Assembly (NCBI RefSeq): GCF_029223285.1
Contig: NZ_JARHUJ010000007.1
Location: forward strand, 62,001-126,000
Source of the DNA: Paraflavitalea sp. CAU 1676
GTDB taxonomy: Bacteria > Bacteroidota > Bacteroidia > Chitinophagales > Chitinophagaceae
Direction: 5' to 3'
Length of the DNA: 64,000 bases
Shown here piece after piece: positions 1-64,000 of the stretch (the stretch's first letter is position 1; each line of letters begins with the position of its first letter). The notes under the pieces were generated by a model. It had not been told where the DNA came from. It worked only from the letters and a program-made list of their open reading frames with translations, and ran no database searches. The position numbers and the translations under genes were made by a program.

Positions 1-451
1 TATACGTTACTATGGACAGCGTTCCATCCTTTATGGTCCAGGTTTCAGTTGATTTAAATTCATTGGTTTGTCCATCCATGTCAAATTTTATCGTATTATC
101 AACTGTCAGTGCCGAGCCATCGCCGGACCATTTTGCCGTTGTTTTCCGCTTTGACCCGCCAAATCCTTCCGTCTCGGTGATCTTGCCATCATAGCTTACA
201 GTCAGTGTACTGGTGACCGGATCCCCTCCATTAAAACCAGGGATTGTTCTGGTAATGGTAATTGCATTGTCTTTTTGTTCCACTTTGAGCGTGCGGGCAA
301 CAAAACCGCCAAACTCGCCCAGTTCACTTTTTGATTCATTCAGCTTCCAGTCTCCGGAAAAATTAGCACGATCTCTGATGGTCGTAAAAGAGAGTAAAAC
401 CGCAGCGGGTATCAATAAGGAATAGATTGCTTTTCCGATAAGTTTTTTCAT
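1..451 (-). CDS. secreted hypothetical protein, C-terminus beyond window edge
   Basis: An open frame of 150 codons runs from ATG at 451 off the left edge without a stop. It begins MKKLIGKAIYSLLIPAAVLL, a clear signal peptide, followed by a mature part starting around NFSGDWKLNESKSELGEFG and continuing in alternating polar and hydrophobic strands (KVEQKDNAITITRTI, TLTVSYDGKITET). This pattern is typical of small extracytoplasmic beta-barrel, lipocalin-like proteins common in Bacteroidota, but I cannot name a family. It lies 120 bases downstream of the SusD gene on the same strand and could be the last gene of the utilization locus. The gene is certain, its function unknown. Confidence 0.8.
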   Translation of the reverse strand, partial: MKKLIGKAIYSLLIPAAVLLSFTTIRDRANFSGDWKLNESKSELGEFGGFVARTLKVEQKDNAITITRTIPGFNGGDPVTSTLTVSYDGKITETEGFGGSKRKTTAKWSGDGSALTVDNTIKFDMDGQTNEFKSTETWTIKDGTLSIVTY

Positions 452-574
452 AACAACTACTTTTTTATTTAATAAAAGGTAAAAAGGTGACTGGTTCGTT
501 GTGCTTAATCAGGAAGGAACATGGCGCCGATGACGCCATGTGCCTTCCTGTCAATTTTGTAAGCCATTAAAGTT

Positions 575-2362
575 TTAATACCCGGGGGTTTGTACCAGTT
601 TATTATTCTGTGCCAGCGCCGACTGAGGTATGGGATGCATGTACTGTTTCAGTTTGAATGCATGGGGATGGTTCAATCCTACCGGTGTATACACCCAGGT
701 GCCGCTGTTATCCGGCTTTGTATTTTCGATCTTCATGCCATGCAGATCGACCGTGAGTACCTGGTCGGCAATCTTCCAGCGGATGATATCCTGGAAACGT
801 TTGTTCTCAAAACACAGCTCTACCCTTCTTTCCTGGCGGATCGCATCCCGCATCTGGCTCTGACTCAATCCTGCGGGCAAACCGGGCAGGTTTACCCGGG
901 CCCTGATCGCATTGATGGCGTCGTATACGGAAGCATCCGGACCTACGGCCTCATTTTGCGCTTCGGCATATCCCAGCAATACTTCTGCATACCGGAAATA
1001 AACGTAGTTGGCCCCACTCAATCCTGTTGCCGGACGGTTCTTCGGATTTAATTTCTTCTTGAAGTAATACCCCGTATTGCTTACATCCGTGCTCGCGAAA
1101 TCTATCTGGTTCGGCGAAGGCCTTACCTTATCGATGCGCGTGTAAACAGTATCCTGTGCACTCATCCAGTCCATTTTATAAGGAGCCCCATCGTACACGA
1201 TCCACTTATAGAACCTGCGTTCGCGGCCCACATAAGGACGTTGGGGATCATAGCCGGATGTGGGGTCGGTGATGGGTTTACCATTTGCCATGAAGAATTG
1301 ATCGACCAGCTCCTGGGTTGGGTTATAATTACCCCAGGTATAGTAAGAGCCGAGCACATAAACCGGGCCGCCGTATTGTTCATAGTTGGAGCCCTTCACG
1401 TTGGCCACGTGCTGCCTGTCCCAGATCACCTCTGTATTGTACTCATTGTCCTCATACCAAAGCGTAGAGTCTTCCGCAAACAGACCATAAGTCTTTCCGG
1501 CGCCCCAATCGTCCATGAACTTTTTAAAGGAAACAGCTGCCGTAGCCCAACGCGCAACATCCGCATTGCCAAATCCGGCTATCTTATTAGGATCGGCGCC
1601 TCCTATATACGTTGCTGCATTGTAGGTAGGGCTTGCGGCCACCAACTGCAGATAGGCTTTCAACATCAAAGCAGCGCCCAGCGTAGCCCTGCCGGCATCC
1701 GGATTCCCTTTGTTGTATTTAACTGCCAGGAATTTATTGTTCAGTATCGTATCCAGGGTTTTGGTGAGGAAGTCGAGCGTCTCTGCGTAGGTGCTTCTTT
1801 TTACAAACAGGTTAGCACTGTCTGCACGTACCTGTGGGTTTAAAATAATGGGCACACCACCCCAGTTGAGAAAAAGAATGCTGTAGTGAAAGGCCCTGTT
1901 GAACCGCGCTTCATCGATACGCTTATTGTACCAGGCAGCGGTGTAATTTTCCTTATGCGCATTTACCTGTTGTATAAACGTATTGCATTTGCGGATGGAA
2001 GTATAGAGCGCCGGCCAGTTGTGCCTGCTAACGGTTTGAATGCCGGTAGCTCCACCGCCAAAAAGCCCGTAGTTGGTTGAAGCGGGATCCAGGTTCCCAT
2101 CTTTAAACTTCCAGGAATTGTAATAAAAGCCGGCATCATTGTCGTCGGTGAAATTGTCCAGGTTTTCCGGTTGGGAATACATGTCGGGCACCTGATCATA
2201 TACGTCGTTCAGGAAAATATCGGCATTGGACTCTGTGGCCCATTGCGTATTGTCGTCGAGGCTTACCTTCTGCTGGTTGTCCAGGTCCTTGTCGCAGGCC
2301 GACAAACCCAGCAACCCTGCGAACAGGCAACTGTAAAGTATATATGTTTTTACTGGTCTCAT
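575..2362 (-). CDS. SusD/RagB family nutrient-binding outer membrane lipoprotein
   Basis: The 595-residue protein is a surface glycan-binding lipoprotein that caps its SusC partner and delivers oligosaccharides to it. It starts with a lipoprotein signal peptide, with the lipobox GLSACDKD near residue 23. The SusD-like N-terminal helical region follows (NIFLNDVYDQ-type start, FNRAFHYSILFLNWGGVPI) and the conserved C-terminal region ends with RQERRVELCFENKRFQDIIRW, YMHPIPQSAL and a final PGY. Length and layout fit full-length RagB/SusD proteins. The gene lies 18 bases downstream of susC on the same strand, so the two are surely cotranscribed. The substrate cannot be read from this protein, but the neighbouring GH3, CE1 and GH8 genes suggest xylo-oligosaccharides. 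Confidence 0.95.
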   Translation of the reverse strand: MRPVKTYILYSCLFAGLLGLSACDKDLDNQQKVSLDDNTQWATESNADIFLNDVYDQVPDMYSQPENLDNFTDDNDAGFYYNSWKFKDGNLDPASTNYGLFGGGATGIQTVSRHNWPALYTSIRKCNTFIQQVNAHKENYTAAWYNKRIDEARFNRAFHYSILFLNWGGVPIILNPQVRADSANLFVKRSTYAETLDFLTKTLDTILNNKFLAVKYNKGNPDAGRATLGAALMLKAYLQLVAASPTYNAATYIGGADPNKIAGFGNADVARWATAAVSFKKFMDDWGAGKTYGLFAEDSTLWYEDNEYNTEVIWDRQHVANVKGSNYEQYGGPVYVLGSYYTWGNYNPTQELVDQFFMANGKPITDPTSGYDPQRPYVGRERRFYKWIVYDGAPYKMDWMSAQDTVYTRIDKVRPSPNQIDFASTDVSNTGYYFKKKLNPKNRPATGLSGANYVYFRYAEVLLGYAEAQNEAVGPDASVYDAINAIRARVNLPGLPAGLSQSQMRDAIRQERRVELCFENKRFQDIIRWKIADQVLTVDLHGMKIENTKPDNSGTWVYTPVGLNHPHAFKLKQYMHPIPQSALAQNNKLVQTPGY

Positions 2363-2380
2363 CTTTTTATTGTTTAATGG

Positions 2381-5300
2381 TTAGAAAGTGGCATTGAAAC
2401 CCACCAGGATTGTTTTCTGGATCGGGTAACCTTGTTCGCCGGTTGTTTCAGGATCTGTAAACTTGAGGTCTCCGTGCGTCCATAAGTTCTGCCCCGTTAC
2501 GTAGATCCGAAAATTCTTCAACTTCGCTTTTGAAGTGATGCTGGCAGGGATCGTATACCCCAGGGAAGCCGTTTTTAACCGCAGATAGGAGCTGTTGACA
2601 AACCAGAAATCAGAAGTTTGTCCGTTGTTGTTGGTAGGCGCCGAATAGGCCCTTGGATATTTTGAATTTTGGTTATTGGGGGTCCACCTGTTGTTGTAAT
2701 ACTCGTAAGAGGAGTTACTATTGTTGTTGAAGTGAGCTACGGTCATAAAGCCATACACATTAAAGCTCGACATGCCCGAACCCTGGAAGAGCATCGAAAG
2801 ATCAAATCCCTTCCAGCTGGCGTTTACGTTAACGCCGTAAATGATGGCCGGTGTTTGAGGACGGGCGATGACGGCTTCATCATAAGAGTCGATCTTGCCG
2901 TCGGGTGCTCCATTGGGGCCACCCAGATCTGCATACCGGATGTCGCCGGGACGCAGCGTACCGAATTGGGTGATCGTATATCCATCCGAACTGTTAATGA
3001 CTCCATCGCTGTTCTTATCATCGGCCGTCGTGAACAGGCCCAATGACTTATAGCCGAACACCGTATTATATTGGCGGCCCGTTCTGCTGCGCCTTGGGTC
3101 GTTTTTGGTGACCGGCGATTCGTACAACTGTATCACCTTATTCTTTGCATACGTAAAGTTTCCATCGACCGATACCTGCAGGCCATTGTTGAATTTTTTG
3201 GTGGTACCGAGGGTTAGCTCGAATCCACGGTTGTCCATGATACCTGCATTTTCCTGGGCCAGCTGCAGTCCGTATTCTTGTGGCACCACTATATTGGGAG
3301 ATAACAACATCCCGGTTCTTCTTTCATAGAAATAATCAGCCTCCAATCTTAAAAGGCCTTTCCACAAGGTTGCCTCTACGGCTACGTCTGTTTTTTTGCT
3401 GATCTCCCAGGTAATATTGGGGTTGTTTTCTATCGACACGTAAGATCCCTGTACGAGGGCGCCGTCGCCAAACGCGTAGGCATTTCCCCTCAGCGGATAG
3501 CTGCTCAGGAATTGAAACCCGGTACTGGTAAGGTTGCCGGATTTTCCCCATGATCCCCGAAGCTTGAGAAAATCCACAAAGGTCGCGGTACTGAGGAAGT
3601 TCTCATTGGAGAGTATCCAGCCCACTGAAAATGCGGGGAGATAGACCCATCTTTTGCCGGGAGCGAAATAGTAATGACCATCGTACCGGCCTGATGCCTC
3701 GAGCAGGTAACGCCTGTCGTACGCATAGCTTGCGCGGTACACATACCCCACCTGGCTGCCGGTACCTGATCCGCCGGCTATATCAAAGTCATTTTTATTA
3801 GAGCTGCCCAGTGACAGTTCGTCGATATTGACCGCATAGTTGTTGATCCTTGCCCTGAAATCATTTTGCTTGTTATTCCTTTTTTCTGCCACTACCAACC
3901 CGGTAATGTCATGTTTGCCGAAGGTGTTGTGGTAGTTCAGGTAGCCCTGCCAGGTGATGGTGTTGTTTTGCCAGTATTGCTGGTTCAACCAACCAAAAGT
4001 GGTGGCACTGGTTTCCTGGGTAGAAAAAGCAGACGTATAAGTATAAGGAGGAGCCGCACCGCTGCGCGTATAGTAAATAAATGGCCGGTGCCATTGTTTT
4101 TGGGTATAATAATAAGGATCATAACTAAACGATCCTTTTATACTGAGCCCTTTTACGAAGGGCAGCTTTTGCTCGAGGGTAACGGTACTCAGTAAATTGG
4201 TGGTATTTTGCCGGAAATAACCTTCTGAGTTAATGACGCCGATCGGTGCATTGCCCGAACTTTCGCCCCACAATCCATTGCTAAACCTAAGCGGAGCAAC
4301 CGGTATAAATTTATAAACGCCCCTGAACAACTGGCCGGTGCCGCCATCCACATCCGTGGTTTTTTGTATGGCGCCATTTAAGGTAACCGCTGCCGTGGTG
4401 GTGGGCGTGATATTTACATCCAGGTTCACACTATAATTGTAGCGCTCATAACCCGACCTGTCGAACATACCGTCCTGTTTAAAGTAACCGAGGCCGGCGT
4501 AATACTTGATCGTGGAGGAACCACCGCGAACGGAGAAATTACCCTGGTAAATGGGCGAATGCTTTTTTACCACATCATTCAGGGCATCTGAGATGGGGTA
4601 CAGGTCAGGGTCTTTGGCGTGATTGGATTGATATGCGTCGATGTAAGCCTGGCTATAGGTGGGATTTGTACCTGTTGGGTTTTCGGTTACATAGGCTTCC
4701 AGTTTCAGCTTCATATAATCTTCCGCACTGAGCATTTTGGGCAGGTAGGTAGGCTGCTGATCGCCATAATAGCCACCGAAGCTCAGCACCGGTGCACCGG
4801 TAACACCTCTTTTGGTGGTAATCAGTACCACGCCGTTGGCCCCTCCCAATCCATAAGAGGCTACCGCGGCAGCATCTTTCAACACCGATACGCTTTCGAT
4901 GTTATTGGGGTCTACTTCATTGATGTTGTTACGGATCACGCCATCTACTACAATCAAGGGGGTTGTATTATAGGTAACACCATTGACCGTGGTGCCGGTG
5001 GTGGCAATCCCCCTGACGTATATAGTAGCATTGTCGGCACCAGGTCGCCCGCCATTGGCACGCGTGATGACGCCGGTTGCCCTTCCTGCCAGTGAGTTCG
5101 AAATATTGGCAGCAGGCACCACAGCCAGTTGCTCCCCTTTTACCCTTGCCACGGAAGCTGTCGATAACTGCTTTTTTTGCGTGCCGTATCCGATTACGAC
5201 TACGTCATCCAGTGAATTGAGACCCGGGCTGAGGGCTATTTCCAGCGCGGCCGTTGCGGTCTTTACAGCCACCTCCTTCAACAGGAAGCCAACATAAGAA

Positions 5301-5566
5301 ACGACCAGCACTGCTGAGCTTTGCTGGATGGTAAGGGTAAAACTTCCATCTGCAGCGGTGGTGGTTGCGTTGGAGAAGCCTTTTTGGGTAATGGATGCCC
5401 CTGCGAGGGCATTGCCCTTGTCGTCGAACACTTTTCCACTGACGGTAAAACTAATGGGCAATGGCGGGCGGCCTCTGTGACCGGGATCATGGGCAAACGA
5501 GGTTGCCCGGAACATTATAAAAGCAAGAAAAAACCATAATTTGACATGGCAATCAATTCGTTTCAT
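2381..5566 (-). CDS. SusC/RagA family TonB-linked outer membrane transporter
   Basis: This is a TonB-dependent receptor that imports oligosaccharides with its SusD partner. I place the start at ATG 5566 because MKRIDCHVKLWFFLAFIMF then forms the signal peptide at once; a start 34 codons further upstream would put a long non-signal leader in front. The mature N-terminus is a carboxypeptidase-regulatory-like (CarboxypepD_reg) domain, about residues 35-110 (SGKVFDDKGNALAGASI, DGSFTL, YVGF). The TonB box region DDVVVIGYGTQKK and plug domain (NSLAGRATGVI, IYVRG) come next, and then a beta-barrel of about 850 residues ending in ILVGFNATF. There is no long SusC regulatory (STN) domain, so control by anti-sigma signalling is unlikely; the divergent hybrid regulator is the better candidate. 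Confidence 0.95.
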   Translation of the reverse strand: MKRIDCHVKLWFFLAFIMFRATSFAHDPGHRGRPPLPISFTVSGKVFDDKGNALAGASITQKGFSNATTTAADGSFTLTIQQSSAVLVVSYVGFLLKEVAVKTATAALEIALSPGLNSLDDVVVIGYGTQKKQLSTASVARVKGEQLAVVPAANISNSLAGRATGVITRANGGRPGADNATIYVRGIATTGTTVNGVTYNTTPLIVVDGVIRNNINEVDPNNIESVSVLKDAAAVASYGLGGANGVVLITTKRGVTGAPVLSFGGYYGDQQPTYLPKMLSAEDYMKLKLEAYVTENPTGTNPTYSQAYIDAYQSNHAKDPDLYPISDALNDVVKKHSPIYQGNFSVRGGSSTIKYYAGLGYFKQDGMFDRSGYERYNYSVNLDVNITPTTTAAVTLNGAIQKTTDVDGGTGQLFRGVYKFIPVAPLRFSNGLWGESSGNAPIGVINSEGYFRQNTTNLLSTVTLEQKLPFVKGLSIKGSFSYDPYYYTQKQWHRPFIYYTRSGAAPPYTYTSAFSTQETSATTFGWLNQQYWQNNTITWQGYLNYHNTFGKHDITGLVVAEKRNNKQNDFRARINNYAVNIDELSLGSSNKNDFDIAGGSGTGSQVGYVYRASYAYDRRYLLEASGRYDGHYYFAPGKRWVYLPAFSVGWILSNENFLSTATFVDFLKLRGSWGKSGNLTSTGFQFLSSYPLRGNAYAFGDGALVQGSYVSIENNPNITWEISKKTDVAVEATLWKGLLRLEADYFYERRTGMLLSPNIVVPQEYGLQLAQENAGIMDNRGFELTLGTTKKFNNGLQVSVDGNFTYAKNKVIQLYESPVTKNDPRRSRTGRQYNTVFGYKSLGLFTTADDKNSDGVINSSDGYTITQFGTLRPGDIRYADLGGPNGAPDGKIDSYDEAVIARPQTPAIIYGVNVNASWKGFDLSMLFQGSGMSSFNVYGFMTVAHFNNNSNSSYEYYNNRWTPNNQNSKYPRAYSAPTNNNGQTSDFWFVNSSYLRLKTASLGYTIPASITSKAKLKNFRIYVTGQNLWTHGDLKFTDPETTGEQGYPIQKTILVGFNATF

Positions 5567-5960
5567 ACAATTAGTGATTTTTGGTGAATAATGAACCAGT
5601 CTCACCAGGTACGGCATCGGTAACTGATTGTTCAGCTTTAGGTTATGATAGCACCAGGGAGTACACAATGGGAAAGGAAGGTGGAGGAGGAACGGGCCAG
5701 GCCCGCGGAATGGTAAATTTGTTCATACTGGCAGCAGTTTGGTCATTGCAACAAGGCAACTTGTTGAAACGGTGTAAGACAATCAGTTAGCAAATGAATC
5801 GCCGGTTTCTGGGTGAACCGGCTCGTGTATAAAATTCGAGTAATTGGCCATCGATGAAGGGGACATTTGTTGGATATACTGTCAATAATGTTCGGAATTG
5901 TTGTCAAGCCTACAATTAATTGCATTTTGCACATACGTGCTATCCTATACATTGCCTGTC
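5567..5960. promoter_or_regulatory. divergent intergenic region between susC and the hybrid regulator
   Basis: These 394 bases separate two divergent genes and must hold both promoters. A sequence matching the Bacteroidota -7 box (TAAATTTG) sits on the plus strand at 5713-5720, but it is 240 bases from the regulator start, so its role is unclear. I see no gene and no convincing direct repeat for regulator binding. Confidence 0.4.
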
Positions 5961-8900
5961 ATGAAACATATACCCTTCTTTATCCTTTGCCTGGCTGCCT
6001 GGGGTAGCTATGCGCAGCCAAAACATATTGATTTCACCTCCATAACGGTCAAAGACGGCCTATTATCCAACTCCATATTTGCCATACTGAAAGACAGGCA
6101 TGGATTGATGTGGTTTGCCACCACCGACGGGCTCAATAAATATGACGGAACCAACTTTACCGTTTACCGGAATATTCCGGACGACAGTACCAGCCTGCGG
6201 GCCAATGAGATACTGGCTTTACACGAAGACAAGGCGGGCAAATTGTGGCTGGGCACCGGGGGAGGCGGTTTGAGCCTGTATAACCGGCAAAAAAATACCT
6301 TCGAGCACTTTACCTTCAATGCTGCCGGACTAACCAGCAATGCCGTAATTAAAAGCATTTGCAGTGATTACCGGGGCAGGTTGTGGATAGCAGCGTACGC
6401 AAGATTATATGTAATGGACACCGCACTCAGGTCGGTGTCGGAAGTATTTCTTCCCGATGCCAACGGAAACCCTTTAAAAACAGTCGTGGAATCCGTTTTT
6501 GAAGACAGTAAGCACCGCATCTGGATCGGCACCTACCATGGCCTCTTTCGCTATTCCATGGAAACTAATTCGTTCAGGCGTTTTATACACCAGGAGGGAG
6601 ATGCTTCCAGCCTGGGTGATCAGCATGTACGCGTTATAGCAGAAGACAAGTCAGGAACTATCTGGGTGGGCACAGTAAACGGACTGAGCAAACTGCTGCC
6701 GGATGAACAACACTTTTTCACTTACCGTCATATACCCGGCAATGCTGCCTCCCTGACCGACAACGGGGTCAATTGCATTACCGCAGATGATGATGGCCTT
6801 TTATGGATAGGGACCAGGAACGGGCTGAATGCGCTCCATATCGCTACCGGAAAATTGTCTACGTATACTAAGGACGACGGAAATATTTACAGCTTCACCG
6901 GCAAATCGATCAGCTGTGCCTGGTTCGACAAAGAGGGCATTTACTGGTTCGGTACGTTCATGCGGGGTATCAACAAATATGATAAAAACATCAACCTGTT
7001 TGGCCTGAAACTCTCCGGCACCTTCAATAAGAACGGCGGAGCCTCTCTGATCGTCACGGGTTTTGCGGAGGACACACAAGGAAAAGTGTATGTGGCTACT
7101 TATGATGGCGGATTGTACGAATTCGACCACCGGACCGGCCGGGTGCGGCCGATCGAAATAAAATTGAATGGAAAACCGGCAGGGCCACTCACCATCATGG
7201 CGCTGCACAGGGGACCTGCCAACCGGTTATTGATCGGTACGTATGGAAAAGGCGTGATCGTTCTAAATACCAACACCGGCCAAACCATGCAAATAATGGC
7301 GGGCAATGCATCCGCAAGTCTGTATGCCCATGATGTTCACTGTATCGGGGAAGATAGCAAAGGCAACACCTGGATAGGCACCAATGGTGCGGGTATACAT
7401 GTTGTGCATGATGATAAAGTGGTGGTTACCTATAGCCCTACCCCTTCGGGCCCGCGCGAACGCCTGTTGCCCATCAACGGTTATATAAGGGCTATCGTGG
7501 AGGATACTGATAAAAATATCTGGATCGGTACGCATGGAGGCGGACTGGCCATTTATCACCCCGTTACCGACACCTGGACGATCTACAGTCAAAGCAATAG
7601 CCAGCTGCCCAGTAACAAAATACAATCGCTGCTTTGCGACAGGCGCGGAACCATGTGGGTAGGGACAGACGGAGGAGGATTGTCATTCTTCGACAAACAA
7701 CGCCAGCAATTTACCCGCTACACGGAAAAAGACGGACTTCAAAACACGACCATCTATCAGCTCGTTGAAGACATGCGCGGGCAACTTTGGCTCAGCACCA
7801 ATACCGGCATTAGCAGTATGGATCCGGTAGCCCGGAGGTTCAGGAATTTTACGCATCATAACGGCATTCAGCACAGCAACTTTTTTCATGGGTCCGGCAT
7901 ACGGTTGACCGATGGGGAAATGCTGTTTGGCGGACTGGAGGGTATCAATTATTTCCATCCCGACGCATTAACGATCAACCGCAACGTTCCTAAGGTGCTT
8001 TTAACCGACCTGAGAATTTCGAATAAATCGGTCATGGCGGAAACCGATGCCCCTATCAAAGAACATATTTCGATAGCGAATGAGATCAGGCTCGATTACA
8101 AGCAAAACTTTGCGCTCAGCTTTGTTGCACTGAACTATACGTTGGCCAAACAAAACCAGTACGCTTACCGGCTGGAAGGACTCGAAAAGGACTGGAACTA
8201 CACGGGCACAAATAATACCGCTTCGTATACCAACCTGGACCCAGGCACTTATACATTCCACGTAAAAGCCAGTAATAATGATGGGGTGTGGAATACGGCC
8301 GAATCCCGGATCAAAATATATGTGAGGCCTCCATTCTGGCGCACCACGGCGGCCTATGTCTTTTACATCCTGGCCCTGGGCGGGCTGATATTGTATAGCC
8401 GTTATCGAGTTCTGACAGCGCTTCGAAAGAAACTTGCCCGCGAACAGGAAGCACAACAGTCAAAACGCCTGCAGGAACTGGACCGCCTCAAGCTGAAATT
8501 CCTCACCAACCTGAGCCATGACTTCAGGACGCCTATTTCTCTTATCTCGGGTCCCGTAGAACAATTGATCGATGCCGAAAAAACGACCGCCAAACTGGAC
8601 AAGCTTTATCTTATCCGGCGAAATTCGAAAAGACTACTCAACCTCGTGAACCAGTTGCTGGATTTCAGAAAGCTGGAAGAGCAGGAACTGAAATTGCAGC
8701 TTGCACCCGGTGAGTTCGTTTCATTTGTTAAAGAAGTCTCGGAATCATTCCGGGACCTCTCTGAAAGAAAACATATTAACTTCTCGTTCAGCAGTACGCT
8801 GCAGCACGTCGAAGTGCTCTTTGATCATGACAAGGTAGAGCGCATTCTCTTCAATCTATTGTCCAATGCTTTTAAGTTTACCCTGGAGGGCGGTCATATC

Positions 8901-10079
8901 AGCGTAGTACTGGAAGAGGCCCCTGAACGGAATGATGGCAAGCATAAATGGGTAACGCTGAAAGTGACAGATTCCGGCATTGGCATGCCGAAAGAAACGT
9001 TTGACAAGATCTATGATCGCTTTTTTCAACATGATGCTTCCACGACTATTCTTAATTATGGTACCGGTATTGGCCTGTCCATCACCAGGGAGTTCGTCAA
9101 CATGCACGGGGGGATCATTCACGTTGAAAGCGAGCCTGATCAGGGAAGCACTTTTACCATTCACCTTCCACTTATTATTGCCAGCGAAAGTATGGTAACC
9201 TCACCTCCACCCGCTCCGGCAGCCGGAAAAGCAGTTTCCCCTAAAAGCGTAAGTGAGCCGGCAAATAAAAAAGGTTTACCCATCATTTTGCTCGTAGAAG
9301 ACAATGATGATTTCAGATTCTATTTAAAAGACAACCTGGCAGATGACCATATGGTGATTGAAGCAGAAAACGGGAAAGTGGGCTGGCAGAAAGCACTGGC
9401 ACATCATCCCCAGCTGATCATTAGTGATATCAGCATGCCTAAAGTGAACGGCATTGAGATGGTCAACAAATTAAAGGCTGATAAAAGGACCAGCCATATC
9501 CCCATCATACTACTTACTGCGCTTAATGATCAGCAGCAACAGGTCAACGGGCTTGCAACCGGAGCCAATGACTATATTACCAAGCCGTTTGATTTCGAAG
9601 TACTCCAGGCCAAAATAAGGAGCCTCCTCGAACTGAACAGTGCTATGAAAAGCACTTATATTAAACAGATTTCGCTTAAAACACCGGACGTCCGGATCGA
9701 TTCGTCGGACGAGATCATGCTGCAGAAGATAGTCCTGTTTCTCGAACAGAACATCAATAACCCGCAGCTTTCTGTAGAAGGCCTGAGCAAGCAGTTTGGT
9801 ATGAGCAGAAGTACCCTGTACACAAAATTGCTTCAGATTACGGGTCAGACGCCCGTAGAATATATTCGTTCATTCCGGCTGGAAAAGGCGGCCGTTCTCA
9901 TGGAGAAGAGCAATATGACCATTGCGGAGATTGCTTACCACGTAGGTTTTACGACGCCCAATTATTTTGCCCGGTCATTCAAACATAAATTCGGCATTCT
10001 GCCGTCTGAATATGTCGCCAGCCAGCGAAAAGAAAACCGGGGAGATAATGGAAAGGTGTATACCCGGGAATCTGAATAA
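5961..10079 (+). CDS. hybrid two-component system sensor kinase/AraC-type regulator (HTCS)
   Basis: A single 1372-residue chain combines sensor kinase and response regulator, the usual sensor of glycan utilization loci in Bacteroidota. ATG 5961 is chosen because MKHIPFFILCLAAWGSYAQ is a signal peptide. The periplasmic part is a double beta-propeller with repeated Reg_prop units (WIGT, LWLGTGGGGL, WVGTDGGGLS), followed by a Y_Y_Y domain (NYTLAKQNQYAYRLEGLEKDW) and a membrane helix near 8350-8400. In the cytoplasm are HisKA with the phospho-histidine at 853 (NLSHDFRTP), an ATPase domain with N box (NLLSNAFKFT) and G boxes (DSGIGM, GTGIGLS), a receiver with likely phospho-acceptor Asp1156 (ISDISMPK), and a C-terminal AraC helix-turn-helix. 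It is divergent from susC. Propeller HTCSs usually bind the breakdown oligosaccharide directly, so it probably senses the product of the locus. Confidence 0.95.
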   Translation: MKHIPFFILCLAAWGSYAQPKHIDFTSITVKDGLLSNSIFAILKDRHGLMWFATTDGLNKYDGTNFTVYRNIPDDSTSLRANEILALHEDKAGKLWLGTGGGGLSLYNRQKNTFEHFTFNAAGLTSNAVIKSICSDYRGRLWIAAYARLYVMDTALRSVSEVFLPDANGNPLKTVVESVFEDSKHRIWIGTYHGLFRYSMETNSFRRFIHQEGDASSLGDQHVRVIAEDKSGTIWVGTVNGLSKLLPDEQHFFTYRHIPGNAASLTDNGVNCITADDDGLLWIGTRNGLNALHIATGKLSTYTKDDGNIYSFTGKSISCAWFDKEGIYWFGTFMRGINKYDKNINLFGLKLSGTFNKNGGASLIVTGFAEDTQGKVYVATYDGGLYEFDHRTGRVRPIEIKLNGKPAGPLTIMALHRGPANRLLIGTYGKGVIVLNTNTGQTMQIMAGNASASLYAHDVHCIGEDSKGNTWIGTNGAGIHVVHDDKVVVTYSPTPSGPRERLLPINGYIRAIVEDTDKNIWIGTHGGGLAIYHPVTDTWTIYSQSNSQLPSNKIQSLLCDRRGTMWVGTDGGGLSFFDKQRQQFTRYTEKDGLQNTTIYQLVEDMRGQLWLSTNTGISSMDPVARRFRNFTHHNGIQHSNFFHGSGIRLTDGEMLFGGLEGINYFHPDALTINRNVPKVLLTDLRISNKSVMAETDAPIKEHISIANEIRLDYKQNFALSFVALNYTLAKQNQYAYRLEGLEKDWNYTGTNNTASYTNLDPGTYTFHVKASNNDGVWNTAESRIKIYVRPPFWRTTAAYVFYILALGGLILYSRYRVLTALRKKLAREQEAQQSKRLQELDRLKLKFLTNLSHDFRTPISLISGPVEQLIDAEKTTAKLDKLYLIRRNSKRLLNLVNQLLDFRKLEEQELKLQLAPGEFVSFVKEVSESFRDLSERKHINFSFSSTLQHVEVLFDHDKVERILFNLLSNAFKFTLEGGHISVVLEEAPERNDGKHKWVTLKVTDSGIGMPKETFDKIYDRFFQHDASTTILNYGTGIGLSITREFVNMHGGIIHVESEPDQGSTFTIHLPLIIASESMVTSPPPAPAAGKAVSPKSVSEPANKKGLPIILLVEDNDDFRFYLKDNLADDHMVIEAENGKVGWQKALAHHPQLIISDISMPKVNGIEMVNKLKADKRTSHIPIILLTALNDQQQQVNGLATGANDYITKPFDFEVLQAKIRSLLELNSAMKSTYIKQISLKTPDVRIDSSDEIMLQKIVLFLEQNINNPQLSVEGLSKQFGMSRSTLYTKLLQITGQTPVEYIRSFRLEKAAVLMEKSNMTIAEIAYHVGFTTPNYFARSFKHKFGILPSEYVASQRKENRGDNGKVYTRESE

Positions 10080-10092
10080 TGCAACGAATCTT

Positions 10093-12696
10093 TTAGGGCA
10101 GGCTGACAATTGCCCGTACACTGCTTCCGCTTTTATCAGCAGCAGGCGTTGGTTGCCGTCCACCAACAGCAAGTGTTGCTTTCCCTTTTGCCCGGAAAGG
10201 GTTTCCCTGGTCGTCAAGCAGGTACAAATCTTCGAGGCGAAGAGTAAACTGTACTTGTTTACGTTCTCCCTTTTTAAGAAAAATGCGTTGAAAGCCTTTC
10301 AAAGAGTGAAGCGGCGATCCATTGCCGGGCATGGTTACATACAACTGAACCACTTCCTCCCCATCCCTGTTGCCCGTATTGGTAACGGTTGCCGAAACCG
10401 TCATCGTTTGCTTCCAGGTTACCTTTATTTGCTGGTAGCGGAACGTTGTATAACTGAGGCCATACCCAAATTCGTATAATGGTTTTCCCTTGAAATACCG
10501 GTAAGTGCGTCCTTTCATCGAGTAATCTCCGAAGGGCGGCAGATCGCTATCGTTGTTGTAAAAAGTAACAGGCAAGCGGCCAGCGGGATTGTAGTCACCA
10601 AACAATACGTCGGCGATAGCCGTACCCGCCGATTGACCGCCGTACCAGGCATTGAGGATGGCAGGCAGGTTTGCTGCTTCCCAGGGTATGGCGATAGCGC
10701 TGCCCGTCATCATCGCAAAGATCACGGGCTTACCGGTTGATCGAAGCGATTTGAGCAAGGCGGTTTGCACGGATGGTAATGCGATGGTTGTTCTGTCACC
10801 TCCCAGGAAACCCGGGTAATCTACGCGCATTTCCTCCCCTTCCAGTTGGGGCGATATGCCGCCGGCAAATACAATGACGTCTGCGTCCTTCACCCGGTCG
10901 GCCAGCGCCTGGAAGTCTGTCTTGGCAAAATGACCTGCTTTTAACTGCACGGATGCTTTTCCGCCGATCTGATGATACTCAACCACCAGGCGGTAAGTTG
11001 TGTTGGCCGTGGTGGATAGTTTATAGGTTCGGGCGCCCCACCTGTTACGTGTCCACGCGTTGATGACTTCCCGTCCGTCCACCAGAAAGCGGTATCCGTC
11101 GTCGGCATTCAATTCAAAAGTGATCTCGCCGGTCTCCAGCGCTTTGAAGTCGGTGCTATACCTGGCCGAAAAATCGTAGGCTTTCAATGTATCGATCACG
11201 AGCTGTCCTTCCTGCCAGCTGTTATCAATACTTTTTTCTAGTCTCGTGGCTATCGGGGTTCCTTTTAATTCTTTGTTGGTGAAGTATTCCGCAAAGAAAC
11301 CTGCCTGACCCCGCCAGCTGCACTGCGCGTCGACATTGCTGTATTGCAGCAGCGTATCATTGGTAAAGTTGATCGCCTTTTCATACACGACCTGGGTTTG
11401 GCTGCCTGCTTTGCTCCTGATGCCCTGCAGCATGGTAACCGTTTCCGAAGGAGTTCCGTTATAGTTGCCCAGTACTGCAATGGCATTGTCGGCATTGGGG
11501 CCTATAACAGCAATCTTGCGAAGGTCTTTTTTCAAGGGCAACAGGTTGTTCTCATTCCTGAGCAACACAACAGATTGCTGTGCCATTTTGAGCGCATGCG
11601 CCTTGTGCGCTGCCTGCTCAAGAACAGTGACCGGCGTTTGGGCATATTTTACCATAGCAGGCGGGTCGAACATACCCAGGCGGAAGCGGATCAGGAAAAG
11701 TCGTTTCACAGACAGATCTATCTGTCCTTCGCTGATCTTTCCATGTTTCACCGCCTGCACCAGCGATTGATAGGCGTCGGTGCCGCATTCCACATCCGTT
11801 CCATGCAATACGGCGTCGGCGGAGGCATCTTCCGCATCCTTGTGCGTCTTGTGATTTTTGAAGAAGTCGTCGATGGCCCAGCAGTCGGAGGTGACGTAGC
11901 CGGTAAAGTTCCATTGCTTGCGCAGGATATCGATCATCAACTGGTCGCTGCCGCAACAGGGTTGTGTTTTGAATGCGTTATAGGCACACATCACGCCGGC
12001 TACGCCGGTTTGGGTAACGAGTTGCTTAAAAGCTGGCAAATAAGTATTCCAAAGATCATGATCACTGGGCGAGAAATTATCAACATGCCGGGACGGCTCG
12101 GGACCACTGTGTACGGCATAATGCTTGGCGCAGGCTGCCGCCTTCAGGTAATGCGGATCGTTGCCCTGTAGTCCACGCACAAAGGCTGTTCCCATCATGG
12201 CAGTGAGAAAAGGATCTTCGCCATAGGTCTCCTGGCCCCTCCCCCATCGGGGATCGCGAAAGATATTGATATTGGGCGTCCAGTAGGTTAAGCCCACATA
12301 ACGTTGTCCTGTTTGACCTCTCTCATTAGCCAGGTTGTAAACAGCCCTGCCTTCATCGGCCGCGTAGCCGGCCATTAATTTGATAGACGTGGTATCGAAG
12401 GTGGCTGCCATACCGATGGCCTGCGGGAATACCGTTACCCGGTAGGGAGTTCTGGCTACGCCGTGCAGCACTTCGTTCCACCAGTCGTATGCCGGGATAC
12501 CCAGCCTGGGGATGGCGGGTGCGGCGTTCAGCATTTGCCCCACCTTTTCTTCGAGGGTAAGGCGGCTTACGAGGTCGTTGACCCGTTCTTCGAAGGGGCG
12601 GGCCGTGTTCTGGAAAGGGTACCGGGCTTGTGAATATGCCGGCGAAATAGAAAAGATGCAAACGACCAGTAATAGGATTGTGATCCCTTGTTTCAT
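10093..12696 (-). CDS. GH3 beta-xylosidase/beta-glucosidase with PA14 domain
   Basis: An 867-residue secreted glycoside hydrolase of family 3, acting from the non-reducing end of beta-linked oligosaccharides. The signal peptide ends near PAYSQA. The TIM-barrel domain contains VGQMLN, WWNEVLHGVAR, FPQAIGMAATF, RWGRGQETYGEDP and KHYAVH. The nucleophile is the Asp in VTSDCWAID (residue 271). A PA14 domain is inserted in the second domain (GFFAEYFTNKELKG to QLKAGHF, near residues 465-600), and a fibronectin III-like domain closes the protein (TYRYFKGKPLYEFGYGLSYT onward). The SDCWAID form and the WNEVLHGVA motif are typical of GH3 members annotated as beta-xylosidases. Together with GH8 downstream, beta-xylosidase is more likely than beta-glucosidase, but sequence alone does not settle this. 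Confidence 0.9.
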   Translation of the reverse strand: MKQGITILLLVVCIFSISPAYSQARYPFQNTARPFEERVNDLVSRLTLEEKVGQMLNAAPAIPRLGIPAYDWWNEVLHGVARTPYRVTVFPQAIGMAATFDTTSIKLMAGYAADEGRAVYNLANERGQTGQRYVGLTYWTPNINIFRDPRWGRGQETYGEDPFLTAMMGTAFVRGLQGNDPHYLKAAACAKHYAVHSGPEPSRHVDNFSPSDHDLWNTYLPAFKQLVTQTGVAGVMCAYNAFKTQPCCGSDQLMIDILRKQWNFTGYVTSDCWAIDDFFKNHKTHKDAEDASADAVLHGTDVECGTDAYQSLVQAVKHGKISEGQIDLSVKRLFLIRFRLGMFDPPAMVKYAQTPVTVLEQAAHKAHALKMAQQSVVLLRNENNLLPLKKDLRKIAVIGPNADNAIAVLGNYNGTPSETVTMLQGIRSKAGSQTQVVYEKAINFTNDTLLQYSNVDAQCSWRGQAGFFAEYFTNKELKGTPIATRLEKSIDNSWQEGQLVIDTLKAYDFSARYSTDFKALETGEITFELNADDGYRFLVDGREVINAWTRNRWGARTYKLSTTANTTYRLVVEYHQIGGKASVQLKAGHFAKTDFQALADRVKDADVIVFAGGISPQLEGEEMRVDYPGFLGGDRTTIALPSVQTALLKSLRSTGKPVIFAMMTGSAIAIPWEAANLPAILNAWYGGQSAGTAIADVLFGDYNPAGRLPVTFYNNDSDLPPFGDYSMKGRTYRYFKGKPLYEFGYGLSYTTFRYQQIKVTWKQTMTVSATVTNTGNRDGEEVVQLYVTMPGNGSPLHSLKGFQRIFLKKGERKQVQFTLRLEDLYLLDDQGNPFRAKGKATLAVGGRQPTPAADKSGSSVRAIVSLP

Positions 12697-12817
12697 TATG
12701 ATGGTTTTAACGGGGGAAGAAGCTGGTGATTATTTGCCTATGTTTTCAGGGAGCCGGAGCGGCATTTGAATGGATATCGATGGTGAATGTAAAGGTTAAT
12801 CCGACATTTAACAGGCA

Positions 12818-15065
<2,248 letters not shown>

Positions 15066-15082
15066 GATGCGTTAGTTTTAGT

Positions 15083-15280
15083 TTAGTGGCAACAGCGATG
15101 CCGCAAGGCCGTATATTGCTCATTGATCAATAAAGGCTTCCCTGTCTTCAGCAACAACAGGTTGTTGGAAAAATCCTGGTCATTGCGCACGAGGCCCACA
15201 TCGATGCGCGGAACTGCTTCTACTTTCTGGTTGTCTGCCAGGTATATTAACTTCAGATACCAGGCACCTGTGTTGGCCGC
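15083..15280 (-). pseudogene. C-terminal remnant of a secreted carbohydrate-active protein
   Basis: On the minus strand an open stretch reads ANTGAWYLKLIYLADNQKVE, then VPRIDVGLVRNDQDFSNNLL and GKPLLINEQY, ending at a stop at 15083. Directly upstream an in-frame stop (15281-15283) interrupts it, although residues in front (ITTITAD) keep a coding look. No start codon and no upstream domain remain. The text resembles the last beta-strands of a large hydrolase, but I cannot name the family. It lies between the esterase and GH8 genes, so an enzyme of the locus has probably been lost here. Confidence 0.45.
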
Positions 15281-15323
15281 TTAATCGGCCGTTATCGTTG
15301 TTATTCTCATATATTGCTCTCCC

Positions 15324-16628
15324 CTACTTTGACGGTTCTATAAGCTGGTATTTTCCGCTCAGGTGCAGCAGACTGAACAAATACAGTAGTCCATCATAAT
15401 AAGGATCGAAATAGCCGTCTTCGTATGGCTCCAGTTTGGCATTCCAGATGGCTTGCACAAAATCCCAGCTGTTTTTTTCCCTGTTGATCAGCGAGGCAGT
15501 TGCTGCCGTGGATACCAAACCAATAGAATGCCTGAGCTTTTTTACACTGCCTGCCTGGAGGATAAAATCTGGTCTTGTGCCATCTACATTAAACTGATCT
15601 TCGTAGCTGTCGATACCTTTAGAGCGGAGAAAATCCTGAAAGCGCCTGGCGTAATCTTCCTGCCAGCGCTTATCCTTACCAAACCATACATAGTCCATGG
15701 CGATGTTCATAGGCACCCGCCAGGAGTCGTACCGGAAACCAGGCGGCATCCAGGGCGTGGGATGCGGCTCGCCGCTGAACTCAGTATAATCTGAAGTAAG
15801 TCCGGTAACCGGATGACAGGCCCTGCGCAAAAACGCCCGTGAAGTATCTGCACAGTCCTTGTAGAACTGCTCATGGCCGTCTTTGGCATACAGGGCCCAT
15901 ACTTCATAGAAGGCTGGTAAATGATAAGAAGGGTCCGTCCAGGTATAGTTGCGCCCTTCGGGCACAAAAGTGATTTGCTTGTATTCGGTATTGATGAGCG
16001 GGTAAATATTGCCGGTTCCGTCTTTTTTCCACATGGCATCCAATATCCTCCTGGCCTCGTTATAATAATGAATGCCGGTATTGTTGCCCCACCGATTAGC
16101 CGCAAATAAAAGACTGGTGATATAATACAGCTCCCCATCCGACGCCGAGCCTTCTGAATTCTTTTTGAGCGTTTGCGGGTTGATGCTCCAGGCAAAATAA
16201 CCTTCGCGTGGGCCAGACTGGTGCTGCAGGTATTTTTTAGACCAGCGCCAGATGCGGTCAAATACTTCTTTCTTGTTCAATTGTAAGGCGATCATCATTC
16301 CATAGGAAAGTCCTTCCGTTCTGGCGTCATGGTTTTTCACATCGGATACATAGCCCATGGAATCACCTGCTTCAAAGTATACCCTTTTGGGACCTTCGAA
16401 TATATCGTAATAAGCTGTCTCAATTTTCTTGTCAATGGCGGCCTGTCCATACCCCGCTTCCCGGAAGAGGTTGCGATAAGTGACAGACTTCAAGGCTCGT
16501 TGCTGTGAGGCCCCGTTGGGCTTTTGGGATGGCCCCTTCAGCGTATTAGGCCCCAGGGCAAACAGCACCAGTAAAATGGGCACGCATGTTACCAAACGAT
16601 CCCCGGAGGGGAATAGTAAATACTTCAT
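15324..16628 (-). CDS. GH8 family glycoside hydrolase, probable exo-oligoxylanase
   Basis: A 434-residue protein with the (alpha/alpha)6 barrel motifs of family GH8. Start at ATG 16628 gives the hydrophobic leader MKYLLFPSGDRLVTCVPILL; a start 12 codons upstream is also possible. The likely general acid is Glu105 in ARTEGLSYGMM, and ASDGELYY (Asp164) and RYDSWRVPMN (Asp301, candidate base) are the other active-site blocks. The spacing and the DSWRV block resemble reducing-end xylose-releasing exo-oligoxylanase (Rex) rather than bacterial cellulose-synthase-linked GH8 endoglucanases. It would release xylose from oligosaccharides that the SusCD pair imports. GH8 endo-xylanase or licheninase activity remains possible. 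Confidence 0.88.
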   Translation of the reverse strand: MKYLLFPSGDRLVTCVPILLVLFALGPNTLKGPSQKPNGASQQRALKSVTYRNLFREAGYGQAAIDKKIETAYYDIFEGPKRVYFEAGDSMGYVSDVKNHDARTEGLSYGMMIALQLNKKEVFDRIWRWSKKYLQHQSGPREGYFAWSINPQTLKKNSEGSASDGELYYITSLLFAANRWGNNTGIHYYNEARRILDAMWKKDGTGNIYPLINTEYKQITFVPEGRNYTWTDPSYHLPAFYEVWALYAKDGHEQFYKDCADTSRAFLRRACHPVTGLTSDYTEFSGEPHPTPWMPPGFRYDSWRVPMNIAMDYVWFGKDKRWQEDYARRFQDFLRSKGIDSYEDQFNVDGTRPDFILQAGSVKKLRHSIGLVSTAATASLINREKNSWDFVQAIWNAKLEPYEDGYFDPYYDGLLYLFSLLHLSGKYQLIEPSK

Positions 16629-16792
16629 TGCTAATTGATCATTAAAATAAAATGATGCCTTCACTAAAAATACTTTCTATTTAATACAATCATTACACGT
16701 AGGTTCAATTTGAGACAATTGGAACAAGGACAGGGAGCAAACAAAACCTACGGTTCATGGCGATACAGGCGGAAGTATAAGCTCCCGCCTGT

Positions 16793-19465
16793 TTATTTCC
16801 CCTTCTCCAACGACTTGATCCATTGGGCGATTTGTGTTAAGTCACTTACCGGCACATGCGTCATGGGAGGCATTTTGGTATCATAGCCAGGCCAGTTGGC
16901 CGGGTTGGGCTTTTGGATCAGTTGCATAATTTGCGCTACAGAGTATTTCCTGGTAGCTACTTCCTGGTAAGAGGGCCCAACCAATTTATTGGAGGATTGA
17001 TGACAGGCAAGGCAGGTATATTTTTGCAATAGCGGTGCCACTGATGCATAATCAGCCTTTTTGGCCTGAACGGTTGTTTTACCGGCAGGCTTTTTACCGC
17101 TTACCATAGCGGCTTTTCCAGGGGGTGCGGCAGTAACTTTAGTAGAAGCGGCGCTATCTGCCACCGGCTTTGCCATGGCGGCAGTTGGTTTGCCGGTTTC
17201 CAGTTCTTCCAATGTCCATAGGGCTGTTCTATTTTCATATTGTTTTCGAATCATAGCCACTTCAGGAATAGAAACAAAGGGCGATGTTGTATCTCCCGGC
17301 CTGCGGAAACGGCGGCCAGCGTTTCCAAACTCATAACGTACATAGTTTACTACAGAAGCCACCCAATCATCTGAATTGGCGCTCAGTGAGGGCATCACGG
17401 ATGGGTATTCTTTTCCTTCAACAGGTCCCTGCAAACCATGCAATATGATCTTTACCAGCAGTGCTTTCTCTGCGTTCATTCTCTTGGAATCGGTGAGAAC
17501 CGGCGCAGCCAGGGCGCTGGAGCCTGCTACTGCTAATCCTTTGCCACCTGCACCATGGCAGGTAACGCACAGGGTGTTAAATACACTTGAACCGGCTAAG
17601 ATCGATTTTCTTTCCTCCACAGGCAGGGTTCCCAGCCTGTTTCCATAGGTCCTGATATCATTATTCCGGTCCATCGCCTTTTGTGCAGCGGGGAATAGAT
17701 CATTGGATGTATTGGCAGCCAGCAACTCCCCTGCAAGCGATGCGCTCCTGGCGGTTTTAGTGTTATAAGTCGATAAGAATAATTGTAAGCGTACATCATA
17801 CGAAGGGTCGCCCTTTAGCGCGGCGAGCGTTGCGATCACCTCGTCTTCCTCCTTTCTAAGGTATGGTTCGCTTAAAATAACAGCAGCTTTCCTCATTTGT
17901 GGATGCTCATCCTTCAATGCTGTATAAATAATATCACGATCGATTGCATCCAGGCCTTCCAGTGTCCATAGGGCATGCAAGCGGGCAAGGTGTGAAGGTT
18001 TTGCCCCCAACGATCCCTGCTCCCCTTGTACAATTTGTTTTAATGCGGGTACAACAGATTGATCACCCAGCAAAACGATCTGCTTTTGTGCATTATCTCT
18101 CCACCAGCCATTCTTATGATCAAGGTAGGTGACCAGTTTAGCGGCAGGTTCATCCAGCATATGCGGCTTTTCAGTCTGGGTATAGCCATCATAAACCAGC
18201 CGGTAGATCCTGCCGTGCCCGGTATTTTTTGCCATTCCCATAGCATCTATTTTCTTGCGGAGAAATGACCCGGGCCTCGTCCAGTTACCTTGCTGAATGA
18301 TGCCGCGATGCATATCGACGATATACAGGTTCCCATCAGGTCCTGTATAAGAATTCACCGGCCTGAAGTTCATATCTGTAGAAGCGATAAACTCCTGGCG
18401 GTAATAGGCATTTTGCACCATGATCTTTCCTTTTACGTCCATGACCTTTGCACGGCGGATGATCCTGGCTACCGGCTCGCAAAGTATATAATCGCCCGGG
18501 AGGTCCTGCGGCAGTTTGTTTCCCCGGTAAATGGATTGTCCGCATACGCCGGTAAAGTGATTTAGCGTGCTATCGGCCCGTAAGCGCATTAAACCTCCCT
18601 GCACATCGGGTGTTGAAATAATGGGCCACACCTGCTGAAATTCATTGCTGAACTGATCGGGCATATCCAGTGCGCCATAGGTTGGATTCATCTGTACCCG
18701 TACAAGGGGCGATTCACCGCCGGCGCTGGTGAGAAATAACCGGCCATAGTTATCATGCGTTACCCCCCACTGCCCGCCGGGGCCCGAATACAGGGTGTCG
18801 GCCTCCAGCATGCCATTCCTATACCGAAAACGTACCGGATCGTATGTCAGGTATATGTAGTTGTCAAGGTTCCAGTCGAGCCCACTACGCTGATGTTCCA
18901 TGTTGGCATCCAACAGCCGGTAACCTACTTGTTGAAATACTGTCCTTTTCTGATCGGCTTTCCCGTCTCCATCCGTATCCTTATAGGCATTGATGGTGAT
19001 GGTATTTGTTTCGTTGACGAGCAATTCGTGGTTCACGCAAAGGATCATCCTTGGCAGCAATAAGCTATCGATGAATACGCTACTCTTATCCATTTTGCCA
19101 TCATTGTTGGTATCCTCGAGTAAGGAAATACGGCTCACATTTATCTGTTCACCTTTAGCATCGGCATCCAACATATAGGTGAGCATTTCGGCTACATACA
19201 TTTTTGCATTGCCATCCCAGGCAATGGCTACAGGCTCTTTGATCATCGGTTCACTCGCTACCAGTTCGAGATGGTAGCCGGCAGGGAGGTTAAATGTTTT
19301 TAAACTCGCTGCAGGGTCCAGATAATCAACGGACGGAGTGGAATCAAAAAAGCGGGTAGGATAAGGATTAGTTGCCAGCGTTTGAAGGGAGCTTTTTGAT
19401 ACGCCACAATTGTATATGATCACACTTGCCAGCAGCAAACCGGAAATGATATACGTTTTTTTCAT
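16793..19465 (-). CDS. PVC-type heme-binding CxxCH protein (membrane-bound dehydrogenase domain, HEAT repeats, two cytochrome c sites)
   Basis: An 890-residue exported protein, probably a lipoprotein: the leader SGLLLASVIIYNCG has a lipobox-like Cys at 20. The N-terminal half is a beta-propeller dehydrogenase-like domain (LVASEPMIKEPVAIAWD, YVAEMLTYM, NLYIVDMHRGIIQQGNW), then HEAT-like helical repeats (450-600). Two class I cytochrome c sites follow: CVTCH from Cys633 and CLACH from Cys818, the second with a methionine region (MPPMTHVP). An Ala/Lys/Pro-rich linker joins them. Proteins of this layout are abundant in Planctomycetes and Bacteroidota and are thought to oxidize sugars or sugar derivatives in the periplasm and pass electrons to the respiratory chain. 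The ThuA-like gene follows upstream in the same direction with a 23-base gap. Confidence 0.88.
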   Translation of the reverse strand: MKKTYIISGLLLASVIIYNCGVSKSSLQTLATNPYPTRFFDSTPSVDYLDPAASLKTFNLPAGYHLELVASEPMIKEPVAIAWDGNAKMYVAEMLTYMLDADAKGEQINVSRISLLEDTNNDGKMDKSSVFIDSLLLPRMILCVNHELLVNETNTITINAYKDTDGDGKADQKRTVFQQVGYRLLDANMEHQRSGLDWNLDNYIYLTYDPVRFRYRNGMLEADTLYSGPGGQWGVTHDNYGRLFLTSAGGESPLVRVQMNPTYGALDMPDQFSNEFQQVWPIISTPDVQGGLMRLRADSTLNHFTGVCGQSIYRGNKLPQDLPGDYILCEPVARIIRRAKVMDVKGKIMVQNAYYRQEFIASTDMNFRPVNSYTGPDGNLYIVDMHRGIIQQGNWTRPGSFLRKKIDAMGMAKNTGHGRIYRLVYDGYTQTEKPHMLDEPAAKLVTYLDHKNGWWRDNAQKQIVLLGDQSVVPALKQIVQGEQGSLGAKPSHLARLHALWTLEGLDAIDRDIIYTALKDEHPQMRKAAVILSEPYLRKEEDEVIATLAALKGDPSYDVRLQLFLSTYNTKTARSASLAGELLAANTSNDLFPAAQKAMDRNNDIRTYGNRLGTLPVEERKSILAGSSVFNTLCVTCHGAGGKGLAVAGSSALAAPVLTDSKRMNAEKALLVKIILHGLQGPVEGKEYPSVMPSLSANSDDWVASVVNYVRYEFGNAGRRFRRPGDTTSPFVSIPEVAMIRKQYENRTALWTLEELETGKPTAAMAKPVADSAASTKVTAAPPGKAAMVSGKKPAGKTTVQAKKADYASVAPLLQKYTCLACHQSSNKLVGPSYQEVATRKYSVAQIMQLIQKPNPANWPGYDTKMPPMTHVPVSDLTQIAQWIKSLEKGK

Positions 19466-19488
19466 AGTAACAATAAATGAATATTCAA

Positions 19489-20226
19489 TTATTTTGTGGC
19501 CATCACATATTTAATGGCTCCCAATACATGTTGCAGGTATAAAGGGTCCTCCCACGATTTATTGTCGTGCCCCAAAGCGGTATAAAAACTTCTTCCGCCA
19601 TCAAAATCATGATACCACGCCATCGGGTGATTGTCTCCATGGCCTCCACCCGTATAGGTGCTTTCGTCGATGGTAATTAGCATATGCAGATCTGTCCCGA
19701 TCCATTTAAAATTATACAGTTCGTCAAAGCGTTTCCACGCTTTTGGGAGATGCGCCGTAGCTATATTAGTAGTATCCACCACGTTGAATACAGCCTCCTG
19801 TGGCCTGGGGTGATTTTTAAAATAGGCGCCGTTCAGTTCTCCAAACCATGGCCAGTCATATTCTGTATCTGCTGATGAATGCAATCCCAGGTAGCCGCCA
19901 CCTCCCTGTATAAACTGTTTAAATGCCTGCTGTTGCTGTTCGTTCAGCACATTGCCGGTTGTACACAAAAAGACCACCGCAGCATATTGCTGCAGGTTTT
20001 CCGCGGTATAGACGTCTGCATTTTCCGTGGTATCTACACCAAACCTGTTTCTTTTGCCCAGCTCGATTATCCATTTTTTCCCTGCTTCAATAGAAGAGGT
20101 ATGGCGGAAGCCAGCGGTTTTACTGAAAACCAGTATTTTCTTTTGTTTCTGCACGTTATAGCCGCTCAAACTGACTACTGCCGGCAGCAATAAAAAAAGG
20201 AATAATGATGATTTGAACTTATTCAT
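19489..20226 (-). CDS. ThuA domain-containing secreted protein
   Basis: A 245-residue protein from ATG 20226; the next in-frame start upstream is only a TTG. The leader KFKSSLFLFLLLPAVVSLSG is a signal peptide. The rest matches the ThuA/trehalose utilization fold: KILVFSKTAGFRHTSSIEAG, FLCTTGNVLNEQQQQAF, GGGYLGLHSSADTEYDWPW, and the end block GGRSFYTALGHDNKSWEDP. ThuA-like proteins have a glutamine-amidotransferase-like fold and often occur next to PVC-type cytochrome/dehydrogenase genes, as here. Their reaction is not established; the pair probably processes a sugar in the periplasm. It forms an operon with the downstream cytochrome gene. Confidence 0.9.
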   Translation of the reverse strand: MNKFKSSLFLFLLLPAVVSLSGYNVQKQKKILVFSKTAGFRHTSSIEAGKKWIIELGKRNRFGVDTTENADVYTAENLQQYAAVVFLCTTGNVLNEQQQQAFKQFIQGGGGYLGLHSSADTEYDWPWFGELNGAYFKNHPRPQEAVFNVVDTTNIATAHLPKAWKRFDELYNFKWIGTDLHMLITIDESTYTGGGHGDNHPMAWYHDFDGGRSFYTALGHDNKSWEDPLYLQHVLGAIKYVMATK

Positions 20227-20517
20227 TGAATGCAATCGTTAAAAATTGATGTGGAAGGAGAATGGCAGAATAAATATCTGGTAAAAACAGATCAACTCTT
20301 AGTAGGCGGAGTGCTGATAAACATTTGTACTATACATTCCGTCATTTGTTCCATCGCCCTACTAACAAGCTGCCCCACCTATGGACAACATTTGAGCTCT
20401 TTTTTTGGAGTTAACTGCAGGATTTCGTATATTTTAATAGGTGTTTTCTACTCCACGATATGTTTTTTGCACGGGCGCTTCTGCCCATTCTCCACTACGG
20501 TTGAATCGGTTTTGAGG

Positions 20518-20572
20518 TACGGTCGGGCTACCCTCCTGGTACGGTTGTGATACGGTCATGATACGGTCGGGA
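20518..20572. repeat. degenerate 11-base tandem repeat around TACGGT
   Basis: TACGGT occurs at 20518, 20540, 20551 and 20562, so the spacing is 22, 11 and 11 bases. The unit is approximately TACGGTCRTGA. The repeat lies inside a gene-free stretch (20227-21135) that is GC-richer than the flanking noncoding DNA from 20500 to 20800. No open frame or known element explains it. Within the same stretch the short direct repeat GGCCAGATCAGGGCCAG occurs near 20600. Confidence 0.6.
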
Positions 20573-21135
20573 CCACTCCTTACCCACGACTTTATCAGGG
20601 CCAGATCAGGGCCAGCTATGGGGTTGAGCAGGGAATGATCCGGACGGGATCAGACAGCTTATAGGGAAATAGCTTTACCCGTAACCAGTTTATGCCGGGA
20701 CAACTTTACAGCCGGCATTGCCGGAAGCTGTCGCATGGGCGGCGCATGCAGGTTCAACCGCCAGAATACGGCCTCCATAGAGACTACGGCTTGTCAATGA
20801 AAAGACAGGTGTTTTAGGCAATATCCAGGTAGTGGATAAGGTATTTTCCGAGCTGGCTTATTGAGCCGCTAATGCGCTTGCAGGGAATGGTATCACACGG
20901 GGCACCAAATATCCCAAAACGGGAATAAAAGGTGGCCGCTACTTGCTCGTTAGTGTATTGGTATCTTGGGAAGTTTAAATGAAAATGATCGACACCGGCA
21001 TTCTGACGTTAGACTAACTATCAACGCCACAAGTAGCCAATCATTCACAGTATTGCGGCTATAATTCATTTACGCCAACGGCTGATATGACTTAAATTTA
21101 ATCCATTGTACATCCATTGCAATCAAACCTTACCT
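20573..21135. other. gene-free region between ThuA-like gene and a small secreted protein
   Basis: Together with 20227-20517 these bases hold no open frame that I believe. I saw no rRNA, tRNA or insertion sequence ends. Upstream of the next gene there may be a promoter near 21090-21110, but it does not match the TAnnTTTG pattern. Confidence 0.4.
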
Positions 21136-21513
21136 ATGGCAAAGTTTCATTTAATATCCTTGCTATTGTGCGTAGCTCTCCAGGACGTTTACAGCCAACA
21201 ACTCGACAGCCTATCGGGATGGAGAATCTACAAACTTGTAGATCGGAAGGCCAATGAATCTTCGGAGGATACGCTAACACACCTATGCAGCCGCCCCCTT
21301 CCCTATCAAATGGTGAATAGTTTTGTAAGTAAAATGAATACGCTAAAAACAGATAAACCCTTACCTCTAATAAGCGCGTTTCTATTAAGTTTCCAAGACG
21401 CTAATGGCAAGCCAGTGAAAGTAATAGTAAGTGGAGGCGGGGATTATATTTTTGTCAGACGATTTCAAAAATATTATGCTATTCCGGGATCCATTCGACA
21501 GGACTGGTACTAA
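21136..21513 (+). CDS. small secreted hypothetical protein
   Basis: A 125-residue protein from ATG 21136. The leader MAKFHLISLLLCVALQDVYS is a signal peptide ending before QQLDSL. The mature part (DSLSGWRIYKLVDRKANES, LPLISAFLLSFQDANGKPVK, GGGDYIFVRRFQKYYAIPG) has beta-strand character and no Cys pairs or motif I recognise. It stands alone between a gene-free region and a convergent DUF3050 gene. The gene is probable because of its leader and reading frame; no function can be given. Confidence 0.6.
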   Translation: MAKFHLISLLLCVALQDVYSQQLDSLSGWRIYKLVDRKANESSEDTLTHLCSRPLPYQMVNSFVSKMNTLKTDKPLPLISAFLLSFQDANGKPVKVIVSGGGDYIFVRRFQKYYAIPGSIRQDWY

Positions 21514-21610
21514 CCATTGCAGAATTGGTAAAAGCAAGCCATTTGAAGGCCGCGGCTCTTTGATGACCACCGAAACCGTCTACTGGTGGGAACTTGCAAA
21601 AGGAACGCCA

Positions 21611-22381
21611 TTAATTACCAAAACCGCTACTTATAGCATCCCATAATTTTATACGATGCAACAGGGCATTCTTTACCGCATCAGTTGACTCTTGCCATTT
21701 TGCAGATTCAGTTCCATTAAGTTCTTCCGTCATTTTATAAGCTAGCTGAGAATGGTGCTCACCATCAACTTCGATATGTCGTTCAAGGTAATACTTTAAC
21801 GTGCCAAAACGGTCGCTGGATTGTTTGTTCAATTCACGTACGAAAGTTATGAACATACCAGGAATGAGATCCTCTCTTCCAAAAGTAAAAACAGCTGCCT
21901 GAACATGGGGCTTATTATTATTTACTACAGCAAAAGTACTTTTAACGAAGCCAGCTGCAGCCAGTGGAACATTTGAAACACGAAGGCTTTCTACCACAGG
22001 TTCCTTTTCTTTCAAACAATCAACAAACTTATTGATAACATTAAGGTTGCACCCTATTTCATGCATGGCTTGCAAGTATAACTCAAAATGACTCGTACGA
22101 TTTCCTCCTTCGTCAATATCAGATTCTTCACCCAGTACAATTTCATTGATAAGGTATCTTGTTTGTGGGTTCCCTGTCGGAATCCAAGGAAGTTCTATGC
22201 AGGTAAGATTACGCTGAAGTACTTTTAGCAGGGACATAAAATCCCAAACAGCAAAAACATGGTACTCCATGAATGTTTTCAGCCGTTCAACGGTGTTGAC
22301 TTTAGCATATACGGGATGTTCAATAAGCTGTTGGCGTATGGGTTCAATTTCACGCCTCATTAGGTTCAGGTATTCGCTCAT
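21611..22381 (-). CDS. DUF3050 domain-containing protein (heme-oxygenase-like fold)
   Basis: A 256-residue cytoplasmic protein matching DUF3050 over its whole length: LIEHPVYAKVNTVERLKTFM, EYHVFAVWDFMSLLKVLQRN, RYLINEIVLGEESDIDEGG, FGREDLIPGMFI and YLERHIEVDGEHHSQLAYK. Conserved His and Glu residues in these blocks (HVFAVWDF, EIVLGEESD, HIEVDGEHH) lie in positions where heme-oxygenase-like diiron proteins carry metal ligands. This suggests, but does not prove, a metal-dependent oxidase role. No partner gene is linked; the neighbours are unrelated. Confidence 0.9.
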   Translation of the reverse strand: MSEYLNLMRREIEPIRQQLIEHPVYAKVNTVERLKTFMEYHVFAVWDFMSLLKVLQRNLTCIELPWIPTGNPQTRYLINEIVLGEESDIDEGGNRTSHFELYLQAMHEIGCNLNVINKFVDCLKEKEPVVESLRVSNVPLAAAGFVKSTFAVVNNNKPHVQAAVFTFGREDLIPGMFITFVRELNKQSSDRFGTLKYYLERHIEVDGEHHSQLAYKMTEELNGTESAKWQESTDAVKNALLHRIKLWDAISSGFGN

Positions 22382-22523
22382 GAATTATATTAAAGTCGGC
22401 AAAGATATCTAATAATTGCCCACATTCACTCTCTTTTCGACCACATCGGCAGTTACAATTCCCCAAAATGTTAGCACCAATGTTATGTGAACTGTTATAA
22501 TTAATGAAATTTAGATTCGAACA

Positions 22524-22815
22524 TTGCAAATCCTTTTTAGTTTGTGTGCAATAAATATTAAAGCTTCTGTTGCGTTTTATACAAGGTACTCATATAACAA
22601 TCAGCAATTCATCGAACTGGATACTACGTACTACTATGGCACCGATATCAATAATCCTGCATCCTTTTATTTGTGGGCGATTACTAAATACACTTATGAT
22701 TCAAAGGAACGGGTTATTAAGACCGAAACATTATACAGTAATGATCAAACCCAGTCGTGGTACACGGTAACCTCCCTATGACGACAATGACAAAAAGATG
22801 AGGGGCAGTCCTTGA
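22524..22815 (+). pseudogene. frameshifted fragment of a protein with YD-like text
   Basis: A frame without convincing start reads RYSYNNQQFIELDTTYYYG, then YLWAITKYTYDSKERVIKTE, and stops after WYTVTSL. In the next frame PYDDNDKKMRGSP follows directly to a stop at 22813. The continuity across the two frames (…SL / YDDNDKKM) is what a one-base frameshift near 22776 would give. The text resembles repetitive Tyr-Asp proteins of Bacteroidota. Only a fragment of about 90 residues remains, so no function is assigned. Confidence 0.45.
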
Positions 22816-22817
22816 AA

Positions 22818-23276
22818 CTATTGCCCAGATTTTCGAAGTTTCAAATCAGCCAGCAATTTTTCATCCTCCGCGATTCGTTTCTTTATTTGTTTGATGTCGT
22901 CTTCTACCCCCTCAAGATTGTTGGAAACTCGCCTGGCCTTTTTGGCATCCCGCCTTGCATCGTCAGACTGCTTTTCTGCTCTTTTTGCCTTTTTCTTGTC
23001 CTGAGGATCGTTGCTTAATTTGACAGCAGCCCGCTTGTTTTTATCAGCGGACTCCTGTACCTCATTAACTGCTCTTTCTTTCTTATTGGTTTGTTCTAAA
23101 AATTCGTTTTCCAATACCACCAGTTTCTGTTTACGATTATCAAGCCGCTTTGTGATTTCCGCTATACGCTGCTGTTCTTTACCCTTGTTAATGGAATCGG
23201 CAGGCAATGACTGGGCATTTGTTATTGTGGCTGTTACCATCACAATCAACAATGCTAGCATCAATGAATTTTTCAT
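22818..23276 (-). CDS. periplasmic coiled-coil hypothetical protein
   Basis: A 152-residue protein from ATG 23276, chosen because MKNSLMLALLIVMVTATITN is a signal peptide. The mature part is almost purely charged helix (QRIAEITKRLDNRKQKLVVL, KKAKRAEKQSDDARRDAKKA, GVEDDIKQIKKRIAEDEKLL) with heptad character over about 120 residues, so a long coiled coil is expected. Lys and Asp/Glu are strongly enriched. No family is recognised. It may be a periplasmic spacer or stress protein; the sequence does not say which. It ends two bases from the decayed gene that runs towards it. Confidence 0.7.
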   Translation of the reverse strand: MKNSLMLALLIVMVTATITNAQSLPADSINKGKEQQRIAEITKRLDNRKQKLVVLENEFLEQTNKKERAVNEVQESADKNKRAAVKLSNDPQDKKKAKRAEKQSDDARRDAKKARRVSNNLEGVEDDIKQIKKRIAEDEKLLADLKLRKSGQ

Positions 23277-23405
23277 ATCAGTTGCTTTCTTAATAATTCT
23301 CCAAATCATATGCCTTGGAATTTGTAACAGCAGATATATGTATACCGGGTGTTTTACAACAACTTGCGAAGGCCTATTAAATTCATAGATTAGGCTGGGG
23401 AATTA

Positions 23406-24330
23406 TTACCCCGCAGCCCATGGATCCAATACCACCTTTACACAGTTGTCTTCTTTTTTCTTGAACATCGAATAGCCATCCGCAATTTTGGAAAGCGGTA
23501 ACCGGTGCGTGATCACATCCTCCAGCACCACCTTTCCTTGCACCACATACTCCAGCAGTTCATCGATGTATTTGTGGGCCGGCGCTTGTCCGCCTTTTAA
23601 GGTGATGCCCTTGTCGAAGAACTGCCCAATAGGGAAATTGTCATAAGTTGTAGGGTATACACCCAATACCGAAACGATACCGCCTCTTCTCACAGCGCTC
23701 ATGCACGCTTCCAATACTTTTACGGAGCCTTTCTCCAGGTTAAGGGCCGATTTGGCCCGGTCGATAAAACTCCTGTCTGGTTCAAACCCTACGGCGTCGA
23801 TACATACATCCGTGCCTCTTCCATAAGTGACTGAACGGATTTGCTCGATCACATTTTTGCCATCACCTTCCCATAAGATGGTTTCACAATTGGCGGAGGC
23901 CGCCGCTTTCGACAGCCTGTACGCCAGGGTGTCTACGATCAGCACACGTCCGGCCCCTCGAAGCCAGGCGCTCTTAGCGGCCATGATGCCCACGGGGCCC
24001 GCACCAAAAATGGCGACCGACTCACCACCTTTCACCCCGGCCCAGTCCACCCCGGTATAACCCGTGGGGGATAGGGAATGGCACCACCACCCGGTCCCCC
24101 TTTTTTAAATTGGTAACGGAGTTGCCCGTTTCCTCCACAATTCCCATAAACTCGTGACCCAGCACCATCGGCCTGGGCTGCGGTATACCACCCGAATAGA
24201 TGTGGAGGTCCGATCCGCAGATCGCAGTGGCGGTCACTTTCAGGATAATGTCCCGCGCATCTTTGATAGTGGGGTCATCAACCGAGTCATAGGTGATCTT
24301 ACCGGGTCCATGTATAACGGCTGCTTTCAT
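23406..24330 (-). pseudogene. zinc-dependent alcohol dehydrogenase with an internal deletion
   Basis: The N-terminal part starts at ATG 24330 (MKAAVIHGPGKITYDSVDDP) and holds the catalytic-zinc motifs CGSDLHIYSG and GHEFMGIVEE. After GDRVVVPFPI the frame changes abruptly. The C-terminal part continues in another frame from about 24068 with PTGYTGVDWAGVKGGESVAI, the Rossmann fold GAGPVG, and runs to a stop at 23406. Family members are about 390 residues; here about 308 codons remain. Some 80 residues are missing exactly at the junction, which would include the four-Cys structural zinc lobe. The protein cannot be made as an intact enzyme. Relatives are glutathione-independent formaldehyde or general alcohol dehydrogenases. 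Confidence 0.85.
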
Positions 24331-24521
24331 GATCTTACATTTATTGAGTACAAGTTTAGAGAGGCGGGCAGCGATAACTGTGCCCATGGAATCGCGGCAT
24401 CTTCTACACAACACAGGCAACACGCATGGCATGCGAATTGAAGCCACAGCTGGCATACCCTCCATCGTGATCGCGCACATCGAATACATTCCAGGAAATT
24501 ACCCATTCAAAAAGTCGCCAG

Positions 24522-25508
24522 ATGAGCAGCTCCATCCAACACAAAACGATCGTGGTTACCGGCGCCTCCAGCGGGGTGGGCAAAGCCATCGCCTTACAGC
24601 TGGCCACCAAAGGTGCCACGCTGATATTGGCGGCTCGCCGGGAAGCTGCCCTGCAGGAAACAGCCGCTGCCTGTATGGCGTCAGGCAGCAAAGTATTGGT
24701 AGTGACGGTTAATATGCAGAACGTAGAGGAGATCAGGGTACTGGCCGAAAAGGCCTATCAGTTTGGCGGAGCCATCGATGTGTGGATCAACAACGCCGGG
24801 GTACTGGCCGCAGGCCCGTTAGAAGAAGTGCCGCCCGAAGTAAGCGAAGCAGTCATCAAAACCAACCTGCTCGGTTACATGCACAGTGCCCATGTCGTGA
24901 TCCCCTATTTTAAAAAACAAACGCAGGGCATCCTCATCAACAATATATCTGTTGGCGGCTGGTTTCCTACGCCGTACGCCACAGCCTACACCGCCAGCAA
25001 GTTTGGCTTGCGGGGATTTTCTGAAGCGCTGAAAGGTGAACTCATCGGATGGCGCGATATACATGTTTGCGATCTTTATCCCGGCTTTCTCGATACGCCA
25101 GGCATGCAACATGCCGCTAACTATACCGGCAAGTCGCTTAAACCTGCGCCGCCGGTATACAACCCCTGGCAGGTAGCCAGGGCGGTAGTACGGGTCATAG
25201 AGAATCCGGTGGACACCACGACCATCGGGTTGGGAGCAGCCTTGCTGCGCATCGCCTGGAATTATCTTCCGGTTATCAGTCGTCTTGCCACCGTGCTGCT
25301 TATACGTTCCTATCTCAAACAGGCGCCCACCCTGGCCGCAACCAGCGGCAACGTGCTGGGTCCGGTGCACTATGGCACTAGTGTAGACGGAGGCTGGCAG
25401 CTGGCCCCGGCCACAAAAAAGAAAGCCATGATATGGGCCGCCGCCGGAATCGTTGGCGTGCTGGCCGGGTTGATCATCAACAGCAAAAAAGCAGGCGCTC
25501 ATCGTTGA
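24522..25508 (+). CDS. SDR family oxidoreductase with C-terminal membrane anchor
   Basis: A 328-residue short-chain dehydrogenase. The cofactor motif TGASSGVG lies at residues 14-21, NNAG near 92, the catalytic block YTASK near 155, and LYPGFLDTPGM follows. The last 30 residues (KAMIWAAAGIVGVLAGLII) form a membrane helix with a basic tail, so the enzyme is probably attached to the inner membrane. This architecture is common in SDR_c proteins of unknown substrate in soil Bacteroidota. It is divergent from the broken alcohol dehydrogenase, with 191 bases between, suggesting they once shared a control region. Substrate unknown. Confidence 0.9.
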   Translation: MSSSIQHKTIVVTGASSGVGKAIALQLATKGATLILAARREAALQETAAACMASGSKVLVVTVNMQNVEEIRVLAEKAYQFGGAIDVWINNAGVLAAGPLEEVPPEVSEAVIKTNLLGYMHSAHVVIPYFKKQTQGILINNISVGGWFPTPYATAYTASKFGLRGFSEALKGELIGWRDIHVCDLYPGFLDTPGMQHAANYTGKSLKPAPPVYNPWQVARAVVRVIENPVDTTTIGLGAALLRIAWNYLPVISRLATVLLIRSYLKQAPTLAATSGNVLGPVHYGTSVDGGWQLAPATKKKAMIWAAAGIVGVLAGLIINSKKAGAHR

Positions 25509-25544
25509 AAACTGGCATGCATCATACATGTACATGTACCAAAC

Positions 25545-25645
25545 ATCATTCTTGCGTAAATCCAGGCTGGTGCATATTCACTTGCTTTGGCCATCCACAC
25601 ACCGGCTTATTCACCCCTTTCATCCTCTACCTCGTATCGGCCCAT
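25545..25645 (-). pseudogene. highly decayed 3' end of an exodeoxyribonuclease III gene
   Basis: On the minus strand GVNKPVCGWPK is followed one base out of frame by ASEYAPAWI. This matches, with substitutions and a frameshift, the C-terminal block of exonuclease III (GVDKxVRGWxKxSDHAPxW). It also aligns at DNA level with the better preserved remnant at 26070-26232. It lies 40 bases upstream of the first DUF3606 gene and is too decayed to be a gene. Confidence 0.55.
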
Positions 25646-25683
25646 GGAATAATTATTGCTGCCTTCGTCATAAACTGATAACT

Positions 25684-25878
25684 ATGTCAGACAGTAATCC
25701 AAAACTCAGCAAACAGGACGACATTCGGGTAAACCCGAAAGATCCTTCTGAAGTTGAATATTTTCAACGTAAGTTTCCCGACAAGACCTACGATGAGGTT
25801 GCAGAAGCAATAAAGGCGGCCGGCCCACTTCGCGCAGATATTGAAACCTATTTGCGAAAAGGGCACACAGGATTATAG
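25684..25878 (+). CDS. DUF3606 domain-containing small protein (copy 1)
   Basis: A 64-residue protein from ATG 25684. It is almost entirely one DUF3606 domain: KQDDIRVNPKDPSEVEYFQR, then KTYDEVAEAIKAAGPLRADI and YLRKG. The pattern looks like a short helix-rich fold. Two paralogues are nearby (26593 and 28240); this copy and the one at 28240 share the blocks KQDDIRV, DPSE, EY and GP.R.DI. DUF3606 proteins are widespread and of unknown role, often near stress or DNA-metabolism genes. No Cys or catalytic-looking residues are present. A longer frame upstream is ignored because it covers the decayed exonuclease remnant. Confidence 0.85.
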   Translation: MSDSNPKLSKQDDIRVNPKDPSEVEYFQRKFPDKTYDEVAEAIKAAGPLRADIETYLRKGHTGL

Positions 25879-26069
25879 TTCAATAAAATATAAGAATTTA
25901 TCTGGAGTTTCAGTGTTAGGTTAGGGCTTTGGTAGCCTTCGCAGAATCACCCGGCTCAAATCGGCTGGGTTTTATTTTTCTTTTTCCTCCCACGGCATTG
26001 GATCCCTCCTTACTGGCGTTGGCATGTCTAATTGCGTAACATCCATCGTAACGATTTATCCTTGTACAT

Positions 26070-26232
26070 TTATTCCTTGAGCAGGATCCAGGCAGGTGCA
26101 TGGTCGCTAGCTTTGGGCCACCCACGCACGGACTTATCAACGCCGGCACTATGAAGCCGCGGCAACAGGTGCGGACTTAATAAAAAATGATCGAGCCGCA
26201 ATCCTGCATTTCGCTCCCAGGCATAGTCCCAC
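26070..26232 (-). pseudogene. 3' end of an exodeoxyribonuclease III (xthA-like) gene
   Basis: The minus strand reads WDYAWERNAGLRLDHFLLSP, then AGVDKSVRGWPKASDHAPAW, and ends ILLKE at a stop at 26070. This is an unmistakable C-terminal block of exonuclease III, including the catalytic SDHAP motif. Upstream the reading is stopped at once and no further exonuclease text appears, so about 80% of the gene is gone. It is noncoding now. The same block, more decayed, sits at 25545-25645, in the same orientation relative to a DUF3606 gene. Confidence 0.75.
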
Positions 26233-26592
26233 TATGTATCCATTCGATGTCCATGAATTTCCACGCTTAATGAATTCCAACAACTGAAGGAGCCCTTACC
26301 AATGCGCCACCCGATGGCATAAGCTTTGAATTGACAAATGTTAAATAATCCCTTTCTCCACCAGGAAAATTAGCTATACATATGACAACCTTTACTGTAA
26401 ACCGCCCTCATAAGCTCAGGCTTAAATCTATAATTGTGTTGGAAAGAACAATTCCTATGCGTCTGCGCCCATTCGTGCCACCCACCCAGCCCCAAAGATT
26501 ATCCTATAAAATGCCACCGCAGCCGCAGGGCTACCTCAAAGGAAAAGATAACGACTGCCTTTAGCAAAATAACCGCACACAAACCGATCACA

Positions 26593-26784
26593 ATGGCAAA
26601 TGATAAACAGGATAAGTCTACCAGCGACAAAAGCCAGGTTCCTCCTGAAGAAAATTATGAATTATATTATCTGGAAGAAAAATTAGGTGTGACCCGCGAT
26701 GAGATTTTGGCAGCGATTAAGACGGTAGGTCGCGATCGTCATCTGGTAGAAGGATATCTTCGAACACATAAAAAAGACGACTGA
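26593..26784 (+). CDS. DUF3606-like small protein (copy 2, divergent)
   Basis: A 63-residue protein from ATG 26593. The N-terminal third is polar (ANDKQDKSTSDKSQVPPEEN), and the rest follows the DUF3606 pattern in a diverged form: YELYYLEEKLGVTRDEILAA, IKTVGRD, VEGYLR. Compared with its two neighbours the DIRV block is lost while the helix pair is kept. A longer upstream frame has no start signal and poor coding character. Function unknown; it may work together with the other copies. Confidence 0.75.
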   Translation: MANDKQDKSTSDKSQVPPEENYELYYLEEKLGVTRDEILAAIKTVGRDRHLVEGYLRTHKKDD

Positions 26785-26845
26785 ACATACCACGGCAAGA
26801 TAATTAAAGCCCTGCTCCTGGCATAAGAATTATGCCTTGATTCAC

Positions 26846-27049
26846 ATGCCGTCTACGGTCATAGCACATATACAATACCTACCAGCAACCGAAGTTTTAA
26901 GGATTGCATTTAACTCGGGCGCCATCTATGACTACCTCGAGGTCCCCGAGTCGGTTTACAAAGACATGAAGCAATATCGCGAGAAGGGAGTCTTCCTCAA
27001 CAAGTACATTAAAGGGAAATACCATTTCAAAAAAGTCACCAACGGCTAG
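26846..27049 (+). CDS. KTSC domain-containing protein
   Basis: A 67-residue protein from ATG 26846. It matches the KTSC domain over its full length: MPSTVIAHIQYLPATEVLRI, FNSGAIYDYLEVPESVYKDM, and GVFLNKYIKGKYHFKKV. KTSC domains, named from the KTSC motif in some members, are short beta-rich modules found alone or linked to nucleic-acid enzymes such as lysyl-tRNA synthetase-like proteins; their activity is unknown. An alternative start three codons upstream is possible. It lies in a run of small stand-alone genes without obvious operon partner. Confidence 0.88.
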   Translation: MPSTVIAHIQYLPATEVLRIAFNSGAIYDYLEVPESVYKDMKQYREKGVFLNKYIKGKYHFKKVTNG

Positions 27050-27060
27050 CGTATAGCCCT

Positions 27061-27234
27061 ATGGAAACCACACAACTCATAGGTATTGCCGCCAGCATAG
27101 GAACAGGAATCTCACTATTGCCACAATTGATCAAGATCGTCCCGAAACAGCAGGTAGCCTCCAGTCTGTGTAATCCGGAAATGATTTTTGCGGCCAAAGC
27201 TATTTTAGTCATTGGACGACCTGCGCACACATAA
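27061..27234 (+). pseudogene. truncated SemiSWEET/PQ-loop sugar transporter
   Basis: From ATG 27061 the text METTQLIGIAASIGTGISLL followed by PQLIKIVPKQQVASSL matches the first helix and PQ motif of bacterial SemiSWEET (MtN3) transporters, which are about 85 residues with three membrane helices. After residue 36 the similarity ends and the frame closes at 57 codons. The remaining two helices are missing. It is only 11 bases after the KTSC stop. A functional transporter is not possible from this frame. Confidence 0.7.
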
Positions 27235-27339
27235 TTGACAAATGAGCCGATCCAAGTTTCGATAGTACTGACCTGCAGGAATATCGCAGGCATCAACTTT
27301 GTAACAGCTTCTCTATTATTAACAATAAATCTCCCATCT

Positions 27340-27501
27340 ATGCTACGGTATTCAATCATTTTCCTCGTAATCGCTGTCATTGCCGCGATTTTCGGTTTCG
27401 GCGGAATAGCCGCAGGCGCTGCAGGCATTGCCAAAGTTTTATTTTATATTTTTCTGGCAGTCTTCGTAATCTCCTTGTTCTTCGGCAGAAAAAAAGCCTA
27501 A
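27340..27501 (+). CDS. DUF1328/UPF0391 small membrane protein
   Basis: A 53-residue protein from ATG 27340 made of two membrane helices: [20 protein letters not shown] and then [18 protein letters not shown] with the Gly-rich turn GGIAAGAAG between and a basic end GRKKA. This is the complete pattern of DUF1328 (YtjA-like) proteins, which are short inner-membrane proteins often induced by stress. A longer frame to 27235 includes text without membrane or signal character, so the shorter start is preferred. Role unknown. Confidence 0.88.
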
Positions 27502-27780
27502 CAGCATCTTCTTTAATGAAGACTATCTGGAATGTAGATTGCGTTATAGTCAAAAAGCTAAACCCTGTCCTGTGAAACAATAATAGCTTGACTTTTTGAT
27601 AGTTGCCAGGTAGGGTATGCCAGGACCGGCGTCATAACGATTGTTCTATTCTTCAGTCGTCATTAGTGGCAATGTCGTCGACCAGTTGGTCCTCGCATAT
27701 CTATATTCGTAGAGTTAAGACCGAACAGTTCGGCATAAAGGAGTGTACAAGGTAAAGAGACTAACCTATTACCGTCCGTA
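27502..27780. other. intergenic region without gene
   Basis: These 279 bases hold no frame with coding character on either strand. Near 27546-27600 the words TCAAAAAGCTA and TAGCTTGACTTTTTGA form an imperfect inverted repeat, which could be a terminator of the upstream gene or part of decayed sequence. Confidence 0.4.
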
Positions 27781-28116
27781 TTATTGAAGAATAATTGGCT
27801 CGGCGCCCTGTGGTATTTTTAAAGTGAGGTATCTACCTTTAGGATCATAAGAATACCGGCAAAATTGACCATCTATGGTCAATTTTAGTTGCTCAGTCAT
27901 CGGATCAAACTGTACGCTCCAACAATGAGTTGATTTCTCTTCCCATTCCAGCATGTCATTACAAATACTGATCGTTAATTTCATTTCATCTTTCGAAATA
28001 TGTATTTGTTCATCTCCCGGCATACAGCCGGCTACCGGAACTTTGCCTGTTTTGTACCAGGTTTTATGGGTTCCGTTCGTAAGCAGTTGGATAATATATT
28101 CCCTTGTATGAGCCAT
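27781..28116 (-). CDS. hypothetical protein
   Basis: A 111-residue protein without signal peptide or membrane helix. It is rich in beta-strand text (YIIQLLTNGTHKTWYKTGKV, KDEMKLTISICNDMLEWEEK, WSVQFDPMTEQLKLTIDGQF, GRYLTLKIP), which suggests a small beta-barrel. No motif is recognised. It is divergent from the third DUF3606 gene (124 bases between starts). Existence is likely because the frame is well formed; function unknown. Confidence 0.6.
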   Translation of the reverse strand: MAHTREYIIQLLTNGTHKTWYKTGKVPVAGCMPGDEQIHISKDEMKLTISICNDMLEWEEKSTHCWSVQFDPMTEQLKLTIDGQFCRYSYDPKGRYLTLKIPQGAEPIILQ

Positions 28117-28239
28117 ATCAGTAGATTGTTATTATGCCTCCAAACTAGCCGACCATCATGGCAAACACTGATCCGAAGTCCGGGCACAAAAATTATGGCG
28201 AGTTTATAGATATCCCATTTACTCATTAAAACGTTTGTT

Positions 28240-28428
28240 ATGCCTGACAATAAAATGAATACCGGAAAACAAGACGATATAAGGGTTGATAGCAAAGACC
28301 CATCTGAAATAGAATACCTGCACCAGCAATATCCGTCCAAAACGCACGAAGAGATAGTTGAAGCAATCCAAAAAGCCGGCCCAATGAGGTCGGACATCAT
28401 TAAATACCTCGAGCGGGGAAAAAATTAA
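28240..28428 (+). CDS. DUF3606 domain-containing small protein (copy 3)
   Basis: A 62-residue protein from ATG 28240. It carries the full DUF3606 pattern: GKQDDIRVDSKDPSEIEYLH, HEEIVEAIQKAGPMRSDIIK, YLERG. It is close to copy 1 at 25684 in nearly every block, so these two arose by duplication. The hallmark residues of the domain (DDI, DPSE, EY, A.GP.R.DI) are intact. It is followed after 100 bases by an SDR gene in the same direction. Function unknown. Confidence 0.88.
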   Translation: MPDNKMNTGKQDDIRVDSKDPSEIEYLHQQYPSKTHEEIVEAIQKAGPMRSDIIKYLERGKN

Positions 28429-28528
28429 ACATTTTCAGGTCTTCAGTTCATACTTAACGCAAAACGCGGTAGTTCATCTTTGGTGAATTACCGCAGATAA
28501 GCTATGTACCGGAACAACTCTATCATCT

Positions 28529-29440
28529 ATGAAAAAAACACCGCAAAAGCGATCAAAAGCAGCCGGAGGCAATCCCATAACAAAATACCCCAAGCCCCCC
28601 TTTAAAGAGCAATTACAACCCTGGCCGGGCCTGGCCGCCAAAATGAAACCCCGGCCCGATCATGGTGAGAAAAGTTATATCGGCTCTGGTCGCCTGGCTG
28701 GCCGCAAAGCGCTCATCACGGGAGGCGATTCGGGTTTGGGACGCGCCGCAGCAATAGCCTATGCCCGTGAGGGAGCCGATGTGGCCATCAATTACCTGCC
28801 CCAGGAAGAGGCAGATGCCAAAGAAGTGATACAACTCATCAAAGCAGCAGGCAGAAAAGCAGTGGCCATTCCCGGAGATCTGCGCACGCCGGATTTCTGC
28901 CGGCAGATGGTAGAGGAAGCAGTCAAACAACTAGGCGGCCTCGATATACTGGTCAACAATGCCGCCAGGCAACAAACCCAGGCATCTATACTCGATATCA
29001 CCGATGAGGAGTTTGATGCCACCATGAAAACAAATATCTACGCTCCCTTTTGGACTATCAAAGCAGCCCTGCCACACCTGAAGGCCGGATCAGTCATCAT
29101 AGCCACCTCCAGCGTGCAAGCCTACGATCCCTCGGGTGAGTTGTACGACTATGCACAAACCAAAGCAGCCACCACCAGTTATGTAAAATCCCTGGCCGAG
29201 CAGCTGGCCCCCAAAGGCATTCGGGTCAACGGCGTAGCCCCGGGCCCCATCTGGACACCTTTACAGGTAAGCGGTGGTGCCACCATGAAGAAACTGAAGA
29301 ACTTCGGCGCACATACCCCCTTTAAACGTCCCGGCCAACCGGCCGAGCTGGCAGGCATCTATGTATTGCTCGCCGCGAGTGAGGGCAGCTATGCCACCGG
29401 CCAGGTCTACGGATCGTCGGGCGGTTATGGTCAACCGTAA
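28529..29440 (+). CDS. SDR family oxidoreductase (YghA/YhdG-like)
   Basis: A 303-residue short-chain dehydrogenase with the N-terminal extension typical of the general-stress subgroup (PKPPFKEQLQPWPGLAAKM, PDHGEKSYIGSGRLAGRKAL). Cofactor motif TGGDSGLGRA, NNAA near residue 145, catalytic SSVQAYDPSGELYDYAQTK with Tyr and Lys, and VAPGPIWTP. Gram-positive homologues (YhdF, YdaD) belong to the general stress regulon, and the enterobacterial YghA has similar layout. It probably reduces aldehydes or ketones with NAD(P)H. Surrounding genes are also stress-type, which fits. Confidence 0.92.
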   Translation: MKKTPQKRSKAAGGNPITKYPKPPFKEQLQPWPGLAAKMKPRPDHGEKSYIGSGRLAGRKALITGGDSGLGRAAAIAYAREGADVAINYLPQEEADAKEVIQLIKAAGRKAVAIPGDLRTPDFCRQMVEEAVKQLGGLDILVNNAARQQTQASILDITDEEFDATMKTNIYAPFWTIKAALPHLKAGSVIIATSSVQAYDPSGELYDYAQTKAATTSYVKSLAEQLAPKGIRVNGVAPGPIWTPLQVSGGATMKKLKNFGAHTPFKRPGQPAELAGIYVLLAASEGSYATGQVYGSSGGYGQP

Positions 29441-29461
29441 CTCCCTGAAACGAAACAAACA

Positions 29462-30118
29462 CTACTCTCCGGTCTCATCATGTGGCGCGTCCACCGGCTT
29501 GGACTGTGGCGAACCCTTTTGCCGCAAAAAAATGGACAATACCACGATGGCAAATACAGATAAAAATTCACTTTGCCAGTTCTGAAAAGATTCAAACCAA
29601 AACCGGCTATCCGCGAGGTAGGTTCCCAATGATTCCTTTGGCATTCCTTTGCTGGCCAAAAGCTCGTTTTCGTCTTTCAGGCTACCGTATAAGTGCAGCA
29701 CGAATGAAAGGAGGAAAAGAACGAGTAAGGCAATGGTCAGGGAGTGTTTGTACAAGGTTAAGATCCACCCGCCCTTCCGCACTGGCCAGGGTGCACCAGG
29801 GCGTGCCGGCGACGGCTCCCGGTCAACTTCTTCTTCCCCTTCAAATGTCTTTGATTCAGAAGATCCTTTTTGATAAAGAAAGATGGTCAGCAAAACAAAC
29901 AAAGCCATCTGCAGAAATTCACTTTCCCAGTTCTCGAAGGTCGCTTGAATAAAATGGCCCGACCTGATATATTGCGCCGCCCCTACCTTGGGTTGTCCAT
30001 CTTCTGCCAACTCCTTATTGTGCTCTTTGAGCCCCGTAAAAAACTGACCTATGAGCGCTAACAAAAAAAGAAACAGGAAGGTTATGGAAAGGCCATTGTT
30101 TCGTAATGCTTTTATCAT
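29462..30118 (-). CDS. DUF6766 family membrane protein
   Basis: A 218-residue inner-membrane protein with four predicted helices in two similar halves: GLSITFLFLFLLALIGQFF and LQMALFVLLTIFLYQKGSSE in the first, LTIALLVLFLLSFVLHLYG and FLSVFAIVVLSIFLRQKGSP in the second. Each half also has an ENWESEFLQ or QNWQSEFLS block and an FLYQKGSSESK or FLRQKGSPQSK block, so the gene is an internal duplication. The middle (EEEVDREPSPARPGAPW) is a polar linker. DUF6766 proteins are of unknown function, often present in stress islands. It ends 22 bases from the SDR gene that runs towards it. Confidence 0.9.
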   Translation of the reverse strand: MIKALRNNGLSITFLFLFLLALIGQFFTGLKEHNKELAEDGQPKVGAAQYIRSGHFIQATFENWESEFLQMALFVLLTIFLYQKGSSESKTFEGEEEVDREPSPARPGAPWPVRKGGWILTLYKHSLTIALLVLFLLSFVLHLYGSLKDENELLASKGMPKESLGTYLADSRFWFESFQNWQSEFLSVFAIVVLSIFLRQKGSPQSKPVDAPHDETGE

Positions 30119-30187
30119 ATACCAGCTTGATAGCTGGGAACTGCGAAAAGCATACCAGCCATTTTGTCAAATGGCCTGCTCATAACC

Positions 30188-30823
30188 CTACGCCGAAAAT
30201 TGCAACAATCCTTTCGTGAGGCTTTTCCATTGTAAGGCTGACAACCCAAGCCGGGCGCCCAGGTAAACGAGCCAGTTGCGCAGACGGGTAATCAAATTTC
30301 CTGAATTAAAATTAGGGCGTTCATTGCGACCATACACAGCGGCGATGAGTGTGTCATTTTCCAGGTAAACCAAAAAAGTGGAGGTAGCCTTACGCTCGAA
30401 AAAATGGGCAGCATTGTCGACCTGCTTCAGCGGGCTGAGCGCTGCCCTTACTGTCAGGAAGGTTAGGCGATGGTGTGCCGTGCTACGCTCGCCTACGTCC
30501 TCCACTTGCACCCAATCGTCGCCTTTTCCATCGGGATTAGCGGGTGCGGGAATGTCAATGCGTAAATAATCGCCCTTCTTTGCAGCCCTGTTTTGTTCCT
30601 GGCCCTTTGCATCCACCAGTTGAAAAACAGCAGTCGCTTTTCCTGCCCATCTTTGCCAATGGTTCACTTCCAGCAACCTGCGTGCAGCTATGGTAAAGTA
30701 CTGCTCTGCCACTATTCGGCTGCCGACCCTGCACTGGCTGTAAGTAACCGTACTATGCCCCGTTACCTGAGCTGGAAGGATAGATTGTAACCAGGCAGTG
30801 TAGACTGGTGAAACATGCTTCAT
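30188..30823 (-). CDS. hypothetical protein
   Basis: A 211-residue protein without signal peptide. It contains several strand-rich blocks (AEQYFTIAARRLLEVNHWQR, GKATAVFQLVDAKGQEQN, GDYLRIDIPAPANPDGKGDD) and a conserved-looking helical end (LITRLRNWLVYLGARLGLSA). The order wide beta-sheet plus amphipathic helix resembles START/SRPBCC-like lipid-binding proteins, but I have no motif to prove it. No Cys pair. It is 70 bases upstream of the DUF6766 gene on the same strand and may be cotranscribed with it. Confidence 0.6.
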   Translation of the reverse strand: MKHVSPVYTAWLQSILPAQVTGHSTVTYSQCRVGSRIVAEQYFTIAARRLLEVNHWQRWAGKATAVFQLVDAKGQEQNRAAKKGDYLRIDIPAPANPDGKGDDWVQVEDVGERSTAHHRLTFLTVRAALSPLKQVDNAAHFFERKATSTFLVYLENDTLIAAVYGRNERPNFNSGNLITRLRNWLVYLGARLGLSALQWKSLTKGLLQFSA

Positions 30824-30906
30824 GCGTTATCGGCGTGTTTAGACATCCTGAAATTCTCTAAAAGCGCGCCAGCAAATTACGAAGCCGGTTATCCAAATAT
30901 GTGTAT

Positions 30907-31047
30907 CTATTTACGCAATAAATGTTTAACAGCCTGCGACGCAGGTCCAAGACATACAGCACACACCACACCATTATTCTCATAGACTCTGGCAGCGGTA
31001 CTTGCTAGTTCAGTATTGGTAGCAAAACCCACATCGTGTCCGACCAA
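30907..31047 (-). pseudogene. DJ-1/PfpI family remnant
   Basis: The minus strand reads GHDVGFATNTELASTAARVY followed by ENNGVVCAVCLGPASQAVKH to a stop at 30907. This matches the nucleophile block of DJ-1/PfpI proteins (GxGxxxDFA, ENGGVVAAVCHGPA), with the nucleophile Cys kept but the His next to it changed to Leu. Upstream the frame is broken at once by a stop (around 31050) and no other part of the family remains. It is a short decayed fragment. Confidence 0.6.
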
Positions 31048-31112
31048 TAACTTCTATACAGCCGACCTCTTAATTCATGCTAAATACATACAACTGCATT
31101 CAATCCACCACT

Positions 31113-31394
31113 ATGATTGACGTAAATAGTATACCTGTACAAAACACGAAGCGGGCCGAGCAATTTAATATCTCCGTTTCTCAAAATGGCTTTCACCTGT
31201 TCAGTACTTCACTCATTACCAGGTCGTCCCTCGGCTGGCTGCTGAAGGTCCATCAGGTCTTCTACGAGAAGTTCCCGCCCAGCGAAGGGTACAAGATTAA
31301 AATAAAGGTAAAGATTGAAAATACCGGAGAAGTGGCCTATGAAGATGCGTTTACCGATGCTCATCTATCGCAGGCAGATTGTCGGAAGGATTAA
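31113..31394 (+). CDS. small hypothetical protein
   Basis: A 93-residue frame from ATG 31113 (MIDVNSIPVQNTKRAEQFNI). It has a strand-rich core (VSQNGFHLFSTSLITRSSLG, YKIKIKVKIENTGEVAYEDA) and an acidic end. A start 12 codons earlier would add a poor leader. No family is recognised and there is no signal peptide. Position between two decayed regions lowers confidence. Confidence 0.45.
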   Translation: MIDVNSIPVQNTKRAEQFNISVSQNGFHLFSTSLITRSSLGWLLKVHQVFYEKFPPSEGYKIKIKVKIENTGEVAYEDAFTDAHLSQADCRKD

Positions 31395-31450
31395 CGAATT
31401 AACCAGGTAAGCAATTTATGTGTACCCGAAACATGTCACCACCGGATAGT

Positions 31451-31681
31451 TCACTTTGGCTTATCCAGCTTAAACAACGGCGAATCAAAAAACTCTTTTA
31501 AGCTAATGCCTATATGGATGCAATAATTGCGCACCACATACATGGAGGCTCCCCCACCCGTTTCGTATCGGCTTACCGCTTGTGAGTCAACCCCCAGCTC
31601 ATACGAGAATTGGGTTTGATCCATGTCTGCTTTTTCCCGCACTTCCCGTAAACGCTGAGCGATGAGGTCCCGGAAATCAAT
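31451..31681 (-). CDS. XRE-type helix-turn-helix regulator without an ATG start
   Basis: The frame ends at 31451 and holds a complete Cro/CI-type domain: EIDFRDLIAQRLREVREKAD, MDQTQFSYELGVDSQAVSRY, then SMYVVRNYCIHIGISLKEFF. The first helix (DLIAQRLREVREKA) lies upstream of the only normal start, a GTG at 31642, which would cut that helix off. The frame is open to about 31701 but contains no ATG or TTG; an ATT at 31681 is the only plausible start. A run of eight T/A bases (31691-31698) borders the frame, so a slipped base could also have cut off the true start. TAACTTTAG nearby resembles a -7 promoter box. Confidence 0.55.
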   Translation of the reverse strand: MDFRDLIAQRLREVREKADMDQTQFSYELGVDSQAVSRYETGGGASMYVVRNYCIHIGISLKEFFDSPLFKLDKPK

Positions 31682-31764
31682 TTCCTCGCAAAAAAAATTT
31701 AAGTGAGAGTTCTAAAGTTAGTAAGCATGCGCACTTAACCATTAATGCCAAACCTGCATAAAAT

Positions 31765-31796
31765 AAAAAGGATCGCAGCGCAGCGATCCTTTTTAT
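31765..31796. terminator. bidirectional hairpin terminator
   Basis: AAAAAGGATCGC and GCGATCCTTTTT form a 12-base stem around a short loop, with A and T runs on both sides. It lies 10 bases beyond the end of the GH76/T9SS frame and would end that transcript. Confidence 0.85.
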
Positions 31797-31805
31797 TATT
31801 TATAG

Positions 31806-32036
31806 CTATTGTTTTACCAGCCTCATCGGGGCTTCGTTAACCCTGCCAGTCCGCACAAAATATACACCGGCCGGTATCGCACTGATATCTAACCTTACAG
31901 GGCCATCCTGCGTGCCTGCCTTTTTCCGCAGCACTTCCTGTCCCTGGGTATTATATATTGCAATCACCGACCTGGCCGGCACATAACTAAGAACTAACAC
32001 ATTGGAAGCCGGATTGGGGAATAGCTGAAGCCGCTT
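31806..32036 (-). pseudogene. T9SS type A sorting tail cut off from the GH76 gene by a frameshift
   Basis: The tail frame reads GKRLQLFPNPASNVLVLSYV, IYNTQGQEVLRKKAGTQDGP, and IPAGVYFVRTGRVNEAPMRL VKQ to a stop at 31806, the standard type IX secretion C-terminal domain (PNPASN start, GVYFVR end). It is one base out of frame with the GH76 frame that precedes it. Adding one G to the five-G tract (32038-32042) joins the two perfectly (AG-GKRLQLFPNP). The tail is therefore the lost C-terminus of the GH76 gene, not a separate gene. Confidence 0.85.
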
Positions 32037-33883
32037 GCCCCCGCTGATTTATCGACCTGCACATTCCCGGTGACATTTGTTGCCGAGGTTAATGGCGCTG
32101 CGGTTGTGGCCACCACCTCCAGCGATGAGACCTGATCGTTCCAGCCATTGTCTACCAGGCAACCATCATCAGCTGTCAGCGTCAAACTGCTGCCGGTATA
32201 GTTGTCATCCCAATACACAATAACCCGGTAACCCGCCGCCACCCGTATAGAAGAAATATCATCATTCTTGACGCCTGCTGCAATGAGGTCATTCAGCGTG
32301 TACCGGCCCAGCCTCAAGGGCACTCCTCCTCCTGTATAATTGCAATTCTTATACACGGTAGCATATTGATTGGTCGTAGCCGTATAGGGGGTGTTGATCA
32401 GCAGGGAAACTGCCGTAGAAGCATTGAAGCCCGCGTAATAGGTACCCTGGGCAGCCCGTGTGCCCCACAGTGTCCGGATGATATTTTCAGTGTTGCGGTT
32501 ATTGTACGCCACCCGCCCATTCAATTGCAGCCAGGATATGAAGTCGGGCCGGTTACAATCGACAATGTACCGGCGGGCATACCGTGGGAAGATGCCTTTG
32601 AAGCCATTCAGGTCCGGACCTTCTTCATTGTTGATGACGCCCGAATTGTACATAGTCACCTTCGTATACTGCGCAATATTGATCGCGTTGGTTAGATACG
32701 AAGCATCATTGGTGTGGTTGTACAACATCACAGAGGCGCCGAGGTAAGTGCCCTGGTTGTAGGTAGAGCTCCAGTAGTTGATGGTGCCGTTATTGTTGTT
32801 GTCATACACTTTGCCCGTGGCCGGTTCAAACAAGTTGTTCTTCGACCAGTTGTATAAGGTAACCGCTTTATTCACGTAGGTAATATCATTGAATGCCTGG
32901 TACAGGTACATACAGGCCACCATGGCCGGGCCATTGATACAGGAGTTGGTTCCAGGTGTACCCTGTTTCCATACCAGCCAGTTGCCATTGTCGCGCGTAG
33001 CACGGGCATACATTTTATCAAACTGATCTTTCGCTTTATTGAGATAGGTTTGGTTGCTGTTCCTCAAACCCATGCGAACGCAGGCCAGCACCATCCAGGT
33101 AATATCATCATTGTATTCATTCCACATCCAGTCCTGCCCTTCCTTGGCGATGAACAGGCCATACATCTCATCGAAGAGGGTCTTGTACTTGACCTGGCCT
33201 GTTACCTCGTAGGCATCCACGACGATCTCCATCATCTCGGCTACGCCCCAGAAGCCTTCATTGGGGATGATCTGGTTGCCGGTACGCGCATCGTAGTATT
33301 TTGTTTTCCAGGCGGCAAATACAGCATCAGCAATGGCGGCGGTTGGTGCAGCAGGCCGGTCTGTTACCTTTTCAAATCCCCATCGCTGGTTGCTGTTGGT
33401 ATGGTTGGTCCACAAAGCTACATCCGTACCATCAGCAGCGCCGCTGGCTACCACATCCGCCGAAAAGCCGGTATTGGCAGCTGCACGGAGACTGAAGGAA
33501 GCATCCCCGTTGTTGACGATATTCCAGCGAACCTGGTTGTTGTTGCTGTTATCCCCCTGGTCAACATTGACCGAATTGGCCGGCGTGGCATTGGCCAGGT
33601 GCAGGTATTTTTCCGTGCCTATGTTTTGAAGGGTATAGTTGTTGCCGCTCACGTGCACCACCCGCCATCTTTCGGCATCGCTGTCGGTATCGGTCCAGAT
33701 ATCGACGTTGGCGCCATTGGCCAGCGAGGAGTTGCTGACATTTAGCAATTTGTTGTTGGCTTTCGAGCGGATCTTGTAAATAGCGCCGGATTCGATACCG
33801 GCTGTTTGGGCCCGTACTGCTGCCGCATCTATCATCAGCAGCAATACCGTGCCAACACATAGGAAAAGGTTTGTCAATTTCAT
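31994..33883 (-). CDS. GH76 alpha-1,6-mannanase with ricin-type lectin and beta/gamma-crystallin domains (frameshifted)
   Basis: A 629-residue secreted protein. After the signal peptide (to about AAAVRAQ) comes a ricin B-like lectin domain (residues 30-165: YKIRSKANNKLLNVSNSSLA, RWRVVHVSGNNYTLQN). The GH76 barrel spans about 185-500, with the catalytic pair Asp259-Asp260 in NEYNDDITWM. A beta/gamma-crystallin domain (ATVYKNCNYTGGGVPLRLGR, DDISSIRVAAGYRVIVYWDD) ends near 600. The frame then reads an out-of-frame SFSYSPIRLPMC and stops. The T9SS sorting tail lies just behind in the next frame. GH76 enzymes cut alpha-1,6-mannan, such as yeast cell-wall mannan; the GH92 gene upstream would remove side chains. 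Confidence 0.88.
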   Translation of the reverse strand: MKLTNLFLCVGTVLLLMIDAAAVRAQTAGIESGAIYKIRSKANNKLLNVSNSSLANGANVDIWTDTDSDAERWRVVHVSGNNYTLQNIGTEKYLHLANATPANSVNVDQGDNSNNNQVRWNIVNNGDASFSLRAAANTGFSADVVASGAADGTDVALWTNHTNSNQRWGFEKVTDRPAAPTAAIADAVFAAWKTKYYDARTGNQIIPNEGFWGVAEMMEIVVDAYEVTGQVKYKTLFDEMYGLFIAKEGQDWMWNEYNDDITWMVLACVRMGLRNSNQTYLNKAKDQFDKMYARATRDNGNWLVWKQGTPGTNSCINGPAMVACMYLYQAFNDITYVNKAVTLYNWSKNNLFEPATGKVYDNNNNGTINYWSSTYNQGTYLGASVMLYNHTNDASYLTNAINIAQYTKVTMYNSGVINNEEGPDLNGFKGIFPRYARRYIVDCNRPDFISWLQLNGRVAYNNRNTENIIRTLWGTRAAQGTYYAGFNASTAVSLLINTPYTATTNQYATVYKNCNYTGGGVPLRLGRYTLNDLIAAGVKNDDISSIRVAAGYRVIVYWDDNYTGSSLTLTADDGCLVDNGWNDQVSSLEVVATTAAPLTSATNVTGNVQVDKSAGASGFSYSPIRLPMC

Positions 33884-33917
33884 GTGGCAATTATTGTTTG
33901 GTTATAAAATACAGCAA

Positions 33918-36245
33918 TCATTTATCCGGTGCAGCCGTCGTATCCGAAGAGAGCGAATACGGATAAGCAGCACTGGTGGTGCCCCGGGTTTTATTGGGCG
34001 TATTGCCCAGTGAAAACTCGAAACGACCGCCTGCCCGGATGGCATCATAACCGATCCAATTGTTCTTATATTCCTTTCCGTTGAGCTTTATGCCTTGTAT
34101 ATACTTGTTGTCATCGTTGTTGGCAGCAGCCGTGATCGTAAACTGCTTTCCCTTACCCAGGTGCAGGATCACCTTCCTGAACAAGGGTGACCCCAATACG
34201 TACTGGTCCGACGCAGGACATACCGGGTAGAAACCAAGGGCCGAGAATACATACCAGGCAGAGGTCTGCCCGTTGTCCTCATCCCCGCAATAACCGTCGG
34301 GCGTAGGCTTGTACAACCTGTTCATGGCTTCCCGCACCCAGTACTGCGCTTTCCAGGGTTGGCCGGCGTAGTTGTACAGGTAGATCATGTGTTGAATGGG
34401 TTGGTTGCCGTGGGCATACTGGCCCATCTGCACGATCTGCATCTCTCGCATTTCGTGCACGAGGTCTCCCGCTTTCTCCTTGCTCCCAAATGAGGGCGGC
34501 TGGGAAAATACAGAGTCGAGCAGGTTGGTAAACACCCTTTCATTGCCCATGAGGTCGATCAGGCCTTTAACATCATGGAATACCGACCAGGTATAATGCC
34601 AACTGTTGCCTTCTGTAAATGCATCCCACCAACTGACCGGTTTGAAGTTTACCGGGAACGAACCGTCTTCGTTCCTGCCGCTCATCATGTTGAATGACTT
34701 ATTGAAGGTTTTGCGATAGTTGAGGCTTCGCTGGCGGTACAAGGCAAGCTCGGCTGGCGGGCGCTTGAGCTTTTTGCCCATCTGATAAATACACCAGTCG
34801 TCATAGGCATATTCCAGTGTCCTGGAAGCATTGTCGCGTATTTTGACATTGTAAGGCACATACCCTAGCCTGTTGTAATAATCGTATCCCAAACGACCGG
34901 AAGAAGGAACGGTGGGATGCACCGCATTGGCCCCGTGCAACAACCCTTCATACATTTTCACGGCATCGGCTTTGGTGATGCCTTTGAGGAAGGCATCCGC
35001 GACCACGGAAGCCGTTGCATTGCCCACCATACTTTCGCGATGACCAGGGCTGGCCCATTCGGGATAGAAACCGCTTTCGAGGTATGCATTGAGCAAACCT
35101 TCCTGTATCTTCTCCGTCATGTCGGGATACACCAGGTTCACATAGGGCATCAACGCGCGGAAGGTATCCCAGAAACCCATATCGGTAAATAAATAGCCGG
35201 GAAGCACTTTGCCATTGAAGGGACTGTAGTGAACGGTCTGGCCACGTTCATCGATCTCATAAAACTTGCGGGGAAACAACAAGGTGCGGTATTGGCAGGA
35301 ATAAAACGTGCGCAGGTTATCGAGGTTGCTGTCCTGCACTTCGATCCTTCCCAGCGCATCGTTCCAGCTCTTTTTACCCTGTGCCTTATTGGCTTCGAAG
35401 GTTGGCTGCAGCTCTTTCAGGTTGAGCAGGGCCTGGTCGGCACTGATGAAAGAGGAGGCTACGCGGGCATGCACTTGCTCCCCCTGGCTGGTAGCAAAAC
35501 CGATGATGGCACCGGAATGCCCCGAGGTACTTTCGAGGCTTCCCTCCTTTATTTCCCGGTCGGCCACCGCCGCTGTATAAGTAAAAGGTTTGTCAAACTC
35601 GATCACAAAATAATTGCGGAAGTTATCCGGTACGCCGCCGCTGTTCCTGGTCGTATACCCCACAATCCTGCGCTCGCCGGGGAGGATCTTTACAAAAGAC
35701 CCCTTATCAAAAGCATCAACGACGATATAGGCCTGCTGCTCAGCTGCAAAGGTAAACCGGAACATGGCCGCCCTTTCGGTAGGCGCAATTTCCGTGGTCA
35801 GGTTATAGTCGGCCAGGTACACCTTATAATAATAGGGCTTGGCCACTTCAGCTTTGTGGCTGAACCAGCTCGCTCTTTTATCCTGATCAAACTCGGGTTT
35901 ACCCGTCACCGGCATAATGGAAAACTGACCATAATCGTTGATCCATGGACTGGGCTGGTGAGTTTGTTTGAAACCCCGGATCTTATCGGCTGCATAGGTA
36001 TAGGCCCATCCATCGCCCATCTTTCCGGTCTGCGGCATCCAGCAGTTCATGCCCCAGGGCATAGCAATGGCAGGATAGGTGTTCCCATTCGACAAAAGAT
36101 ATTTGGAGTCCGTTCCCATCAAGGGATTTACATACTCTACCGGGTCGACTGCTGTTGCTGGGGGCTGGGCGATACTGAAAAAGGGAACGGCTCCCATCAT
36201 CCACATCAATAAATACTTAGATACTAGGCTACAATTTCTTTTCAT
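33918..36245 (-). CDS. GH92 alpha-mannosidase
   Basis: A 775-residue secreted glycoside hydrolase. ATG 36245 is chosen because MKRNCSLVSKYLLMWMMGAV begins a signal peptide; a start 23 codons upstream gives an implausible leader. The N-terminal beta-sandwich shows the family signature YVNPLMGTDS near residue 40, and TYPAIAMPWGMNCW. The (alpha/alpha)6 domain has SGFYPEWASPGHR, VPSSGRLGYDYYNRLGYVPY and the calcium/catalytic end block GYCGDEDNGQTSAWYVFSAL. GH92 enzymes are calcium-dependent exo-alpha-mannosidases, mostly alpha-1,2 or alpha-1,3. The gene is 34 bases upstream of GH76 in one operon, a standard pair for fungal mannan. No SusCD pair accompanies it here. Confidence 0.93.
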   Translation of the reverse strand: MKRNCSLVSKYLLMWMMGAVPFFSIAQPPATAVDPVEYVNPLMGTDSKYLLSNGNTYPAIAMPWGMNCWMPQTGKMGDGWAYTYAADKIRGFKQTHQPSPWINDYGQFSIMPVTGKPEFDQDKRASWFSHKAEVAKPYYYKVYLADYNLTTEIAPTERAAMFRFTFAAEQQAYIVVDAFDKGSFVKILPGERRIVGYTTRNSGGVPDNFRNYFVIEFDKPFTYTAAVADREIKEGSLESTSGHSGAIIGFATSQGEQVHARVASSFISADQALLNLKELQPTFEANKAQGKKSWNDALGRIEVQDSNLDNLRTFYSCQYRTLLFPRKFYEIDERGQTVHYSPFNGKVLPGYLFTDMGFWDTFRALMPYVNLVYPDMTEKIQEGLLNAYLESGFYPEWASPGHRESMVGNATASVVADAFLKGITKADAVKMYEGLLHGANAVHPTVPSSGRLGYDYYNRLGYVPYNVKIRDNASRTLEYAYDDWCIYQMGKKLKRPPAELALYRQRSLNYRKTFNKSFNMMSGRNEDGSFPVNFKPVSWWDAFTEGNSWHYTWSVFHDVKGLIDLMGNERVFTNLLDSVFSQPPSFGSKEKAGDLVHEMREMQIVQMGQYAHGNQPIQHMIYLYNYAGQPWKAQYWVREAMNRLYKPTPDGYCGDEDNGQTSAWYVFSALGFYPVCPASDQYVLGSPLFRKVILHLGKGKQFTITAAANNDDNKYIQGIKLNGKEYKNNWIGYDAIRAGGRFEFSLGNTPNKTRGTTSAAYPYSLSSDTTAAPDK

Positions 36246-37052
36246 CTGGTGATTTACGAATTTATCCAACGTTGTTGCTGCCATTGCAGCACATAGCGTG
36301 AATAAGACGTTCAAGACGGCCGCTACCGTTACTAATGTGGAAAATAAACAAGGATGTCAATTTCTTGCTAAATTGTTATAGTTAGCGCCTTTGCAGAATA
36401 TTGGGTATAAACAGGTTGCCAACATTTAACCGCAGATTGGTGGTCATCCAATCTTCTTTGATTAGCTTTTTTTAAGCGGATCTTTACTGGCTTGGATTGC
36501 AATGATGCATCCAGTAATCCCCCACCCTGCAGCCAGATAAAGACGATCGGCAAGGCCCCACCAGTGAATAAACCTGTTGGCAGGATGAGAAAATGCCAGC
36601 GTATAGAATTGTTGTGCAAACTACGACTGGGCAGTTTCCGTCCAGACGCCGGTACACCAGTCGGGTTTTCTGTGGAACGGTAGTTGTGAAATTAAACGAT
36701 GCTAGATTACTAGCAGAAACTGAACTAACTTATGAGTTGGCTTTTAACTATTCAGTGATGTTACGTAGGGCCTGGTTGTACTACAACCGGGTTTCTTATG
36801 CATATTCTCCTGATCGCATTTAGATATGGGAACTAAATGGTTGAATACACAATTTCGTTTATTAGGGTAGAGCTCAGTTGACTTCGATTGAAGAAATGGA
36901 AAGAGAGTTAAAAAATAGGATAGTATGACACAATCTTTCATAACTCTAACGTTTTTGAATAACCTGCTAAATCTCCATTCACCACGCTGTCGCGTGCTGA
37001 GTCTTTTTTGTTTCTCCGCATTTGAAAGCAAACTTTCAACGCTGCAAAACAA
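36246..37052. other. gene-poor region with possible decayed membrane-protein fragment
   Basis: Between the GH92 start and the next terminator there is no credible gene. On the minus strand, 36462-36610, an open stretch reads FYTLAFSHPANRFIHWWGLA, then YLAAGWGITGCIIAIQ, ending in DPLKKS. It has a membrane character (a DUF998-like end is conceivable) but no start and no flanking text, so it may be a fragment of a lost gene. Confidence 0.3.
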
Positions 37053-37083
37053 AAAAGCCTCCCGGCGAACGCCGGGAGGCTTT
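37053..37083 (-). terminator. hairpin terminator behind a tRNA-like 3' end
   Basis: AGCCTCCCGGCG and CGCCGGGAGGCT form a 12-base perfect stem with a GAA/TTC loop, and the minus strand continues with a T run. On the minus strand it immediately follows the tRNA 3' end-like sequence at 37084-37109, as terminators follow tRNA genes. Confidence 0.85.
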
Positions 37084-37109
37084 GTGACCCCGTCTGGATT
37101 CAAACCCGT
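37084..37109 (-). other. tRNA 3'-end-like fragment, candidate integration scar
   Basis: On the minus strand GGGTTTGAATCCAGACGG continues to GGTCAC. The T-loop (TTTGAAT), 3' stem half (CCAGA) and acceptor half (CGGGGTC, then A) have the right spacing for a tRNA, but the 5' half of the T stem (ACGGG) does not pair and nothing upstream folds as a tRNA. This is what remains at the far end of an element that integrated into a tRNA 3' end. On the plus strand, 37245 begins ATGAAAGAGCG (MKERFS), similar to starts of Bacteroidota integrases, but the frame closes after 11 codons. Confidence 0.5.
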
Positions 37110-37778
37110 ACAACCATAAGTTTGAAATCCAATTCGTTATAAGTCATTTATGAAGAACGGTCACCAAATTGGTCACCAGTAGAATGGCATTGACCTTACT
37201 CCGTTTAACTTCTTGAACCGTCTAAAGCAGCAGCAAATAAACCTATGAAAGAGCGTTTTTCGAGTCCAAATTTAACCTAATCGATTCAAATTAAACACAA
37301 CTCCCAGCTTAATAAATTAGCATAAACGAATGATAAAATACTAACCAAAATTCAAAAATTAGTCCAAATATGTCGACCATACAAAACCCGAACTATCCCA
37401 GCCAGTATTAGACTCGGATGCTCTCCAGGGCTGTTGGCTTCTCGCATTCTATGAAAACCTAAAAAAGCCTGGAGCAAAGTGCTCCGAGCTTGAGCAAATT
37501 GCCTCAAACAGAATCTAACCACGAGCGGAATTCGGTCTAGCAATCAGCTTTAACGCAAAACTACCAACCACAATAATTAATACAATGTATGGAGCAGCTA
37601 TCCGCTGATTATAAGATTTCATGAATTTCTTGTCTTTAAGGCAATTACTGGCCGTTGTGCGACTTTGGGTGATGGCGCGACATGATTAAGATCGCAAATT
37701 GAGCCGGATTTTTAAAAAATTAGTGCTCAGTGAGTGATTTTGTATTAAATTATCGACTACTAAACAAGGTTACATTCC
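37110..37778. other. AT-rich region without gene
   Basis: No open frame with coding character is present. GGTCACCAAATTGGTCACC at 37158-37176 contains a 7-base arm repeated (GGTCACC, spacer AAATT, GGTCACC), and the interval from 37120 to 37300 looks like the edge of a lost element. Before 37779 the AT content rises, fitting a promoter for the downstream gene. Confidence 0.4.
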
Positions 37779-38834
37779 ATGCATAACAATTCCTTTGTCA
37801 AGAGACTTATCACTTGCATCCTTGCAGGATTGGTAATTGGCGCATCTGCTTTCCGCATAAGTATTACTTACTTTAGAACGTGGGGGACTATCGGCGGCTT
37901 TTCCATCATTCCCTTCGCCACGGTAATAACCGCTGTTGTTTACGCTTTAATATGGCAGGCCCGTAAAACAAATAATCCATCTACGCTTGCTTTCTGGCAA
38001 GGTCTTATTCGTTATGGGGTTGCATTTGACCTGGCAGAATTCGGATGGGCAAAAATCTGTCATCTGCAGTTGGAAATGCCAATGAGTAAGCTTGATCTTC
38101 CATATAACGTTTTTTCGCCCTCGGATTTGTTCTGGAATTTTTTTAGCTTCTCTTACCTGTTTGGATGTATCATAGCTGCACTGCAAATTGTAGGTGCCAT
38201 GCTGCTGTTATTTCACAGAACAAGACTCGTAGGGGCATTTATATTGTTGCCATTGCTAGCCAACATCTTACTGATGGATATTTTTTACCAAATCGGCTAC
38301 AGTGTCGTTGTCCATGCCTCCATCATGATGGCAGGAATCTTATATTTCCTGGTTATAGAATTCAAACGCCTGAGGGAGTTTTTCTTTGCGGCGACTAATC
38401 GATTACCCGAGCTGCATTTTTCCAAATATGTGAAATTAATTATACGTCTTTCTATTATTTATATTCCGCTGCTATTAATAGCCATATATGGGAAAGTAGA
38501 TAAGTATCCGGGGCTCACCGGAAAGTACGAAGTAAAACAGTTAAGCGTAAATCATCAATTGCTACATCAGAATACCTGTGCGGACAGCATACTTACAGTG
38601 GTATATTTTGATATTAAAAATGGTTGTGTATTTCAATTCAATACACCGGCTAAAAGATGGAACGGTACTTTTTCAAAGGACAGCAATCGCCTCAAAATAA
38701 ACTGGTTTTCGCCGGTAGATAAGCCTGTTTTCAATGGGACGATGTCTATTCCGAATGACTCAGGAAAATTAATGCTGACAGGAATGCTTGGGAAAGATTC
38801 GATGGAGATAATACTACAGAAGCTAAATAATTGA
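37779..38834 (+). CDS. integral membrane hypothetical protein
   Basis: A 351-residue protein with about seven hydrophobic segments (RLITCILAGLVIGASAF, IIPFATVITAVVYALIW, LFGCIIAALQIVGAMLLLF, LVGAFILLPLLANILLMDI, ASIMMAGILYFLVIEF, IRLSIIYIPLLLIAIYG), followed by a soluble C-terminal domain of about 100 residues (GLTGKYEVKQLSVNHQLL to ILQKLNN) with beta character. The membrane part resembles DoxX-type proteins (blocks GVAFDLAEFGWAKI and IVGAMLLLFHRTRLVG), with the soluble domain fused behind. Function unknown. It stands alone. Confidence 0.75.
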   Translation: MHNNSFVKRLITCILAGLVIGASAFRISITYFRTWGTIGGFSIIPFATVITAVVYALIWQARKTNNPSTLAFWQGLIRYGVAFDLAEFGWAKICHLQLEMPMSKLDLPYNVFSPSDLFWNFFSFSYLFGCIIAALQIVGAMLLLFHRTRLVGAFILLPLLANILLMDIFYQIGYSVVVHASIMMAGILYFLVIEFKRLREFFFAATNRLPELHFSKYVKLIIRLSIIYIPLLLIAIYGKVDKYPGLTGKYEVKQLSVNHQLLHQNTCADSILTVVYFDIKNGCVFQFNTPAKRWNGTFSKDSNRLKINWFSPVDKPVFNGTMSIPNDSGKLMLTGMLGKDSMEIILQKLNN

Positions 38835-39130
38835 GTGCTGCTGCGAGTTATTCCTTTGCATTTTGCCCCCATCAGTTCGAACCTGGTTCCTGGATCGCTG
38901 CCATAGCTGCCGGGCTCACCCACCCCTCTTCAATCAGCGGGTAAATAAATCAAGGTTAACCGTGGCACCCGAACAGCAACAAACTGGTTGAAAAAAAAGA
39001 TGTTATTAGCTTCATGTAAATGTGTCAATAGAAAGTATAGAATACTAAGAGAGGGTATTGTTTTGCTTCTCATAAGTTTACTTTCTTTCACCGGCTATCC
39101 TCAGTCATCTTGCGGCCCTAGAATATCAAT

Positions 39131-39907
39131 TCAATGTAATCCCAATTTCCTAAAATGGTCACGCAATATGCGGTCCTGTATATTCGAACCGGTATGGCCT
39201 ATTAGTTTCAAATAGGTCATCTCTTTTCTCCCTGAATCAGGATTTCTATGCTTGAAGAAAATGTACCTTACCCTCCGGAGTCCGTTATAGGAATATACCT
39301 CCGACGACAAGAACTGGATACAATTTCTAAAGACCTCCATATCCAATTGCTTGTGATAACTTCGAATGATCGATGATAGCTTGCTAATGGCAGCTTTCTC
39401 ATTATTACAGAGAAAAATATTACAATCCAGTGCAATTTCGTACAGTTCGCAGGCTACTAGATTAATATGGTACCTAGGCGGCCTTTTCAAGCTAGCTCTA
39501 AATTTAAGTAACCTGTTTACTTCTGAATGATTTAACAAATTAAGCCTTAAGGCAATTGAAGTATTGACAAAAGCAGAAATAAACTTTTGTTCCGTACAAA
39601 CATGATTTTCATCATAATAGAATTCAAAATACCATTCATCTCTAGATCCATATGCCAAATAAGGGAGGGAGGGAAAATTCCGCGGTATTTCCATATACTT
39701 CATGAAAGAACCCATACATTCATTGTAGGCGATGTTGTCCGGACTGCTGGTGCATCCGACTAAACTGTCACTGCTCAACCTATCCACCTTTACAAGCATA
39801 TTTGTCTTTTGGGAGCTAACGAATTTAACACTAGTGATCCCCGTTAAATGAGATGGATTCAAGAAAATTCCATTCAGCAAGAAAATTACGATGTCCTCGC
39901 AATCCAA
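39131..39907 (-). CDS. hypothetical protein, no recognised domain
   Basis: A 258-residue soluble protein rich in Asn, Ser, Arg and Cys, with text such as GSRDEWYFEFYYDENHVCTE, RLLKFRASLKRPPRYHINLV, FLCNNEKAAISKLSSIIRSY and LKLIGHTGSNIQDRILRDHF. Low GC of this gene (near 38-40%) differs from its neighbours and suggests acquisition from outside. A C-terminal HTH-like stretch (TYLKLIGHTGSNIQDRI) could bind nucleic acid, but this is speculative. The short opposite frame at 38988 overlaps its end and is not accepted. Confidence 0.6.
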   Translation of the reverse strand: MDCEDIVIFLLNGIFLNPSHLTGITSVKFVSSQKTNMLVKVDRLSSDSLVGCTSSPDNIAYNECMGSFMKYMEIPRNFPSLPYLAYGSRDEWYFEFYYDENHVCTEQKFISAFVNTSIALRLNLLNHSEVNRLLKFRASLKRPPRYHINLVACELYEIALDCNIFLCNNEKAAISKLSSIIRSYHKQLDMEVFRNCIQFLSSEVYSYNGLRRVRYIFFKHRNPDSGRKEMTYLKLIGHTGSNIQDRILRDHFRKLGLH

Positions 39908-39981
39908 AAATTGACAATTATCACTTTTTCAAGTGACAAAATTGTGCTGTAAGCCGTTTGTATTGCGAATACCTTTACCGA

Positions 39982-40377
39982 ATGGCTTTAGGAAATACGC
40001 AAAAAAGGGTTTTGTACTATACGAAAGACCATGAATGGATTGATTTTCAGGGATCTGTCGCATATGTAGGTGTATCTACATTTAAATTAAAAGGCATTCT
40101 GCAAGTGGAACAACTCTCTTTCGCTGACGCCGAAGGTTTAAAAAAGAAAGGAGACACCATAGCTAAGATCACCTATGATGATTACGAAATGGCTATCCAA
40201 ATGCCGGTAGATGGCAAGGTGATTAGCCTTAATGATGCGCTACTTAACGGCAGCCAGAATCTGTTATTACAGCAACCTGAAACTACCGGTTGGATTGCAT
40301 TGATCGTGCCCGATAAACCCTATGAACGGGAAGAGTTAATAGTCCAGGAACAATATCAACAATACACCAAAGGATAA
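39982..40377 (+). CDS. glycine cleavage H-like protein without lipoyl lysine
   Basis: A 131-residue protein from ATG 39982 that follows the biotinyl/lipoyl fold of GcvH: LYYTKDHEWI, VAYVGVSTF, GDTIAKITYDDYEMAIQMPV, GKVISLNDALL and TGWIALIVP. Aligning [21 protein letters not shown] of E. coli GcvH residue by residue, the lipoyl-accepting Lys falls on Asp67 here. The protein therefore cannot carry lipoate and is not a working H protein. It opens a run of small genes (methyltransferase, small protein, DUF983) six bases upstream of the first, so a shared operon is likely. Its job is unknown; a scaffold or regulatory role is possible. Confidence 0.85.
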   Translation: MALGNTQKRVLYYTKDHEWIDFQGSVAYVGVSTFKLKGILQVEQLSFADAEGLKKKGDTIAKITYDDYEMAIQMPVDGKVISLNDALLNGSQNLLLQQPETTGWIALIVPDKPYEREELIVQEQYQQYTKG

Positions 40378-40383
40378 TACCGA

Positions 40384-40995
40384 ATGCAAAGCCCCCTCAC
40401 CGATCCGCCATTGCGCAAAGCAACCTGGTTTAAATCAGACGAGCAATTTCAGCTTCTATACCCATTGGCCATGCAAAAACTTGCACGTCGACACTGGACT
40501 TCCCTCGCCATTACAAAAATGGTTAGTAAGTTCGTCACACCTTCATCGGGTGTGAAGGTGCTTGATATTGGCAGCGGCGTGGGGAAATTCTGTCTTGCCA
40601 GCGCGTATCATGAACCTTCCTCCCATTTCTTCGGCATTGAACAGCGTGAAGACCTGGTAGCACATGCCAACACCGCAAAGGATATTTTGGGATTACAAAA
40701 CGCGCATTTCATACACGGCAACTTTACCCAGCTTGATTTCAGTCAGTATGATCACTTCTACTTTTACAATGCCTTCTATGAGCACCTTACGGATACGGAT
40801 AAAATAGATAACAATATTACTTTTTCGACGGCCCTATATAACTATTATAACCGCTATCTCTATAAAAAATTAGATGCCATGCCGGCCGGTACACGGCTGG
40901 CCACTTTTCACACACTGGAAGACAGGGTGCCGCCCGGTTATTACCTGGCCGAATCGCATGTGGGTACCTTGTTGAAGTTTTGGATAAAAACTTAA
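40384..40995 (+). CDS. class I SAM-dependent methyltransferase-like protein (copy 1)
   Basis: A 203-residue protein. The SAM-binding glycine motif VLDIGSGVGKFC lies at residues 59-70, with the acidic end of strand 2 at GIEQREDL (near 85) and motif II FIHGNFTQLDFSQYDHFYFY near 110-130. The N-terminal region (WFKSDEQFQLLYPLAMQKLA) is family specific. The overall look is that of DOT1-like or small-molecule methyltransferases. A 65% similar paralogue follows at 41841 with the same flanking arrangement. The substrate cannot be guessed. It starts six bases after the GcvH-like gene. Confidence 0.8.
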   Translation: MQSPLTDPPLRKATWFKSDEQFQLLYPLAMQKLARRHWTSLAITKMVSKFVTPSSGVKVLDIGSGVGKFCLASAYHEPSSHFFGIEQREDLVAHANTAKDILGLQNAHFIHGNFTQLDFSQYDHFYFYNAFYEHLTDTDKIDNNITFSTALYNYYNRYLYKKLDAMPAGTRLATFHTLEDRVPPGYYLAESHVGTLLKFWIKT

Positions 40996-41035
40996 CCGTG
41001 CCAATTGGCTGATACTAACCATATAATACATTAAG

Positions 41036-41341
41036 ATGACAACCGCCAACATAGATATAGATTATGAAAACAGCCAGATTACAGAAGCGCTTAAAAAGGT
41101 GAGCGGGTACCTGGACTGTGAAAAGGTAATTATCAAGCACATCCACAGGCTTATGGAAAATGGCCAAAATGATATTCGAATTGAGCAATATCTCAAAACA
41201 GTAATCATGCACCTGGAGAATAATATTGAAGCAACATTGGATGCCAATGAACAGATGAATCACCGGTTTGTCATTGGCTTTATTCATACACTGTTAAGGA
41301 CACCAGCTTGGAAAAGCTGGATGCAATCCATTCAGCAATAA
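41036..41341 (+). CDS. small helical protein paired with the methyltransferase (copy 1)
   Basis: A 101-residue soluble protein with almost only helical text: NSQITEALKKVSGYLDCEKV, IRIEQYLKTVIMHLENNIEA, FVIGFIHTLLRTPAWKSW. It follows the methyltransferase by 40 bases. A related protein (IKSMQTHNINGHIIARFVDKALMHLNQ) follows the second methyltransferase at 42476, so the two genes travel as a unit. No family is recognised. It may be a partner or inhibitor of the methyltransferase. Confidence 0.7.
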   Translation: MTTANIDIDYENSQITEALKKVSGYLDCEKVIIKHIHRLMENGQNDIRIEQYLKTVIMHLENNIEATLDANEQMNHRFVIGFIHTLLRTPAWKSWMQSIQQ

Positions 41342-41349
41342 TTGACAAG

Positions 41350-41805
41350 ATGGAATCCCAAGAAAGCAACAGACAGGTATTACCAGAGCAGAAAGCGGGC
41401 TATATATGGAGCTTGATAAATCATAAGTGCGCTCGATGCAGACAAGGAAATATGTTCCAAAGCAGTAATGCTTACAACCTGTCACAATGCATGAAAATGA
41501 ATAACAATTGTCCGGTTTGCCATCAACGCATGGAGATAGAAGTGGGGTTTTACTATGGGACCAGCTATGTCAGTTATGCGTTGACAGTGGCACTATCAGT
41601 TGCCTCCTTTGTCGCCTGGTGGGTGCTAATTGGCTTTTCAACGAATGACAACCGCTTTTTCTGGTGGTTGGGAATAAATATAGTTATGCTCATTCTGCTT
41701 CAACCTTACCTGATGCGGTTGTCCCGTGCTATATGGTTGTCCTTTTTTGTACGTTATAACCCAAACTGGAAAATAGAAAAAACAGATAGCAGGGAACGCA
41801 GTTAA
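41350..41805 (+). CDS. DUF983 domain-containing membrane protein
   Basis: A 151-residue protein from ATG 41350. Start with LEQKAGYIWSLINHKCARC-type text, a zinc-ribbon-like block (CARCRQGNMF, then CPVCHQRM), and two or three membrane helices (YALTVALSVASFVAWWVLIG, WLGINIVMLILLQPYLMRL). This is the DUF983 layout. The four cysteines (CxxC twice) suggest zinc binding on the cytoplasmic side. Family function unknown. The start overlaps the end of the upstream gene's region by no bases (gap of eight), so the genes are translated from one transcript. Confidence 0.88.
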   Translation: MESQESNRQVLPEQKAGYIWSLINHKCARCRQGNMFQSSNAYNLSQCMKMNNNCPVCHQRMEIEVGFYYGTSYVSYALTVALSVASFVAWWVLIGFSTNDNRFFWWLGINIVMLILLQPYLMRLSRAIWLSFFVRYNPNWKIEKTDSRERS

Positions 41806-41840
41806 TAAGAATCAGGTTCCTGCCAAAAAAAATACCTTGT

Positions 41841-42455
41841 ATGCTTCTCACTCCTGACGCCGGCTTTTTAAGTAATTATTTTGCAGAAGAGTCAAACTTC
41901 CGAACTCTTTTCCCCCTCCATTTGCAAAAAATGGATGCATTGCATTGGTCTCCCTTACCAGTAATCGGCAAAGCTGTTCAGTTCCTTGTACAGGATGAAG
42001 TTGTCAGTGTGCTCGATATAGGGAGTGGTATTGGCAAGTTTTGTCTGGCTGGGGCTTTTTACCGGCCTGCTGCTCATTATTATGGAGTTGAGCAGCGTGA
42101 ACAACTCGTGACGCAGGCAGCCATTGTAAGGGGCAGGCTTGGGTTGAATAACGTGCATTTCATCCATGGCAACTTTACACAACTTGACCTGAAGCAATAT
42201 GACCATTTCTATTTCTATAATTCTTTTTTTGAAAACCTTTCCACAAGCGACAGAATAGACGATAGCATTGCGTATTCCAGGGAGTTGTATAACTATTACA
42301 GTCATTACCTCTACAATCAGCTGGAAGAAAAGCCGGCTGGCACCCGCATCGTGACTTACTGTAGCTGGGGCGATGAAATACCCAACGGGTATAAATTGAT
42401 CGAATCACACTTCGACAGCCTATTAAAGTGTTGGATAAAAGAACGCCAGTTATAG
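41841..42455 (+). CDS. class I SAM-dependent methyltransferase-like protein (copy 2)
   Basis: A 204-residue paralogue of the gene at 40384. SAM motif VLDIGSGIGKFCLAG lies at 57-71, followed by HYYGVEQREQLV and HFIHGNFTQLDLKQYDHFYF, which are nearly the same as in copy 1, while the N- and C-termini differ more. Conserved blocks in both (NNVHFIHGNFTQ, SFFENL or AFYEHL, RELYNYY) show that both are under similar constraint. It is directly followed by the second small helical protein. Confidence 0.8.
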   Translation: MLLTPDAGFLSNYFAEESNFRTLFPLHLQKMDALHWSPLPVIGKAVQFLVQDEVVSVLDIGSGIGKFCLAGAFYRPAAHYYGVEQREQLVTQAAIVRGRLGLNNVHFIHGNFTQLDLKQYDHFYFYNSFFENLSTSDRIDDSIAYSRELYNYYSHYLYNQLEEKPAGTRIVTYCSWGDEIPNGYKLIESHFDSLLKCWIKERQL

Positions 42456-42475
42456 CACCCGAAAAACCACACGTC

Positions 42476-42763
42476 ATGAACGCTACTATGGAAGATTATT
42501 GCTACAAGCTAATTAACAAGGTCTTGTTTGCAAATTCGCAAGATGAGGTAAAACGGTATATTGATGCAGCCATCAAAAGTATGCAAACGCATAATATTAA
42601 CGGCCATATCATTGCGAGATTTGTAGACAAGGCACTCATGCATTTAAATCAGTTCAGCCCGATGGATTTTAATGCAGTGCAATGGATCAATATTAAAATG
42701 GCTATTCTACAATTTAATCAGCTTAAGCGCTCGTTAAATAGCGGGAACAAGCCTGCAAATTAA
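42476..42763 (+). CDS. small helical protein paired with the methyltransferase (copy 2)
   Basis: A 95-residue protein from ATG 42476; the earlier start would overlap the methyltransferase by 28 bases. It is helical throughout (DYCYKLINKVLFANSQDEVK, AIKSMQTHNINGHIIARFVD, FNAVQWINIKMAILQFNQLK). The pattern of helices and the position right behind a methyltransferase match the gene at 41036. It ends five bases before the SulP gene, so all these genes probably form one operon. Function unknown. Confidence 0.7.
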   Translation: MNATMEDYCYKLINKVLFANSQDEVKRYIDAAIKSMQTHNINGHIIARFVDKALMHLNQFSPMDFNAVQWINIKMAILQFNQLKRSLNSGNKPAN

Positions 42764-42768
42764 CGGTC

Positions 42769-44445
42769 ATGTTCAGACCCAAACTGGTTGATACACTAAA
42801 AGACTACAGTACTGCCCAGTTCGGCAAAGACCTGTTGGCCGGTATCATTGTGGGTATTGTCGCCTTGCCATTGGCCATTGCTTTTTCCATCGCTTCCGGG
42901 GTTTCGCCGGAAAAAGGATTGTACACGGCTGTTATAGCCGGCTTCATCATTTCTGCCCTGGGAGGAAGCCGCGTACAGATCGGTGGCCCCACCGGCGCTT
43001 TTATCGTAATTGTCTATGGCATTGTGCAACAAAATGGGATCAATGGGCTGATCATCGCAACTTTCATGGCGGGCATTATACTGGTAATGATGGGCGCAGT
43101 CGGGCTGGGGAAGGCAATACAATATATTCCATATCCTTTAATCGTTGGATTTACCAGCGGTATTGCCCTGCTCATATTTTCCTCGCAAATAAAAGACTTC
43201 TTCGGCTTGCAAATGGGGCCAGTACCGGCCGACTTTATAGAAAAGTGGAAAGGCTATGCAAGCCACCTTGCAACAGTAAACTGGTATGCCTTCCTAATAG
43301 CGGGAGGCAACGTATTTATTATAGTATTTTGGCCCCGGATTACACATAAAGTACCTGGTTCACTGATCGCCCTATTAATTTCTACCGCTGTTGTATCCCT
43401 ACTACACTTACCTGTAGAAACCATTGGAGCCCGTTTTGGCGACATTCCGTCCTCACTACCGGCTCCTGCCATACCGGCGCTTGATTTTACTACTATCAAA
43501 AACATGGTACAACCGGCTTTTACTATTGCCCTCCTGGGTGGCATTGAATCGCTTCTGTCGGCTGTAGTAGCCGATGGAATGACGGGAGGACGGCACCGCT
43601 CCAATATGGAATTGGTGGCACAGGGCATAGCCAATATCGGCTCATCTGTTTTTGGCGGTATCCCTGCAACAGGCGCCATCGCGCGTACCGCTACCAATAT
43701 TAAAAATGGCGCCCGGACGCCGGTGGCCGGTATTGTACATGCCACCACACTGCTATTGATCATGTTGTTTGCGGGTAAATGGGCAGCCCTGATCCCCATG
43801 CCTGCACTAGCCGGCATCCTGGTTGTAGTGGCGTACAACATGAGTGAATGGCATAGTTTCCGGGCAGTATTGAAAGGGCCGCACAGTGATATATCTGTGT
43901 TGCTTACAACTTTTTTATTAACGGTACTCATTGATCTTACCGTAGCTATCGAAATCGGCATAGTGCTGGCCGCCTTCCTGTTCATGAGGAAAATGATACA
44001 AACCTCTGGTGTTAATATCCTCACCAGCCGGCAGAATGAACGGGGATCAGACAATGGAACTTTTAGCAGGCACGACATTCCTAAAGGAGTGGAAGTTTTT
44101 GAGATCACCGGCCCTTTATTCTTCGGCGCTACCTATAAATTCAAGGATGCTATGCGGGTTATTGAAAAGCCACCCAAAGTGTTGATCATCCGTATGGGAC
44201 AGGTACCTATCATTGACGCAACCGGTATTAAGGCCATACAGGAAGTATACACCGCTTCGAAACTGCAGCATACAAAGCTCATATTGTCAGAGGTAGATAG
44301 CATTCAGGTGCTGAAGGCGTTGAGAGATGCCCGCCTATTGTTTGCCATCGGCAAAGGTAACGTAACCACCTCCTTTGAAGCGGCCTTGGCAAGGAGTAAA
44401 ACTATATTGCACCAACAATGTACTAGCGAGGCATTAAATTCCTGA
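42769..44445 (+). CDS. SulP family anion transporter with STAS domain
   Basis: A 558-residue transporter of the SLC26/SulP family. The N-terminal helices show the family signature (FGKDLLAGIIVGIVALPLAI, SGVSPEKGLYTAVIAGFI, GPTGAFIVIVYGIV, VGFTSGIALLIF, GGIPATGAIARTATNI). About 12-14 helices are present; a cytoplasmic STAS domain closes the protein (VEVFEITGPLFFGATYKFKD, IRMGQVPIIDATGIKAIQEV). Substrates are sulfate, bicarbonate or other anions; for prokaryotic SulP of this length sulfate and bicarbonate are both known, so no choice is made. It is five bases downstream of the small helical protein. The STAS residue DATG is intact, suggesting a regulated transporter. Confidence 0.93.
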   Translation: MFRPKLVDTLKDYSTAQFGKDLLAGIIVGIVALPLAIAFSIASGVSPEKGLYTAVIAGFIISALGGSRVQIGGPTGAFIVIVYGIVQQNGINGLIIATFMAGIILVMMGAVGLGKAIQYIPYPLIVGFTSGIALLIFSSQIKDFFGLQMGPVPADFIEKWKGYASHLATVNWYAFLIAGGNVFIIVFWPRITHKVPGSLIALLISTAVVSLLHLPVETIGARFGDIPSSLPAPAIPALDFTTIKNMVQPAFTIALLGGIESLLSAVVADGMTGGRHRSNMELVAQGIANIGSSVFGGIPATGAIARTATNIKNGARTPVAGIVHATTLLLIMLFAGKWAALIPMPALAGILVVVAYNMSEWHSFRAVLKGPHSDISVLLTTFLLTVLIDLTVAIEIGIVLAAFLFMRKMIQTSGVNILTSRQNERGSDNGTFSRHDIPKGVEVFEITGPLFFGATYKFKDAMRVIEKPPKVLIIRMGQVPIIDATGIKAIQEVYTASKLQHTKLILSEVDSIQVLKALRDARLLFAIGKGNVTTSFEAALARSKTILHQQCTSEALNS

Positions 44446-44520
44446 ATAATATCGGGTAACCATGGCCATTCGCTGTTTATTTGAGAAAGTTATTACACAG
44501 GCTCAATTAGGTGGTATATA

Positions 44521-45291
44521 TCATTTGTAATTAGCGATCCTAATTAACGTCAATACGTCTTTTACTACAATTTTTCGTCCCTTTGTCTCCACAATCCCTC
44601 GCCCCTTAAAATCACCTAGGATTCGGACAATATTTTCACGCGTCGTGCCTACCAAATTTGCCAGATCTTCCCGCGTCATATTTATTTCCACCTGCATGCC
44701 TTCACTAAAGTTCTCCTTGTATTTTTCACGCAATACGATCAGTTGAAGGGCAAATCTTTCTCGAACGGATCGCTGAGTAATCAGTAGCATCCGGCCGCCA
44801 TCGAGCGGAAAAGCAGGTATAAGATTGAATAGCGCCAGCAACAGGTTGACGGTACCCAGATCGGCCAGGGAGGTTGACCCCACGGTGGCGCCGTAACGGA
44901 ATGGAGAACCAAAAAATGTAGCACCTGCCGGCATCAACCCGTAAATAACCACAGCAATCAGCAGATTAATAAGCGGGCCGGCTACACCAATCGCCAATTC
45001 CTGTGCGGGGTTCCCTGGAAATTTTTCTATACTGGCAATGCCCCCAATGGGAAGTATTACAATATCCTTCGCATTGATCCCAAAGCGAGCCGCCACCAGC
45101 GCATGCGCCAGTTCATGCAAAATGATGCTCGTTAGCACAGCCAGTATGAACAACAAAGACCAACTCAATTGCAAAATGTCGTTACCCATCCGGGCGTTCA
45201 CCAGGGCAATCCAGCCAATGGGAATGAACAGTGTCCAGTGCAGGTGCAGGGTAATGCCCCGGAATGTGTCAAATTTGATACTTCCACGCAT
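44521..45291 (-). CDS. site-2 protease domain fused to a Crp-type DNA-binding domain
   Basis: A 256-residue protein from ATG 45291 (MRGSIKFDTFRGITLHLHWT, the usual start of M50 site-2 proteases). Membrane helices carry the metalloprotease motif HELAH (His59, Glu60, His63) and the LIPAFPLDGGR block with Asp164. Immediately behind it, at about residue 171, the chain continues as the C-terminal half of a Crp/Fnr regulator: SVRERFALQLIVLREKYKE, then MTREDLANLVGTTRENIVRI and the wing GRGIVETKGRKIVVKD. The rest of the protease (CBS domains) and the cyclic-nucleotide domain of Crp are absent. The junction is in frame and there is no stop. This would be a membrane-held transcription factor with its own protease. 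A deletion that joined two genes could equally explain it. Confidence 0.85.
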   Translation of the reverse strand: MRGSIKFDTFRGITLHLHWTLFIPIGWIALVNARMGNDILQLSWSLLFILAVLTSIILHELAHALVAARFGINAKDIVILPIGGIASIEKFPGNPAQELAIGVAGPLINLLIAVVIYGLMPAGATFFGSPFRYGATVGSTSLADLGTVNLLLALFNLIPAFPLDGGRMLLITQRSVRERFALQLIVLREKYKENFSEGMQVEINMTREDLANLVGTTRENIVRILGDFKGRGIVETKGRKIVVKDVLTLIRIANYK

Positions 45292-45639
45292 AATAATTGA
45301 TTTAAGTGGATGATCAAGAAACACCGCAAAATAGAATATACCTTCACCTGTTCCTACGACCGCCATCAGCCAGGACGTTGACATTGGTCAACCTATACAA
45401 TCCACAGCAGGTATGTTGACATCAATCATGGCTATCACTGATGCAGATTCTTCATAACTGCACTGTATCGAACTACCTTCATTCAACCTTTGGTGACCGC
45501 CAGGCCATGAAAATCCGGACATTACAGAAATCGATAACAAACTCGAAATGCCAGGAGACGAATTGGCATTCTGAAACGTCAATACTGGTGAGGCCTGCAT
45601 CACCAGTAGTCATATGCAGTGAATCGGCAGGAACCAAAA
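45292..45639. other. control region of the protease fusion, no gene
   Basis: No reading frame here has coding character. The stretch must carry the promoter of the fusion gene; no TAnnTTTG box is clear. Several short inverted words around 45410-45480 do not form a convincing operator. Confidence 0.35.
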
Positions 45640-45672
45640 CCGGAAGGCAATGGCAAACCATTGGCCTTCCGG
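45640..45672. terminator. strong hairpin terminator
   Basis: CCGGAAGGCAATGG and CCATTGGCCTTCCGG form a stem of 14 pairs with a one-base bulge around CAAA. It lies 40 bases beyond the end of the zinc-ribbon gene (minus strand) and 350 bases from the site-2 protease fusion start. A T run follows on the plus strand side weakly. Confidence 0.75.
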
Positions 45673-45710
45673 CTCATTTATTGAGGTACGCGATTGATCC
45701 CCCTCTTGAT

Positions 45711-45977
45711 CTATTGGATGGCCCGTTGCCAGCGTTTCAGATCGGGTAGCCGCTCCACCGCAGCTTCAATGATATCTTCCGGAACCTTTTGTTCATTCAT
45801 TTTTTTTACTACGAGTTCCTTCATTTCATCCAGCGTCATCGAAGGCTGAATGAACATCCCATGCGCATAACAATATTTACAATACTCTTCGCTGGGCGCC
45901 CCATCGAACTCAGTACCTCGAAGCGCTACATCATCGATGGGCATACTGCAACTTTGACAAAACTTCATCGATTCCAT
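45711..45977 (-). CDS. zinc ribbon domain protein
   Basis: An 88-residue protein. The N-terminal half is a putative zinc ribbon: FCQSCSMPIDD, then GTEFDGAPSEEYCKYCYAHG with the two CxxC pairs; the rest is helical (MTLDEMKELVVKKMNEQKVP, EAAVERLPDLKRWQRA). This is the full pattern of the Zn_ribbon_2 family (PF12674), which are thought to be small zinc-binding regulators. A start three codons downstream is also possible. Standing between the protease fusion and a broken stress gene, it may be autonomous. Confidence 0.85.
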   Translation of the reverse strand: MESMKFCQSCSMPIDDVALRGTEFDGAPSEEYCKYCYAHGMFIQPSMTLDEMKELVVKKMNEQKVPEDIIEAAVERLPDLKRWQRAIQ

Positions 45978-46269
45978 AACTGTTGATTAAATGAGCTAAT
46001 GAGAATAAGACCGGATACATCAGGTCGTGCGCTTCACGCCGACCCCACGAATACTCCTGTATCCGATTCATTTGAAGATACGCCTGTCAAATACCTGCAA
46101 TCAATGACGATGGTCAGACTCTTGGTTGATCTTTGGATGTTAACATCCGGCGACCTGCTATCTTGTCTCCTTGTGAATGGAGAGGTTGATATCCAATAAT
46201 ACGGGATCAAAGTAAACGTCATGGATCCTTACAAGCCAGTCCAGGCTAAGAATTAACACCCAAGCCGAT

Positions 46270-46561
46270 CTAGAAATACCACCATCCCTCTTTGTTTTTT
46301 GCTACATGCATGGCAATCAACGGAACGTGGTTGTGCAATACGAAGTAACGTGAATGGCTTCGTTGAACTAGTACTTCAATAAAACGGTGCCGCTTTGGTA
46401 ATATGACCAGGAGGTCTGTGTCATTATGTTGTGCAAAATCAAGAATGCCCTGATCTACGTCTTCCTGGTGAATAAAAGAAAATGGGGATTGGCTTCATGT
46501 TATCACGGAGTACACCGGCGCCGAATACCGCCTCCCGGCTGAAAGCGCCCTTGTCACCCAT
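46270..46561 (-). pseudogene. universal stress protein (UspA) C-terminal remnant with frameshift
   Basis: The minus strand starts YLMGDKGAFSREAVFGAGVL, the ATP-loop region of UspA, and continues NMKPIPIFF. An extra T in a T run (46490-46500 region) shifts the frame, and the text goes on in the next frame as DQGILDFAQHNDTDLLVILP, SHSRYFVLHNHVPLIAMH, ending at 46270. This is the end of a UspA domain. The N-terminal half is missing and no intact frame exists. Surrounding bestrophin, Hsp20 and antiporter genes fit a stress island. Confidence 0.7.
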
Positions 46562-46609
46562 TAAATAGTCCCTGAACTCTTAGAATGCGTATACAAAAAG
46601 ACAGGTTAT

Positions 46610-47500
46610 TTAAATTAGAAAATATTTGTCCGGTTGATGTGGTTCCGGAACATCAGAATCTCCAATTAGATGCTTTATACCGATCTCTATATTTGTTGCT
46701 ATGGCTGTCATGGGTGTATCTGTTGGTTTATTGCTGAACGGATCTTGCAAATGCGTGGCCGTACGTTCCAGCAAAAAGAAAAAGCTTGCTATAAGTAATA
46801 ATAGGGGGATTTCAAAGTAACCCGCTGTTTTCCGTAGGGCGATGGATAATGTGATAATGAATACATAAATGATCAGGTGCAGGAATAGCCGGTAAGTAAC
46901 GGGAAAAATGGTGCCTTTAATTCGTTCGGCCATGCCCATTGCGTTGACCAGGTTAACCATTGTATTATTGAGTTGAACATGATTATAGCTATCTATATGG
47001 CCGTTATTCCTTAACATGGCAATATCCTGATTGTTCAGTTGCAGTATAGCCAATGCCTTGTTGGTATGTTGATCCAACACCTTATGATCTTCTACGGTAA
47101 AATAAGGTTCCAGGTTTGACAAGGGATTCAGGCCACGCAGATACCTTCCTAACGCATAACACCAGGCAATCTGTCGATATGCAATTCTGTTAATGGTTAC
47201 ACTATTATTGTTCACGAACGCCTGTAACTGCAAGATGAGATTGCGGGAATCATTCACGATGGCTCCCCATATTTTTCGCGCCTCCCACCACCGGTCATAG
47301 GACTGTGATAACTTAAAGGACAGGATCACGGAAATTGCCGTACCGAGAAACGTAGGAATAGCAAGAGGAATTTCCGGTATAAGATGTTCGAACCTGGAGG
47401 TAAGGAAGTATACCACCAGTGTTGTAATGGATACATAGATCAACTCTTGCTTTACTTTGTTGAAAATGTACTTCAAAGGTGGTCGTTTATCCAGCAGCAT
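46610..47500 (-). CDS. bestrophin family ion channel
   Basis: A 296-residue membrane protein matching bacterial bestrophin: N-terminal LKYIFNKVKQELIYVSITTL, IPTFLGTAISVILSFKLSQS, YDRWWEARKIWGAIVNDSRN, and the late helices LHLIIYVFIITLSIALRKTA and IPLLLLIASFFFLLERTATH. The YDRWWEAR and DPFSNKPTDTP (end) blocks are hallmarks of the family. Bacterial bestrophins (YneE, KpBest) are pentameric channels that pass sodium or chloride. It lies in a stress/ion cluster with Hsp20 and a CPA2 antiporter and would help ion balance. No calcium clasp can be judged from sequence. Confidence 0.93.
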   Translation of the reverse strand: MLLDKRPPLKYIFNKVKQELIYVSITTLVVYFLTSRFEHLIPEIPLAIPTFLGTAISVILSFKLSQSYDRWWEARKIWGAIVNDSRNLILQLQAFVNNNSVTINRIAYRQIAWCYALGRYLRGLNPLSNLEPYFTVEDHKVLDQHTNKALAILQLNNQDIAMLRNNGHIDSYNHVQLNNTMVNLVNAMGMAERIKGTIFPVTYRLFLHLIIYVFIITLSIALRKTAGYFEIPLLLLIASFFFLLERTATHLQDPFSNKPTDTPMTAIATNIEIGIKHLIGDSDVPEPHQPDKYFLI

Positions 47501-47979
47501 AATATATCCGGTTTTTTAAATTAAACACCTTGTTTTTCCGCTTCACAACTGCCATGCCACTGGTTTCAGAAATACATTTTGTCATTTTCACTGGCAATTT
47601 TTCCAGGACAAACTTAAATTTTGACATACCGTTATCCCCTTTATGCAGAAATATTCTAAACTGTCTCCTGATTATATTCTAAGAGAAATGGCATCACAAA
47701 ACGGACTTGCATTTTATTGAGGTGGCTGCTTGGTACTGGCACCACAGATGCAGCAATGTTCAAATGAGTTCTTTATTTTTGCAACATTTTTGCATCATTG
47801 ATTACTCCCACTTACCTCCGTACGTTTATAACCTTGCTCCGTTTAGGATTACCTTTAAAAACTGAAAATATTTCAGTCTGACTTGTCGGAAAGGCAGGAG
47901 AAATGTCAAAAAAACCATTTGACACTAATTGGCATTTTGGTTGATCTGGCATTTTAGAACCCAAAAAAAGGAGGAAATT
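47501..47979. promoter_or_regulatory. divergent intergenic region of bestrophin and Hsp20
   Basis: These 479 bases hold no gene except possibly a 25-codon frame at 47644, too short to judge. The region must contain both promoters. The Hsp20 start is preceded by AAAAAAAGGAGGAAATT, an unusually strong Shine-Dalgarno sequence for a Bacteroidota gene, nine bases before the ATG. Confidence 0.5.
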
Positions 47980-48444
47980 ATGTCTAACATCATGAAAAAA
48001 GCAAATGGCCAGACGGCTACTGTTGGAAGTGTGGTGGATCAAATCTTCCAAAACAACTTGTCCCGATTCTTTGATGACGATTTTTGGGGTACTGGCCGAA
48101 CAGCCACCAGGCAGGAGATTCCTCTCAATCTCCGGGAGACTGACACAACTTACGAAATGGAACTGGTTGCTCCGGGGCTGAACAAACAGGACTTTCAACT
48201 GCAGGTTACAGGGGATACCTTGACCGTATCCTTTGAACACAAAGAAGAGCAGCAGCAGAAAGACAACAACAATGGATGGCTCAAAAGAGAGTATCGTCAG
48301 CAGTCGTTCACCCGCAGTTTTAACCTCGATGACAGCGTGGATGCTGAAAATCTAAAGGCCCGCTATGAAAGCGGTATTCTACACATTACCCTTCCCAAAA
48401 AGGAGAATGCAAAAAAAACATCCCGTACTATTTCAGTTAGCTAA
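47980..48444 (+). CDS. Hsp20/alpha-crystallin family small heat shock protein
   Basis: A 154-residue chaperone from ATG 47980. The start is set by a canonical AGGAGG nine bases upstream. After an N-terminal segment with NLSRFFDDDFWGT, the alpha-crystallin domain runs from about residue 45 (EIPLNLRETDTTYEMELVAP) to 140 (ESGILHITLPKKENAKKTS), with the conserved GVL-like block YESGILHITLPK. It binds unfolding proteins under heat or other stress and forms oligomers. The N-terminal LSRFF block is the usual hydrophobic substrate region. A terminator follows. Confidence 0.95.
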   Translation: MSNIMKKANGQTATVGSVVDQIFQNNLSRFFDDDFWGTGRTATRQEIPLNLRETDTTYEMELVAPGLNKQDFQLQVTGDTLTVSFEHKEEQQQKDNNNGWLKREYRQQSFTRSFNLDDSVDAENLKARYESGILHITLPKKENAKKTSRTISVS

Positions 48445-48470
48445 TGTGATCAATCTTGGGATGTGTAATT

Positions 48471-48496
48471 AAAGGCGGGAATTGATCCCGCCTTCT
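48471..48496 (+). terminator. hairpin terminator behind hsp20
   Basis: AAAGGCGGGA and TCCCGCCTTCTTT form a strong stem with loop ATTGA, 27 bases behind the Hsp20 stop. It should end the hsp20 transcript and isolate it from the antiporter gene. Confidence 0.85.
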
Positions 48497-48523
48497 TTAC
48501 ATAAGCGTCTAATAGTCATAGAT

Positions 48524-49687
48524 ATGCATAATCTGCTCTTTTCTATTAGCATAACATGCCTTGTCATCCTGCTCCTGATGTTTGTGCTGAAAAAGTTCAG
48601 TCAACCACACCTGGTCGCTTATATAATCGCAGGTATCTTCCTTGGCCCGCATGTCACCGGCGTACTGACTGACGGGGCATATATACGGAGCCTCGGAGAA
48701 TTGGGCATTTTGTTTTTGATGTTCTTTCTCGGTATGGATATCCATATCCCTGACAGTAAAAGCCTACTTCTGAAACCGCTCATTGTACAAGCTATGAAGA
48801 CGGTGGTAAGCGTTGTCTTTGTGTTGCTGATGGGCAAATGGCAAGGCTGGAATATGGGAAGCATTATGGTTATTACTGCACTATTAATTTTCAATAGTAC
48901 GGCTGTGGTATCAGAGTTCATGCGAAAAAAAGGTGAACTCTATTCGGAAAGTAGCAAAATCGTACTGAATACTTTGCTCCTGCAGGATATTATGCTGGCC
49001 CCGGTACTGACGCTATTTCAATTTGCAGGAAACCGGCATCTGAATGTACAAAAACTATTATTATCAGTTGTCGGTTGTTGGCTGATCTTTTTATTACTCA
49101 GAGCCATCCGGAATAGAAATCTTTTTCAGATACCTGTCATCCGGGAAATGGAGCGTGATCATGAATTGCAGGTTTTTGCCGGTTTACTGATCTGTGTGGG
49201 ATTTGCGGAGGTCGCTTCTCTGGCTGGTCTAACGGGTACTATTGGCAGCTTTGCGGCAGGCATGTTTATTGGCCGCACAAAGGCATTCCATTGGCTGGAA
49301 AACGTGCTCAAGACCTTTAACATTTTCTTTGTCTCCCTGTTTTTTGTCTCGGTAGGCCTGTCGCTGGATCTGCATTATTTGAAGGATAACTACCCCATAA
49401 TAATGCTTATTACCGTGATGGTCTTCATCATCAATAACCTGGCTTCTGCTATCGCCTTCCGGCTGCTTAGACATGGGTGGCGGGAAAGCATTTACGTGGG
49501 CGGGCTATTGTCTCAGGCCGGTGAATTTGGTATAGTGGCCTGTTCGTTGGCTTATGAGATGGGCATCATCCCTATGAATTTATTCAAAGCAGGTCTTACC
49601 ATCACCAGCCTTTCTTTATTATGTTCTACACTTTGGATCTCAATAGCACGAAAATTTATCTATTATCCCGTTCGTATTAATGTTTAA
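48524..49687 (+). CDS. cation:proton antiporter (CPA2/Kef-type)
   Basis: A 387-residue transporter from ATG 48524, chosen because the longer frame runs through the terminator. About 11-13 membrane helices: LFSISITCLVILLLMFVLKK, VAYIIAGIFLGPHVTGV, LGELGILFLMFFLGMDIHIP, STAVVSEFMRKKG with the Asn/Ser ion region, FAAGMFIGRTKAFHWLENVL, and GGLLSQAGEFGIVACSLAYE. The last block is the conserved QAGEF motif of the Kef/CPA2 antiporters. There is no C-terminal TrkA-N domain, so it is the membrane part only. It exchanges Na+ or K+ for protons. It probably works with the bestrophin gene in ion balance. Confidence 0.92.
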   Translation: MHNLLFSISITCLVILLLMFVLKKFSQPHLVAYIIAGIFLGPHVTGVLTDGAYIRSLGELGILFLMFFLGMDIHIPDSKSLLLKPLIVQAMKTVVSVVFVLLMGKWQGWNMGSIMVITALLIFNSTAVVSEFMRKKGELYSESSKIVLNTLLLQDIMLAPVLTLFQFAGNRHLNVQKLLLSVVGCWLIFLLLRAIRNRNLFQIPVIREMERDHELQVFAGLLICVGFAEVASLAGLTGTIGSFAAGMFIGRTKAFHWLENVLKTFNIFFVSLFFVSVGLSLDLHYLKDNYPIIMLITVMVFIINNLASAIAFRLLRHGWRESIYVGGLLSQAGEFGIVACSLAYEMGIIPMNLFKAGLTITSLSLLCSTLWISIARKFIYYPVRINV

Positions 49688-49697
49688 AGTCAAGATC

Positions 49698-49988
49698 ATG
49701 AAAACAACCTTTTATTTATTGATTACCCTAAAGACCGCGGATGGCCACGAAAGTTTTGGAAAGTTCTTTCTTGGCGAGGACGAAGCGGTAGCGCGTCAGA
49801 CTTTCAGTCTGCTGAAAGGAACTGCGGATGTGGGCGAAACTCAGGTATTGCTATTTGAATTGATGGAAACCCGTCAAGGATTGCCCTTTAATCTAAACGT
49901 CTTGGGATGCACACTGTCAGAACTGGGAGAAAATTGTAAGATTATCGCTATGGAAACGTTTAAAGCAATAAACCTAAAAGAACTTTAA
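49698..49988 (+). CDS. small hypothetical protein downstream of the antiporter
   Basis: A 96-residue soluble protein from ATG 49698. Text such as TTFYLLITLKTADGHESFGK, FLGEDEAVARQTFSLLKGTA, TQVLLFELMETRQGLPFNLN resembles a small alpha/beta domain. It starts 11 bases behind the antiporter stop, so it is probably cotranscribed and may regulate or assist it. No family is recognised. Confidence 0.65.
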   Translation: MKTTFYLLITLKTADGHESFGKFFLGEDEAVARQTFSLLKGTADVGETQVLLFELMETRQGLPFNLNVLGCTLSELGENCKIIAMETFKAINLKEL

Positions 49989-50125
49989 ATTAAAATGTCA
50001 GCTGTCCTCATCGGCTCAACCTGCAATTCACGTTAGTTTTATCAGTTTGAATATTCAGTTCATTAGTATTTCCCTTTTTACTCAAAATGTAAGTAGCAAA
50101 TATTTATCATTACTAAATGGCCACT

Positions 50126-50580
50126 TCAAATGGCGTAGGCGTACTGCCAAACCATTTTGTTATGATAGAGTGATATTTCGCTAAACTCTTGCGTGAATAA
50201 TAAGGCGAGTCGATGCTTCGGACGCGAGCAACTCACGTAGAATAAGTTTCGATTTCGTTCGAAAGTGTCCTGTTTGTCAGCAGGAATGCCATCATGTGCC
50301 CATTCAAGCATTTGTTTCCAGTTATAGTGATTCCAACCCCTGCAGAGTACTATTAGGACATTATCAAATTGAGTTCCTTTAACTCTATGTTTTGTTGAGA
50401 AGCGCGTATTATCATTGCGCAATTGACCAGCAAGCGAATTATTCAATTGCCTGGCATTTCCAAAAGACGACGTTAGATTATCCTTAATATATAAGCCTTC
50501 CTTGTCCCAACAAGAAATCGGTATCTCAATTTTGGTATCGAGAAATGTCTTCTGCTCACTGTTGTAACAATACTGAACGT
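50126..50580 (-). pseudogene. C-terminal fragment of a UvrD-type helicase
   Basis: The minus strand reads NSEQKTFLDTKIEIPISCWD, then TRFSTKHRVKGTQFDNVLIV, GWNHYNWKQ, and RNLFYVSCSRPKHRLALLF, ending at 50126. The blocks ST.H..KG.EFDNV and RNL.YVA.SRPK are motifs V and VI of UvrD/Rep helicases. The conserved Lys-Gly and Arg of motif VI are intact, but the N-terminal four fifths of the enzyme are missing. At 50583 the text switches to the decayed integrase fragment. The gene is not functional. Confidence 0.75.
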
Positions 50581-50582
50581 GG

Positions 50583-50914
50583 ATGATGCTGGTGCCATCT
50601 TTGCGAGGCCTGAAACAACCAGCAATGATGAATTTTCAACAGGTATCCAATTCAATCCGGATCACTGGGACCAGAAATTTCAACAGGTCAGCAAAGTCGA
50701 ACCTCGATTCCAGACCATCAACAAAGGCCTCAAACAATTTAATACACCCCCCGGCGGCCATTTTGGAAAACTTGCCGGAACACACGAATTAGTTACCCCC
50801 CAACTTGTCATCGAAGCCTATAGGCGCCCGGCTCCAGCCCCCCAAGGCAAAAGCAGTACGTCTTTCCACAGGATGTCCTTCGCCGGAGGCAAGTGGATTG
50901 TACCTATAAACTGA
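50583..50914 (+). pseudogene. decayed copy of the tyrosine recombinase 5' part
   Basis: On the plus strand this stretch reads NDEFSTGIQFNPDHWDQKFQ, VSKVEPRFQTINKGLKQFN, and TPQLVIEAYRRPAPAPQGKS. The same segment occurs in the complete integrase at 53838-54080 (DEFSTGIQIDPDNWNQEFQQ, VEPRFKIINKSLEQF, PQLVIEAYRRPAPE), about 85% identical at DNA level over some 250 bases. The start region and everything beyond the first sixth of the gene are missing. It directly abuts the UvrD fragment. Confidence 0.75.
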
Positions 50915-50943
50915 AAGCCCGGCGTTCATCGTGCCGGGCTTTC
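50913..50943. terminator. hairpin terminator
   Basis: GAAAGCCCGGC and GCCGGGCTTTC form an 11-base stem with an eight-base loop. It lies between the decayed integrase fragment and the end of the BACON lipoprotein gene, 27 bases from that end, and serves the lipoprotein gene on the minus strand. Confidence 0.8.
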
Positions 50944-50969
50944 ACAAATTTTTGGGTACACAGTATTTG

Positions 50970-52334
50970 CTAAGGATTGATTCGAACAATACGCACTTTA
51001 TTGTCTTCTCCATAACCTGCCACTACATAACCTCCATCGGAGGTTGCCACGGCATCTATTATCCTTTCCAAAAACATGGCATCGAAGCTCAATTCCTTCT
51101 TGGGAACCTGTAGCAGGTTTTTATCCAATCGGGTCGTGAAGCCTCTATCTTGATTCTCTCCTGTTGAGCCCGATATAGCAAAGCCACCATTTCCTAATGG
51201 AATGGTTACCCTGGCAACGACTCCAACAGCTCTATCGATCATTACGTCTTTACCCGCCATAGGCTTCAACTCTGTATCCAACATCATGCAATGTATATCA
51301 AAGTTCGCTCCATTGTTTTTTACCCCGGTTACCATATATCCATTATTCGAAACGACAATCGATGCAAAGCCGGCATCTTGTCCATAATGGTAATCCGTTA
51401 CATTCAGATCCCTATCGTATTTGTAGGCAGTGGCATTGCTAAATGAACCAACCGCCAGGATCGATCCGTCGGGCGCAACGGTAAGGTCACTCACTTGATT
51501 AATGAGTCCCCGATTTGGCACAACCACGGTAAGGTCCTGATTAAGCTTTGTGATATTCATGGAGTGGCTGCTATTATCAGAGCTACTAAACGCCAATACA
51601 AAACCGTCATTAGTGCTGCGAATCAAGTGCGGCAATTCGCGGTTGTTGGTGCCATAGTCGATCATCTTTTCCTTGATGATTTCAAAATTGGGGGACAATT
51701 TAGCCAAATACGCACTCAAATTGTTTTCTCCGTAAGTCCCTATTTTTGATGCATTGACAGCAATTACATACCCTCCTCCGGCAATTGTATCCATGCTTAC
51801 GATATTACCCGTTGTATATGCATTGGGTTCGATCGTTTTTTGCAGAAGGATGGATTTTCCATCCTTTGTTACCTTAATGAAGCTAACTTTCCCATCAATT
51901 TCTCCCGCAAGCACATATCCATCAGTGACTTCTGCGAAATCCCTAAATTCAAAATTGCTGAATTCCTTAGACCAATCTACGAGGCCTTTCTGATTGATAG
52001 TCACTGTTACATCGGGAATTCCGGTGGCATTTAACACCAAAGAAGCTGTCCTGGCAGTTTGTGCAGCATTAGTATCCACCATTAATTTAATGGTTGTCTG
52101 GCCGGTACCCTCGGCTGCACTTGCCTTCACCCAATCGGGCAAACCACTTAGTTTCCAGGTAGTATTGCTGGTAATTGTCAATGGAGAGTCGCCACCAGAG
52201 GTTTGTATTTCAAAAACGGCTTTGTCGATAGAGACGGCTGGAGGTTCGCCAGGTTTCTTATTGCAGGCAAACAGCATTCCGAAGTAGGTAAAGATCAGTC
52301 CAATTTTTAGGCGGTTTGAGGTCATTTGTTCCAT
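50970..52334 (-). CDS. BACON domain lipoprotein with propeller-like region
   Basis: A 454-residue exported protein. ATG 52334 places the lipoprotein signal LKIGLIFTYFGMLFACNKKP at the start, with lipobox LFAC. A BACON domain spans about residues 40-115 (VSIDKAVFEIQTSGGDSPLT, TTWKLSGLPDWVKASAAEG, DVTVTINQKG). The remainder is a repeated strand pattern (DGYVLAGEIDGKVSFIKVTK, GGYVIAVN, DGFVLAFSSSD, GGFAISGSTGENQDRGF, DGGYVVAGYGED) that looks like a beta-propeller. BACON domains bind carbohydrate or mucin-like surfaces. No partner gene is adjacent. A start three codons later is also possible. Confidence 0.85.
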   Translation of the reverse strand: MEQMTSNRLKIGLIFTYFGMLFACNKKPGEPPAVSIDKAVFEIQTSGGDSPLTITSNTTWKLSGLPDWVKASAAEGTGQTTIKLMVDTNAAQTARTASLVLNATGIPDVTVTINQKGLVDWSKEFSNFEFRDFAEVTDGYVLAGEIDGKVSFIKVTKDGKSILLQKTIEPNAYTTGNIVSMDTIAGGGYVIAVNASKIGTYGENNLSAYLAKLSPNFEIIKEKMIDYGTNNRELPHLIRSTNDGFVLAFSSSDNSSHSMNITKLNQDLTVVVPNRGLINQVSDLTVAPDGSILAVGSFSNATAYKYDRDLNVTDYHYGQDAGFASIVVSNNGYMVTGVKNNGANFDIHCMMLDTELKPMAGKDVMIDRAVGVVARVTIPLGNGGFAISGSTGENQDRGFTTRLDKNLLQVPKKELSFDAMFLERIIDAVATSDGGYVVAGYGEDNKVRIVRINP

Positions 52335-52547
52335 AGGTTTACTTTTCAACCTCCAGAAACGAGCAAGCAGCTGTAAAACGGCAAACAACCTGCATCAGTG
52401 GTTTAACTTCCAGCATAAGCCGCGACAATCGGCTCATGAATGCCTCCACTTGTTTGCAGAAGTAACATTTAAGGCGTGGCGGTAAATCTGAAGCATATGC
52501 TTCCTCGATAGATCTTCGATAGTTAAAATCCTATAGGTAGCCAAGGA

Positions 52548-52769
52548 CTAAGGTCCACGACCTTTAAGCTGAAATAGATTAAGCCCCGGGACGAAATTAG
52601 CAGTCCAAAAAGGTATAGCCCATGTTCGTAGGACAATCCCAATACCTATTATAAAAGCGACAAATATCAAGAAAACTACTAGTCGGAACCATAATGGTTC
52701 GTTTGTGAAGTTGAACTTCCCTTTAAAGAAATCGTACTGCGAAGGTTCGCTTTTCTTTTTCATTTCCAT
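52548..52769 (-). CDS. small single-span membrane protein
   Basis: A 73-residue frame (MEMKKKSEPSQYDFFKGKFN). It has one hydrophobic segment, LWFRLVVFLIFVAFIIGIGI, continued by VLRTWAIPFWTANFVPGLN. Basic N-terminus and a hydrophobic helix are typical of a small inner-membrane protein, but no relative is recognised and the surrounding DNA is otherwise noncoding. I consider it possible rather than certain. Confidence 0.45.
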   Translation of the reverse strand: MEMKKKSEPSQYDFFKGKFNFTNEPLWFRLVVFLIFVAFIIGIGIVLRTWAIPFWTANFVPGLNLFQLKGRGP

Positions 52770-53444
52770 TTATGATTTTATTGGATTCAAGTGCAATTAC
52801 TTTCAATCCCATCCACCACCCAAAATGTACTTCACTACTTTTTACTTTCTGGTAAATTCTCTATTCTTAGAGGTGCTAGTAGCCGCAAATTCAATCAAAC
52901 AACACTTGCCTATAGTGGCAACTTTGTTACCTTTTACATTCTAATAAACTTTCATTCCATTGCACCAATGCAAGGAAATGAATTCAGTCAATTCGGGAAA
53001 GGACAAGAGACGTTTGCGAGTGAAGTACAAACTGTCATATTTAACTGATTATTAATTCACTTTAAATGACAATTACCTTCCATAAAATGAAAGACCAGGA
53101 TTATACAGCCAAGTAAGAGATACAAATACCTTACAATCAATTGACTAACTGGAAAAAATCGAGGGGACAAAATTTGCCAAAATGCATGCAAATCTTACTA
53201 ACATTATTTCACCGATTCCATTGGCCATCCGACAAAGATGTAAAAAACAGGATCCATCATATCTCTTAGGCAGGTTTCAAATCCGCATAAGTGTCAAGAC
53301 TCCTTCAACTAAAAAATACGTAAATATATTCCCTATTCCACTTTTACAAAATGCCACAAATGACAACAGTTTAAGGGAGGTCCTTTTCAGGGGTCCTGAA
53401 ACATTCGTCCTACTTAAATCTGTGGTTATAAAGATAATATTTGA
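52770..53444. other. AT-rich region without gene
   Basis: No credible gene. Frames such as the one at 53182 contain no recognisable text and run into the tRNA-like fragment, so they are not accepted. This is the left flank of the integrase module. Confidence 0.4.
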
Positions 53445-53471
53445 GCAGGTTCGATTCCTGGCGAAGCCACA
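53445..53471 (+). other. tRNA 3'-end-like fragment beside the integrase (candidate attachment site)
   Basis: GCAGGTTCGATTCCTGG and then CGAAGCCACA have the T-arm and 3' acceptor layout of a tRNA: T loop TTCGATT, 3' stem half CCTGG, acceptor CGAAGCC, discriminator A. The 5' stem half (GCAGG) mismatches at its first base, and no other tRNA arm exists upstream. It reads as the 3' end of a tRNA gene, as left by integration. It is followed by the terminator at 53496 and, 250 bases on, by the integrase. Confidence 0.6.
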
Positions 53472-53495
53472 GAGAGCCCTTTTCTTAGGGTATTG

Positions 53496-53521
53496 AAAAA
53501 GCGCCAGTTAGGCGCTTTTTT
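53496..53521 (+). terminator. hairpin terminator behind the tRNA-like end
   Basis: AAAAAGCGCC and GGCGCTTTTTT form a perfect stem with loop AGTTA, followed by T. It lies 25 bases behind the tRNA-like fragment. Confidence 0.85.
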
Positions 53522-53722
53522 CTTTGCAAACCCGCTTCCAGCCTGGGTTTCAAGGCGAATTCCGGAATCAACCTGTTTCAAGTCGTTTCAAAGAAAATGA
53601 GTGTTCGAGGGGGCTTTTCGAGGGGACCTTACCTTCATTTTAAAATTAGGCCCCCTCGGAAAATGCTCGAATAGGGTGGCATTGTGAAAGAGCAAGTTTA
53701 ATCACTATTAAACTTATGCGCA

Positions 53723-55282
53723 ATGCAGGAGTATCAAGAAATGTCGGTGCTGATCTACCGAAAACTCAAAAAGATCAACAAACAGGGACGAGTTCCCCTT
53801 TATTGCCGGATAACCATCTCCGATGCAGGGAAAGATGAATTTTCAACAGGTATTCAGATTGACCCTGATAACTGGAACCAGGAATTCCAGCAGGTCAGTA
53901 AAGTCGAACCTCGGTTCAAGATCATCAACAAAAGCCTCGAACAATTTAAAACAACCCTCGACGGCCATTTTGAAAAACTTGCTGGAACACACGAATTAAT
54001 TACCCCCCAACTTGTGATCGAAGCGTATAGGCGCCCGGCACCTGAATCCCCCAAGGCAAAGGCAGAACGTCTTTCCGCAGAAAAGAAAGTATACTTGCTG
54101 TTCAGTTCCGATCTCGACGACCTTCTTAAAAAATGCATCAATCTTTTACTTAGCGAAGAAAAGCTCGATAACACAACCGCCAATACAGTTGTTACCCGGC
54201 TAAAACTCGACCGACTAAGGGCAGAACTTGAAATAACTTTAGCGGAAATGGTAGAGAAGGCAAAAACTATCCTTCTGGAGCCTGCCCGCCACAAAACCCT
54301 GATGATGGCAATTGACGAATTCCTGCTTGACTTCCTTGAAAAAACAATGGCCGGGGCACTGAATGTAAACACGCTTAAGAAACGCCGCTGTGCCAAGTCG
54401 AGGGTTCTTGACTTCCTGAACCGTGAACGAGGTGTAACCGACGTACTAATTGAAACAGTGAACCACACCTTTATAGTAGATTTTGTAAAGCAGGAACAAG
54501 TATTCCACAAAAACAACCACAACACGATATGGAAGTATGTTCAGATGCTCAAAGAAATTCTGGAACGTGCTGTCACTGTCCGCGAATGGATACCCAAAAA
54601 TCCATTTGAAAAATTCCAATGGGCTTATTGTGAGCCTGAAGAAAAGGAATGGTTGACAATGGAGCAAATGAGATATCTCATTGCTTTCAACATTGAGGAC
54701 GAAGAGCTATCGACTATTCGGGACATTTTCGTTTACCAAAGCTTTGCAGGGCCATCCTTTTCAGAACTTTTCAAATTAAAGCTACAGCACCTAAAGGTTA
54801 TCGGCGGCAAAACCTGGGTAAACCAAAACAGAAAGAAAACGAGTTCCAAAGAGACACTTCCACTTCTTCCTATATGTCTTGAGATTATCGAAAAATACAA
54901 AAATCATCCCCGTTGCCTACGCACAGGAAAATTGCTACCGGTACCTACTGACCAACATTATAACCGGTGTTTAAAAACACTAAGTGAACTCACAGGTATT
55001 GAAGTTCTCAACAACTGCCATCAGGCCCGGTATTTTTTTGCCAATGAGGTAGCCCACGCAGCCGAAAGCGATCTACTGGTTATCGGACTCATGATGGGCC
55101 AACGAAACCCCAAATCAATTCATACTTACATTAAGCCAGGTCGTAAGAAGATCGGGAAAAGTATGGAGAAAATTGAAGAGCATCTATATGGAGAAGGAGG
55201 AGCACTCGCAACCACCAAGCCAGCCGAAACTGGCGCTCGGATCATCTCGATCAACTTTTCAAAACGATCTCAAAAATCATAA
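53723..55282 (+). CDS. tyrosine recombinase/phage integrase, Bacteroidetes type
   Basis: A 519-residue site-specific recombinase. The N-terminal arm-binding domain (MSVLIYRKLKKINKQGRVPL, YCRITISDAGKDEFSTGIQI) is followed by a long coiled insert, a SAM-like core-binding domain (near 200-310) and the catalytic domain. The last shows the HQAR block (HxxR), and the catalytic Tyr in SIHTYIK, but the first active-site Arg region reads AGPSFSEL instead of TGLRYSD, and the usual LGH block reads MGQRN. A missing first Arg is known for IntDOT-like enzymes, so it may still be active. A start six codons downstream (53741) is also possible. It would move the module including the nuclease gene behind it. 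Confidence 0.88.
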   Translation: MQEYQEMSVLIYRKLKKINKQGRVPLYCRITISDAGKDEFSTGIQIDPDNWNQEFQQVSKVEPRFKIINKSLEQFKTTLDGHFEKLAGTHELITPQLVIEAYRRPAPESPKAKAERLSAEKKVYLLFSSDLDDLLKKCINLLLSEEKLDNTTANTVVTRLKLDRLRAELEITLAEMVEKAKTILLEPARHKTLMMAIDEFLLDFLEKTMAGALNVNTLKKRRCAKSRVLDFLNRERGVTDVLIETVNHTFIVDFVKQEQVFHKNNHNTIWKYVQMLKEILERAVTVREWIPKNPFEKFQWAYCEPEEKEWLTMEQMRYLIAFNIEDEELSTIRDIFVYQSFAGPSFSELFKLKLQHLKVIGGKTWVNQNRKKTSSKETLPLLPICLEIIEKYKNHPRCLRTGKLLPVPTDQHYNRCLKTLSELTGIEVLNNCHQARYFFANEVAHAAESDLLVIGLMMGQRNPKSIHTYIKPGRKKIGKSMEKIEEHLYGEGGALATTKPAETGARIISINFSKRSQKS

Positions 55283-55300
55283 CTTCTCAAAATCATCCAG

Positions 55301-56305
55301 ATGAAACCACTACAGAAAGACTATCAAACCTGGTTAGATACGCTAAAAAATAGGGTCAAAGACTCGCAAATCAAAGCAGCCATACAGGTTAACCGCGAAC
55401 TATTACTGTTATACTGGGAGATTGGCCAACAAATCATTGAAAAACAACAAACTGCGGGCTGGGGAGATTCAATTATCGACCAACTATCTTTCGATCTTTT
55501 AACGGCCTTCCCCGGTATGAAAGGCTTTTCCCGCACCAACCTGTTCTATATTAAGAAATGGGTCACGTTTTATAAAGCGGCGGAAACTGCCGGCGTGCCG
55601 GCTACAAAAGTCCCACAACTTGTGGGATCAATTCCCTGGGGACACAACCGGGAGATCATTACTAAGTGCTCGACCGTACAGGAAGCAATATTTTATGTAC
55701 GGGAAACCATAAGTCAAAACTGGTCCCGATCCGTATTATTGGCACAGCTCGCCGGGAAACTTCATGAACGAAAAGGTGCTGCCATCCATAATTTTCAGGA
55801 GACACTTCCATTGCCACAAGCGGATCTTGCTCATGAAACACTTAAAAATCCATACAGTTTTGATTTCCTGCAAATGAGCGCCGAATACTCCGAAAGAGAA
55901 CTCGAGACTGCCCTCATAGACAAAATCCAAAAGTTTCTACTGGAGCTTGGACAGGGTTTTGCCTTTGTCGGACGGCAGTATCTTCTTAAGGCGGGTATAT
56001 CTGACTTCTTCCTGGACCTGCTGTTTTATCACATAAAACTGAAATGTTATGTTGTTGTTGAACTAAAGACTAGCGATTTTCAGCCCGAATTTGCGGGAAA
56101 GCTAAACTTCTACCTGAATGTTGTCGATGACAAATTAAGAGACAAAACCGACAACCCAACAATAGGACTGCTCCTATGCAGAGCGCCGGACAAAATTGTC
56201 GTAGAGTACTCCCTGAAAAACCTGAATACACCTCTTGGTGTTGCGGAATATCTACCGACAGTACAGGCAATTCAAGATAAACTATCAAAAACATTCTCGC
56301 CGTGA
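55301..56305 (+). CDS. DUF1016/YhcG family PDDEXK nuclease
   Basis: A 334-residue protein. The N-terminal DUF1016 domain (residues 5-150) carries AIQVNRELLLLYWEIGQQII and LTAFPGMKGFSRTNLFYIKK. The C-terminal YhcG-type PD-(D/E)XK domain has FLDLLFYHIKLKCYVVVELK, where the ELK is the ExK part and the Asp in FFLDLLFY precedes it, and DNPTIGLLLCRAPDKIVVEY. Proteins of this family accompany restriction-modification loci, toxins and mobile elements and are thought to cut DNA. It starts 18 bases behind the integrase in one operon, so it is cargo of the same element. Whether it acts in defence or in element maintenance is open. Confidence 0.92.
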   Translation: MKPLQKDYQTWLDTLKNRVKDSQIKAAIQVNRELLLLYWEIGQQIIEKQQTAGWGDSIIDQLSFDLLTAFPGMKGFSRTNLFYIKKWVTFYKAAETAGVPATKVPQLVGSIPWGHNREIITKCSTVQEAIFYVRETISQNWSRSVLLAQLAGKLHERKGAAIHNFQETLPLPQADLAHETLKNPYSFDFLQMSAEYSERELETALIDKIQKFLLELGQGFAFVGRQYLLKAGISDFFLDLLFYHIKLKCYVVVELKTSDFQPEFAGKLNFYLNVVDDKLRDKTDNPTIGLLLCRAPDKIVVEYSLKNLNTPLGVAEYLPTVQAIQDKLSKTFSP

Positions 56306-56317
56306 CTTTCTAATAAT

Positions 56318-56358
56318 CAGAAGTTCCTGGATTCGAATCCCAAGGACAGGAGCACCTA
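56318..56358 (+). other. second tRNA 3'-end-like fragment beyond the nuclease gene
   Basis: Just behind the nuclease stop, CAGAAGTTCCTGGATTCGAATCCCAAGGA-type text occurs: T loop TTCGAAT, 3' half CCCAA, then GGACAGG and A. As in the left fragment, the 5' stem half does not pair and no further tRNA arms exist. It is not the same tRNA as the left fragment, so it is not a simple direct repeat. A T run (CTTTTTC) follows about 30 bases on. Confidence 0.4.
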
Positions 56359-56714
56359 AAACACACAATTAAAGTGCTTTTTCTTTTGGGCCTAACTTCG
56401 GCTGGTTCTCCAATTTGAATCTCGTTTTTCCTATATTATCGTTTTTAAAGGTCGCGACAACCCACGTGCGAGAAGAATTGACAATCCAATTCCCAAGTTT
56501 CCTGCCGCTGTAAATAATCAATAAATCGTGCAGCTTTCATTTTTGAAATTTGTCGCTGAATCGCAGTTGCAGTATTTGGTTAAATTGATACAAAAAGAAT
56601 GGAAGGGCTTCACTCAACCAACGAGAAATACTTCAATAAACCCTGGCACTTCGTCACAACAATCCTGCTTCAATATAATGCTCACATTCAGAGAGTTACA
56701 GAGATACCCAAAAT
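56359..56714. other. gene-free region before the sulfur operon
   Basis: No open frame with coding character. The region is AT-rich and looks like the right flank of the integrated module; no insertion sequence ends were seen. Confidence 0.4.
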
Positions 56715-56738
56715 CTATTCAATAATTATATTGAATAG
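56715..56738. promoter_or_regulatory. operator palindrome, copy 1 (candidate ArsR-rhodanese site)
   Basis: CTATTCAAT, six bases AATTAT, then ATTGAATAG: perfect 9-base arms. It overlaps the position expected for the -33 element of the promoter whose -7 box is at 56743. A protein bound here would block that promoter. The same arms and spacing recur at 58479-58502. Confidence 0.85.
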
Positions 56739-56742
56739 ATTG

Positions 56743-56750
56743 TATCTTTG
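56743..56750 (+). promoter_or_regulatory. promoter -7 box of the sulfur operon
   Basis: TATCTTTG matches the Bacteroidota consensus TAnnTTTG. The gene start at 56765 is only 15 bases further, so the leader is very short or absent. Confidence 0.7.
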
Positions 56751-56764
56751 CAAAAAATTGGCAA

Positions 56765-57199
56765 ATGAGGTTCTATATCCTGTCCCTACTTGTATTATTG
56801 TCGTATCATACTGTTGCTCAGTCATCACCTGAACCATGGCGTCCTGCTCAATTGATGCCAACGAAAACGTTGGCGGAAAGAATACAAAAGGAAGAGCTCG
56901 GAAAGACTATCATAATGTCGGTGGGTCCTGATGCGATCATCAAAGGCTCTGTAGATATTGGTCCCGGCCGCGAATATCAAAATATAGCCAAGTTGAAAAA
57001 TCACCTAAGGTCTATATCAAAAGAACAGGAAGTGGTGATCTACTGTGGCTGTTGCCCGTTCAGCAAGTGCCCTAATATCAGACCTGCCTTTTCAGCTTTG
57101 GTAGAAATGGGATTCAAAAACGCTAAACTGCTGGATATACCTAAGAATATCAAAGTAGATTGGCTCGATAAAAACTATCCTACACAAGCACAACCATGA
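56765..57199 (+). CDS. periplasmic rhodanese-like sulfurtransferase
   Basis: A 144-residue exported protein (leader MRFYILSLLVLLSYHTVAQS). The fold is a single rhodanese domain, with the active-site loop YCGCCPFSKCPN in the second half, so Cys in the usual first position of the loop (CGCCPF) plus a second Cys pair. The end block VEMGFKNAKLLDIPKNIKVD and DW follows. It may take up sulfane sulfur in the periplasm. It is the first gene of an operon with a TlpA-like protein and the ArsR regulator, and it overlaps the next gene by four bases (ATGA). The extra Cys residues are unusual for rhodaneses and could help store sulfur. Confidence 0.88.
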   Translation: MRFYILSLLVLLSYHTVAQSSPEPWRPAQLMPTKTLAERIQKEELGKTIIMSVGPDAIIKGSVDIGPGREYQNIAKLKNHLRSISKEQEVVIYCGCCPFSKCPNIRPAFSALVEMGFKNAKLLDIPKNIKVDWLDKNYPTQAQP

Positions 57200-57705
57200 A
57201 AAGAGTACTCATCACAATAGGACTGATAACAACTGGGTTTTCGCTGGCTGCACAAGACAGCGGTTTGATTCTTAACAAGCAGGCACCGCCCATTGAGTTG
57301 CTGCAGCCTGATGGGAAATTGCTCAAACTCACCGATTATGAGGGAGGATTGGTTCTCCTAGATTTTTGGGCAACATGGTGTGAGCCATGCGTGCAGGAGC
57401 AACCGGTATTAAAAAAGATCTATGAGAAGCATCAGCAATCGGTCCGGCAGGGTAAATTCCAGGTGATCGGTGTGTCACTCGACCGCAGCAAAATGAACTG
57501 GACCACCGGAATTTCAAATCTTGCCATTACCTGGCCACAAGCCAGCGATCTGAAATATTGGAACAGTCCTGTCGCCCGGCAATACCATATTGAAGAGCTA
57601 CCCTATAATGTGCTCATTGATGAGCGTGGAAAGGTTATTGCTGTCAATTTGCACGGCAGGGAGCTGGAATCATTTATAGACAGCCATCTAAATAAAGCCA
57701 GCTAA
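57196..57705 (+). CDS. TlpA-like periplasmic thioredoxin
   Basis: A 169-residue exported protein (leader to about SLAAQD). It has the TlpA/ResA layout: APPIELLQPDGKLLKLTDYE, LVLLDFWATWCEPCVQEQPV with active-site CEPC, and LPYNVLIDERGKVIAVNLHG. It would reduce disulfides or persulfides in the periplasm, probably those of the upstream rhodanese. It overlaps the upstream gene by four bases and its stop overlaps a possible ATG of the next, so translation is coupled. The cis-Pro position (EELPYN) is intact, so the enzyme should be active. Confidence 0.9.
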   Translation: MKRVLITIGLITTGFSLAAQDSGLILNKQAPPIELLQPDGKLLKLTDYEGGLVLLDFWATWCEPCVQEQPVLKKIYEKHQQSVRQGKFQVIGVSLDRSKMNWTTGISNLAITWPQASDLKYWNSPVARQYHIEELPYNVLIDERGKVIAVNLHGRELESFIDSHLNKAS

Positions 57706-57740
57706 TGCTTTGGCTGTATTTTCGGATATTTTTTTTACGC

Positions 57741-58400
57741 ATGAACAAGAGAGAATTCAAAGACAAGGTATATGGAGAACTGGCAAAGGTCTCTAAAGCC
57801 ATGAGTAATCCTCATCGTCTCGAAATTATCGACCTGCTTGCACAAGGTCCTTTCACCGTTGAAGATATCGCCAGCTACACGGGGTTGTCAGTGGCGAACG
57901 CTTCTCAGCACCTTCAAACCTTGAAGAGCTCAAAACTGGTAAAAATATCACGGAACGGTAATTATATTAATTATTCACTGGCCGGAGAGAATGTGTTCAA
58001 TGCCTGGACAGCATTGCGCGAATTAGGATTGGTATATAATGCGGAGGTCGGGAAGACAGTAAATGAGTTTCGCGCTGGATTCGGCGACATGGATTGCATC
58101 GATGCAGATCAATTATCGAAACTTGTTGAAGAAGACAAAGTTATTTTACTGGATGTGAGACCGGAAGAAGAATACAACCGTGGCCATGTACATAGGGCCA
58201 TATCAATGCCTATCGAACAGTTAGGTGCAAAACTTAAAAATCTGTCCAAAAGCAAAACCATTGTAGCATATTGTCGCGGCCCTTTTTGTGTTTACGCTGA
58301 CGATGCAGTAGCCTTGCTGAAGAAACATGGGTACAAGGCACAGAGAATGAAAGAAGGTTTTCCTGATTGGGCACTGAAAGGCTATCCCGTTGATCAATGA
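57741..58400 (+). CDS. ArsR-family repressor fused to a rhodanese domain
   Basis: A 219-residue protein from ATG 57741. Residues 1-100 are an ArsR winged helix (AKVSKAMSNPHRLEIIDLLA, FTVEDIASYTGLSVANASQH). The rhodanese domain follows (VILLDVRPEEEYNRGHVHRA) with active loop YCRGPFC (Cys178 and Cys183). The winged helix contains no Cys at all (the next is Cys119), so it cannot use the Cys pair by which BigR/SqrR sense persulfides. The sensing Cys is most likely in the rhodanese domain. Two identical palindromes at 56715 and 58479 are the probable operators. It is the last gene of its operon; the second operon starts behind it. Confidence 0.92.
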   Translation: MNKREFKDKVYGELAKVSKAMSNPHRLEIIDLLAQGPFTVEDIASYTGLSVANASQHLQTLKSSKLVKISRNGNYINYSLAGENVFNAWTALRELGLVYNAEVGKTVNEFRAGFGDMDCIDADQLSKLVEEDKVILLDVRPEEEYNRGHVHRAISMPIEQLGAKLKNLSKSKTIVAYCRGPFCVYADDAVALLKKHGYKAQRMKEGFPDWALKGYPVDQ

Positions 58401-58478
58401 ATTGGATTAATCCACACATTTTTCATGCAGGAGGCACATTAGTGATGTGTATGTGTGTGTTTACTAACAAACACAAAC

Positions 58479-58502
58479 CTATTCAATAAACCTATTGAAT
58501 AG
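58479..58502. promoter_or_regulatory. operator palindrome, copy 2
   Basis: CTATTCAAT, six bases AAACCT, then ATTGAATAG: the same 9-base arms and the same spacing as at 56715. It lies 39 bases before the rhodanese-MBL gene and must control the second unit of the sulfur cluster. The arms agree in all 18 positions while the spacer differs, which marks the arms as the protein contact. Confidence 0.85.
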
Positions 58503-58540
58503 CTAATTTTAATTTTTTTTTCCCCTAAATGAATTGATGT

Positions 58541-59644
58541 ATGAAAAAGCAGGAGATCAGCGTTGCTGAACTGCAGCAACTTCTCAATGAAGGAACACAA
58601 GTTCAAATACTTGATATCAGACCCCAGCAACAAAGAGACGAATGGATGATTGCCGGTAGCATTCACAAAGATGTCTACGAGGAGATTATAGCAGGCAATC
58701 AGAATGCACTCGATGATGTTACACTGTCCGCGGATGTACCGGTTGTGACAGTATGTGGAGGTGGAAGGTCAAGCCTGATCGCTGCCGATATCCTGAACCA
58801 AAAGGGCTATCACGCATATTCATTGCAAGGAGGCATGAAAGCCTGGAATTATGCATGGAGCACGGCGGAAATCAAAACACTAGATGTTACTATTATTCAG
58901 GTGAAGAGAGTAGCAAAAGGTTGCCTTTCTTATATTATAGGTTCTGGTGAACAAGCAATTGTCATTGATGCAGCACTTGACCCCGCCACCTATACTCAAC
59001 TGGCAGAAAATTATGGCTGGAAGATTGTGTATATAATGGATACCCATTTACATGCGGATTATATATCACGTTCGCTGGACCTGGCTGGTGAACTAGGTGC
59101 AGAGCTTTTGTTCAATAAAAGTGCAGAGACCGATTTTCCTTTCACCGGCATACACGATGGACAAATCATTCCATTCGGTCAAAGCATATTTGAAGTAATT
59201 TTTACGCCCGGCCACACTGCCGAAAGCACATCCTTCCTGGTCAATAATCAATTCCTGTTCACAGGAGACACGCTTTTCACCAATGGTGTGGGCAGGCCCG
59301 ACCTGAAAGCAAATGAAAGCAAAGCATTGTTGAAGGCAGAACAACTCTATAATTCTATACAACATATCAAGAGTTTTCCTGGTGAAACTTTTATTCTGCC
59401 TGCACACACTTCCCAATCCCTTGGATTCGATAACACAGTCATCACTTCCCGGTTATTTCAAATTGTTGCACAGGTAGATCTGTTGTCATTGTCGAAAGAA
59501 GACTTTGTAAAGCAGACATTAGAACGGATTTCGCCAACACCACCAAACTATGAACAGATTGCATTAATTAATAAAACGGGCAATCATGAAGGTATTACTC
59601 CTTCGGATTTGGAAGCAGGAGCCAATAGATGTGCTGTATCGTGA
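58541..59644 (+). CDS. rhodanese-persulfide dioxygenase-like fusion (MBL fold)
   Basis: A 367-residue cytoplasmic protein. The rhodanese domain comes first (residues 1-110) with active Cys72 (TVCGGGRSS). The metallo-beta-lactamase-fold domain follows with THLHADY (His169, His171, Asp173), His225 (TPGHTAEST), Asp243 (TGDTLF) and His289 (PAHTS). His169, His225 and Asp243 match the iron ligands of ETHE1-type persulfide dioxygenases in spacing (56 and 18). The motif position 174 is Tyr instead of His, a change that a mononuclear iron enzyme should tolerate. It would oxidize glutathione persulfide to sulfite. Known fusions mostly have the dioxygenase first; here the order is reversed. Confidence 0.9.
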   Translation: MKKQEISVAELQQLLNEGTQVQILDIRPQQQRDEWMIAGSIHKDVYEEIIAGNQNALDDVTLSADVPVVTVCGGGRSSLIAADILNQKGYHAYSLQGGMKAWNYAWSTAEIKTLDVTIIQVKRVAKGCLSYIIGSGEQAIVIDAALDPATYTQLAENYGWKIVYIMDTHLHADYISRSLDLAGELGAELLFNKSAETDFPFTGIHDGQIIPFGQSIFEVIFTPGHTAESTSFLVNNQFLFTGDTLFTNGVGRPDLKANESKALLKAEQLYNSIQHIKSFPGETFILPAHTSQSLGFDNTVITSRLFQIVAQVDLLSLSKEDFVKQTLERISPTPPNYEQIALINKTGNHEGITPSDLEAGANRCAVS

Positions 59645-59673
59645 TCACTTTCTTCAACTACTAATTCTCAACA

Positions 59674-60963
59674 GTGGAAGTTAACTTAGGCTTAAAAGAT
59701 AACTGGAAACAATTCTTATTACTGGTACTGGTCAATATGTTGGTCGGTGGCATGGTGGGGTTGGAAAGAACCGTTGTGCCATTAGTCGGATCAGAAGAGT
59801 TTAAAATAGATTCCGATCTGGTGATCTTCTCCTTCATTATTGCATTTGGTATTGTGAAAGCCTTCACCAATTTAATATCTGGAGTTCTCGCCGATAAATA
59901 TACTCGTAAGAAGATTCTGATATTGGGTTGGTTGATTGGCGTGCCGGTACCATTTTGCTTGGCATGGGGGCCAACCTGGAATTGGATCATCGCTGCTAAT
60001 ATCCTGCTCGGTATCAGTCAGGGCCTTGCATGGTCAATGACTGTCAATATGAAGATTGACCTCGTAGGACCTAAAAAAAGAGGTCTTGCCATGGGATTGA
60101 ATGAAGCAGCAGGTTATGGAGCTGTTGGGTTGACCGCGCTGCTGACCGGTTATTGGGCTTCTGAGTATGGGCTTAGGCCTTATCCCTTCTACATTGGCAT
60201 AATCTATACCGTTGCCGGGTTGCTGCTGTCTATCATTGTGATCACAGACACGCGCAAGCATGCACAATTGGAGGCGGCACAGCGGAAGGTGACCAGAGCA
60301 GGTGAACAAGCGCATAAACCCAGCTTCTCATGGGTTTTCCGGGAAACGACCGTAAAAAATACAAATCTATTAACCGTATCGCAGGCAGGACTCATCAACA
60401 ATTTGAATGATGGGATGTCTTGGGGGGTATTCCCGCTGCTGTTTATTTCTGCAGGCGTTGGCCTGGAAGGCGTGGGATGGATCAAAGCAGTGTATCCGGT
60501 TGTGTGGGGAGTAGGTCAAATCATTACCGGACCACTGGCCGACCGGATAGGACGCAAACCGCTCATTGTTTGGGGCATGTTTGTGCAGGTGCTCGGCCAT
60601 ATAGTAATTGGCTTACAGATCCTGCCTCCGCTACAGTCTGGCCTCACCGGTTCCATTTTATTGGGGGCGGGTACGGCCATGGTCTATCCGGCCTTATTAG
60701 CTGCTGTTAGTGACGCCGCACATCCAACCTGGCGGGCGTCTGCTTTGGGCGTGTATCGCTTTTGGCGCGATATAGGATATGGTGTAGGAGCTATCATGGC
60801 TGGTATTATCGCCGGTTGGCTGGGAATAATGTGGGCTGTGCATGTCGCAGGAGGACTCACTTTCCTCTCAGGCGTATTTGTTTGGTGGAAGATGAAAGAA
60901 TCCCTTGAGGTGAGTACCCAAAAAGATCAAGCTGGTATAAAAACGGTTTCAACAACCCGGTAA
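59674..60963 (+). CDS. MFS transporter of the sulfur cluster
   Basis: A 429-residue transporter with 12 predicted helices. It begins at GTG 59674 (no ATG exists before helix 1). Typical text: FLLLVLVNMLVGGMVGLERT, the A-loop GVLADKYTRKKILILG, LLGISQGLAWSMTVNMKIDL, and the second-half loop GPLADRIGRKPLIVWGMF. The C-terminus is cytoplasmic and polar. Family members in sulfur clusters next to persulfide dioxygenase genes are candidates for export of sulfite or thiosulfate or import of organic sulfur; no substrate is proved. The gene follows the dioxygenase with 29 bases and belongs to its operon. Confidence 0.9.
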   Translation: MEVNLGLKDNWKQFLLLVLVNMLVGGMVGLERTVVPLVGSEEFKIDSDLVIFSFIIAFGIVKAFTNLISGVLADKYTRKKILILGWLIGVPVPFCLAWGPTWNWIIAANILLGISQGLAWSMTVNMKIDLVGPKKRGLAMGLNEAAGYGAVGLTALLTGYWASEYGLRPYPFYIGIIYTVAGLLLSIIVITDTRKHAQLEAAQRKVTRAGEQAHKPSFSWVFRETTVKNTNLLTVSQAGLINNLNDGMSWGVFPLLFISAGVGLEGVGWIKAVYPVVWGVGQIITGPLADRIGRKPLIVWGMFVQVLGHIVIGLQILPPLQSGLTGSILLGAGTAMVYPALLAAVSDAAHPTWRASALGVYRFWRDIGYGVGAIMAGIIAGWLGIMWAVHVAGGLTFLSGVFVWWKMKESLEVSTQKDQAGIKTVSTTR

Positions 60964-61039
60964 CTACAAACACACTCACTATTGAAGCTAATCAATTAAT
61001 GAGGTGTAGTCTTACATATTTGCTATCAAAGAATAAGCT

Positions 61040-61576
61040 ATGATGAAATATACCTGTTATTGACTTTCCTGCTACCTTTTGTCAGCTCGGCCCAACTTTC
61101 AAAAAAAGACTGTCTTTGGCTTCCCTTTGCAGGGTTTATTGGTGTTGGGAAGGAACCGGAGATGGAGCCGACGGTGCAGACACTTACGAAAGAAGCTATC
61201 GCCAGATACTAAACAAAACTTTTATTAAAATCAAAAACAAGACGAACTACCTACCCAATGACAAGTCACAAAATTCTTACGTACGTGAACATGTGGGGTA
61301 CATCAGCTAATTAGATGCAAATAGTGTAGATAATAATCACAGCAATTATTTGCCAATTAAAATCACACGTGCTTCCGTGGCCAGTCTGAATAATCCGAAC
61401 ATTGATTAAATCGATATTATACGGAACTCCTTTTTCCGATCCTTTTCTGAATGATTTTTCTGAAGAATTTGTTTTGGAAAGTTTCAACCTTATAACGGCA
61501 AAAGCCTAAAGGTTAAGGAAATCTTTAAGTATAATGCATTAGTTAATAAGATACTGATAGAGAAAGTTTGTATGTA
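61040..61576 (+). pseudogene. decayed secreted heme-binding-like (DUF1579-like) gene
   Basis: The signal-peptide text LLTFLLPFVSSAQLSKKD lies in one frame (61060-61115). The next frame reads WEGTGDGADGADTYERSYRQ, then ILNKTFIKIKNKTNYLPNDK and REHVGYIS, the core of a DUF1579-like family (GTGxGADGxYER, VRNKSxYPP, HEHIGYISYD). A stop follows at 61310. Further on, GKFQPYNGKSLKVKEIFKYN ends near 61576. Several frames and stops must be crossed, so it is an inactivated gene. It lies in a gene-free gap of 936 bases that otherwise holds nothing I can name. Confidence 0.5.
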
Positions 61577-61899
61577 AATTAACCTAACAAAAGATCATCA
61601 CTAAAATTTAACCCGTGGCTATAGCAGATGTTGCAAGATTCGCCTGAATGCAAAAATGACTGAATAAATGGGGATTCAGGGGGATCTGATCTGCTAGATC
61701 ATGACGCCTAAAAAAGGGACTAAAGCCGTCCTATCCACTACCGGGCAACGGCCTATTAGACAAATCCTGTAAGCAGCCCCAAGAGTTTTCTTTTAATCCA
61801 TACCCTGGGGTATCATATCGTCGCAGGCAGTTACGTGAAGTGGCGAGTGTCCAAAGGAGAAGTAGTTATACTAAGCTAACTTTTCCTGTTCTTGTAGTT
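61577..61899. other. gene-free stretch
   Basis: No frame with coding character on either strand; no repeat or hairpin of note. Confidence 0.35.
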
Positions 61900-62361
61900 T
61901 TACAATTCCATTTCAGTATCTATAAAAATTTTCGCGCCTTCTGGGCCAACAATTGTAAGCCACGCTTCTGTACCGTCGCCAGCTACATCTAATTTGAAAT
62001 CGAAGAAATCGCAGCACAACCTTTCCGTTTTGATAAAGGATAAAAGCTCATCCAAGGTGTTATCACTACCCTCAAATTTGTACATGTAACCGTTCGCCAA
62101 TTCCTGTCTGGACAATACTTTCTTTTTGAGCGACGCCATTACCTGCTCCTTTCTTTTCCTTAATTCCAGGCTTGTGAGTTTGCAGGAGACTTCCTTTGTT
62201 TTAACCTGGGTGTCCATTTTTACTGATTTTATTAACGTCTTTTTGACGCTGCTATCTTTTGAGCAGCAATCATCGGTACATGTTACTTCTTTTGTTTGCG
62301 AAGTGCCAGCGACGGAGCATAGAAGGAAAAATACCACTACACCAATTTTGGAAACGTTCAT
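61900..62361 (-). CDS. Cys-rich secreted protein of the metal resistance cluster
   Basis: A 153-residue exported protein (leader to about VAGTSQT). A Cys-rich start CTDDCCSKDSS is followed by a domain also found near mercury and arsenic genes: VSCKLTSLELRKRKEQVMAS, ELANGYMYKFEGSDNTLDEL, IKTERLCCDFFDFKLDV, and VGPEGAKIFIDTE. The ERLCC motif is typical of that family. It probably binds thiophilic metal in the periplasm. A MerR-type operator (GGAGTATAGTCCATGG) lies 40 bases before its start, so the regulator at 63189 should control it. Name of the family unknown to me. Confidence 0.8.
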   Translation of the reverse strand: MNVSKIGVVVFFLLCSVAGTSQTKEVTCTDDCCSKDSSVKKTLIKSVKMDTQVKTKEVSCKLTSLELRKRKEQVMASLKKKVLSRQELANGYMYKFEGSDNTLDELLSFIKTERLCCDFFDFKLDVAGDGTEAWLTIVGPEGAKIFIDTEMEL

Positions 62362-62400
62362 GGATGCTTTTTTTTTAGGTGCATTACGAAATTACATAGT

Positions 62401-62416
62401 GGAGTATAGTCCATGG
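62401..62416. promoter_or_regulatory. MerR-type operator, copy 1
   Basis: GGAGTATAGTCCATGG is shared, except for one base, with the MerR-type operator at 63141-63156 (GGAGTATAGTCTATGG). It is oriented the same way relative to the minus-strand gene behind it, and TAATTTCG (62387-62394, minus strand) resembles the -7 box. A MerR-type activator would bind in the spacer of this promoter. Confidence 0.75.
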
Positions 62417-62459
62417 TAGCCTACGACAATAAAAAAAATTTGAAATATTGAATTTCAAC

Positions 62460-62789
62460 CTATTTCCTCGGTGCAAAAAATATTATATATGCTCCTATCA
62501 GGCAGATTATGGTTCCGATAATATCATAGGAATCAGGCTTTATCTTATCAATTTTCCATCCCCAGATCACTGCCATGATGATAAACACACCCCCATAAGC
62601 TGCATATACCCGCCCAAAACTTGCAGGTTGCCAAGTTGCCACCACTCCATACAACACAAGGATAATGAACCCTAAAATACCCATCCATAGCGGTTTGCTT
62701 TCTCTTAACCAAAGCCATACTAAATAGCCTCCGCCAATTTCACAAAGACCAGCCAGCACGAAAATGAACAATGATTTTATGATCAGCAT
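62460..62789 (-). CDS. ynfA: YnfA/UPF0060 family small membrane protein
   Basis: A 109-residue protein with four membrane helices: [60 protein letters not shown], and [19 protein letters not shown]. The blocks [15 protein letters not shown] and GRVYAAYGG are the family signature. YnfA proteins belong to the small multidrug-resistance-like fold and are found in metal resistance clusters. Being in the same direction as the two genes around it, it is part of the metal operon. Its transport substrate is unproved. Confidence 0.92.
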
Positions 62790-62835
62790 TGTAAATATTT
62801 TTCCTTAATTTATTGAATATTAGTTAACTAACAGC

Positions 62836-63105
62836 TTACTTCTGATTTTCAGGCCTACATGAGCAATCTGTACTGCAAGATCTACGATTTTTATACTTTC
62901 TAATAAAATCAATACCATAAAGTACCATCGCCAGGCTTAAAAGTAGTATTGCAATTTTCTCTATTTTTCCGAAAAAGGATATAATACCCGTTAATCCTAC
63001 CCCAGCACCTATTATTGGCAAAAGGCAGCAAAGGGCACAAGCAGAAAGGCCAATGATGGCGAGTATCTTACGTTTTCGTTCCGTATTCTTAAATTGAATT
63101 TTCAT
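62836..63105 (-). CDS. MerT/MerF-like mercuric transport protein
   Basis: An 89-residue membrane protein with two or three helices. The first carries the metal motif CALCCLLPIIGAG (Cys pair in the helix, as in MerT), the second is KIAILLLSLAMVLYGIDFI. The Cys-rich end (SCSTDCSCRPENQK) is cytoplasmic. MerT-like proteins move Hg(II) through the inner membrane to a reductase. No MerP or MerA is seen in the window; the reductase may lie outside. Its promoter contains the MerR operator and a -7 box TAAGTTTG (63127-63134, minus strand). Confidence 0.8.
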   Translation of the reverse strand: MKIQFKNTERKRKILAIIGLSACALCCLLPIIGAGVGLTGIISFFGKIEKIAILLLSLAMVLYGIDFIRKYKNRRSCSTDCSCRPENQK

Positions 63106-63126
63106 TTTTTGTTAAGTTTAAGGATA

Positions 63127-63166
63127 CAAACTTAAACCGAGGAGTATAGTCTATGGTGTAACTTTG
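63127..63166. promoter_or_regulatory. divergent MerR-controlled promoters
   Basis: The operator GGAGTATAGTCTATGG (63141-63156) lies between a minus-strand -7 box TAAGTTTG (63127-63134) for the MerT-like gene and a plus-strand -7 box TAACTTTG (63159-63166) for the MerR gene. Both boxes match TAnnTTTG. One regulator site therefore serves both directions, as in classic mer loci. Confidence 0.8.
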
Positions 63167-63188
63167 TAGGGATATAAATTTAAGATTT

Positions 63189-63608
63189 ATGCTTATTGGT
63201 GAATTAGCAAAAAAGAGTGGTTTAACCCGCGATACTATCCGCTTTTATGAAAAACAGGGACTGATTAAAGTAGGATGGCGGGAGAGACGGGAAAATAACT
63301 ACAAAGAATACTCAGCGGGTGTTTTACGACGCCTATTGCTTTTTAAGAAGATAAAGTCCTACGGCTTTACCTTACAGGAATGTGCGGAGATCATATCGTT
63401 AATAGATGCTAACCTGGCATCTTGTGACAGGGTGAGTAAGGCGGCAGATGATAAGATCATAGCTATAGAATCGAAGATACAGGAATTACAGGCGCTAAAG
63501 AACTTGCTGAGAACGAGTGTTGATGCTTGTTTAAGCGGTTGTTGTGCAAACAAGGAGGATGATAATTGCCAGCTTTTTGATCTGGAAGATGCAGCAAAGG
63601 GTCAATAG
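63189..63608 (+). CDS. MerR family metal-responsive regulator
   Basis: A 139-residue regulator. The N-terminal MerR helix-turn-helix and wing (MLIGELAKKSGLTRDTIRFY, EKQGLIKVGWRERRENNYKE, YSAGVLRRLLLFKKIKSYGF) is followed by the dimer coiled coil and a Cys-rich end. Cys79 and Cys114 are 35 residues apart, exactly as the metal-binding Cys82 and Cys117 of Tn501 MerR; Cys118, Cys119 and Cys127 add ligands as in zinc or mercury sensors. It would activate the divergent transport gene and, through a second operator, the Cys-rich protein. Which metal it senses cannot be fixed; Hg(II) is the first guess. Confidence 0.92.
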   Translation: MLIGELAKKSGLTRDTIRFYEKQGLIKVGWRERRENNYKEYSAGVLRRLLLFKKIKSYGFTLQECAEIISLIDANLASCDRVSKAADDKIIAIESKIQELQALKNLLRTSVDACLSGCCANKEDDNCQLFDLEDAAKGQ

Positions 63609-63723
63609 GATTGTGTTTTAAAAGTTGCAATGCTGTATCTTCACCCTTTATTGGTTACCAGGTTAATGCTATAATATTAAAAAATCTACTAAATATGGCC
63701 ATATCATACGTATTGCGGCTGTA

Positions 63724-64000
63724 ATGCGGGCAATAGTGATTATACTATCATGTTTTTGCATTGTGGTTTCTCAATCATTCGTTAAGCCTGTAATTAAAAA
63801 GTCCTCAACTTGCTGTTCAAAGAAAAAAGGAACAAAGAAAACGCTACCTTCCTCGTGTAAGGACAAAAAAAACTGTACCCTCCTTAAATCAGGTGCTGAT
63901 TATACTACAGAAATTGTATCAAAAGATCAGCCTATACATTATTTCACAAGAACAGCTAAGTTCGACTGTACTACTGCCTCATTAGCGCAGTTCTCAGGTA
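63724..64000 (+). CDS. Cys-rich secreted protein, cut by window edge
   Basis: A frame from ATG 63724 runs off the right edge after 92 codons without a stop. It starts with a signal peptide (MRAIVIILSCFCIVVSQSFV) followed by a Lys- and Cys-rich region (KKSSTCCSKKKGTKKTLPSS, CKDKKNCTLLKSGADYTTE). Thiol-rich and basic, it fits a metal-binding protein of the same resistance cluster. It lies downstream of MerR with 115 bases between. Family unknown. Confidence 0.7.
   Translation, partial: MRAIVIILSCFCIVVSQSFVKPVIKKSSTCCSKKKGTKKTLPSSCKDKKNCTLLKSGADYTTEIVSKDQPIHYFTRTAKFDCTTASLAQFSG

Follow-up and report, generated by a model that had tools for sequence, protein, structure and literature searches.

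Two identical palindromes around an ArsR-rhodanese gene in Paraflavitalea as probable operators of the protein encoded between them

Two identical palindromes that frame the gene for an ArsR-rhodanese protein in Paraflavitalea sp. CAU 1676 are best explained, taken as a whole, as operators of the protein encoded between them, a reading to which we assign a probability of roughly 80%. Judged from sequence comparison, binding to the sites, repression and autoregulation by this protein are very likely; sulfane sulfur is likely to be its signal, and sensing through a CxxxxC loop of the rhodanese domain is somewhat favored. The mechanism put forward in the first-pass annotation of this DNA, a sulfur regulon that comprises two transcription units and is autoregulated, is most likely right and is supported by the rarity of the palindrome, its linkage to the regulator gene, second sites in relatives, and neighboring genes of apparent sulfane-sulfur type. 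The system is far wider than this genome, and the reach of the site into other phyla is beyond what that annotation could see. Coordinates below refer to the window, which is the whole stretch of 64,000 nucleotides that was analyzed.

Palindromes, promoter and genes of the locus

Both putative operators read CTATTCAAT-N6-ATTGAATAG and are entered without strand. Operator 1 (56715–56738) is CTATTCAAT-AATTAT-ATTGAATAG and is kept in relatives; operator 2 (58479–58502) is CTATTCAAT-AAACCT-ATTGAATAG, and 7 of the 20 relatives described below have a second site in the corresponding gap. The 9-6-9 pair claimed from the letters is exact at 56715 and 58479, with 18 of 18 arm bases identical and the spacers AATTAT and AAACCT different. 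The palindrome is not frequent at random places: a scan of the whole genome (8,836,677 bases) returned only these two exact copies, and allowing up to three mismatches in the window still gave two. Two matches were found in 0 of 100 shuffles of the window, and among its five perfect 9-6-9 inverted repeats only these two share their arms; on the shuffles, the genome-wide rarity and the inverted-repeat count, a chance origin was rejected. The 60-bp flanks of the two sites agree at 23 of 60 and 17 of 60 bases and are unrelated, so the pair is not a duplicated segment. The core, ATTCAAT-N6-ATTGAAT, was found with one mismatch at six further places in the genome, five of them within mechanically called open reading frames and one (L082) intergenic with one asymmetric half-site, and on these grounds a wider regulon in this genome was not adopted.

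The unit downstream of site 1, on the forward strand, is likely an operon of three genes. The first (56765–57199) encodes a small rhodanese-like protein of 144 aa, probably exported as judged by eye, which matches NCBIfam NF041203 weakly (20.2 bits, under the cut-off of 115) and has homologues at the equivalent position in several relatives; a Pfam scan of it gave no match. The second (57196–57705) encodes a TlpA/ResA-type thioredoxin of 169 aa with Thioredoxin_8 and AhpC-TSA matches above the Pfam cut-offs. The third, as had been claimed for the interval between the palindromes, encodes a regulator with an ArsR helix-turn-helix (HTH_5) and a rhodanese domain, most likely at 57741–58400 (219 aa), for which an in-frame ATG at 57705 is a possible alternative start. 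Its ArsR/SmtB assignment rests on NF033788 (73.2 bits; cut-off 55) and PF01022 (44.7; cut-off 22), and its rhodanese domain on PF00581 (63.7 bits; cut-off 22.2) with the active-site cysteine, Cys178, present; its AlphaFold2 model has a mean pLDDT of 85.6.

Site 2 lies between the regulator gene and a forward-strand gene (58541–59644) for a protein of 367 aa that combines a rhodanese domain with a metallo-beta-lactamase (MBL) fold, both recognized by Pfam, and that is persulfide-dioxygenase-like. Its solved relatives are ETHE1, BpPRF and the two-domain proteins 3r2u and 3tp9, all matched by the MBL part; the relation to ETHE1 has E 1.6e-18, and no NCBIfam cut-off was reached. A gene for an MFS transporter (59674–60963, forward strand; PF07690) follows. 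By their sequences, the genes adjoining the sites look like those of sulfane-sulfur enzymes. Further along the window (61900–63608) are genes for a small protein with several cysteines, YnfA, a weak MerT-like match and MerR. Just upstream of the locus, 53723–56305 holds an integrase-type open reading frame (Arm-DNA-bind_5, Phage_int_SAM_5) and a YhcG-type nuclease gene, a possible mobile-element boundary.

The first palindrome had also been placed on a promoter. The Bacteroidota-type −7 element of unit 1, TATCTTTG (56743–56750, forward strand), is present and begins 4 bases after the end of site 1, and the site covers the expected place of the −33 element; the TTTG of a −33 element was looked for there and none was seen. 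At site 2 the sole −7 candidate is weak, a TAnnTTT that lacks the final G. Downstream of the sites of Bacteroidota relatives, within the scanned stretch, TAnnTTTG occurs in 33 of 70 cases versus 250 of 20800 random windows, which were drawn from whole, mostly coding loci and are unmatched in composition to intergenic DNA. In 25 of the 33 sites that have the element, it lies 13–17 nt from the end of the core. This spacing sets the core beside or upstream of −33 and not on the start, as might be expected if the protein were an activator, or mainly a sulfurtransferase with sites that give weak activation. We consider this improbable: site 1 ends only 4 nt before the −7 element, and SoxR, BigR and YgaV, which have similar neighbors, are repressors according to the available parts of their descriptions (PMC10451225, PMC5823870, PMC9774250).

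The site in relatives within and beyond Bacteroidota

Searched with the regulator protein, genome contigs yielded 20 named loci at 55–73% identity. The palindrome lies near the ArsR-rhodanese gene in all 20 at up to three mismatches and in 19 at up to one; L003 has an exact copy that begins 243 bp upstream of the regulator gene. The seven second sites stand between the regulator and the next gene, in gaps of about 150–550 bp. Ten of the 20 loci, in which the next gene is at most 28 bp away or overlaps, have a single site; two (L005, L018) have a wide gap but no second site, and L017 is ambiguous.

Of 294 family genomes, 12 encode the protein (E ≤1e-40), 11 have the palindrome at up to one mismatch and 10 have both (Fisher p 6e-16, kinship ignored). 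In the scan of related genomes called for by the first-pass annotation, the palindrome thus goes together with the regulator gene in 10 of the 11 genomes that bear it. The lone palindrome without the protein (G241) is within a parB gene, and the two proteins without the palindrome (G206, G272) have 2-mismatch sites instead. In the phylum, 24 of 395 genomes encode the protein and two have the 18-base palindrome, both of them among the 24. The other 22 loci have the core at up to two mismatches in 20 cases, often with different outer bases; of the remaining two, L046 has a site with three mismatches and L054 has no site. Overall, 50 of 52 non-duplicate Bacteroidota loci carry the core at up to two mismatches, some of the 70 core sites in the 52 loci being stray matches; L032, L033 and L035, which duplicate the contigs of L005, L008 and L012, were excluded from this count and from the residue-versus-base counts below.

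This co-occurrence bears on whether the sites might serve some other regulator encoded in this genome and accompany the locus without belonging to it. Further open reading frames with weak ArsR-domain matches do exist in the genome as candidates, but the palindrome and the protein are found together in the 10 family genomes, and residues of the recognition helix and the wing track the site, which makes such a regulator very improbable compared with the ArsR-rhodanese protein.

Several features of individual loci were also observed. The regulators and sites of Halpernia (Weeksellaceae; L011) and Pelobium (Sphingobacteriaceae; L013) are near-identical, and L011 and L016, a locus similar to it, have a TraG-like conjugation gene beside the regulator, an arrangement suggestive of transfer by conjugative elements. 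In L051 and L052, tandem core sites 44–45 bp apart precede the regulator. A nucleoside phosphorylase gene recurs in the module (L004:7960–8727, L019:7794–8570, L100:3201–4043).

Relatives at E ≤1e-20 were found in 195 of 72,556 plasmid records; among 50,697 phage records there were 0 matches at E 1e-8. Annotated plasmid relatives among the 40 listed of the 195 bear only ArsR-family names ('metalloregulator ArsR/SmtB', 'ArsR family'). The sample analyzed comprised 25 of these 40 records, 24 of them from outside Bacteroidota. The core (up to two mismatches) lies within 200 bp upstream of the regulator in 15 of the 25 loci and in 14 of the 24 outside Bacteroidota, compared with 2 of 3701 control windows, again drawn from whole loci and mostly coding; when a core just downstream of the regulator is also admitted, which adds L096, the counts become 16 of 25 and 15 of 24. 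The matches include Thiothrix, Cytobacillus, Thioclava, Paracoccus, Methylobacterium, Enterobacter and lactic acid bacteria. In three loci from lactobacilli, the upstream match that was counted (at −81) is poor, and each has a 1-mismatch core downstream.

Nine of the 25 loci (L087, L090, L095, L097, L098, L099, L100, L103, L109) lack the core at up to two mismatches in both places, L090 having three mismatches to it; they include three Rhodococcus, Nonomuraea, Hydrogenophaga and Janthinobacterium, and the operator was found in 0 of the 4 Actinomycetota relatives sampled. Presence of the site follows the recognition helix: of the 18 loci whose protein has A[NS]xSxxLQ, 15 carry a site upstream or just downstream and 14 carry one upstream, versus 1 of 7 for other helices (Fisher p 0.003 for either place and 0.007 for upstream alone, kinship ignored). 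L099, L100 and L103 have no core despite the usual helix, and L108 has a non-usual helix yet a 2-mismatch site.

Neighboring genes were compared among the relatives as well. An SQR-like gene is present in the flanks, which vary in length, of 11 of 77 loci (a set that includes L035), and in L057:1501–3477 the ArsR-rhodanese regulator and a sulfide:quinone oxidoreductase-like domain form one frame of 659 aa, the SQR part of which has a Pyr_redox_2 match, matches to solved SQRs, and 185.9 bits to the type III SQR model NF049943 (under its cut-off of 525). MBL and MFS genes occur near the regulator in Rhodococcus, Cytobacillus, Hydrogenophaga, Janthinobacterium and Bradyrhizobium, and in lactic acid bacteria thioredoxin and DsbA-type genes take their place. 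On Methylobacterium and Bradyrhizobium plasmids, MerT-like and GDCCVxC genes are close to the ArsR-rhodanese genes.

Recognition of the palindrome

Palindromes of this kind could instead act as RNA hairpins or intrinsic terminators. The predicted folds (−13.5 kcal/mol for site 1 and −8.8 for site 2) are equaled by no shuffle, a T-rich stretch follows site 2, and 47 of 67 sites have symmetric outer dinucleotides. A terminator scan, on the other hand, listed neither site, and the sequence itself, beyond its pairing, is kept across phyla. Among the core pairs of the 67 sites (n = 469), 35 changes are one-sided and 5 two-sided, of which 3 are still paired, within the limit that the sites were picked by likeness to the core. 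Because core changes are mostly one-sided, recognition as DNA is favored over recognition as RNA; site 1, moreover, is upstream of its −7 element and would hence lie outside that transcript. On these two grounds the RNA explanation was rejected as scarcely credible. Recognition as DNA by a symmetric dimer would suit both the pattern of core changes and the symmetric outer bases.

The outer bases vary with residue 74 of the regulator, which in the model is at the tip of the wing (strands 67–72 and 75–80). Counted by half-site, N74 goes with CT in 59 of 70, K74 with xC in 40 of 46 and V, I or H with TT in 15 of 16, and the four half-sites of T74 have mixed outer bases; these counts include one wrongly placed L003 site, the correct one being used in the counts per locus. 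At that level, C at outer position 2 is found in at least one half-site in 22 of 23 K74 loci versus 2 of 45 non-K loci. The tree needs two origins of K74, which leaves the link suggestive, and a test by independent pairs yielded only two pairs, too few for significance. By raw mutual information residue 8 ranks above residue 74; once the values are scaled by column entropy, residue 74 ranks highest.

Cysteines of the regulator, proposed mechanism and known systems

The regulator has cysteines at positions 119, 178 and 183 only, and its ArsR domain therefore lacks both cysteine-based ArsR metal sites and the sensing cysteine pair of the SqrR/BigR type; the curated BigR model NF040642 scores 38.2 bits on the regulator, under its cut-off of 155. 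Cys178 and Cys183 are both present in 55 of 55 rows of the Bacteroidota set (52 distinct loci, with L032, L033 and L035 among the rows). The CxxxxC pair in the rhodanese loop is found in 77 of 77 fused open reading frames and in 2 of the 19 unfused rhodaneses compared, for many of which the alignment has gaps at the loop; in the plasmid proteins the loop reads CRGxxC in 24 of 25 and CGGPYC in L109. With no cysteines in the ArsR domain and an active-site pair able to hold sulfane sulfur, we infer that the rhodanese loop is the natural sensor.

The same regulator and operators could be imagined with a soft metal or metalloid on the CxxxxC dithiol as the signal, the genes then guarding thiols in metal stress. 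Many members of the ArsR superfamily are metal sensors; genes for YnfA, a weak MerT-like match and MerR are 1.5–2.6 kb downstream in the window; and P-type ATPase, MerT-like or merA genes are near several plasmid relatives. We regard a metal signal as unlikely, given an ArsR domain without a cysteine-based metal site and operator-adjoining genes of persulfide-dioxygenase-like, rhodanese and thioredoxin type, with SQR-like genes in relatives.

With sulfane sulfur as the signal, the regulator dimer would place one winged helix on each ATTCAAT half-site, its recognition helix contacting the nearly invariant core and its wing (residue 74) the two outer bases. Occupation of site 1 would cover the −33/−7 region and repress the regulator's own operon (rhodanese, TlpA and regulator), and occupation of site 2 would repress the unit of the persulfide-dioxygenase-like and MFS genes. 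Sulfane sulfur from sulfide, polysulfide or low-molecular-weight persulfides would be accepted by Cys178 in the rhodanese loop, and the Cys178 persulfide, or a di- or polysulfide bridge with Cys183, would cause the dimer to leave the DNA and the detoxification genes to be turned on.

A wider claim is evenly poised, namely that ArsR-fused rhodaneses form a repressor family over several phyla and on plasmids, with the CxxxxC rhodanese as sulfane-sulfur sensor, an operator core shared by Bacteroidota, Bacillota and Proteobacteria, and an outer-base code set by the wing residue. If true, plasmid relatives now named ArsR would be sulfur sensors, the operator would allow their regulons to be predicted in many genomes, and the rhodanese domain would serve as a signal receiver instead of an enzyme. 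Residue 74 against the outer bases offers a testable specificity code.

Among known proteins, the 58541–59644 product resembles the persulfide dioxygenases CstB, BpPRF and ETHE1 through its matches to ETHE1, BpPRF and 3r2u, the last of which we take to be CstB. Its rhodanese domain is N-terminal, whereas 3tp9 and 3r2u have the matched MBL part in first place. The nearest solved structure to the N-domain of the regulator is the fragment 1–100 of Mb0332 (2kko, 3gw2), 40–41% identical. Mb0332 is presumably Rv0324 of the tuberculosis complex and would have a rhodanese C-terminus. Rv0324 has been discussed in bedaquiline tolerance and nutrient-limited stress, and the available part of PMC9480834 mentions neither a sulfur role nor the present operator. 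The literature titles and abstracts searched, with subscription journals mostly outside the search, hold no account of an ArsR-rhodanese regulator with its operator.

The closest functional parallels are SqrR, BigR, YgaV and SoxR, which share the ArsR winged helix. From the available text of the respective papers, YgaV represses its own operon, which includes a rhodanese gene (PMC9774250), and BigR represses an operon with a sulfur dioxygenase (PMC5823870). The deduced SqrR site, ATTC-N8-GAAT (PMC9774250), resembles the ends of the present site but differs in spacing, which is ATTC-N12-GAAT here. Sensing in that group, as far as these sources extend, is by two cysteines of the ArsR domain (Cys42 and Cys108 in BigR, PMC5823870; Cys50 and Cys116 in Hyphomicrobium SoxR, PMC10451225), whereas here the pair is in the fused rhodanese domain. 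Sulfane-sulfur repressors of the ArsR family are thus already known, and the present one probably shifts the sensor to the fused rhodanese domain.
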